Of a stretch of 39,736 nucleotides of DNA, positions 1-39,736 are shown piece after piece. Position 1 is the stretch's first letter, and each line of letters starts with the position of its first letter. Location: the NCBI GenBank assembly GCA_028282665.1, contig JANQHN010000075.1:1-39736 (forward strand), read 5' to 3'. The stretch comes from Phycisphaerae bacterium. GTDB taxonomy: Bacteria; Planctomycetota; Phycisphaerae; UBA1845. The notes below the pieces were generated by a model. The model did no database searches, was not told where the DNA came from, and saw nothing but the letters and a program-made list of their open reading frames with translations. Made by a program: the position numbers and the translations under genes.

Positions 1-977
1 TTGCGAAGGTCTTCCGCGCCACGACCATCCGGACGGCGACCATCCTCGAACAACATGTCCGCAATGACTTCGCCTTCGATCTTGTCGAGCATATCCCGCA
101 CAAGGTTCCACTCCTCCCGATCACCCTCATCACCCTCGGGGCAATACTCCGCCTTGGCTTCCTGATAAACCGCTGTGACCGCCTCATAACGCTCGAGCTT
201 CCCATCGACGCGCTTCGCTTCACGCAGCTTCGGGCCATACTTTTCGCGAAGTTTATTGTCGAGATCCGTGCGAGGATCAGGTGCTTCCCAAGCTTTCTCC
301 TTGCCGGCCTTCTCCCTGAGCTCCTCGATCTGCTCACAAACCTCGACAATGGTCTTGTGCCCCAGCTCGATACCCTTGGCGATGACATCCTCGGGCAATT
401 CCATCGCACCAACCTCGATCATGTTGACCGCATCCTTGTGGCCTGAGAGGACCATCTCCATCGTGGAGTATTCCATTTCGGCATGCTTGGGGTTGATGAT
501 GTATTCGTTGTCGACGTACCCCACACGTACGGAACCGGTGCATACGGCGAACGGCAACGATGAAAGGTGAAGGGCAGCCGAGGCGCCAATCATCGCGAGC
601 AAATCAGGATCGTTCTCTTGATCGGTTGCAAGCACCATCGCCTGGATCAATACTTCGTCGTAGAAACCTTTAGGGAATAAAGGCCTGACAGGACGGTCAA
701 TCATCCTCATGGTGAGGATCTCTTTAATGGTAGGCCTGGCCTCGCGTTTAAAAAAACCGCCCGGGAACTTGCCTGCCGCGTAAGTCTTCTCACGGTAGTC
801 CACAGTCAGCGGGAAAAAATCCGTCCCCTCTCGCGGTGGGCCGGTGACAACGGAGACCAATACCACCGACTCTCCGTAAGAGACGACAACGGTCGACTCC
901 GCCTGCTTTGCGATTTTTCCGGTTTCGATTCGTAAGGTGCGGCCTGCAATTTCTCGTTCGACGAAATGAAATGCCAT
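1..977 (-). CDS. pnp: Polyribonucleotide nucleotidyltransferase (PNPase), N-terminal part; runs off the window edge
   Basis: Reverse-strand reading from ATG at 977 gives MAFHFVEREIAGRTLRIETGKIAKQAESTVVVSYGESVVLVSVVTGPPREGTDFFPLTVDYREKTYAAGKFPGGFFKREARPTIKEILTMRMIDRPVRPLFPKG, a PNPase N-terminus. Located directly downstream of rpsO, the classic rpsO-pnp order. No stop within the window, so absent from the ORF track. Confidence 0.95.
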   Translation of the reverse strand, partial: MAFHFVEREIAGRTLRIETGKIAKQAESTVVVSYGESVVLVSVVTGPPREGTDFFPLTVDYREKTYAAGKFPGGFFKREARPTIKEILTMRMIDRPVRPLFPKGFYDEVLIQAMVLATDQENDPDLLAMIGASAALHLSSLPFAVCTGSVRVGYVDNEYIINPKHAEMEYSTMEMVLSGHKDAVNMIEVGAMELPEDVIAKGIELGHKTIVEVCEQIEELREKAGKEKAWEAPDPRTDLDNKLREKYGPKLREAKRVDGKLERYEAVTAVYQEAKAEYCPEGDEGDREEWNLVRDMLDKIEGEVIADMLFEDGRRPDGRGAEDLR

Positions 978-1167
978 GTTTTTCTATCCGTAGTTTGAAT
1001 GCCCAATTGGGCGTTTACACTTACGCGCGCAAGCTGATCGCACACCACACCCATCCCAGACTGGGGAATCGGCGCAACACTATCGGCTGGATCGGGGACG
1101 ACCCTGGAGAGAGACCCCCTATAAACTTTGAGGAGGATTCGTTCACGACGGTGAGCAAAGCGCCGTG

Positions 1168-1437
1168 CTACTTACGCAGACCCAGATTGGCAACGATTTT
1201 TTGGTAGCGGCTACGATCCTTATGCGTCAGGTACCTGAGCAGGGAAGTCCGCTGACCGACCAGTTTGAGCAGACCGCGTCGCGAGGCATGGTCCTTCTTG
1301 TTTCTTTGAAGATGCTGAGTGAGTTCCTCGATACGCTGAGTGAGAAGAGCGATCTGAATTTCCGGGGAACCCGTATCCTTATCGTGGACGCGGTGCTTCG
1401 CGATGATGCCTGCTTTCGCTTCGGACGCTAGCGACAT
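1168..1437 (-). CDS. rpsO: 30S ribosomal protein S15
   Basis: 89 aa [89 protein letters not shown]; typical S15 motifs ([27 protein letters not shown]). Confidence 0.97.
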
Positions 1438-1662
1438 TGCTTAAACCATTCCAACCTGCCCACGCCTAGCGGCGGGACGCCATAAGTTCCTGTCTAATCC
1501 CAACTTACACGCACAACTAACAATTTCCACACGTTTGAAGCAGGCAATGTACACGCAACGCCGCAAGAAAGCAAGTCCGCCGTAAAGTCGAAATTCCGGT
1601 AACCGAAACCCATCTGTACACCAGAACAATGATCTGCGCCCTGGAGTACGACCAACAGACAC

Positions 1663-1705
1663 AAAAAAGCCTGAGGAGGCGAGTTGTCCAACTCCCTCCT
1701 CAGGC
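1663..1705 (-). terminator. Rho-independent terminator of PEP-CTERM copy A
   Basis: GCCTGAGGAGG-c-GAGTT-gtcc-AACTC-CCTCCTCAGGC (16 bp stem, one bulge). On the minus strand it is followed by TTTTTT (aaaaaa at 1663-1668). Confidence 0.85.
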
Positions 1706-1721
1706 GGTGAATCACGTAAAA

Positions 1722-2381
1722 CTATCGCCGACGAAGCAACAGCAAACCGCCGGGCAGCAGGAGCAGCAAACCGGTCGGCTCCGGAACGACCCACATAGTA
1801 ACCTCCGTGGAAGTATAATTTGAATAGAAGACCGACATATATTCATCCCCAGCAATCACCGGCGTCTCGAAAAATGCTGTGTATCCAGGACTCACATCGT
1901 CGATCACAAAAGAAGGAGTGCCTTCATCGACAGCGTCCAAAACAAAGTACATATCATCACCGGAAACCCAACCCGCGTGGTTCTCAACACTGATGATCAT
2001 GGTTAATGGAGTGCCGGCCGGATATGCCGCGCTTGTGCCGACCGTCAGAAGGCTGTCGGAATACTCAATGTCAGACGGGAATTGATCTTCTGTCAGGCAA
2101 TGAGCAGAACCGAAGCTCAAACCAGAAACCCAAGTAGAAGTCTCAAATTTGATCGCATTTTCCAAATGCGTTACTTCTATCTCCGCACTAACCCCTGATA
2201 TTTCAGCGTAAGCATAGTTCCAGCCAGAATCATAGTCAGAGTCAGGCGGATCGGGCTTAGACACTTCGGCGATAACGGAAATGCCTCCCTCAAGGGATAC
2301 AACCCCTTCTTCCGCATAGGCGACCACTGCCGCCATAAGCGCAAAAACAACCGTAAGCTTCAAAATTTTTTCCATACACAT
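1722..2381 (-). CDS. PEP-CTERM sorting domain protein (copy A)
   Basis: 219 aa; N-terminal signal peptide (ILKLTVVFALMAAVVAYAEE); C-terminal VVPEPTGLLLLLPGGLLLLRRR = PEP motif, hydrophobic helix, Arg cluster. Confidence 0.85.
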   Translation of the reverse strand: MCMEKILKLTVVFALMAAVVAYAEEGVVSLEGGISVIAEVSKPDPPDSDYDSGWNYAYAEISGVSAEIEVTHLENAIKFETSTWVSGLSFGSAHCLTEDQFPSDIEYSDSLLTVGTSAAYPAGTPLTMIISVENHAGWVSGDDMYFVLDAVDEGTPSFVIDDVSPGYTAFFETPVIAGDEYMSVFYSNYTSTEVTMWVVPEPTGLLLLLPGGLLLLRRR

Positions 2382-2550
2382 TTGTTTTCCCCAATCTGAA
2401 AGAAAATGTACCCCTCGTACGCTTGCGGACGAATCAAGGCAAATACACCCGCATATCTAAATACCCCTATATTTGTAGCGAAATCGATAAGCCGAACTCA
2501 TCCGAACACCGCAACAATGAACTGTGCCCTGGAATACGGCCAACAGGCAC

Positions 2551-2593
2551 AAAAAACCTGAGGAGGTGGAGCTGTCCAACCCCCTCCTCAGGC
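2551..2593 (-). terminator. Rho-independent terminator of PEP-CTERM copy B
   Basis: CCTGAGGAGG...CCTCCTCAGG stem followed on the minus strand by TTTTTT (aaaaaa 2551-2556); homologous to the copy A terminator. Confidence 0.8.
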
Positions 2594-2609
2594 GGTGAAT
2601 CACGTAAAA

Positions 2610-3272
2610 CTATCGCCGACGAAGCAACAGCAAACCGCCGGGCAGCAGGAGCAGCATACCGGTCGGCTCCGGAACGACCCACATAGTAACCTCCGTGGAA
2701 GTATAATCTGAATAGAAGGCCGACATATATTCATCCCCAGCAATCACCGGCGCCTCGAAAAATGCTGTGTATCCAGGACTCACATCGCTGATCACAAAAG
2801 AAGGAGTGCCTTCATCGGCATGGTACAAAACAAAGTACATAAGATCACCGGAAGCCCACCAATCTTCGTAGTTATTAACACTGATGATCATGGTTAATGG
2901 AGTGCCGGCCGGATATGCCGCGCTTGTGCCGACCGTCAGAAGGCTGTCGGAATACTCAATGTCAGACGGTTCTTGATCTACTGTCATGCAGTGACCGGAA
3001 GCGGGGTTCAAATAACCACGATAGATGTTGGTCTCAAATTTGATCGCATTTTCCAAATGCGTTACTTCTATCTCCGCATCAGCCCCTGATATTTCAGCGT
3101 AAGCATAGTTCCAGCCGGAATCGTCGTCAGATTCGGCTGGATAGCTCCGATGCACTGAGGCGACAACGGAAACGCCCCCCTCAAGGGATACAACCCCTTC
3201 TTCCGCATGGGTGACCACTGCCGCCATAAGCGCAAAAACAACCGTAAGCTTCAAAATTCTTTCCATACACAT
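2610..3272 (-). CDS. PEP-CTERM sorting domain protein (copy B, tandem paralog of copy A)
   Basis: 220 aa, near-identical signal peptide and C-terminus (VVPEPTGMLLLLPGGLLLLRRR) to copy A. Confidence 0.85.
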   Translation of the reverse strand: MCMERILKLTVVFALMAAVVTHAEEGVVSLEGGVSVVASVHRSYPAESDDDSGWNYAYAEISGADAEIEVTHLENAIKFETNIYRGYLNPASGHCMTVDQEPSDIEYSDSLLTVGTSAAYPAGTPLTMIISVNNYEDWWASGDLMYFVLYHADEGTPSFVISDVSPGYTAFFEAPVIAGDEYMSAFYSDYTSTEVTMWVVPEPTGMLLLLPGGLLLLRRR

Positions 3273-3551
3273 TTGTTTTCCCCAATCTAAAAGAAAATGT
3301 CCCCCTCGTGCCTTTGCGGACGAATCAAGGCAAATACATCCGCATATCTAAATACTCCTATATTGTAGCGAAATTGACACGGCAAATCAAAGGAAAAGCG
3401 CACTTGACCGACTTTGCACTACGCCGTAAATGGAACCGCCTTAAGATCGCCAGACTCCCCATTAACGACCCATTTTAACGAGAACGACCTGCTTAAACAT
3501 TCGTGCTTAAGTTATATTGCGTTGAGCGGAAAGAATGCCAAGCCTACGGAA

Positions 3552-4533
3552 TCAGGCGACATCGAAATTAGCGAATAGCGAGCTGAACTGCGCATCAGGA
3601 ATTAAACTCAATCTTGAAACTATCATGTATCGTCGGTTGGCGAAAATTGGCACCCTTGCAAATTCGAAATGCACCTTCCAGAAACAGGAATGACAGAGTC
3701 GTCGGCCCACAAAATGTTCGTTTTCGCCATCAAGCACACACACCGCAACGCCCGCCGCTGCCCTACGCTGGCGCAGCCCGCGCCGGCGATACAGATAAAA
3801 CGATCCAAGTGCCAGGAAAATGAGCCCGCTGGAGGGTTCCAGGATGACCACATGTCGACAAAGAGTGATCCCGGCCCATACAAGCAGTGCGTCTTCAGCA
3901 TCGTCTCAGGGCTCAAGTATTTCTCTGCTTGAATGGGAATGGAGAACGAGTGCACGCCGTCATCGATGGCGAATTGGTCGAGATAAAGCAAAGCTTCCTT
4001 CTGTCGGGACAATTTGACATGGAACGCTCCGTTTGCCTCCGCGCCGTAGATGCCCACCTCAACGATCAAAATCAAATCGGATCCTGGAGGAAACTCAGAT
4101 TGTTGAACCGATGTGCACGACATTCGATACGCCCGTAGGATCTCCAAATTCGTCCAACTCCGAGTATGTTTCCGTCTTTGCAAAATCTCCCCTCGGGTCG
4201 ACCCCGACCGTGAATTGAAACCTCGTCGCGTCCAAAAACTTGGATGCTCGCGAAGGCGGCCGTTTGGCGTGAGTCGTGATCCGGAACTAACGCCCCTACA
4301 TCATTCCAGGCATAATCATGCTGGATGCCATCGTCACCGCTCGCATAAGCGTGGAGAAATAAGTTACTCTCGATCGGGACCAATCCCCCCTCGGTCAAAG
4401 CGGTCGAGTTTAGGCAAATCACAATGAGCAACGAAAACGGAACAGACTGCAAGATGCACATGACACGCTTCAATAGACCGATGCAGCGAAGAGTCCCAAT
4501 AACGATCGCACCCAAAGTCCGGAGGCGAAACAA
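3552..4533 (-). pseudogene. Decayed PEP-CTERM-type protein gene with at least two frameshifts
   Basis: Three overlapping minus-strand ORFs in different frames make one plausible protein: 4072..4533 (signal peptide SVPFSLLIVICLNSTALTEG + N-term), 3623..4183 (PPGSDLILIVEVGIYG...YGPGSLFVDM), 3552..3851 (VVILEPSSGLIFLALGSFYLYRRR = PEP-CTERM end). Frame offsets between the ORFs are not multiples of 3. Confidence 0.6.
3714..3758 (+). repeat. Partial second copy of the 5' end of tgt
   Basis: ATGTTCGTTTTCGCCATCAAGCACACACACCGCAACGCCCGCCGC vs tgt start ATGTTCGATTTTGCCATCAAGCACACGCACCGCAGCGCCCGTCGC at 4656-4700: 40/45 identical, including the ATG. Confidence 0.8.
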
Positions 4534-4655
4534 TCAGATTTACGGCTTGCACAGAAGCGACAGAACGAAAACCACCTATTTTAACTAACCGGTTGTATTT
4601 CCGTCACTCCACAAAAGTTGCACGTGCCTCATTAACCCCCTAGCATCCCCGCACG

Positions 4656-5759
4656 ATGTTCGATTTTGCCATCAAGCACACGCACCGCAGCGCCCGTCGC
4701 GGCGTATTTCGCACCCCTCATGGCGAGGTACAGACCCCAGCGTTCATGCCTGTTGGCACCGCCGGAACCGTCAAAGGAATCACACCCAGCCAACTGAAAG
4801 CGACCGGTGCGCACATGATCCTGGCCAACACCTATCACTTGCAACTGCGCCCTACCGCAGATGTAGTGCGGGAATTGGGTGGTTTGCATACCCTCATGGG
4901 TTGGAATGGCCCCATTTTGACGGATAGCGGCGGATTTCAGGTCTTCTCGCTCGCGGGAATCAACAAAATCACTGACGATGGCGTCGAATTCCAGTCGCAC
5001 ATAGACGGAGCCCGCTTGACCCTGAACCCGGAATCCGCGACCGAAGTCCAAAACAAGCTGGGCGCTGACGTCATTATGGCCTTCGACCAATGCCCGCCGC
5101 TACCTTGCAACCGGGAAACGCTGGCCTCGGCTGTAGATCGCACGATCCGATGGGCTCAACGATGCCAAAACGCCCACCGCCGCGAGGATCAGGCGCTTTT
5201 CGGCATTGTCCAAGGCGGGTTAGACTTAGGAGAACGACAACGGTGCGTTGATGCTCTGGTCGGTATGGGATTTAAGGGTTTCGCACTGGGTGGACTGTCT
5301 GTCGGCGAGACGCACGAGGAGATGGTCTCGGTGCTGGAGCCATGCGGCGAAATGCTGCCGGTGGACAAACCACGGTATCTAATGGGCGTGGGTATGCCGC
5401 GGGACATCCTGGCGGCCGTCCAAGCGGGAATCGATTTATTCGACTGCGTACTGCCGACCCGCAACGGTCGCAACAGCCAGGCGTTCACTGCGACAGGCCA
5501 ACTCAAGATGCGTAACGAACGTCACAAAATCGACACCGCTCCGTTGGAGGAAGGCTGCGATTGCGAAACTTGCGAGCGTTTTTCCAGAGGATACATTCGT
5601 CACCTGTTTATCGCGGGAGAAATGCTCGCGGCAACTTTGACATCGATACACAACCTCCGGTTTTACCAGCGGTTCATGGCGCGGATACGCGAGTTGATCG
5701 TGGAAGATCGGCTCGACGACATCACTGAGGAATTCCCCATCGCGGTGAGCGAGGGTTGA
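4656..5759 (+). CDS. tgt: Queuine/preQ1 tRNA-guanine transglycosylase
   Basis: 367 aa; TPAFMPVGTAGTVKGITPSQL, LANTYHLQLRP, LTDSGGFQVFSLA, FGIVQGG, YLMGVGMPRDIL, FDCVLPTRNGRN and the zinc site CDCETC. Confidence 0.97.
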   Translation: MFDFAIKHTHRSARRGVFRTPHGEVQTPAFMPVGTAGTVKGITPSQLKATGAHMILANTYHLQLRPTADVVRELGGLHTLMGWNGPILTDSGGFQVFSLAGINKITDDGVEFQSHIDGARLTLNPESATEVQNKLGADVIMAFDQCPPLPCNRETLASAVDRTIRWAQRCQNAHRREDQALFGIVQGGLDLGERQRCVDALVGMGFKGFALGGLSVGETHEEMVSVLEPCGEMLPVDKPRYLMGVGMPRDILAAVQAGIDLFDCVLPTRNGRNSQAFTATGQLKMRNERHKIDTAPLEEGCDCETCERFSRGYIRHLFIAGEMLAATLTSIHNLRFYQRFMARIRELIVEDRLDDITEEFPIAVSEG

Positions 5760-5784
5760 TACGCAAGAGAGCGAGGCAAAGTAA

Positions 5785-6150
5785 ATGACGGCTTGTATGT
5801 GGATCTTGGCCCAAACGAACAATGCGGCAGGAGGTGGAGCGGCGAATGCGTCCGGAGCCGGCTTTATGAACGTCATTCTTGCGGCGGGAATCGGGATGAT
5901 GGTATGGATGATGCTTTCGACACGCAGCCGGCAGAAGAAAGAGCAGCAGGAAAAGGAGAAACTCTACTCAGGCTTGACCAAAAATGACCGTGTGCTCACG
6001 ATCGGCGGAATCATCGGTACGGTGTTAACGGTGAAAGACCGCGAAGTTGTCCTGAAGGTGGATGAGTCGACGAACACAAAGATGACTTTTTTGAAGACGG
6101 CAATTCAGCGAGTGATTCAGGAAGATGCCGAAGAGAGCAACCATAAGTAG
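5785..6150 (+). CDS. yajC: Preprotein translocase subunit YajC
   Basis: 121 aa; single N-terminal TM then RSRQKKEQQEKEKLYSGLTKNDRVLTIGGIIGTVLTVKDREVVLKVDE, the YajC signature; directly follows tgt. Confidence 0.92.
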   Translation: MTACMWILAQTNNAAGGGAANASGAGFMNVILAAGIGMMVWMMLSTRSRQKKEQQEKEKLYSGLTKNDRVLTIGGIIGTVLTVKDREVVLKVDESTNTKMTFLKTAIQRVIQEDAEESNHK

Positions 6151-6328
6151 CGCACTCGAGCGTGCTGCACTTCGGTAACTATTCATCCGAGAACACTGTA
6201 GTTTTTTTAGCGCATATGCCGACGCTATAATTAGGCGCGCGTTGCGAGTGCAAGGCTGCCACACACCAGTACGGTTTGGATTCGTAATTACCTAACTAGC
6301 ATGGCATGCAGGCGGGAGTGGTTGTTTT

Positions 6329-7990
6329 ATGGGCGAGCGTAGCTCTCTCTCCCCGAGTATCGCTTCGACTTTTGAGCGATTTTGTAGCGTTAACTGGTCG
6401 CCGTTCCCCGAACACCACCGAGTACGGTTTGCCACTCGAACGAGACCCACCGGGACAATAATCATTTTCATTTCTGGACTCGCATTTTGTGCGTGGCTAG
6501 CGGGATGTTCCACGACTACGCCCTCAACCCGAGTATCCAGCAAATTCCGGTTGCCCGTTCCCGCACAGACGATGGAGACGCGATCTCCTGATCGACTCTC
6601 CGCGATAGAAAACGGCGTCGTTTACGAACTCACCGCTCTCCACCTCATCACGCTAACGTTCGACATGCATCCGGACATCAAGTCGAGTTTCCATCGATTC
6701 AAATCCGAGGAAGCTCGCTACGACTTTTTTTATACCTCGCGCGACTCACTCACGCCAACGCTTAAAGTAGACAGCACGATAGCTGAAGACCGCGTCGGAA
6801 ACGAAATCACCGAAACGCGCAAGCACGGTGCGGAACTTGGCGTTGAGAAACGTTTTTTCGACACAACGCTGATGAATGTAGGAGTCGGTTATCACACAGA
6901 GTGGGAGGAGACCGCACGCGGTGCTCAGCCGTACGTTTCCGGACAACTTCGTTACCCGCTTTGGGCATCGCGCGAACGACTTGAACGTACCAGTGAGGAA
7001 ATCTTCCGCCGCAACGAACTCAACGACGCTCAACTCGACTACATTCAGCAGGTTCGCTCACGCGTCGCCAATTCACTCTATGAGTACCACAGCTTATGCC
7101 AGGACGCGCGTAAGATGGATCACCTCAGGAGTTGGCTTGCGGATTTGGAACAACTTTCGGATCGCATGCGACAGAGCGATGGTGATGGCAGGAAAAAGGA
7201 CCTGGAGCGTATCGGCGCGGAAATCACGCGCGTTGCCGCTGAGGTGGGCGTGCAAAAAGGTTGGTTTGATGTTCGTGAAGCCCGAATGAAACGCACCGCC
7301 GGCCTGCCGTTCAATTCACAGATCGTACTGGCTATCGAACCGTTCAACCCTTTCGTCGGGGCCAGTCAACAGAAACTCCTTCAAGCGAGCTTGGAAACCG
7401 ACCCCGAGATCGCGACCTTGCGAAACGCAATGGAAAACGCCCAGGTCCAACTCGATCTCGCGCGCAGAGGCCGATGGGACATCACGCTCAATGTCCGCGG
7501 CAGGTCCAATCTCGAAGGTCAATACGACGACAACGGACTCGCGAATTGGTCAGCCACGGCTGGAATTGCCGTCAGTGCCGTGGATTCGCGCGTCACTGAC
7601 AGCCTGATCCGCCAGGCACAAGCCAACATCGAGCGATTCCAAGAGGCGATTGCCGCACGTGAAAACCGCATTTTCGTCGATACGCTCGAACCGCTCATTC
7701 GCCTGGACTCGATCGGTGCAAGTCGGAATGAACTGCTCGATAACCTGCCCCGCTACATAGAGGATTACGAAAACGGCGTGGATGCGTACCTTGGGGGTGA
7801 GTTGAACGTTGATGACCTGATCAAACGGCGTGAAGACCTTTACAATCGCCAGCAAACGATCAACAGCCAAACCTATTTGCTCGGAGCGAACGTAACTCAG
7901 CTTTGCACGGCCACGGGCAAATTTTTCGAATTACTGGACGAGCACATGGCCCGGGAGAATGGTGAAATTGCGAAAGACACGTCGGGATAA
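6329..7990 (+). CDS. TolC-like outer membrane efflux family lipoprotein
   Basis: 553 aa; lipobox-like LAGCS; long coiled-coil helical repeats with TolC/OEP-type pseudo-repeat composition. Exact start uncertain. Confidence 0.6.
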   Translation: MGERSSLSPSIASTFERFCSVNWSPFPEHHRVRFATRTRPTGTIIIFISGLAFCAWLAGCSTTTPSTRVSSKFRLPVPAQTMETRSPDRLSAIENGVVYELTALHLITLTFDMHPDIKSSFHRFKSEEARYDFFYTSRDSLTPTLKVDSTIAEDRVGNEITETRKHGAELGVEKRFFDTTLMNVGVGYHTEWEETARGAQPYVSGQLRYPLWASRERLERTSEEIFRRNELNDAQLDYIQQVRSRVANSLYEYHSLCQDARKMDHLRSWLADLEQLSDRMRQSDGDGRKKDLERIGAEITRVAAEVGVQKGWFDVREARMKRTAGLPFNSQIVLAIEPFNPFVGASQQKLLQASLETDPEIATLRNAMENAQVQLDLARRGRWDITLNVRGRSNLEGQYDDNGLANWSATAGIAVSAVDSRVTDSLIRQAQANIERFQEAIAARENRIFVDTLEPLIRLDSIGASRNELLDNLPRYIEDYENGVDAYLGGELNVDDLIKRREDLYNRQQTINSQTYLLGANVTQLCTATGKFFELLDEHMARENGEIAKDTSG

Positions 7991-8057
7991 AGTGCAAGTG
8001 GTGATCCATCGAGGATAGCCCCCTGGAGCGACTTGGGCATCGAATTCAGACAGGGAA

Positions 8058-8086
8058 TTGACGGTTTCGCACTTGTCCGCTACAGT
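8058..8086 (+). promoter_or_regulatory. Putative sigma70-type promoter upstream of tRNA-Glu
   Basis: TTGACG - 17 nt - TACAGT. Confidence 0.5.
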
Positions 8087-8131
8087 TTCTGAATTCGGTC
8101 ATCCTGACCGAGGCACGACCGTGCCGTTTTT

Positions 8132-8204
8132 GCCCCCATCGTCTAGTGGCCTAGGACACCGGCTTTTCATGCCGGCGACAGGGGTTCGAGTCCCCTTGGG
8201 GGTG
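8132..8204 (+). tRNA. tRNA-Glu (anticodon TTC)
   Basis: GCCCCCATCGTCTAGTGGCCTAGGACACCGGCTTTTCATGCCGGCGACAGGGGTTCGAGTCCCCTTGGGGGTG folds as a cloverleaf: anticodon stem CCGGC/GCCGG with loop TT-TTC-AT, T-arm AGGGG-TTCGAGT-CCCCT. CCA not encoded. Confidence 0.95.
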
Positions 8205-8212
8205 TTTCTTCC

Positions 8213-8242
8213 AAGCGACAACACGGATTGTCGCTTTTTTTT
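8213..8242 (+). terminator. Rho-independent terminator after tRNA-Glu
   Basis: AAGCGACAA-cacgga-TTGTCGCTT followed by a run of T. Confidence 0.9.
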
Positions 8243-8419
8243 GCGCTCGATGGATGCCCTGCATTCTACCGTGCCTCTCTGTAACTCGTTATCCCGGCTC
8301 TTGATCCGTTACAATTCTGCCTCAGCCTCATAGCCACCTGCCTCATAAGCTGCCATATTCCCAATCCGAACTGCAGGAGCCCCGTGCGGAATGCCACTAC
8401 GGGTACTTCGATGAGCCGA

Positions 8420-8680
8420 TCATCCTCTCGTCGGTAGTTCATTTGGTAGAAACACGAATAGCACGCACGCGGTCATGGCGAGTGCCGCCACGACGATGTT
8501 GGTCAACGGTTTTTCCATATGAAAGTTGGAGAAGTCAAACTTCACCCGCCGCTCTTGCGGATTCGTGAAGCGATTGATCCCGACCAGTCCCAGTATTCCG
8601 AGCAAGGCAGTCAGAATCATGACGGCGGGAAGAATGTTAAAGTCCTCCTTCGCAGCCCCACAGACCAATCGCGCACGCAT
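8420..8680 (-). CDS. Small hypothetical membrane protein (two predicted TM helices)
   Basis: C-terminal part of ORF 8420..8821; from internal ATG MRARLVCGAAKEDFNILPAVMILTALLGILGLVGINRF...NIVVAALAMTACVLFVFLPNELPTRG; follows the DUF3592-like gene on the same strand. Start is a guess. Confidence 0.5.
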   Translation of the reverse strand: MRARLVCGAAKEDFNILPAVMILTALLGILGLVGINRFTNPQERRVKFDFSNFHMEKPLTNIVVAALAMTACVLFVFLPNELPTRG

Positions 8681-8727
8681 GCCACTGTACCGATGACCCC
8701 ACCAAGGAAGCAGACCGAGAAGAACGT

Positions 8728-9912
8728 TTACTGCTCCTGCTCTTCTTCGTTGAACACCGGCACATGAAAATCCAGCTTCAACCCGCCTCCATCGCGTTGG
8801 CTCCGGAGCTTGAGAAGCCATTCAACCCGATGCGTCGCATCATCATTGGACGCGGGACAGTAGAACGGCGTTTCAATCGAGAAGGGAATTCGAACACCGT
8901 CTTTAATGAGGTGTGACTCGCTAAGCTCAAATGAAAATGCGTCGCGATAGAGAACCTCTTCAACAACGCGGAATTTCTTGTACTCACTCCGCCGGCAAGT
9001 CAACTCCGCCTTTACCCATTGAAGCCCGCGCAAACCGGGCACAATGACAATTTCACCAACGATGTAATCGCCCGGCGGAATCGGCACTTGTTGCAACTCA
9101 ATGAAACTGTAACAGAATCGCCGCCAGCGCTGATTCACCACCATCGTAATCATCAGCACGATCGGTCCCAGCACGCTAAGCACGATCACCATAAGCCAGG
9201 ATCCCGGACTGCCTCCGAATCTCAACAAAGTTGGTAGCGCCAACCCGGCCGCGGGGACGGATGCGCATGTAAGCCCCATCCCTGTAAACCACGCAACGGG
9301 GGATACCTCTCGGTTTTCGGGCAATAGCTTTGTACCGACCCACGAATCACGCCAACGCCAGGGTTGATCCGGGTGACGCCGAGCGAGTTCAAGTCGTTTG
9401 CGTGCACCTTGAACCAAGTAGAGGAAAAACCAAGGTCCGGCAGTTCCCGTTACAAGCAGGCTGATCGCAAGCATCAGATCGTAACCGACTTGGCCCGGTT
9501 GAAAAGCCCGAATCAAAACCGCCGACTCCGGGTCGGCGGGATCAACAAAGCAACGGACGGATTCACCTCGGGTCCAAGCTTTATTCAAAGCCTCAAAAAC
9601 CTTTTCGTCACAGCGAGCATAATTCGGGCGAATGGCGTGTATCGCGAAGACCCTCTCCCCCTTATGCGTAGTACCTGCAATCTCATATTCATACACACAC
9701 CGCAACTTTGAGCCCCGGTGTGAAGCAATATTCACCCACCCCAGTTCGCGAATGGTCGCGGATGTTGTGGACCAATCGCCCATTTTGCGCCATTCAGTGA
9801 ATTCTTTAATCTCAAAAAAAAGCAGGTACACACCACCGCCTAGCCCAATCACCAAAGTGATGGCTGCGAAGGCGTACCCGGCAATCACTTGATTTTGATA
9901 CTGCCTGATCAA
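8728..9912 (-). CDS. DUF3592-like multi-pass membrane protein
   Basis: 394 aa; N-terminal TM then W/T-rich (DWSTTSATIRELGW..RCVYEYEIAGTTHKGERVF..VRCFVDPADPESAVL), resembling DUF3592; further TMs. Confidence 0.65.
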   Translation of the reverse strand: MIRQYQNQVIAGYAFAAITLVIGLGGGVYLLFFEIKEFTEWRKMGDWSTTSATIRELGWVNIASHRGSKLRCVYEYEIAGTTHKGERVFAIHAIRPNYARCDEKVFEALNKAWTRGESVRCFVDPADPESAVLIRAFQPGQVGYDLMLAISLLVTGTAGPWFFLYLVQGARKRLELARRHPDQPWRWRDSWVGTKLLPENREVSPVAWFTGMGLTCASVPAAGLALPTLLRFGGSPGSWLMVIVLSVLGPIVLMITMVVNQRWRRFCYSFIELQQVPIPPGDYIVGEIVIVPGLRGLQWVKAELTCRRSEYKKFRVVEEVLYRDAFSFELSESHLIKDGVRIPFSIETPFYCPASNDDATHRVEWLLKLRSQRDGGGLKLDFHVPVFNEEEQEQ

Positions 9913-10199
9913 GGTGGGCTTCCGTTTGTAGTATCACGACGTCATTGAATTCTTGCCCGGCCCGCCAACCGGCGATAGGCTCGGCAAGCAGGCATACAAT
10001 CCCAAGCTTGGATACTGCTCGACCGCCAATCACTATCGCCAAGCCCTACATAAACGCAAGCGCGAATTCACTGCATGCGTTTGACCGGCTTGATTGTGCT
10101 TCACTCGCACGCATGCGGTTATTGGTCGGACGGAAAGGTCTGCTTAGTCGACGGAAGTCAAACGCCGACAAATGCCGGAGTTGAAAGGAGAATGGAGCT

Positions 10200-11942
10200 T
10201 TGATCAACGAACAAGTCGCAGCCCTGTTTGAACGCATTGCCGACCTAATGGAAATCGACGGGGCCGACCGTTTCCGCATCAATTCCTACCGCCGGGCGGC
10301 ACGCGTCATTGAAGATGCATCTGAAAACTTGAACAAACTTGCGGAAGAGGGGCGGCTCACCGGCCTGCCAGGCGTGGGGAAAGGAACAGCTGAGCGCATT
10401 CAACAATACCTGGACACCGGCTCGATCGACGTACTCGATGAACTTGAAGCGAAATTGCCAGAAGGCTTGCCTAAGCTCTTGGAGATTCAGAGCATGGGCC
10501 CCAAAAAAGTTGCGGCGGTCCATCAGAAATTGGGTATCACTTCGGTCGAAGATTTGAAGAAGGCGATCAACTCAGGCGAGTTGGCAAAGTTATCCGGTTT
10601 TGGGGCGACCAGCGTGAAAAAAATTGCGGAGGGGATCGAGTTTCTACAGCGGAGCGGCGAGCGTACACCGCTCGGGATTGCTCTGCCCATCGCAGAACAG
10701 GTAATGAAACACGTAAAAGCGATGAAAAGTGTGGGGCGCGTGGAGGTCGCGGGTTCGATTCGACGTGGGCGTGAAACAACTGGCGATGTGGACATCCTCT
10801 GTGAAACGGACGAAGGACCTGCGGTGACCGAAGCCTTTACCCAGCTTAACGGCGTAAAACGGGTGCTCGCGAAAGGAGACACGAAAGGGTCGATCACCGT
10901 CGATTTGGGTAAGAATCGGGAACTGCAAATCGATCTGCGTGCAGTACCCACTGAGTCGTTCGGGGCCGCACTTCAATACTTCACCGGCTCGAAAGAACAC
11001 AATGTACGGGTGCGCGAAATAGCGGTGAAGAAGAAATGGCGACTCAGCGAATACGGCCTGTTTGATGAAAATGACGAGCAACTCGCCGGTAAAACCGAAG
11101 AAGAGATCTACAAAAAACTGAAACTGCCGTGGATTCCACCCGAACAGCGGGAGGATCGCGGCGAATTCGAATCCGGCTACAGTGCGGACGACCTTGTGGC
11201 GCTCGACGATATTCGCGGCGACCTGCACATGCACACCAAGGCAAGCGACGGCAAAAACACGATCGAGGAAATGGCGCTGGCAGCGAAAAAACTGAGTTAT
11301 TCATACATCGCCATCTGCGACCATTCCAAAAGCTCCGCCATCGCCAACGGTTTGTCCATCGACCGGATGAAAAAACACATCGAAGAAATTCGCGTAGTGG
11401 ACGAAAACATCAAAGGCATTCGTGTCCTCGTGGGTACGGAGTGCGATATCCTCCCGGACGGCACGGTGGACTATCCGGATGCCATTCTAGCGGACTGCGA
11501 TTGTGTAGTGGCCAGCGTTCATTCTGCGATGGGGAGCACGAGCCGTGCCCGCGGCAAATTGAACCCAACCGAACGAACAATCGCAGCGATGGAGAATCCA
11601 TACGTGTCGATCATCGGCCATCCAACGGGAAGATTGCTGGGTTCACGCCCACCGATGGACATAGACATAGATGCCGTGGTCGAAGCTGCGGCGCGGACGA
11701 ACACGATCTTGGAATGTAACGCGAGTTGGCAACGCCTGGACCTTAAAGATGTTCACATTCGTCAGGCATTGGAGGCAGGCGTGACGCTCGCAATCAATAC
11801 CGACACGCACAGTACCGAGGGTTTTCGCAGCATGCACTACGGCGTACGCACCGCACGAAGAGGCGGAGCTAAAAAAGACGACGTTGTAAACACGCTTGCG
11901 CCGGGAAAACTCATCAAGAGGCTAATCGCGAAACGAGCATAG
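10200..11942 (+). CDS. polX: DNA polymerase/3'-5' exonuclease PolX (family X polymerase + HhH + PHP domain)
   Basis: 580 aa, TTG start; MINEQVAALFERIADLMEIDGADRFRINSYRRAARVI, LTGLPGVGKGTAERI, VAGSIRRGRETTGDVDIL, GDLHMHTKASDGKNTIEEMA, IAICDHS. Confidence 0.95.
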   Translation: MINEQVAALFERIADLMEIDGADRFRINSYRRAARVIEDASENLNKLAEEGRLTGLPGVGKGTAERIQQYLDTGSIDVLDELEAKLPEGLPKLLEIQSMGPKKVAAVHQKLGITSVEDLKKAINSGELAKLSGFGATSVKKIAEGIEFLQRSGERTPLGIALPIAEQVMKHVKAMKSVGRVEVAGSIRRGRETTGDVDILCETDEGPAVTEAFTQLNGVKRVLAKGDTKGSITVDLGKNRELQIDLRAVPTESFGAALQYFTGSKEHNVRVREIAVKKKWRLSEYGLFDENDEQLAGKTEEEIYKKLKLPWIPPEQREDRGEFESGYSADDLVALDDIRGDLHMHTKASDGKNTIEEMALAAKKLSYSYIAICDHSKSSAIANGLSIDRMKKHIEEIRVVDENIKGIRVLVGTECDILPDGTVDYPDAILADCDCVVASVHSAMGSTSRARGKLNPTERTIAAMENPYVSIIGHPTGRLLGSRPPMDIDIDAVVEAAARTNTILECNASWQRLDLKDVHIRQALEAGVTLAINTDTHSTEGFRSMHYGVRTARRGGAKKDDVVNTLAPGKLIKRLIAKRA

Positions 11943-12011
11943 AGACCCCCACCAGCTACAGGATAGCAAGTCGTCATTCCCCTCGAGCCAGAATGAGAAT
12001 TCGAACACAAA

Positions 12012-13268
12012 ATGACCTCGAATACTGATCATCTCGATCGCAACTACAAGCCGAATGGCTTTTGTCCAAAATGCGGTTATGCCATCGACCCCGGCATTTG
12101 CCCGGAATGCGGCAGTGATGTACCGGCAGAGAAACTACGGTCATCCAACTCGCCGGTGCACTATCGGGAATACATCAAACGAATCTGTTCGGTTTTGCTG
12201 TTCGCCGCTGCCGTTTACGGAATCACACTCATCCCTTACGTACGGCTGGTACCGACCGTTTGGTTGATCGACTGGAGTGCCCAGCACGGGGCAAATTGGG
12301 TACGAATGGAACTCGACAGACGATGGTTGGCCAAGAGCATGACAATCGATCAAATTGAGCGACTCGTCCAAGCGCAGTTCACAGTATCCGACTTGTCGAT
12401 CCTACGAACTAACCCCGCAAGCGAAGACGTTTTTGCCTGCATAAAGGTCAGGCCTGGCCCTGGCGCATACTTGCCGCCTGATTTGCGAAATAAAAGCATG
12501 GCCTTTGGGCCGTTTCTTCCACTGAAAGTCACAGATATCGAGATAAGCCTTTCGGGAAAACCACCATTCGACAACATTCACTATGAGAAAATCGAAGAGA
12601 GTGTCTCCACGGGAGTCCAGCATTTTGTCTTCAACTTAGGTCCGCTAGCACCAAAAGGTTATGAACTAGAATTGCGAGGCGTACTGGAGCTTGAACACTC
12701 TTTTTGGTTTCGTCACTCATTTGAGCGTACTGCAATTACCAATGTCTGCGATTGCAGTCTGGAGCAAACACTGGCGTCATTCATGATGTTGCCCGGTCGC
12801 CCCGAACTCATCAAGAACCTCCATCTGGAAGCCGATGGACCAGCAGTACCGGAAATTCTGTCTGTCATCGCCGATAGAAAGACGCGTACTCCATTTGTTG
12901 GCTGTATTTATATTCGCGCGGCGGACAATGGAGAGTATCGTCGCATCTCTAACTATCTTATCAGCGAGGAAGCACCACGCCCGCTGCACATGCTATATTT
13001 CATCTCTACCAAAGAACAAGAGCGGCTCGGCCAGGCCAAAGCAATCGATCTACTCATTGTGGGAGATCCAATCCTATCCATGAAGCTTGGACACAAGCAT
13101 TGGCTTGACGCTCGCGTAGAATGGCTGAATGTGCCGATTACAGCCCCCAAAAGCGCGGGACCAATTCCACCGCTGAACGCCGGTCCGAAGCCACTACCCG
13201 GCATGCGCCCCACTTCGGTTACTGACTTCACCTTCGAAGATGCGCTGGAATTCTCTAAAACCGATTGA
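12012..13268 (+). CDS. Hypothetical membrane-anchored protein with N-terminal zinc ribbon
   Basis: 418 aa; CPKCGYAIDPGICPECGSD zinc ribbon followed by one TM (ICSVLLFAAAVYGITLIPYV). Confidence 0.7.
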   Translation: MTSNTDHLDRNYKPNGFCPKCGYAIDPGICPECGSDVPAEKLRSSNSPVHYREYIKRICSVLLFAAAVYGITLIPYVRLVPTVWLIDWSAQHGANWVRMELDRRWLAKSMTIDQIERLVQAQFTVSDLSILRTNPASEDVFACIKVRPGPGAYLPPDLRNKSMAFGPFLPLKVTDIEISLSGKPPFDNIHYEKIEESVSTGVQHFVFNLGPLAPKGYELELRGVLELEHSFWFRHSFERTAITNVCDCSLEQTLASFMMLPGRPELIKNLHLEADGPAVPEILSVIADRKTRTPFVGCIYIRAADNGEYRRISNYLISEEAPRPLHMLYFISTKEQERLGQAKAIDLLIVGDPILSMKLGHKHWLDARVEWLNVPITAPKSAGPIPPLNAGPKPLPGMRPTSVTDFTFEDALEFSKTD

Positions 13269-13322
13269 AACTTTCGCCGATTGCTCGATGCCTCGCGAAC
13301 GATTCAGTGAAACTTCATTACA

Positions 13323-15170
13323 CTACTTTTGTTTCGGCATCGTCAGCAATCGCGAAACCGGATACACACTTTGCCGCTCATCCCAGTACGGCGAACGCCT
13401 GTAGAAGAAATAAAGTCGGGCACGCGGGTCGTTCCTGAACGCCTCATCGCTTTCCAGCTTTTTATCAAACTCCTCGCGCAACTTCGGATCATCTTTCAGC
13501 ATCTTCTCAGCCAGCGATTCCAGGATGTAATGTTCCGCGTACTCCTTCTGCTCGAAGATGGCATTGAAGAATCCCCACTTGACCAGGGAATCCGGGGCTT
13601 CCGGCTCCAGAAGATGAATCGCCAATTTAGCTTGCGTATGGTCCAAAGGCACTATCGCTGAGCCGGCAGGGAACGTACGCTGCTCGACAATGGGCACTGT
13701 CTTGTATTTCGGACTGAATCGCCCCTCATAAGGCCAGGGTGTGAAAGATACGTCTTCAAAACGGTAGCTCTCGAACGATCCGGTAATCTGCCCGGTCGTT
13801 CGCACAATCGGCACGTCATGCAATTCCAAAAGCTCGATCACTTCGGTCCATTGCGGCGGAATAATGTATGCGAGCGGCGGATTCACGCTCTTGGCGACTT
13901 TGGTCTCATTGAACCACACCGAGTCTACCTCATAGGGCGCGCTATTGTCGTAGATGACGCGAGTATCGCCGGAAATCTCGCTATGTACCCTGGTAAACTT
14001 CACGCCTTTGAATCGAAACGGCACCGCATCGTTCGTTCGCTCGATGGTGATGGGTAGCGTGCGTTCGGGGCTGTAGGATCGCCCCATCTGCACGGCCTTT
14101 TGATCCGCTTGCTGATTGGCCTTACGTAGCACGTCGGGCTCGCGGTTCATCAATTCGAGCGCGTGCAGCATGATGTTGTACGTACCGATAACGCGAGTGC
14201 GGTAAGGTTTGAGCATGTGCATTTCAACCAATACCGACGGCCTGTTGCGGATCGCGGCGTATCCCGTGGAAAAGCGCGGACTGAACCCGCCCGAGCGAAT
14301 GCCCATCGTCGGGTTGCTGCGATCGATCAAACCAAAGTACCGCATGGGCAGGTGCCCGTCCTTTTTAAGAGCGGGCATCACACTCGGCAAAAACTTGTCA
14401 TCGAGCCATCGACGGATCGGTCGGGCGGTCGCATCGTGATTTTCGACGGCATACATGATGTCATACTGCCAATCACCGCCGTCGGTGGTGTGGTTGTCGA
14501 AATGAAGGTCCGGCTTCCAGCAGTTCCACAGCTTGATCAGGGCTTGCATCTCAACCGCGTCGGCCTTTACGTAGTCGCGATTGAGATTCAAATTCCGTGA
14601 TGTGACCCGCCAGCCCATTTCATCCGGACCGTTCTGGTTGATGCGCGAATACGCATCGAACCGCTCGTGGCCATCCGGACTGAAAATCATGACGAAGACG
14701 ATGACGACATGATCCAAGAACGCTTCATGTTTTTTGGTGATGGCGATGTCGCGGGCAAGCATCATGGACGCATCCTTGCCGCAACATTCTCCCGGGTGGA
14801 TGCAGTTTTGAACGAGCAACACCAACTTCTCCGCCGCGTGGGTCGCATTGGGTGTTAAAAGCCCATCCTTGGCAAGAATAAGCAGAGGTAAATCCCGACC
14901 TTCCCCGCTCTTGCCGAATGAGGTGTAATGCACTAAATCGCTCGCATCCGCCAGCTTCTGACAATACGCTACGGTCTCCGCGTAACGCGGAGTCTTGCGA
15001 AAGTCTGTCCGTTCCGTCGGCGTAAGCCATTCCTTGGGAACATCCTTCGAAAAATGCACAAACGGCTCAGCCGCCCACACTTCACCTTGAACTGTTATCA
15101 GAAACAACGTGAGAGCACGAATCAACCGCTTCGCACTTACACGCTCCCAGCCCTCTCTCCGCTCTCCCAT
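13323..15170 (-). CDS. Secreted M14-family zinc carboxypeptidase
   Basis: 615 aa; signal-like N-term; HPGE motif (NCIHPGECCGKDA), SRNLNLNRDYVK, DLHFDNHTTDGGDWQY, late glutamate region (VLVEMHML). Confidence 0.85.
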   Translation of the reverse strand: MGERREGWERVSAKRLIRALTLFLITVQGEVWAAEPFVHFSKDVPKEWLTPTERTDFRKTPRYAETVAYCQKLADASDLVHYTSFGKSGEGRDLPLLILAKDGLLTPNATHAAEKLVLLVQNCIHPGECCGKDASMMLARDIAITKKHEAFLDHVVIVFVMIFSPDGHERFDAYSRINQNGPDEMGWRVTSRNLNLNRDYVKADAVEMQALIKLWNCWKPDLHFDNHTTDGGDWQYDIMYAVENHDATARPIRRWLDDKFLPSVMPALKKDGHLPMRYFGLIDRSNPTMGIRSGGFSPRFSTGYAAIRNRPSVLVEMHMLKPYRTRVIGTYNIMLHALELMNREPDVLRKANQQADQKAVQMGRSYSPERTLPITIERTNDAVPFRFKGVKFTRVHSEISGDTRVIYDNSAPYEVDSVWFNETKVAKSVNPPLAYIIPPQWTEVIELLELHDVPIVRTTGQITGSFESYRFEDVSFTPWPYEGRFSPKYKTVPIVEQRTFPAGSAIVPLDHTQAKLAIHLLEPEAPDSLVKWGFFNAIFEQKEYAEHYILESLAEKMLKDDPKLREEFDKKLESDEAFRNDPRARLYFFYRRSPYWDERQSVYPVSRLLTMPKQK

Positions 15171-15203
15171 TGCCCAAACCCCAATTGTGTAACAAGTTGA
15201 CTA

Positions 15204-15452
15204 TTACCTGGCGGACCCGTCCGACGAAAACAACATGTACAGGCCTACTGCCAGAAAGAACAGGACCAGGATCAACATGAATAGAGCGATGATCTTCGCT
15301 ACTCTCCCGCCTTGTGGCCTGATGTCTGCGATCAAAAATTCGTCCAGCGGCGTTGCGCAGTGCGGACACTGCTCCATCGAACGCGAAGAGACCTCGCCAC
15401 ATGCGGGACACCGCAAATCAATGCCGTTGAGCTCATCGTCGGAATCAGTCAT
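15204..15452 (-). CDS. Small zinc-ribbon single-TM protein
   Basis: 82 aa; CPACGEVSSRSMEQCPHC zinc ribbon then TM IIALFMLILVLFFLAVGLYMLF. Confidence 0.7.
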   Translation of the reverse strand: MTDSDDELNGIDLRCPACGEVSSRSMEQCPHCATPLDEFLIADIRPQGGRVAKIIALFMLILVLFFLAVGLYMLFSSDGSAR

Positions 15453-15607
15453 AGCTCACGCGAATGTATGCCACGTTCGCTACGCGGGCAAGGGAGAAGC
15501 TCGCACACGTCCTCATGGATGTGGAATCGTTGCAAAACGTTGCGACTTAAGCAGGTTGAGGATAGATTCGCAGGATTGATTCACGCTCGAAGCATCCGGG
15601 AGCGTGT

Positions 15608-16588
15608 GTGGATACTGGGAAAATGGCGGATCATCCAGTCAATAATAAAGCGAGTGAGATTGAAAATGGGCAGGAAATCGCCGCTCAGCCCATCAAGCCC
15701 TTGGGATTGCTCAGTTTGATTCGTGTCTCGTTCGTTCGCCGCTTCGCCGCCAGCTTGTACATGTTGCTCTCGCTACGCGGGCTGTACCGATTCGGTCGTT
15801 TCTTCGGCACGCTCGAATACCTGGTTAATTACAAGAAGCGTTGCAAATTCGCTCGCCGACTCGAACACATTCGCGGCAAAAAATCCCCCACCTCCGAAAG
15901 ACGCGTTCTTACTCGCGATTTCTTCGCCCAGAGCCGGTGCAACAAGCTGTTCTACCTCATCTTCGAAAGGCTCGCGGAGGAAAACGCCAATGCGCTTTTT
16001 TCAGTAACGAACCGCGAAATGGTCGATGCGTGCCTTAAGCGCGGCCGCGGGCTGTACGTGGCGGTGTCGCACCATGGCGCGCATCACGTCGCCGGTCTGC
16101 TTTTCGCTCTGCAAGGCTACAAACTTGCAGCCGTGCGCGAGCACGGCGAGGGCGCGATGCTGCGGTACATGCAGGCGCGTCTCGACAAAAAGTACCCGCA
16201 GATGGCCCGAACCAAATGGCTTTATCCTGATACATACCCACGTGAGATTATGCGACTGTTTCGGCAAGGGTACGTCCTAGGCAGCGCCATGGATGTCAGC
16301 AACGTGCGGCGTCAACACCAAAAAACCGAAATGGTGCGCGTGTTTGGCGAAGAACGCCCCTTCCTTTCCGGCCCATTACGCATGGCGATTCGCTGCAAAG
16401 CACCGGTTATTCAATGTTTCATCATCTCCGAACCGAATTTCAAATATCGCGCGGAGATGCTCGGACCACTGGTCGATCCGGAGTTGATCGAAGACGAGGA
16501 AGAAACCGTCGCCCGCGCCATGCAGGAGTACGCCGCAAATGTGGAGCGGTATGTGCGCAAATACCCCTCTTCGATCAGTCGACTTTGA
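15608..16588 (+). CDS. LpxL/HtrB-like lipid A acyltransferase family protein
   Basis: 326 aa; MLLSLRGLYRFGRFFGTLEY, GRGLYVAVSHHGAHHVAGLLFALQGYKLAAVREHGEGAMLRYM, CKAPVIQCFIISEP; overall LpxL/HtrB layout. Start may be the ATG at ~15623. Confidence 0.7.
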   Translation: MDTGKMADHPVNNKASEIENGQEIAAQPIKPLGLLSLIRVSFVRRFAASLYMLLSLRGLYRFGRFFGTLEYLVNYKKRCKFARRLEHIRGKKSPTSERRVLTRDFFAQSRCNKLFYLIFERLAEENANALFSVTNREMVDACLKRGRGLYVAVSHHGAHHVAGLLFALQGYKLAAVREHGEGAMLRYMQARLDKKYPQMARTKWLYPDTYPREIMRLFRQGYVLGSAMDVSNVRRQHQKTEMVRVFGEERPFLSGPLRMAIRCKAPVIQCFIISEPNFKYRAEMLGPLVDPELIEDEEETVARAMQEYAANVERYVRKYPSSISRL

Positions 16589-16640
16589 CCATCTCACTGC
16601 TCGTTGCCTTTCGGACGCTTCCCGTTCACAATCTACAATC

Positions 16641-17939
16641 ATGGCGAAGTCGCGCAAGCTCAACATACTCATGCCCTCCGTACCGGAGCAGAATTGGTCC
16701 TGTCACTCCTGCGGAAACTGTTGCCGCGCGCTGGTCGCCCATATTTCCGACGAGGAACGGGTACGGATCGACAAACAGGGATGGCGGAAGAAACTCGGCG
16801 TTGCTCCATACGTTCGCGCGGGCAAAAGTTGGGTGCTCAGCAAACGAAGCGACGGTGCGTGCGTCTTCCTCAACGATGACAATCTGTGCATGATTCACGC
16901 GGAATTCGGCGAAACCGAGAAGCCGGTCGCTTGCCGCATCTTCCCCTTCTCGGTCAGGCCGGTACGCGACGGCTGGCAGGCTTCTCTTCGATTTGATTGC
17001 CCCAGCATCACCGGCTCCCAAGGAACGCCAACAGGCCAATACCGCAATTGGCTCTCAGAACTCGCGACCGAAATCCCGTACGCTTCACCCCAAGGCCCCG
17101 ACACAACGATTCTGCACGGGAAGATAAAGGCGAGTGAGGATGAAATCGAGATCATCACGCGTCGATTCCTGCGCGTGATCAAGCGTACGGAATGGCCGAT
17201 GCGCAAGCGGCTCATCGCGGCTGCACGCCTCACGGAAATCACTGCAGGTATCAACTTTAAGGAAATTCGCGGCGATCGACTGGCTGAGTTCATCGAAATC
17301 ATGACCAAGGCGATGGAGAATGAAGCGGATGCCCCCGCCCCCGCGCTAACCGACAAGCAAAAACGCATGTTTCGCCAACTCGCTTTCGCTCACGCGGAGC
17401 ACGTCACCGTTGACGATTTACTCAAAGGCACGATCGGACGGCTCAAAAAACGCTTCGAACAATTGGGCAAGGCGCGTCGTTTCCTTGCAGGCAAAGGCAA
17501 AGTACCATCGGTCGCTGGATACGACGCTCAACCAATCGCCGCTAGCCAATTGACGTTCGAGGCCGTCGAACGGGTCGTGCTTCCAGGCAGCGTCGCCGGT
17601 GAAGCGGAAAACTTGCTCTATCGCTATTCAATCGCCCGCGTAACCGGGCGAACGGTTTGGGGAGAGGGCTATTACGGATGGTCCGTGTTTGACGGACTGC
17701 GCGCCCTATGGATGAGTATTGCTGTTACGGGTTGGCTTGCGCGAATACTCGCCGCGGCGGATGCTCGCAATGCGATATCCTTTGATGATATCAGCATGGC
17801 GCTGGGCATGGTGGATCGCAGCGCAACCCGTGCGCCATCCCTGGGCACGACTACGGAAAAAATGCGTCTTGGCTACTTGACCTCGAAGGACGGAGCGTGC
17901 GCCGCGTTGGATGCATACGCACCGGTGAAAAAATCATGA
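16641..17939 (+). CDS. YkgJ-family (FliB-like) cysteine-cluster protein
   Basis: CHSCGNCCRAL...DGACVFLNDDNLCMIH...KPVACRIFPFSVRPV; YkgJ family CxxCxxCC pattern. Start chosen at internal ATG 16641 (MAKSRKLNIL). Confidence 0.8.
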   Translation: MAKSRKLNILMPSVPEQNWSCHSCGNCCRALVAHISDEERVRIDKQGWRKKLGVAPYVRAGKSWVLSKRSDGACVFLNDDNLCMIHAEFGETEKPVACRIFPFSVRPVRDGWQASLRFDCPSITGSQGTPTGQYRNWLSELATEIPYASPQGPDTTILHGKIKASEDEIEIITRRFLRVIKRTEWPMRKRLIAAARLTEITAGINFKEIRGDRLAEFIEIMTKAMENEADAPAPALTDKQKRMFRQLAFAHAEHVTVDDLLKGTIGRLKKRFEQLGKARRFLAGKGKVPSVAGYDAQPIAASQLTFEAVERVVLPGSVAGEAENLLYRYSIARVTGRTVWGEGYYGWSVFDGLRALWMSIAVTGWLARILAAADARNAISFDDISMALGMVDRSATRAPSLGTTTEKMRLGYLTSKDGACAALDAYAPVKKS

Positions 17940-18610
17940 CTTGCCGAATCAAAACCGACCTTGCCTCACGGATTGAACATACCTTGCTTAAAGCGGAGGC
18001 AACGCCTGCACAGATCGATAAGCTCTGCGACGAAGCTATCGAGCACAATTTCCACGGCGTGTGCGTCAATCCAATTTACGTTGCCCAGGCGGCAAAACGG
18101 TTCACGAGCGCAGGAGGCAGTGGGCCCGTGGTGGTCACAGTCTGCGGATTTCCTCTTGGAGCTTCGTCGCCAGAAATCAAGGCCGATGAAGCACGCCGCG
18201 CAATCGATGACGGCGCAACCGAAATTGACATGGTCGCATGGATTGGCGGTTTGGTCGCTGGTGATGAAGCGGGCGTGCAAAGAGATGTCGAAGCGGTTGC
18301 CCGCGCCGTGTGCAACGCAGGTGAGGCGTATTTGCTGAAAGCAATTCTCGAAACGGCAGCACTCACCGATGAACAGGTCGAACTCGGCTGTCGTATTTGC
18401 GCAGAGGCCGGCGCCGAGTTCGTAAAGACCTCCACGGGATTTCACGCGGGCGGCGGGGCGACCGAGCATCACGTGAAACTGCTTGCAAAAGCATCGGGAC
18501 TGCGGGTGAAAGCAGCCGGAGGCATTCGCGACTTTGCGACCGCGTGCCGGATGATTGACGCAGGCGCATCGCGCATCGGAACTTCGTCAGGTATCGCGAT
18601 TGTCTCTTAA
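17936..18610 (+). CDS. deoC: Deoxyribose-phosphate aldolase
   Basis: MTCRIKTDLASRIEHTLLKAEATPAQID...VCVNPIYV...EFVKTSTGFHAGGGATEHHVKLL..VKAAGGIRDF; the ATG overlaps the upstream stop (ATGA). Confidence 0.93.
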   Translation: MTCRIKTDLASRIEHTLLKAEATPAQIDKLCDEAIEHNFHGVCVNPIYVAQAAKRFTSAGGSGPVVVTVCGFPLGASSPEIKADEARRAIDDGATEIDMVAWIGGLVAGDEAGVQRDVEAVARAVCNAGEAYLLKAILETAALTDEQVELGCRICAEAGAEFVKTSTGFHAGGGATEHHVKLLAKASGLRVKAAGGIRDFATACRMIDAGASRIGTSSGIAIVS

Positions 18611-18768
18611 AGCCACCGGGAAGATGGGTCTCAATTTTAGCCTGACAAACAGACCGGAACTTCTTCTAATACCTCTTTCGACCTTGACGCGGTACGCACG
18701 CCTTGGATACCATCGACGCCATAAGCGGTTTCGCCCTTTCTTGCCGACTTAAGTTATGGAGTGACCAC

Positions 18769-19272
18769 ATGTCCGCTGAATCCACATCTACTTGCGAAAA
18801 ATGCGGAGCAACAATTTACCGGGAACACATCGACGCAGGCATCGCGCGTTACGAAGCAGGCAAACTGCTCTGTCCGCACTGCGTTGAAGAATACGAGAGT
18901 ATGCACGATTCTGCAGGCGGCAGGGGTACGGGCGCGGATGAAGTCCTCGACCCCATCGCGATGGAAGAGGACGAAGGCGAACGTCAGTCATCGGAAACGC
19001 AGATCACCGCGTTTGGCGGGGTGGCAATGGGCGGTGGACAATGGACTGACGACAAGTGGATGCGGCCTTTGGACCCCAAAAGCCCCTATGCGAGTCGCTG
19101 CCGCACTTTCCATTGCAAACTCAGCGACGGCGCAGTCTCGTTCCTCAACGGCCAAATCAACGACTGGCTCGACGCAAACCCGAATATCAGCGTTAAATTC
19201 GCCAATTCAGTCATCGGCATTTTCGAGGGCAAGCACCCCGAACCTAACCTCATCGTCACTGTGTTTTATTGA
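18769..19272 (+). CDS. Hypothetical zinc-ribbon protein
   Basis: MSAESTSTCEKCGATIYREHIDAGIARYEAGKLLCPHCVEEYESMH: two CxxC pairs. Confidence 0.7.
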   Translation: MSAESTSTCEKCGATIYREHIDAGIARYEAGKLLCPHCVEEYESMHDSAGGRGTGADEVLDPIAMEEDEGERQSSETQITAFGGVAMGGGQWTDDKWMRPLDPKSPYASRCRTFHCKLSDGAVSFLNGQINDWLDANPNISVKFANSVIGIFEGKHPEPNLIVTVFY

Positions 19273-19512
19273 TTATAACCGGGATTTGGGCTCTCCGCTT
19301 TTTGCACAGCAGCCTACTGCGCACGATTGTAAGCAAGTGTTGTTATCATTCCTCGCCACCGCTTCAAACAACCGCGGTGTTTATCAAGAAAATTGTGCTC
19401 AAAAAGAACGTTCGACATAACACCATGCGTCTATGACGCGATTGTAACATCCACTCTGAAAGGTTCATTGAGTTCTTGAGACTACGGATAACAGGCCTCA
19501 CCGCTCGTACAC

Positions 19513-19546
19513 AAAAAACCGGCAGGGATTAGCCTGCCGGCTCTTT
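19513..19546 (-). terminator. Rho-independent terminator of clpC
   Basis: CCGGCAGG-gattag-CCTGCCGG; minus-strand product is followed by TTTTTT (aaaaaa 19513-19518). Confidence 0.85.
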
Positions 19547-19591
19547 TCGATAACAAACTCCGTTGTCGCGCGACTGACCGCTTGCAGCTAC

Positions 19592-22138
19592 CTACGTTGC
19601 GTCGGCGGCCTGAACAGGTTCCTGGTCGGAGTCGCGTTCTTCGTTCTTTTTCTTGTCGAACGCCTCGTCGTATTCGCCTTTGAGTAGCAGCATCGGCAGG
19701 TCGTCCGAGCCTTCGGAAGGCTTGACGGTGGCGACGACCTTGTTTTTACCGACATACTCGCCGCGAAGCATCGACTCGGAAAGGGCGTCTTCGACGTATT
19801 GCTCGATCGCACGACGTAACGGACGCGCACCAAACTTCTCGTCCGTGCCGCGATCGATCAGGAAGTCCTTCGCGTCTTGCATCACCTCAAGGATCATGCC
19901 CTGCTCTTCAAGCCGCTTGGCAAGCTTGTCCAACTCGAGGTCGACGATGTTCACCATGTCCTTGTGGGTCAGCTTGTGGAATACGACAATCTCGTCGAGG
20001 CGGTTGAGGAACTCGGGGCGGAAATGATCTTCCAATTCACTCTTGAGGACCTCCTTCATCTTCTCATACGAAACATCCTCGTTCCGCTTGCCGAAACCGA
20101 ATTCGTCCTGGACGGTGATGCGGTGAGCCCCGACGTTGCTCGTCATGATCAGGATGACGTTTTTGAAGTCGACGTGGCGACCGAACGAGTCGGTCAGCCG
20201 GCCTTCTTCCATGATCTGGAGTAGCATGTTGAAGACGTCCGGATGAGCCTTCTCGATTTCATCGAGCAGAATCACCGTATACGGACGCCGGCGAATGCGC
20301 TCGGTGAGTTGTCCACCCTCTTCGTAACCGACGTAACCCGGAGGCGCACCGATCAGACGCGAGACATTGTGCTTTTCCATGTACTCGGACATGTCGAGTA
20401 CGAACAGCGAATCCGGATCGCCGAAAAGAAACTCAGCCAAGCACTTCGCAAGGTAAGTTTTTCCCACGCCGGACGGACCAACGAAAATGAAGCTGCCCAT
20501 CGGACGATTGGGGTCTTTCAAGCCTGATCGCGAACGGCGCACAGCCCGGCCAATCGCCTTAACCGCTTCGTCTTGACTGACGACTTTCTTGTGCAGCTCG
20601 TCTTCCAAGTTGAGCAAGCGGTCGGCCTCGTCACGCCCCATTTTGGTCAGCGGCACGCCGGTCATCGAACTGATAACCTCGCGAATAACTTCTTCATCCA
20701 CCACACCGTCGACTTCCTGCGAACGGTCACGCCATTCTTTCTGCATCTCCTTGCGCTTGATTTTGATGGACTCAGCCTTGTCGCGCATCTGCGCGGCCCG
20801 CTCATAATCGGCGTTGCGCACCGCCTCGTCCTTCTCGGCGTTGAGCTTGGAGATTTCGCGATCGAGTTCGGTAAGGTCAGGCGGTTTGGTCATAGATTTG
20901 AGACGGACGCGAGCACCTGCCTCATCCATGACGTCGATCGCCTTATCCGGTTGAACGCGTGCGATGTATCGGTTCGAGAGCTCCACCGCGGACTCGAGCG
21001 CAAGATCGGTAATGCGAACGCGGTGATGCGCCTCGTAGCGGTCGCGCAGTCCTTTGAGAATCAAGATTGTTTCGTCGCGGTTGGGCGGTTCAACGATGAT
21101 CTGCTGGAAGCGGCGTTCCAGGGCTGTGTCCTTCTCGATGTATTTGCGGTACTCGTCGAGCGTAGTCGCACCGATGCACTGAATCTCGCCGCGGCTTAAT
21201 GCGGGCTTGAGAACATTGGACGCGTCAATTGCGCCTTCTGCGCCACCAGCCCCGACCAGTGTGTGAAGTTCATCGATAAAAAGTATGACATTACCCGCAT
21301 GGCGAACTTCATTCATTACCGCTTTGATTCGCTCTTCAAACTGACCGCGGTATTTGGTGCCAGCGACCATCATGGCCAAATCGAGTACCACGATGCGGCG
21401 ATCCGCGAGAAGTTCGGGGATATCACCATTTATGATCTGCTGGGCGAGCCCTTCGACGATAGCAGTCTTGCCTACGCCAGCCTCACCGAGGAGGACGGGG
21501 TTATTTTTCTGACGGCGACAAAGCACCTGAATGATTCGCTCAATTTCGCCGACGCGACCGATGACCGGGTCGAGTTTACCTTGTCGGGCGATTTCAGTGA
21601 GGTCGCGGCCAAAAGAGTCGAGGGCAGGCGTTTTGCTCTTACCTTTTTTGACTTCACCGCTGGAACTCGGGCCTATGGGACCCATTTCCTCGGTTTCCAT
21701 GTTGGCGCCCAGGAGGTTAAGTACCTCTTCACGAACCTCTTCGAGCTTAAGGTTGAGGTTCATAAGCACCTGCGCAGCCACGCCGTCCTGCTCTCTGAGC
21801 AGGCCTAACAGGAGATGTTCGGTGCCCACATAGTTGTGGTTGAGATTTCGGGCCTCCTCGATGGCGTATTCGATGACCTTCTTAGCGCGTGGCGTTTGGG
21901 GCAATTTGCCCATAGTTACCATGTCAGGCCCGCTTTTGACGAGCTTCTCGACTTCGAGCCGGACCTTGCGGAGGTCGACGTCGAGATTTTTGAGGACGTT
22001 CGCGCCCACGCCCGAGCCCTCCTTGACAAGCCCGAGCAGAATGTGCTCGGTACCGATATACTCGTGGTTGAAACGTTGGGCTTCCTGGTTGGCGAGGGCC
22101 ATAACTTTTCGGGCACGATCCGTGAATCGTTCGAACAT
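19592..22138 (-). CDS. clpC: ATP-dependent Clp protease ATP-binding subunit ClpC
   Basis: Start at [37 protein letters not shown]; two AAA modules ([35 protein letters not shown]); UVR motif ([27 protein letters not shown]). Confidence 0.97.
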
Positions 22139-22318
22139 AAGATTCTCCTGTGCGATCAAGCGGCGAGTAAGCCGCCATTCGCGACATAGAAGGGGTTCAG
22201 ACGGCCTGCCGGCGGAATGAACCGCATCGCCCCCAACAGCGTCACTCCACAGCGAGGAGTGAGAGATGCCGGGTATCGTCACAAAACCCCCGATATTACC
22301 GGCCCAGCCCAGCGGTGG

Positions 22319-22347
22319 ATTCTAGCACCCTAAATCGGGCCCAGCAA
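22319..22347 (-). promoter_or_regulatory. Possible clpC promoter
   Basis: Minus strand TTGCTG - 17 nt - TAGAAT; about 180 nt upstream of the clpC ATG. Confidence 0.35.
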
Positions 22348-22917
22348 CCGACCCCTTGCAGTGGTGGCGGACCGTCCTTTATGGATGTATCGACACGAAA
22401 AGACCCCTATGTGAAGCCTGTGCGCGGTGATTTGGGACATTTGTAGGCTTGGGGAATCTGATTAACAGCACCAGCATGTCACACCGAACCAAGTGTGAAC
22501 AGGCCTGACAAAATACGTATTGGCATTAAAACCCGAAGATACTCGATTGTTATTGACTGCGACTGGAGCTTATGCGTACTGCAACCGTCTGGAGACCGGT
22601 CAGATGCAGTCACGTCTTGGCACAACAGTGGCCACCCACTTTGGGCCTGGGTATACGCAGTCAAACAAAACTTCCTCGTCTTTAGCGGTCATCTGTTGCG
22701 GAATGACTGCGATACGCTGAAGTCACACTTTGACAAACGCAGTCGGATTCGTGCGTGCCAAATGTTTACACTGACGCGCACTTCTACACCGTTGACACTA
22801 CATAAACGATGTCGGCGTATGACTCCACCTCTTCATGATCATGCGGCATATTCTCTGCTGCATGCACTGAACAGGAACAGCTTCGTCAAACAGACGGAGA
22901 AATATGCTTCGCAAACC

Positions 22918-23694
22918 TCACTCGCTCTTCGTCCCTCCGCTCGATCCAACTTTAAACACATGTATTTCGGTATGATCGAGTCGACTGATAATGCCATATT
23001 CGCCGTCGTAAGTGAACATCGCATAGAACGCGTCGTCGCTTCGTTCCACGGGCAGCTTGAATGGATCGGTCGATCGCTTCAATTCGGGTCTATAGTCCCA
23101 TGTCTCAACCCAGATCGTCCCAAGCGGGCCACGATTCTTGGGCAACTCTGTCAGGGACGGCGAAGATTCAACGACTTTCGTCATTAAGAGTAATCTAAAT
23201 TTGGAAGGCGCTTTCGCGGAAGTGATCTGTGCATTGCCATTCGAATCCAGTCCCGTCTTGCCGTATTCGAACCGCTGATCGAGTTCGCTCCACCGCAGTT
23301 TCTGTGGAACGCGCGCCTCCTGCTGAACGGCGAAATCTGGCTCACTAACCGCCGTGTCCCATTCTTCCACGGTACCGATTTCCAGCTCATCTTTGTTGAA
23401 ATTGAGTTTGTAGACGGTGTCTTCGCGAACCGTCTCTGGTTTCGCATCTTCATTTCCGTACAATTCGTACTCCAATTCTTCCGCAGTACGCACGCGCATC
23501 AACCACACGCCACTGCCGGTCTCGGTCTCGCGTACAGTCATCACGCCGTCTATCGCCCACTTCGGTGTCTGATACAGCTTAATTTGGACGTCTGCACTGT
23601 CAGGTTCATTGCCTCGCTCACAACCGCATACAACAAGCAAACAAACCGCAACCAAGCCCCACGTACTTCCCAGCACCCTATGCTTGCCGTTCAT
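22918..23694 (-). CDS. Hypothetical lipoprotein
   Basis: MNGKHRVLGSTWGLVAVCLLVVCGCERGNEPDS: signal peptide with lipobox-like VVCGC; no recognised domain. Confidence 0.65.
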   Translation of the reverse strand: MNGKHRVLGSTWGLVAVCLLVVCGCERGNEPDSADVQIKLYQTPKWAIDGVMTVRETETGSGVWLMRVRTAEELEYELYGNEDAKPETVREDTVYKLNFNKDELEIGTVEEWDTAVSEPDFAVQQEARVPQKLRWSELDQRFEYGKTGLDSNGNAQITSAKAPSKFRLLLMTKVVESSPSLTELPKNRGPLGTIWVETWDYRPELKRSTDPFKLPVERSDDAFYAMFTYDGEYGIISRLDHTEIHVFKVGSSGGTKSE

Positions 23695-24375
23695 AATCGA
23701 AAACTCCCAAGCATTATTGTCCAATCACGCCGCTACCACATTGGCAACATGCTGGACAAATCCCACGCGTTAGTAACTCGCAAATCGCATCACCTCAGGG
23801 TTGACAGTATAACCATTAAACCAAAGAAACGAAGCTAAACGCTATTTTAGCAAAACTCCATTCATCCCTTTTATTACGGCGACAGCAGTGGATTCACCCC
23901 GACGATTTAATAACGTCAGCGACACTACTTGCAAGAAATTGTCAAGCCTCGGGCGAAGCATGCTCCTCACAAGGTACGAGTTCTCGCCGATTGAAGCAGG
24001 AAATCGACTCCAAACGAACGAATCCGCACTAGCGCAGCACAAAAATTCCTTCGCTAATCGAACCTAAAATGTTTTCGCAACGTTAAGCTCATAAGCAGAC
24101 CCACTGCCTTGTGCACGGTCGTTTTGGCGTACAATTCTCCGTCAAAGTGTGTGGGTACCCGCGTGTACCACGTACAGGCCTTGAGTTCGAACGATGCCGA
24201 CCTTCGTTGCGTCGCTGTCCAGCGTTCCAACCTCTGACAAGAGTTGGAATCGCATAGTGTCTGCAAATCAGTTATTTTGCTTGTGAAAGGTCGCCCCCCT
24301 TTCATAGGGATCGATTTTCCACGAAAATAACGCCCCGCATCGAATGAGTATTCAGGAGCAAGGATCGTCGACAAC

Positions 24376-26793
24376 ATGAGCGCTGCGGCCTCCCCAAAAA
24401 CACCGTCGTTGATGTTCATCCTGGGCATCCTTCTCGCATTAGCCACGAATTTCGCCTTCGCCGACATCGATGTTCACATCGCGCATGTGGGACTACCGGG
24501 AACCACGCCGTTTGGTGGAGGCCGGGTCGATTATATTAGGCCGGGCCTGTGGACTCCCGTGAACATTACCGTTTCACTTGTCGGGCAAGCGGTATTTGAC
24601 GGCGAGTTGCGTATCGAACAGTTCGACGACGACGGCGATCTTTGCTACGACGCTGTTCCTATACACCTCAGCGCCGACACAGGGGGAGCGCAACAATACT
24701 TTCTGTACATTCCAGCGAACCCCTCCCGACAACGAAAGCCCTTTTACGCCGAAGTACTGGACGCTGAAGGTGGAGTCGTGGAAATCATCTCAAATGGAGA
24801 ACGAGCCGACAAAGCATTCCCTACGCAACAGCCGGAAGTCATCGGCCACGATGCGTATTTTATCCTGGAAATCTCTGAAGGTGGTGTGAGCAGACTTACC
24901 GATTTGATCGATCTGCCTAAAACGGGCATCAAATTTGCGAGAGAACCAGTTGTCGGACATCTCGCCCCTAAGGATTTTCCACCTCTTTGGTTCGGGCTTG
25001 AAATGGTGGACTGCATCGTATGGGAGAACGCCAAACCGGAATCACTGAGTCTACAACAACTACAAGCGCTGGTTCAGTGGGTCGAATACGGCGGAACACT
25101 GATCATCTCTTCGGCCGAGACCGCCAGCGCACTAACCATGGCATCCGAGACCAAGTCGCTCATGCCTGCCGAGTTGGGTAACGTCAAGCAGGTGACTTTC
25201 CTGCCCAAGTTTCGCTCGCAGATGCTGGGCGACTTTGACAACGAATCATTCATTAGACCTGTGCAGATCGTAGAGGCGGAAGCGTTGCCCGACGCCACTG
25301 TCATTCTCGCCGATGGTGAAGCGGGCGACTTGATTACCAGGCGTCCTTTTGGACATGGCATCGTCTTTTTCTGCGGGATAACTCTTAAGGACGCATTCCG
25401 TGAAACGGGGAACCCCGGCCGCTTTTTTCGAAAACTATTGAGTCTGCAACCCGAACAGAATGCCGATCAAATGCTTGTGCGAAAGTCATTGTTCGACTAT
25501 GTCATAGCCGCCGTCAATTTCTCAACATCAGGCAGCGTATATCTTTTAATCGCCGTTCTTTTCTCCGTAATCTATGTGGTTATCTCCACATTCGGCGCAT
25601 GGGGCGTGTTGGCGGCGAGAGGTTGGCGTCAACACAACTGGGGCGTTTTCGGCCTCATCGTCGTAGCTACCTCCTTCCTCAGCATTATTGCCGTGCGGGC
25701 CGTGTTGGGCATCGAGACAAAATTGCATCAAATAAGCATTATGGACGTACAGGCGGGCGAATCCATTGCAACCGCCACGGCATTTTTCGGCCTTAAAACA
25801 CCGAGTGAAAGCAGGCTTGACGTCTGGTTGCCTTCGGATCACCTCTCGGAAGAAGAGCCCACAAATACCGGATGTTATCTTAAGCCTCTGCCCGTTTCCG
25901 GAGAGCCAACAGGCTTGGACTATGCAGACTCCACGGATTATCGGCTCGTGCCTGGCAGCGGTGAAATTCAGAACCTCATGATGCGAGCTACGCTGAAGCG
26001 TCTTGAAGGTCGCTGGATCGGCTCTCTTGGGGGCAGGTTCACTGGCAACATCACCGTCAAACGTGGCCCGGAGGGCGGTAAAGACTGGCGGTTTACTAAT
26101 GACAGTTACGTCGTCAACGACCTGGGCGTGGATCTCCACAACTGCTTTGTGTTCCACACACTTTACAGCAGCCACGATTTCGACGTAAACACGCGCGAAG
26201 ACCTCATCTACGTTTACGAGGTTGGTACGATTCCGTCCGACGGCGGGCCATTCAAGCTTGCTACCGCGTGCTACAAGAGCGGCAACGACAAGCAAATCTA
26301 CGAAAAAATGAAGCAGCAACTGCTTGGCGAAGTGTCCGACAATTCATGGGCCAGCAAGTTCCGCTCTCTACTGGGCAACGTAGCTTCATATGGAAATGAG
26401 AAAGTCAACGTCACTTCAGGGCAAGAACAGGAAGCTTTGATGTTGCTCTCGACGATTGGGGAATTTAATCCCGTTCGGAATCCCAACAACGTTATGGGTT
26501 TCGGAATCACAACTTTCTCCCGAGACCGGCTAAGGCAACTCGACCTTCGCACGCAATTGCAACGGGAGTACGTTTACGTCATCGGCTTTGCGAGAGATCC
26601 AGGCCCGATTCGTCTCGCCGTGGGGCGTAATGGCAGGTACCGGACCATGTATCCGGAAGAAGCACAGTCTTGGACCATGTACCGCATCCGCATTCCTGTA
26701 GTTTCGCCGGGCAAGGCATCTTTGCCCAAGCCCAGCGACGCTAACGAAGAAGAGGAAGAAAGGAGCTTGCTCGACAGGCTCTTTGACGGGTAG
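24376..26793 (+). CDS. Large exported/membrane protein, predicted partner of the downstream ABC-2 transporter
   Basis: 805 aa; signal peptide (FILGILLALATNFAFA), beta-rich N-terminus, amidotransferase-like segment (ALVQWVEYGGTLIISSAET...FGHGIVFFCGIT), TM helices (VYLLIAVLFSVIYVVISTFGAWGVLAA; GVFGLIVVATSFLSIIAVRAVLG), C-terminal extracytoplasmic region; immediately upstream of the ABC ATPase. Confidence 0.7.
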   Translation: MSAAASPKTPSLMFILGILLALATNFAFADIDVHIAHVGLPGTTPFGGGRVDYIRPGLWTPVNITVSLVGQAVFDGELRIEQFDDDGDLCYDAVPIHLSADTGGAQQYFLYIPANPSRQRKPFYAEVLDAEGGVVEIISNGERADKAFPTQQPEVIGHDAYFILEISEGGVSRLTDLIDLPKTGIKFAREPVVGHLAPKDFPPLWFGLEMVDCIVWENAKPESLSLQQLQALVQWVEYGGTLIISSAETASALTMASETKSLMPAELGNVKQVTFLPKFRSQMLGDFDNESFIRPVQIVEAEALPDATVILADGEAGDLITRRPFGHGIVFFCGITLKDAFRETGNPGRFFRKLLSLQPEQNADQMLVRKSLFDYVIAAVNFSTSGSVYLLIAVLFSVIYVVISTFGAWGVLAARGWRQHNWGVFGLIVVATSFLSIIAVRAVLGIETKLHQISIMDVQAGESIATATAFFGLKTPSESRLDVWLPSDHLSEEEPTNTGCYLKPLPVSGEPTGLDYADSTDYRLVPGSGEIQNLMMRATLKRLEGRWIGSLGGRFTGNITVKRGPEGGKDWRFTNDSYVVNDLGVDLHNCFVFHTLYSSHDFDVNTREDLIYVYEVGTIPSDGGPFKLATACYKSGNDKQIYEKMKQQLLGEVSDNSWASKFRSLLGNVASYGNEKVNVTSGQEQEALMLLSTIGEFNPVRNPNNVMGFGITTFSRDRLRQLDLRTQLQREYVYVIGFARDPGPIRLAVGRNGRYRTMYPEEAQSWTMYRIRIPVVSPGKASLPKPSDANEEEEERSLLDRLFDG

Positions 26794-26830
26794 TTCGAAC
26801 AGGTTATCGACAGGGAAAGCGATCTAAACG

Positions 26831-27760
26831 TTGATCATTCAGACTATCAACCTGACTAAGAAGTACGGCAAGCTCGTCGCACTCGACAACCTTCAACTCA
26901 ATATTCAGGAAGGTGAGTGTTTCGGGTACATCGGACCAAACGGCGCCGGCAAAACGACGACCATCAAGATCCTTGCAACACTCCTTCAGCCGACGTGGGG
27001 CGAGGCGCGGGTCTGCAACCACGTCGTCGGTTACGAGTCACGTAAGATCAGACCGCTGATCGGCTACGTACCTGACTTTTTCGGTGCTTACGAGGATATG
27101 GTCGTACAAGAGTACCTCGAATTCTTCGCCAGCACCTACAACATCACCGGCAGCCAGCGGACCCGCGTCGTAGGCGACGTTCTGGAACTGACTGATCTGG
27201 TTTACAAGCGCGACGCACTTGTGGACTCGCTGTCGCGCGGCATGCAGCAACGACTCAGCATCGCCCGCGTGTTATTGCACGACCCCAAAGTGTTGTTGCT
27301 CGACGAACCGGCCAGTGGGCTCGACCCCCGCGCCCGTATCGAGATTCGCGAGTTGCTAAAAGAACTCCGCAGGATGAACAAAACCATCATCATCAGTTCA
27401 CATATCCTGCACGAGCTTGCGGAACTTTGCACAACCGTAGGCATCATCGAGCAGGGCAAGTTGATCTATCACGGTCCGCTCAAAGAGATCATCGAACGAG
27501 CCCGCACCGGAACCAAGCTGCATATCCGCGTTGTCGAACAGCAGGACCTTGCAGCCTTGCTGCTCGAACGGGCGAAAGGCATTAAGGAAGTCGCCCAATT
27601 AGACGGTGAAATCATCGTGGAACTCGATCGCCGTGTGCATGACTTTTCCGGCATCGCAAAATTGCTCCTGGAGAACAACTTCAAAATTCGCGAGATCAAG
27701 GAAGAAGAAGTGAATCTCGAAACGGCATTCATGCGTCTGACAAAAGGAATCGTGCAATAG
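26831..27760 (+). CDS. ABC transporter ATP-binding protein (ABC-2 type)
   Basis: 309 aa; Walker A GPNGAGKTTTIK, signature LSRGMQQRLSIARVLLHDP, Walker B VLLLDEPASGLDP; TTG start. Confidence 0.93.
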   Translation: MIIQTINLTKKYGKLVALDNLQLNIQEGECFGYIGPNGAGKTTTIKILATLLQPTWGEARVCNHVVGYESRKIRPLIGYVPDFFGAYEDMVVQEYLEFFASTYNITGSQRTRVVGDVLELTDLVYKRDALVDSLSRGMQQRLSIARVLLHDPKVLLLDEPASGLDPRARIEIRELLKELRRMNKTIIISSHILHELAELCTTVGIIEQGKLIYHGPLKEIIERARTGTKLHIRVVEQQDLAALLLERAKGIKEVAQLDGEIIVELDRRVHDFSGIAKLLLENNFKIREIKEEEVNLETAFMRLTKGIVQ

Positions 27761-27881
27761 GAGTCTTCAGCTACCCGTCTTAAATGGGAGCACATGCGGA
27801 CGAATCAAGGTTAGGCAAGCATCACTCAGCGCCCCATAGCGGGTTTGCAACGGTGGCGGCAACAGCATCAGAAAATCGACA

Positions 27882-29696
27882 ATGAATGAGGTTCTAAAAA
27901 AACTCTGGCTTTGGTTTTGGCACCTGTTGCCCGCTAATCCGATTTTTATGCGTGTGGTCTACGGCGGATCGAGGCGTGCACGCCACCTCTGGCTCCGCGC
28001 GGCCTACCTCTCCATCCTCCTTATGCTCGTTTCTTTCTCTTTGATGAGAACCACAACGGGTCCTGGCGCATCACTGACCGACCTTGCCAAGGGCGCATCA
28101 CAGACTTTCATGTGGGCATCTATCCTGCAACTCGCGCTTATCTGCTTCCTCGCTCCCTCTTTCACCGCTTCCGCCATCACTCAGGAGCGCGACGCACAAA
28201 CGTACAATATCCTTCTATCCACACCGTTAACCAACGCACAGATTGTATTCGGTTCGCTAATCAGCAGGCTTTTTTTCGTCATCATGCTTCTGCTCGCGGG
28301 ACTGCCAATCTTCTTAATGACCATGCTTTATGGCGGCGTAACCATGTCGCGCATTATCGAGAGCTTTGCCCTCAGCGGCTCCACTGCCGTCCTGACGGGA
28401 GCTCTTGCGATCTTCGTCGCCACGATGGGGGTGGGAACCAGACGAACGATCTTCTCGTTCTACATTCTGATTGCCCTTTATCTGATCGTCGTCTATCTGC
28501 TGGGCACGCTTCCTTTCACCCATGTCAGCGCCGCTCCACCCAATAACGCCGGACAACAGATGAGTTGGCTCGCAACCATCCATCCATTTCTCGCACTCAA
28601 TGTTTCCTTGCAGGTTGTGCAAGCGCCATCCTCGCGGCAGCTCGTGGACTACTCCGCCTTGGGTCGCTACGCACTTTCGAATCCAGCGGGCTTTTACGTC
28701 ATGTGGACGCTGATCGTCGCTTTCATCCTGACTATCGCGTCGATCTTCTTTGTTAGGAACACTACAAAAACCGGCGAACGAACACTTGGCACGGTGCTCA
28801 AAAGCGCCATTTCTCGCAAACGGGTAGGCGAACGCACACGTCAACCGCGAACCGTTTGGCCAAATCCCGTCGCTTGGCGCGAAGCGAAAACCAAGACGAC
28901 CTCGGGCGACTGGCTGAGATGGGCCATTATCATTCTCGGCTCCATCTCTTACTTGATTCTGCTCATCATCTACGCCAACAACAGCTTGACACCAGCCGGC
29001 CTTAGGCTTGGTCTTGTCAGCGTAACGCTGACGCAGCTTATCCTCGCCTTGCTCTTCGCCACCAACACTGCAGCTACCTCCATGACCAAGGAGAAGGAGG
29101 CCAAGACCATGGACCTTCTCCTTACAACTTTATTGACCAGCAAGTACATTCTTTGGGGCAAACTAAGGGGGCTCGTTTCGTTCTGTCTGCCGCTGTTGGG
29201 CGGACCGGTTCTGCTTTTGTTCATCGTAGGCTCGTATGTTTTGATTAGCAGTTCGAAGGTGAATATCTGGATCGAGTCCGCCTTGCAGCTTGGCGCATTG
29301 ATGCTCGCTTACACCGCTTTGACGTGCGTCATTTCCCTCCAGATTTCCCTCAAAAGCAAAAACAACGTCGTCGCGGTTATGTCCAGCATGGGTACGATTA
29401 TCCTGCTGTTTGGCATCGCATCCGGCGTGAATTACGCCATCGTTTCGCAGTCAGCGGCAGAAGTCGCTGCGTTCTTTGCACCCTTCTCGCCTTTCACGGC
29501 TGTTCGATACCTGACCGACCCCGTCGCCCTGTTCGACACGCCAGCAAGCTTTTCCAATAACGGCACCGCCGTCCGAATAGCCATGATGGTCGGAAGCACC
29601 ATCTCTTTTTTAGTTTATTGGCTTATCGTCGTCAGCGTCTACAAGGGATTGGTACGCAACTTCGACATGATCGTAAGGAAGCAGTCGGGGTTGTAA
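27882..29696 (+). CDS. ABC-2 type transporter permease
   Basis: 604 aa, many TM helices in two similar halves, each with an ABC-2 permease-like motif (TASAITQERDAQTYNILLSTPLTNAQIVFGSLISRL; TSMTKEKEAKTMDLLLTTLLTSKYILWGKLRGL). Confidence 0.85.
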   Translation: MNEVLKKLWLWFWHLLPANPIFMRVVYGGSRRARHLWLRAAYLSILLMLVSFSLMRTTTGPGASLTDLAKGASQTFMWASILQLALICFLAPSFTASAITQERDAQTYNILLSTPLTNAQIVFGSLISRLFFVIMLLLAGLPIFLMTMLYGGVTMSRIIESFALSGSTAVLTGALAIFVATMGVGTRRTIFSFYILIALYLIVVYLLGTLPFTHVSAAPPNNAGQQMSWLATIHPFLALNVSLQVVQAPSSRQLVDYSALGRYALSNPAGFYVMWTLIVAFILTIASIFFVRNTTKTGERTLGTVLKSAISRKRVGERTRQPRTVWPNPVAWREAKTKTTSGDWLRWAIIILGSISYLILLIIYANNSLTPAGLRLGLVSVTLTQLILALLFATNTAATSMTKEKEAKTMDLLLTTLLTSKYILWGKLRGLVSFCLPLLGGPVLLLFIVGSYVLISSSKVNIWIESALQLGALMLAYTALTCVISLQISLKSKNNVVAVMSSMGTIILLFGIASGVNYAIVSQSAAEVAAFFAPFSPFTAVRYLTDPVALFDTPASFSNNGTAVRIAMMVGSTISFLVYWLIVVSVYKGLVRNFDMIVRKQSGL

Positions 29697-29785
29697 TTGA
29701 GAATCTCATCCCAATCGCCGGACGTCAGTGATTTCGGGATAGTGTTAGGCCGCGGCCTTCTCCCGTTATGGCAAGGCGGTATCGG

Positions 29786-32146
29786 CTATATCCTGAATCG
29801 CCCGACCAACGTATTGAGTTGCTCGGCCAGTTGAGATAAGGACTCGCCCGCACTTCGGGTTTTCACGGCACCGCCGACAGTCTGCTGTGCTGTTGTGTCG
29901 ACATCGGCGATGCTTTTCGTAATTTCTTTACTCGCCGTAGCGGTTTCGCTAACGACGCCAGTTGTACTCTCTGCCGCTTCCGCCGACAGGTTGATGCTTC
30001 GCGAAATATCTTTCGTCGTATCGCTCTGCTCCTCGATCGCTGCCGTGATGGTGCCGGAAATTTCGCTCACCTGGTTGATTGCCTTCAAAATATTCCCGAT
30101 TGACTCGACAGAATCACCCGTCGAGCTTTGGATACCTTCTATCCGTTTTCGAATGTCTTCGGTAGCCTGCGCAGTTTGATGCGCTAACTCCTTTACTTCA
30201 GTCGCGACAACAGTGAAGCCTTTGCCTGCCTCGCCTGCCCTAGCAGCCTCAATGGTCGCATTCAGCGCCAAAAGGTTAGTTTGCTCAGCAATGTCCTCGA
30301 TCACTTCAATGACTTTGCCGATGGCGTCCGCCGATTCGCTCAGCTGGCCGATTTGCTCGTTACTCGCTTTTGCCAGCGCGGCGGCTTCGCTTGCCACCTT
30401 CGACGAATGCTCAGTATTGCGTGCGATTTTCTCAATTTTTGACTCCATCTCCGTCATCGCTGCAGCCACACTCCTGACGCTCTCGGCCATCTGCCCGGTG
30501 GAACCGGCTACGCTGTTTAAATTCGTCGACATTTCCTCGGCCGCTGCTGCAACGGTACCCGAAAGTGAACGTGTTTCGACGGCACCATTTTCCAACTGTG
30601 CCGCAGTAGCGGATAACTCAGTGGCACTCCCAGCAAGCACCCGGGCATCGGAAGCGATTCTGCCAACGGTATTGCGAAGTTGATCCGCCATCTCATTCAT
30701 AGAGTTGACCAATTTACCCGTCTCTGCCTTCGCTGTAACGTCGCACCGCACTGTCAAGTCACCTTTGGCAATCGTGTCCGCAAATTCTGCAACCTGAACA
30801 ATGGGCCGAGACACCTGAAGCGAAACGAAATAGGCCACAACCGCCACAACCAGCGCAGCAACCACAGTCAAACCAACGCTCCACAGTACCAAGCTGCGCT
30901 GTGCCTGTTCTTTGGTCACCTCCATATCCTCAATGTCAGCCAGAGCCTCGGATACATCCATTTTCGCATTGAGGCAATAGGTCAAGCCCTGCAACTGCAC
31001 AGGCCCGTAGGCAATCAATGTCTCATTTCCAATGTAATCTGTAATGATATCAATGCCAGCCTTGCCGTCTTCGATCACTGCCCTGGTGGCTTTTGTATCA
31101 ACCTTCCCGTTGGCCGGGTCCCTGAATGAAGCAATGATGGACCGATGCGTGGGATCACGATGAGAATCTGAGCGCATCAGGTAATCCGAACCGACCAGAA
31201 TCGTCTCGCCCGTTTCTCCCAGCCCTTTACGCTGGCCCATAATGGCATTGATTCGATCAATCGGCATCTGAAAAAGAGCCACACCGATTCGCTTTTCGTC
31301 GTCGAAAATAGGAGATGCGATGAAACTCGCCGGCGCTTCGTAGGAAGGGTAATATTGCTCGAAATCAACGAGGATCGATTCCCCTTTATTCAGAATGTTT
31401 GCTTTTCGAAACGCCTCGCCGAAATTAGTGTGTGCACAAGGACCATCCAACAATGACGTTGCGTAGTCGATTTCCTTGAAAACCGAATACACGATATCGC
31501 CTGTTTCCGTATCAACCAAGAAAATGTCGTAGTACCCGAATTTTTCCAAGTAGTTCCGAATAATGGGATGGATCTCTTTGTGGAACCCAGCGTATGATGA
31601 ACCGTCTTCACATGCATCCAGCAGGTGCTTAGAGCCGAGCGGATGTTTGTTTGAGGCAATGTAGCGGTGCTGAAATACGACAGCCTCATCATCCAGACGA
31701 TTGAAATAACTGTTTACATCAACCGCTTGCCCGCCATTTTCCGTTTGATACTTGCCCGCGAATTGATTTTCATAAAAGGAAAGTACACTCCCGTGGACTT
31801 CTTGCAGATCTTCCGGCGTCAAATTCGCCTCACCGGCATAGGCGTGAAAATGATCCGATAAGTTGCGCATCGCACTAACAATCATTTTATTTTCGGCAAA
31901 GGTCGTAACCTGATCTGCAATCCCTTGAAAATACGATTCGATCTGTTGCTGCTTGATCTCCCTTTGAACAACCAAAGTCTGATAAACCGAATCTGTCAAA
32001 GCCTGCGCGCCTTGCGACTGGATCTCGGCAACGGTCGATTTTGTTTTCGAGTAAGAGGCAAACCCGGCTGCAAAAAGAGGCAGTAATGAACAGCAAAGTA
32101 GAATCAACAGAAGACGTAATCGCAAACTCATCCTGGCCTTCTCCAT
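29786..32146 (-). CDS. Methyl-accepting chemotaxis protein (dCache-like sensor, HAMP, MA domain)
   Basis: 786 aa; N-terminal TM, extracellular sensor ([59 protein letters not shown]), second TM, HAMP, and MCP hairpin signature [42 protein letters not shown]. Confidence 0.95.
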
Positions 32147-32465
32147 GAAACATCGTTTTTGCCACCAGATCGCAGATCAGCGTCTGGCAGCCCAGCGAGA
32201 TGATCCCGGCCACTTACAGAGCTCTCATGCCTGACTACCGTGTGTGCGCTAACCCCAAACCGGTTGTCATTCGGTTTTAGAGTTTATCGATTGTGACCTT
32301 GCCAGCATGAGAGTAGACCGCCCCGACTAGCGCGACAACAATGTGCCCAAGAGCCGCCGCCACGAAATTCCAAACGCCGAACGATCTTTTCGCATTAGGA
32401 TCGGCTTTCAGGCCGCTACACCTAAAGCAATTACACGAACATATGAAGCTTTCAGAAAATCAAAA

Positions 32466-32503
32466 AACAAGCGCCTCCATGATTTGCGCGCAAATCAGGA
32501 GCT
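32466..32503 (-). terminator. Rho-independent terminator of the Tad operon
   Basis: Minus strand: AAGCTCC TGATTTGCG CGCAAATCA TGGAGGCGCTTGTTTTTTG; 18-bp perfect palindrome (32480-32497), extended stem, T-run. Confidence 0.75.
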
Positions 32504-32601
32504 TCCCGTTATAAGACATTGCTATGCTAAAAATGTATTGCGCAGGTTAAGGGACTCTGCTAGCGAAGCAATAAATAGCTGTACTAACCGGATCTGAAAC
32601 G

Positions 32602-33579
32602 CTATCCACCGCTAAAGCTCGGGTTATTGCCCAACGCTTCCATCATCGTCAGTGCAGCTGGCCCTGCCAAAACCACTAGAATCGCCGGGAAGATAAACAG
32701 AATTAGCGGAGCCATCAGCTTCACGGCCGTTTTTTGCGCTCGCTCTTCCGCAGCCTGACGACGCTTCATTCGCAGCGCGTCCGATTGATTCCGCAAAGCT
32801 CTTGCAATGCTCGTACCAAAACGCTCCGCCTGATTGATAACACCAACCAGCGAACGCACCTCGTCAAGATCGGTACGCGCGGTCAAGTTCCCGAGCGCCT
32901 CCGAACGAGGAATACCCATCTGCGCTTCAAGCGTCACGATCTGCAATTCTTCCGCGAGTTCCGGATGGACGATTTTCATCTCTTCCGAAACGCGCTGCAT
33001 CGCCGCATCCAGCCCCAAACCCGACTCAACCGAAATGACCATCAGGTCCAACGTATCCGGCAGTCCACCTTTAATCGTTTCTTTCCGCTTACCCACGGCC
33101 ATGCTAAGCCAGAAGTTTGGCGCCATAAATCCGCCAGCGGCGCAAAACAGCGAGATACCGAAAGTACTCTGGATGCTCTCACCATTGGCAATCGTGTACA
33201 CAAGTCCCGCAAGACCGAGCCCCACCGCAGCGATGGTTTTGCTCGCAAGGAACGCCGACGGAGCATTATCCGTGCGAAAACCCGCAGTCGCCAATTTCAT
33301 CCGGAGTTTTGACATCTCTTCCGGATTTTTAAGCATCACTGGTTTCATCGCGATCGGAGTCACGCGCTTCATCAGCTGTTTCGTGACCGATTCGCGCGCC
33401 TGCGCCCGAATGTCGGCTTCGCTCGCCGCCTTCTTCGATCGGCCTCGCATGCGTCGCTTGACTGTTTCGTCGCCCTCATCCCCTTTGGGCCAAAGCGCAT
33501 AGATAATCAGCGCGATACTGAAAACGACCAACAAACCAAGCATGGGAAGCGTCATCGTGTCTACTCCCGTATCTAACAC
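32602..33579 (-). CDS. tadC: Tad pilus inner-membrane platform protein TadC (T2SS F family)
   Basis: 325 aa; GLPDTLDLMVISVESGLGLDAAMQRVSEEM...ELAEELQIVTLEAQMGIPRSEALGNLTARTDLDEVRSLVGVINQAERFGTSIARALR. Confidence 0.92.
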   Translation of the reverse strand: MLDTGVDTMTLPMLGLLVVFSIALIIYALWPKGDEGDETVKRRMRGRSKKAASEADIRAQARESVTKQLMKRVTPIAMKPVMLKNPEEMSKLRMKLATAGFRTDNAPSAFLASKTIAAVGLGLAGLVYTIANGESIQSTFGISLFCAAGGFMAPNFWLSMAVGKRKETIKGGLPDTLDLMVISVESGLGLDAAMQRVSEEMKIVHPELAEELQIVTLEAQMGIPRSEALGNLTARTDLDEVRSLVGVINQAERFGTSIARALRNQSDALRMKRRQAAEERAQKTAVKLMAPLILFIFPAILVVLAGPAALTMMEALGNNPSFSGG

Positions 33580-33633
33580 CCGATCTCACCGCGTGCCGGC
33601 AAGACGTTTCTTTTTCCCCAAGGCTAACTCCAA

Positions 33634-34623
33634 CTAAACCTTAATGTTCACGATCCAGCGAATCATTGCCAAACCCATAAGTTGCATACCGCATGCAACC
33701 ATTAGCATGATTTTGCCCAGTGGGTCAGTGAACATTTTGCCCGCGTAGTCCGGATTCAAATACCACGAAGCAAAGAAGACCAGAAACGGCAACAAAAAGA
33801 GCACCCAACCCGAAAGCCGCCCTTCCGCCGTCAAGCCTTTTACCATCCCCTTCAACTCGATCCGCTGACGAATAACCGCGCCGATGTTGTCCAACACCTC
33901 CGCCAAGTCACCACCCGTTTGTCGCTGAATGCAAACCGCTGTAACGAAGAAGCGCACATCCAACGAATCCACGCGATCTGCCATCGTTTGAAGCGCTTCT
34001 TCGATTTTCAAGCCGAGGTTCTGTTCGTGATAAACCTGCCCAAACTCTGTCGAAATCGGCGCAGGCATCTGCTCGTGAATCAGTTGAATCGCGCCCGCGA
34101 GCGAGTGCCCCGCCCGAAGCGCCTGACTCATCATCTCGAACACGTCGGGCAACTGATTGTTCAGTTTGGTCATACGCGCGTTACGCCTGAAGTTGACGAA
34201 AAACAGCGGCAAGAGCACTACCGCACCGCCAGCCCCCAAGGCCGCCAACGGATTGAACTGCAACACAACCAGAGCAACAGTAATCAATAATGACAACGAC
34301 GCGAGGTTCACCAAAGTCGAAGAGGCTGACCACGCAATATCCGCCTGGTCCAACATCGTTTGTAGCTTCGGCACAAATTTGAAGTGTCCGACGATCTTGT
34401 CCGCAAAAGTCGATTGATCCGCCAAAGCACCGCGGCGCAAAATTGTCTCCAATGCCTTGTCGGGCTTGCCACTGTGCCCACGCAGCCGATCGTGGAGACG
34501 CTTCTTGTTAGACGTCTTCGTTTCGGACATCGTCTGGTAAATGCCGAAACACAGAAGCATAGCCCCCACAACGCCCATGGCGTACACCGCAACCTCCGGG
34601 ATTTCCGCCAGGATGAGATACAT
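33634..34623 (-). CDS. tadB: Tad pilus inner-membrane platform protein TadB (T2SS F family)
   Basis: 329 aa; QLPDVFEMMSQALRAGHSLAGAIQLIHEQMPAPISTEFGQVYHEQNLGLKIEEALQTMADRVDSLDVRFFVTAVCIQRQTGGDLAEVLDNIG. Confidence 0.92.
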   Translation of the reverse strand: MYLILAEIPEVAVYAMGVVGAMLLCFGIYQTMSETKTSNKKRLHDRLRGHSGKPDKALETILRRGALADQSTFADKIVGHFKFVPKLQTMLDQADIAWSASSTLVNLASLSLLITVALVVLQFNPLAALGAGGAVVLLPLFFVNFRRNARMTKLNNQLPDVFEMMSQALRAGHSLAGAIQLIHEQMPAPISTEFGQVYHEQNLGLKIEEALQTMADRVDSLDVRFFVTAVCIQRQTGGDLAEVLDNIGAVIRQRIELKGMVKGLTAEGRLSGWVLFLLPFLVFFASWYLNPDYAGKMFTDPLGKIMLMVACGMQLMGLAMIRWIVNIKV

Positions 34624-34732
34624 CGTTTTACTCCCGTACCAACGTTGGACGAACTTTGCCCATCGCTATACACATCGTTCCTAAACGTCATCGTGAGATC
34701 GCTTGTCAATCTGCACCCGAGACGTGCGAACG

Positions 34733-36226
34733 TTACTCTCCGTCATCCGTCATTAACACCTTGCGTTCGAACAGCGATGGATCAAGGTCGCAACCCGAAG
34801 ATTTAAGCCTATCCAAAAACGAAGGCCTGATACCCGTCGCCACGAACTGCCCATATGCCTTCCCTTTAGGCGACAAACCCAGTTGCTCGAATGCAAAAAT
34901 ATCCTGCATGGTGACGATCTCGCCTTCCATTCCGGTCACTTCGGTAACGCTGATCACCTTTCTCGGGCCACCTGTCAGACGCTGCGCTTGAACCAGTAAA
35001 TGAATGGCTGACGAAAACTGCTGCCTGATGGCGCGCACAGGCAGGTCGAAACCCGCCATCATCACCATCGTTTCCACACGAGCGACCGCATCGCGCGTAC
35101 TGTTTGCATGAATAGTTGTCAACGACCCGTCGTGGCCCGTGTTCATCGCCTGCAACATGTCCAGCGTTTCCGGACCGCGGCACTCACCGACCACGATGCG
35201 GTCGGGCCTCATACGCAAACTGTTGATCAACAGATCACGAATCGCGATGCGCCCCTTACCCTCGATGTTGGCTGGTCTCGTTTCCAATCGCACAACGTGA
35301 GGCTGGCGTAGCTGTAACTCCGCCGCGTCCTCGATTGTCACGATCCGATCAGTATCCGGAATAAACGAAGACAGGTTGTTCAATAGGGTTGTCTTACCCG
35401 ATCCCGTACCACCAAGCACGACCACATTGAGGTGCGCCTTGACGCACGCTTCCATAAAGTCCCGCATTTCCGGCGTTACCGATTTAAAATTGATGTAATC
35501 GTCCCAAGTGAGCGGGTCGGCACCGAATCGACGAATCGACATACTTGCGCCGTCAATCGCCAGCGGCGAAATCACCGCATTGACACGGCTTCCGTCCTTC
35601 AAGCGTGCGTCCACCATCGGCGATGTTTCGTCGCAACGCCTACCGACCGCCGTCACGATCTTGTCAATCACGTGCATCAGGTGTGCGTTGTCGCGAAACT
35701 GCACTTCCGTCAACTCAAGCTTGCCGCGTCGCTCCACGTATATCTGTTTGGGACCGTTGACCAAAATATCGCTAATAGCTGGATCACTTAGCAACATCTC
35801 CAGCGGACCGTAGCCGAACGTTTCATCCAACACTTCGTTGACCAACCGGTCACGTTCGTTGTGGTTCAGTAGCGTGTTTTCTTTTTCCGCCAGATCGGCG
35901 ACTACTTCGCGCACCTGACCGCGAAGCTGCTCTTCCTCGCCAACCATCCGCGTTAAATCCAGCTTCTCAATCAATTTGCGGTGTAAGCTCACCTTTAATG
36001 CTGCAAACTGTTCGCTCTTTTCCTTCGAGACCTTTTTCGATTTAGCGGGGTTGTCTTTTGCGCCCGGGTTTGGTTTCGCCTGTTCCGCAGCTTTAGGCGT
36101 GGACGAGGGTGTACTAGCCGGCACTCCCGGTCCCGAAGCAACCGGCGCATTCGGATTTGCCGGAACCCCAGGTTTGTTCGGCGCAGTAGGTGGCGGCACC
36201 TTTACTGGAGAACGTTTACCAAACAT
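34733..36226 (-). CDS. cpaF: Tad pilus assembly ATPase CpaF/TadA
   Basis: 497 aa; Pro/Ala-rich N-terminus, then Walker [70 protein letters not shown]. Confidence 0.95.
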
Positions 36227-36337
36227 GCAAGACCAACCCCACTAGGTTTGAGACCTCGATACACTCATACACAAACAGGTCGAAGCAACATCGCCCAACC
36301 AGAAGCGCGTAAACACACTGCATAATCAGCGCACGCG

Positions 36338-37582
36338 TCAATTCCCCGCGAAAATCCGACCCAACAGTCCCTGCCCCTTCTTTCCTTCTTCGTCGTTGTC
36401 AGCACCCGTAACTTGGCTGTGCAATCGGGCAGCCACACCCTGTATTGCGGCGCGCACTTTGCTCTTGGGGCTGTACGTAAGCAATGGTTCGCCCAGATTG
36501 ATCGCTCCACTCACGGTATTCCAGTCGTCGGGAATGCTGGCGAATTCCTCAATCCCCAACGTTTCCGTCACATCTTTCACTGACAGGTGACCCGAATCGC
36601 GACCCAGACGATTGAGAACCAACTTTGTCCGGCTTACATTCGAACCCGTTTCCTTCATGGATTGAATAATGCGCATAGCATTTCGAACGCTGGGCACAAG
36701 CAGTTGCAGCAGTAACAGGTGATCGTCGGAGAAATCCAGGATGCTTTGCCCACCACCATCGAATCGTGTAGGTCCGTCCGTAACTACATAATCACTGTAC
36801 TGCAACAGCGCGGATAACAAGCCCATACACCCGGACGCCGTGATCGTCTCCGCTTGGTCCAACTGCAATGGTCTGGAAAGCACATAAACACCGGTCGGAT
36901 GTTTCACCAGAACTTGTTCGATTACCGTGCGCTCGAGCTGTTCAGGGGAATGACACAAATCTGCAAGCGAATAGTTCACATCCACGTCCAAGTGCGTAGC
37001 GACCTGGCCGTGACGATAGTCCAGATCGACCACGACCACCCGGCCTTCCGCAAGTTGAGCTAACTCCACTGCCAGATTCGTTGTTAATGTTGTCGTTCCA
37101 ATACCGCCCGATGATCCCATCACGGTGATCAACCGACCCCGCTGTACCATCTCAACGCGTGTGGACGCAACGCGTTCGATCGCCTCGGTTAGCGCTTTAG
37201 TATCAATGGGGCGAGGCAGATACTCGCGCAAACCAATCCGCATCGCTTTGAGAATCAATTGTGCATCGGTGTTGGCGGATACCGCAAAGACAGCAACATG
37301 TGGATTGGCGGACGCAACTTCACCCGCGATTGGCAACACCGCCTCCGGTGCTGGATCCAGATTCACAAGAAGCACATCGGCTGGAAACTGTGCAACAGCT
37401 TGACTCATCAGAGCCGCTTCCTCGACTTCGGCGACGATCTTCACACCGTCGAATTTCAGAAGCGTGCTGCGCAGTTCTCGGCCGAACTGCTCGTCGTTAT
37501 TCACCACGATGAACTGAATGCCGTGCCCCATGATGACTCGTACAAAACTCCGCGCTGCCCCCAAGACGTTCGCGAAGTTCAA
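36338..37582 (-). CDS. Tad pilus localisation protein CpaE/TadZ (receiver-like + ParA/MinD-like domain)
   Basis: 414 aa; N-term response-regulator-like fold (FIVVNNDEQFGRELRSTL...DVLLVNLDP), degenerate Walker A VMGSSGGIGTTTLTTNLA, VVVVDLDYRHGQVATHLD. Probable start at internal MGHGIQF. Confidence 0.9.
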   Translation of the reverse strand: MNFANVLGAARSFVRVIMGHGIQFIVVNNDEQFGRELRSTLLKFDGVKIVAEVEEAALMSQAVAQFPADVLLVNLDPAPEAVLPIAGEVASANPHVAVFAVSANTDAQLILKAMRIGLREYLPRPIDTKALTEAIERVASTRVEMVQRGRLITVMGSSGGIGTTTLTTNLAVELAQLAEGRVVVVDLDYRHGQVATHLDVDVNYSLADLCHSPEQLERTVIEQVLVKHPTGVYVLSRPLQLDQAETITASGCMGLLSALLQYSDYVVTDGPTRFDGGGQSILDFSDDHLLLLQLLVPSVRNAMRIIQSMKETGSNVSRTKLVLNRLGRDSGHLSVKDVTETLGIEEFASIPDDWNTVSGAINLGEPLLTYSPKSKVRAAIQGVAARLHSQVTGADNDEEGKKGQGLLGRIFAGN

Positions 37583-37652
37583 CCCGAACCGGGCCGGCGG
37601 TTGCGTCCGCCGACCCGAGTCCGAAATCTCACTCGTACTGCCAGGCTAGATG

Positions 37653-39554
37653 CTACTCGATCAACTCAACCGGTCGCTTTCCGCCCAAACGCTCGAAAAT
37701 CTCGGCAAGACCCGCGGAATATTCCTCAATCGAACCTTCCACGTGCAGATGCTCGCCCTGTCCTATATCGGCTATCTCATCCATCAAGCTCTGATCGGAG
37801 TTCGCCCCAACACTGACCGCGAACACCTTCATACCCAACGACGCCGCAATTCCCGTTTGCTGCAGGGCATATCCGTCTGCGCTTAGACCATTGCCACCAA
37901 CATTCGCATGACCATCAGTCAACAGGATGATCATCTTATGGGACGTGCCTCGCGCTCGACTGCTACTTAGCTCTTCGATTGCCCGTTCGAGCCCACCGCC
38001 GATACAGGTGTTCGAATTGTAGTGGCCTGCCTGCATCTCATTTAAACGATTGCTGACTTCAACAAATTTGTTGGTCAGATCAACCTCGTGATGCGCAGTC
38101 GTAGCATAGATCTCAAGCGACAACTGATCATTCGTATCAAGATCATCGATGAACTCAACCATGAAGTTTACCGCGTCTTTCACTGCCTGCATGGGCTGAA
38201 CCGGAGTGTCGGCAAGTTCCGCCGTCTGGTGATTCGCGGCTCGCTTCTCGAGCAAGTAGTTCACGAACGTTTTAAGACCGAAACGATACTGGAAATCGGA
38301 GTTCGCTTGGGCCATCCGCGTGTTGCTGCGACGCATGTAGTTGTAGATGTAATCGCTCCAGGAACCCTGGTTATACGGGTAATCTACCAGCCATGTCAGC
38401 TCGCTTGCACCAACCCAATCGTTGCCATTACCGTTATTGCGCTCGTCTGCCGGAATGCTCTCCCAAAGACCACCGGGATGGCCACTATCCCACCGTGCCA
38501 AACCGAGCGCAACAGCAACACGGTTTGTCCAAGCATACTGGCCACTGGAATCTTTAGAACCGTCATAGTCCGGTGCCAATAGCGCGGCGATTTCGTCCTC
38601 TGAGTACCCAGCCGATTGGTACCAGGTTACGAGACCATCGTCATTGAACGTTTGGTAGCGCGGAAGATGGATGAGTGCAGGATCATCTCTCGGCTCGTAA
38701 TCCGTAGTGAGCGTGTTGCCCCAGTAATAAAGCCATCCCCAAGTAGGACCAACCTGTCCACCACCAACGGGGTTATCACCCGGATCGTTTCCACCTTCCC
38801 CTGGATCACCCGGCCCATCAACCGTAGGGTCCTGATTTCCTCCAAATGGATCGCCTGGATCCGGCGGAGTTGACCCGTCTCCGACGCCGATCTTACCTGA
38901 CTCAATCGGCAAGCCTTCCCAAACATCAAACAGGTTAATTTCGGTCAGGCGGTAGTGGCGCAGTTCGCTGTCGTCCGTGTGTGAACCTGAAAGGTCCGCG
39001 ACAATCGCAATGTCGCGCGGCACCATGATCGCCGTCGCACTCGCCGACACGTCGGTTTCGCTCTTGCCAAAAATATTGGCGAAGAACAATGGTACACCAC
39101 CGTTTGACGAATCCTGTGTATGACGCACACTCAGCTGTACCGCGTCCGGCAATACCTCCGTCGGATGGAAGATGTACCGATTCTGGCTGGCATTGTACTC
39201 TGCACGACCGAAAACGATGTCCGTATTGGGATCGATGACCAACGCTCGACCAAATACCTCGTTTTCTTTCACGTACTTAATGGCTGCCTCTCGGGCGAGT
39301 TCAACAGGATCGCCATCACCATAAACAGACAGCATGCTCGCTGCGGCAAGCGCAGCCGAGTCCGCAGTACGTTGTAAATCCGCTTTTGCGTTGTAGAGAT
39401 GACCAACGTCGATAGTCAAAGCTGCCATGCCAAGCAAAACAGTCAGCATGACCGCAACCTGTACAGCGACAACCGCTCGCTTGCGATTATCGCGCCATCG
39501 ACCAAGCAGGCTAAGCTGCCCTTTGAGTCGCCTCAGCTTACGTTGAGGTCTCAT
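37653..39554 (-). CDS. TadG-like pilus assembly protein with interrupted VWA domain
   Basis: Start MRPQRKLRRLKG at 39554, preceded by GGAGG SD. N-term AVVAVQVAVMLTVLLGMAALTIDVGHLYNAKADLQRTADSAALAAAS (TadE/G-type), MIDAS ADLSGS, later VWA part AVKDAVNFMVEFIDDLDTNDQLSLEIY...MIILLTDGHANVGG...VFAVSVGANSDQSLMDEIA. Confidence 0.85.
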   Translation of the reverse strand: MRPQRKLRRLKGQLSLLGRWRDNRKRAVVAVQVAVMLTVLLGMAALTIDVGHLYNAKADLQRTADSAALAAASMLSVYGDGDPVELAREAAIKYVKENEVFGRALVIDPNTDIVFGRAEYNASQNRYIFHPTEVLPDAVQLSVRHTQDSSNGGVPLFFANIFGKSETDVSASATAIMVPRDIAIVADLSGSHTDDSELRHYRLTEINLFDVWEGLPIESGKIGVGDGSTPPDPGDPFGGNQDPTVDGPGDPGEGGNDPGDNPVGGGQVGPTWGWLYYWGNTLTTDYEPRDDPALIHLPRYQTFNDDGLVTWYQSAGYSEDEIAALLAPDYDGSKDSSGQYAWTNRVAVALGLARWDSGHPGGLWESIPADERNNGNGNDWVGASELTWLVDYPYNQGSWSDYIYNYMRRSNTRMAQANSDFQYRFGLKTFVNYLLEKRAANHQTAELADTPVQPMQAVKDAVNFMVEFIDDLDTNDQLSLEIYATTAHHEVDLTNKFVEVSNRLNEMQAGHYNSNTCIGGGLERAIEELSSSRARGTSHKMIILLTDGHANVGGNGLSADGYALQQTGIAASLGMKVFAVSVGANSDQSLMDEIADIGQGEHLHVEGSIEEYSAGLAEIFERLGGKRPVELIE

Positions 39555-39736
39555 CTTATTTACCCTCCGCGAGAGAATGCGAACACCGCATATGCGGTGC
39601 TCTCTCAGCGCTGCATTCGCCTCCCGGGGGCAAACTGCGCTTCTTTTCGACTCCTTAATTCGATCTATGTGCTCCGACAACCGCCCACGACACACCCGTG
39701 GAGGCGTGGTGGGCATCTTGTCGTTTCACGATGTTC

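Follow-up and report, generated by a model that had tools for sequence, protein, structure and literature searches.

Two tandem genes for PEP-CTERM-like proteins, copies A and B, are nearly identical at the DNA level in some segments and clearly divergent in others, which raises the question of whether selection on the protein or recombination produced the pattern. The original prediction had offered both readings, as diversifying selection on surface loops or as gene conversion with other paralogs homogenising the framework between them.

Genomic setting of the tandem genes

The window, a stretch of 39,736 nt, is one complete contig of a fragmented planctomycete MAG (446 contigs, 88% complete), and the coordinates, strand and open reading frames first given for the two genes were correct (Table 1). 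Copies A and B are flanked by the rpsO/pnp region and by tgt, for the product of which the closest named protein was 73% identical and came from a 'Planctomycetota bacterium' MAG. The copy A protein consists of a putative signal peptide, a mature region of about 175 aa and the motif VVPEPTG followed by a hydrophobic stretch and RRR, and is 81% identical to that of copy B. The putative signal peptide at the N-terminus of both proteins (MCMEKILKLTVVFALMAAVVAYA, then EE) was judged by eye, and the sorting motif reads VVPEPTG(L/M)LLLLPGGLLLLRRR, a PEP-CTERM motif that scored near the cut-off. Assignment to TIGR02595 (cut-off 16 bits) is borderline, as hmmscan gave 12.8 bits for copy B, under the cut-off, and did not list copy A among its hits. 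No domain reached the cut-off for the mature region in Pfam, NCBIfam and PDB sequence searches. MreC was considered as a match to this region and set aside, its scores being weak and well under the cut-off. About 50 TIGR02595 hits were found across the genome together with three matches to the exosortase family PF09721 above the cut-off, so a sorting route exists, and the A and B proteins are predicted to be exported and exosortase-sorted. Promoter-like sites in a consensus scan were no commoner than in shuffled sequence; one such site lies upstream of copy B.

Table 1. Features of the A/B locus, in positions of the window
Feature	Position	Strand	Basis or measurement
Copy A	1722..2381	-	219-aa PEP-CTERM-like protein; ORF list; TIGR02595 17.1 bits (genome search)
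Copy B	2610..3272	-	220-aa paralog of A; TIGR02595 16.3 bits (genome search)
Copy C, frameshifted degenerate third paralog	3760..4461	-	Frame-aware score 81; shuffles mean 31, max 45
Duplicate (56 nt) of tgt start, at 3' end of copy C	3706..3761	+	Original at 4648-4703; 84% identity; score 67, shuffled max 31
Duplication unit of copy A, 5' and 3' flanks included	1597..2487	-	89% DNA match to B unit
Duplication unit carrying B, head-to-tail, abutting A unit	2485..3374	-	DNA match
Hairpin and T-run downstream of A, terminator-like	1669..1705	-	-31.7 kcal/mol for 1660-1730, z -4.4
Hairpin downstream of B, counterpart of that of A	2557..2593	-	-27.8 kcal/mol for 2548-2618, z -2.9
Variable block 1 of A	2226..2288	-	Codons 32-52; pS 0.33, pN 0.29
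Variable block 2 of A	2079..2141	-	Codons 81-101; pS 0.35, pN 0.43
Variable block 3 of A	1929..1985	-	Codons 133-152 of the alignment, where A lacks one codon; pS 0.08, pN 0.27
Variable block 1 of B	3117..3179	-	Codon alignment
Variable block 2 of B	2970..3032	-	Codon alignment
Variable block 3 of B	2817..2876	-	Codon alignment

Distribution of differences between the two copies

Copies A and B differed at 70 of 657 aligned nucleotides in a codon alignment that needed the one-codon indel already proposed, and 58 of these differences fell within codons 32-52, 81-101 and 133-152 (blocks 1 to 3). The longest identical run, 93 nt at the segment SDIEYSDSLL..., was accompanied by one of 48 nt at AEIEVTHLENAIKFET and several other identical stretches of 44-50 nt, so that the interleaving of near-identical and divergent DNA was borne out. 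Differing codons were clustered beyond chance (runs test P = 5e-5) and the longest run of identical codons exceeded chance expectation (P = 0.012). The description of the blocks as almost fully replaced went too far, as they retained roughly 59-77% DNA identity, aligned without further gaps and still shared residues between the copies (e.g. H-C, T and D-Q). Blocks were mildly more hydrophilic than the rest of the protein, and an AlphaFold model of copy A with copy B as the sole aligned row had a pLDDT of 26 and was set aside.

Merging during assembly, whether of the two copies' reads or of reads belonging to two strains, could create false identity in the framework or join the blocks in a false phase, and in a MAG of this many contigs an identical run near short-read length means that the block phase between the copies could be wrong. 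All 12 differences in the framework were nonsynonymous, however, which merging would not have spared selectively, the sequence flanking the locus at either side is unique, and the terminator arms differ. An assembly artefact is therefore regarded as very unlikely.

Synonymous divergence along the genes

Outside the three hand-drawn blocks, synonymous differences numbered 0 in 120.6 sites, while 11.75 differences in 43.7 sites (approximately 0.27) were counted within them; uniform synonymous divergence, the outcome named beforehand as speaking against the predicted mosaic, was not seen. These blocks were defined after inspecting the data, and the comparison was repeated with the narrower blocks of the original prediction, with blocks set from nonsynonymous density and with circular shifts. 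The narrower blocks gave a pS of 0.25 inside and 0.023 outside (Fisher P = 5e-5), those set from nonsynonymous density alone gave synonymous clustering at P = 4e-4, and 1 of 219 circular shifts matched the observed clustering. A stricter test using codons without an amino-acid change gave a weaker signal (9 of 219 shifts; Fisher P = 0.03 with the nonsynonymous-density blocks), with P = 0.002 for these codons in a nearest-distance permutation. Synonymous counts in the blocks were small, some of the changes lay within multiply-hit codons, and block 3 held a single synonymous change.

The mutation spectrum also differed between compartments, with 26 transitions and 32 transversions at all codon positions in the blocks and 11 transitions and 1 transversion in the framework, none of them at third positions. 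As in concerted evolution, synonymous divergence was heterogeneous along the A/B pair and near zero in tracts. Selection on amino acids alone cannot produce this pattern since the synonymous changes are themselves block-wise.

Duplication unit and non-coding flanks

The two genes lie in duplication units of about 890 bp that each comprise the gene, the upstream region and the terminator, and both copies thus appear to have their own upstream region and terminator. The arms of the terminator-like hairpins have diverged between A and B with pairing kept. The non-coding flanks were used as a clock for the divergence of the copies. Proximal 5' and 3' regions differed by about 7% between the units, the distal 3' flank by 26.5% (22/83) and the blocks by about 23-41% at the DNA level. 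Synonymous divergence in the framework was lower than divergence in the pooled proximal untranslated regions (10/144, P = 0.002) and in the distal 3' flank (22/83, P = 4e-10). The blocks and the distal flank look similar in age, and the framework and proximal flanks look young. As the distal 3' flank has diverged about as far as the blocks, the latter appear to be remnants of old divergence that conversion passed over. Homogenisation of the framework by gene conversion, one half of what had been proposed, is well supported, since the framework has a dS of 0 while the blocks and the distal flank are apparently old.

The same mosaic would arise if the duplication itself were young and the blocks of one copy had been imported, the source being either another strain with a diverged allele or a paralog that is lost or unassembled, in which case the framework would be young rather than homogenised. 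The mutation spectrum of the blocks resembles that of diverged homologous sequence, and the MAG lacks about 12% of the genome. Yet no donor was found in the genome searched, and the outer non-coding flank has diverged as well, which is unexpected for a young duplication unless it too was imported. Block import is considered unlikely, although it carries some weight.

A degenerate third copy

Copy C aligns along the length of copy A once its frames are joined. Its frameshifts could also be an assembly error. The duplicate of the tgt start at its 3' end suggests that an earlier tandem event probably duplicated the tgt start along with a PEP-CTERM gene, after which one copy would have died (copy C) and the other given rise to A and B. 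Copy C was considered as a donor of blocks or as a means of polarising the changes and was not used, because 8 of its variable columns agreed with A, 5 with B and 25 with neither, an uninformative split. Block columns in copy C matched A or B at 13 of 38 positions compared with 47 of 164 elsewhere, where it should be kept in mind that a variable column offers two chances to match. Conservation of the block columns in copy C was thus no lower than elsewhere, an argument against loops being intrinsically hypervariable.

Nonsynonymous change and selection

One account considered for the whole locus was a recent duplication followed by strong diversifying selection on exposed loops, with no recombination involved. 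The whole-pair N/S of copies A and B was 1.65 compared with 0.24-0.64 in 17 comparison pairs, and the framework held 12 nonsynonymous and 0 synonymous differences (P = 0.009 given the observed transition bias, with the hand-drawn blocks). Such selection cannot, however, lift block synonymous divergence to the observed level with the framework at 0, nor does it accommodate a distal non-coding flank as diverged as the blocks or block positions that are no less conserved in copy C, and N/S within the blocks exceeded 1 without reaching significance (P = 0.23). Selection in the absence of recombination is accordingly judged an improbable account.

Among the PEP-CTERM pairs compared across the family, the 12 other local paralog pairs (N/S 0.31-0.64) and four pairs between genomes (N/S 0.24-0.32) showed purifying selection, and a further pair of orthologs between genomes had a pS of 0.56 and a pN of 0.084, uniform along the gene. 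Copies A and B are an outlier in N/S but also the youngest pair compared, and young duplicates often have raised N/S, so the outlying value is no proof of selection. Behind the framework count there may be selection that favours differences along the protein, or conversion sparing only selected sites. With the narrower blocks of the original prediction, three synonymous changes at block edges fell outside and the framework contrast between nonsynonymous and synonymous change was gone (P = 0.77), so that the count of 12 to 0 should be read with care. Of the expectation that loops would have a dN/dS above 1 and the framework a dS near 0, the second part held and the first, taken for the blocks, did not reach significance. 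Diversifying selection on A and B, in the blocks as along the framework, is weakly supported; selection on the pair is plausible but unproven.

Searches for donors and relatives

A search of this 88% complete genome for donors of the variable blocks returned only DNA hits at chance level, and neither donor cassettes with variant blocks nor donating paralogs of the kind originally suggested were found there. A diversity-generating retroelement or a cassette system rewriting the variable segments would fit discrete variable segments in a predicted exported protein. Against this, a DNA search matched no template repeat or cassette elsewhere in the genome, the A/B changes spanned all base classes rather than adenines alone, and inspection by eye of the window's ORF translations revealed no reverse transcriptase. 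Rewriting by such an element is extremely unlikely.

Orthologs of A and B were found neither in 50 other genomes of the family, nor in a search of 114 genomes of the order, nor among GTDB contigs; the matches that these searches returned were weak and partial and lay mostly in the C-terminal sorting signal. Among the nearest named relatives, the neighbourhood of tgt contained no homolog of A, B or C. By these sequence comparisons A and B are lineage orphans whose only relative is copy C. With neither a strain variant nor an ortholog found, the inference on A and B draws on two sequences, which do not fix the direction or timing of conversion.

Tandem PEP-CTERM arrays recur in the family, including those in genomes G020 (L184) and G019 (L182, four copies) and pairs elsewhere. 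In L184 (G020:C23:21500-30000), six related PEP-CTERM genes follow one another; identity among five of these is 57-73%, that of the sixth is about 40%, and synonymous divergence greatly exceeds nonsynonymous. Tandem pairs with identical tracts of 41-42 nt occur at L182 (G019:C227:2500-12000) and L181 (G033:C54:3000-9500), that of L181 being the sorting signal; this suggests local conversion of framework or sorting-signal segments. No second close mosaic pair was present among the other PEP-CTERM genes of the genome studied here, and a search of the available literature library found no paper joining PEP-CTERM and gene conversion.

Proposed history of the locus

Taken together, it is likely that copies A and B arose by tandem duplication, diverged, and then had their framework rewritten by recombination while three blocks escaped. 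A head-to-tail duplication of the unit would have produced A and B, which then diverged for some time. Homologous recombination between the copies, either as gene conversion or as exchange with sister alleles, would have repeatedly rewritten the framework and the proximal untranslated regions and reset synonymous divergence there to near zero. The blocks, all three of them short, would have escaped along with the distal 3' flank and kept their older divergence. The conversion partners were presumably A and B themselves. Blocks may have escaped since converted versions were selected against, the copies keeping different outward-facing segments, and/or since locally diverged DNA blocked strand pairing. 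A and B would display slightly different versions of one domain. Locally diverged sequence may escape conversion without selection. Theory predicts such a pattern of high and low divergence for small targets at which conversion meets with opposing selection (Fawcett and Innan, PMC3924837). Judged from the sequences, the A/B mosaic represents islands of divergence amid concerted evolution; it is a small if clear-cut instance of a process already known.

It is highly improbable that A and B are expressed parts of a surface-diversity system at the population level in planctomycetes, in which strains exchange short blocks between alleles of exosortase-sorted proteins and selection favours difference, phage or grazers being examples of the pressure. 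PEP-CTERM proteins are numerous and diverse and their role is mostly obscure, and a homogenised framework with preserved blocks points to segments of such a protein that may matter. The pair would also show PEP-CTERM arrays evolving by recombination besides point change. Selection on the blocks, if proven, would suggest that an arms race, or specific adhesion, targets exosortase-sorted proteins.

Comparison with known systems

The vls locus of Borrelia is a cassette system for antigenic variation. Copies A and B resemble it in having a conserved framework and variable blocks in a predicted exported protein and differ in having no silent cassettes or expression site.

PEP-CTERM/exosortase proteins (TIGR02595) occur in many copies per genome with lineage-specific expansion and little homology outside the sorting module (Haft et al. 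2006, PMC1569441). A and B share with them a putative signal peptide, the C-terminal PEP motif, a hydrophobic stretch and a basic end in a genome with exosortase, and differ in that TIGR02595 was matched only near the cut-off and the mature domain belongs to no Pfam or NCBIfam family at cut-off.

The human red and green opsin genes are duplicated genes in concerted evolution with islands, or peaks, of divergence (reviewed in PMC3924837). The present pair differs from the opsins in being bacterial, in having three islands within a 660-bp gene and in that selection is a plausible rather than an independently demonstrated factor, and is like them in consisting of tandem copies with near-zero divergence in parts and sharp peaks in coding segments.
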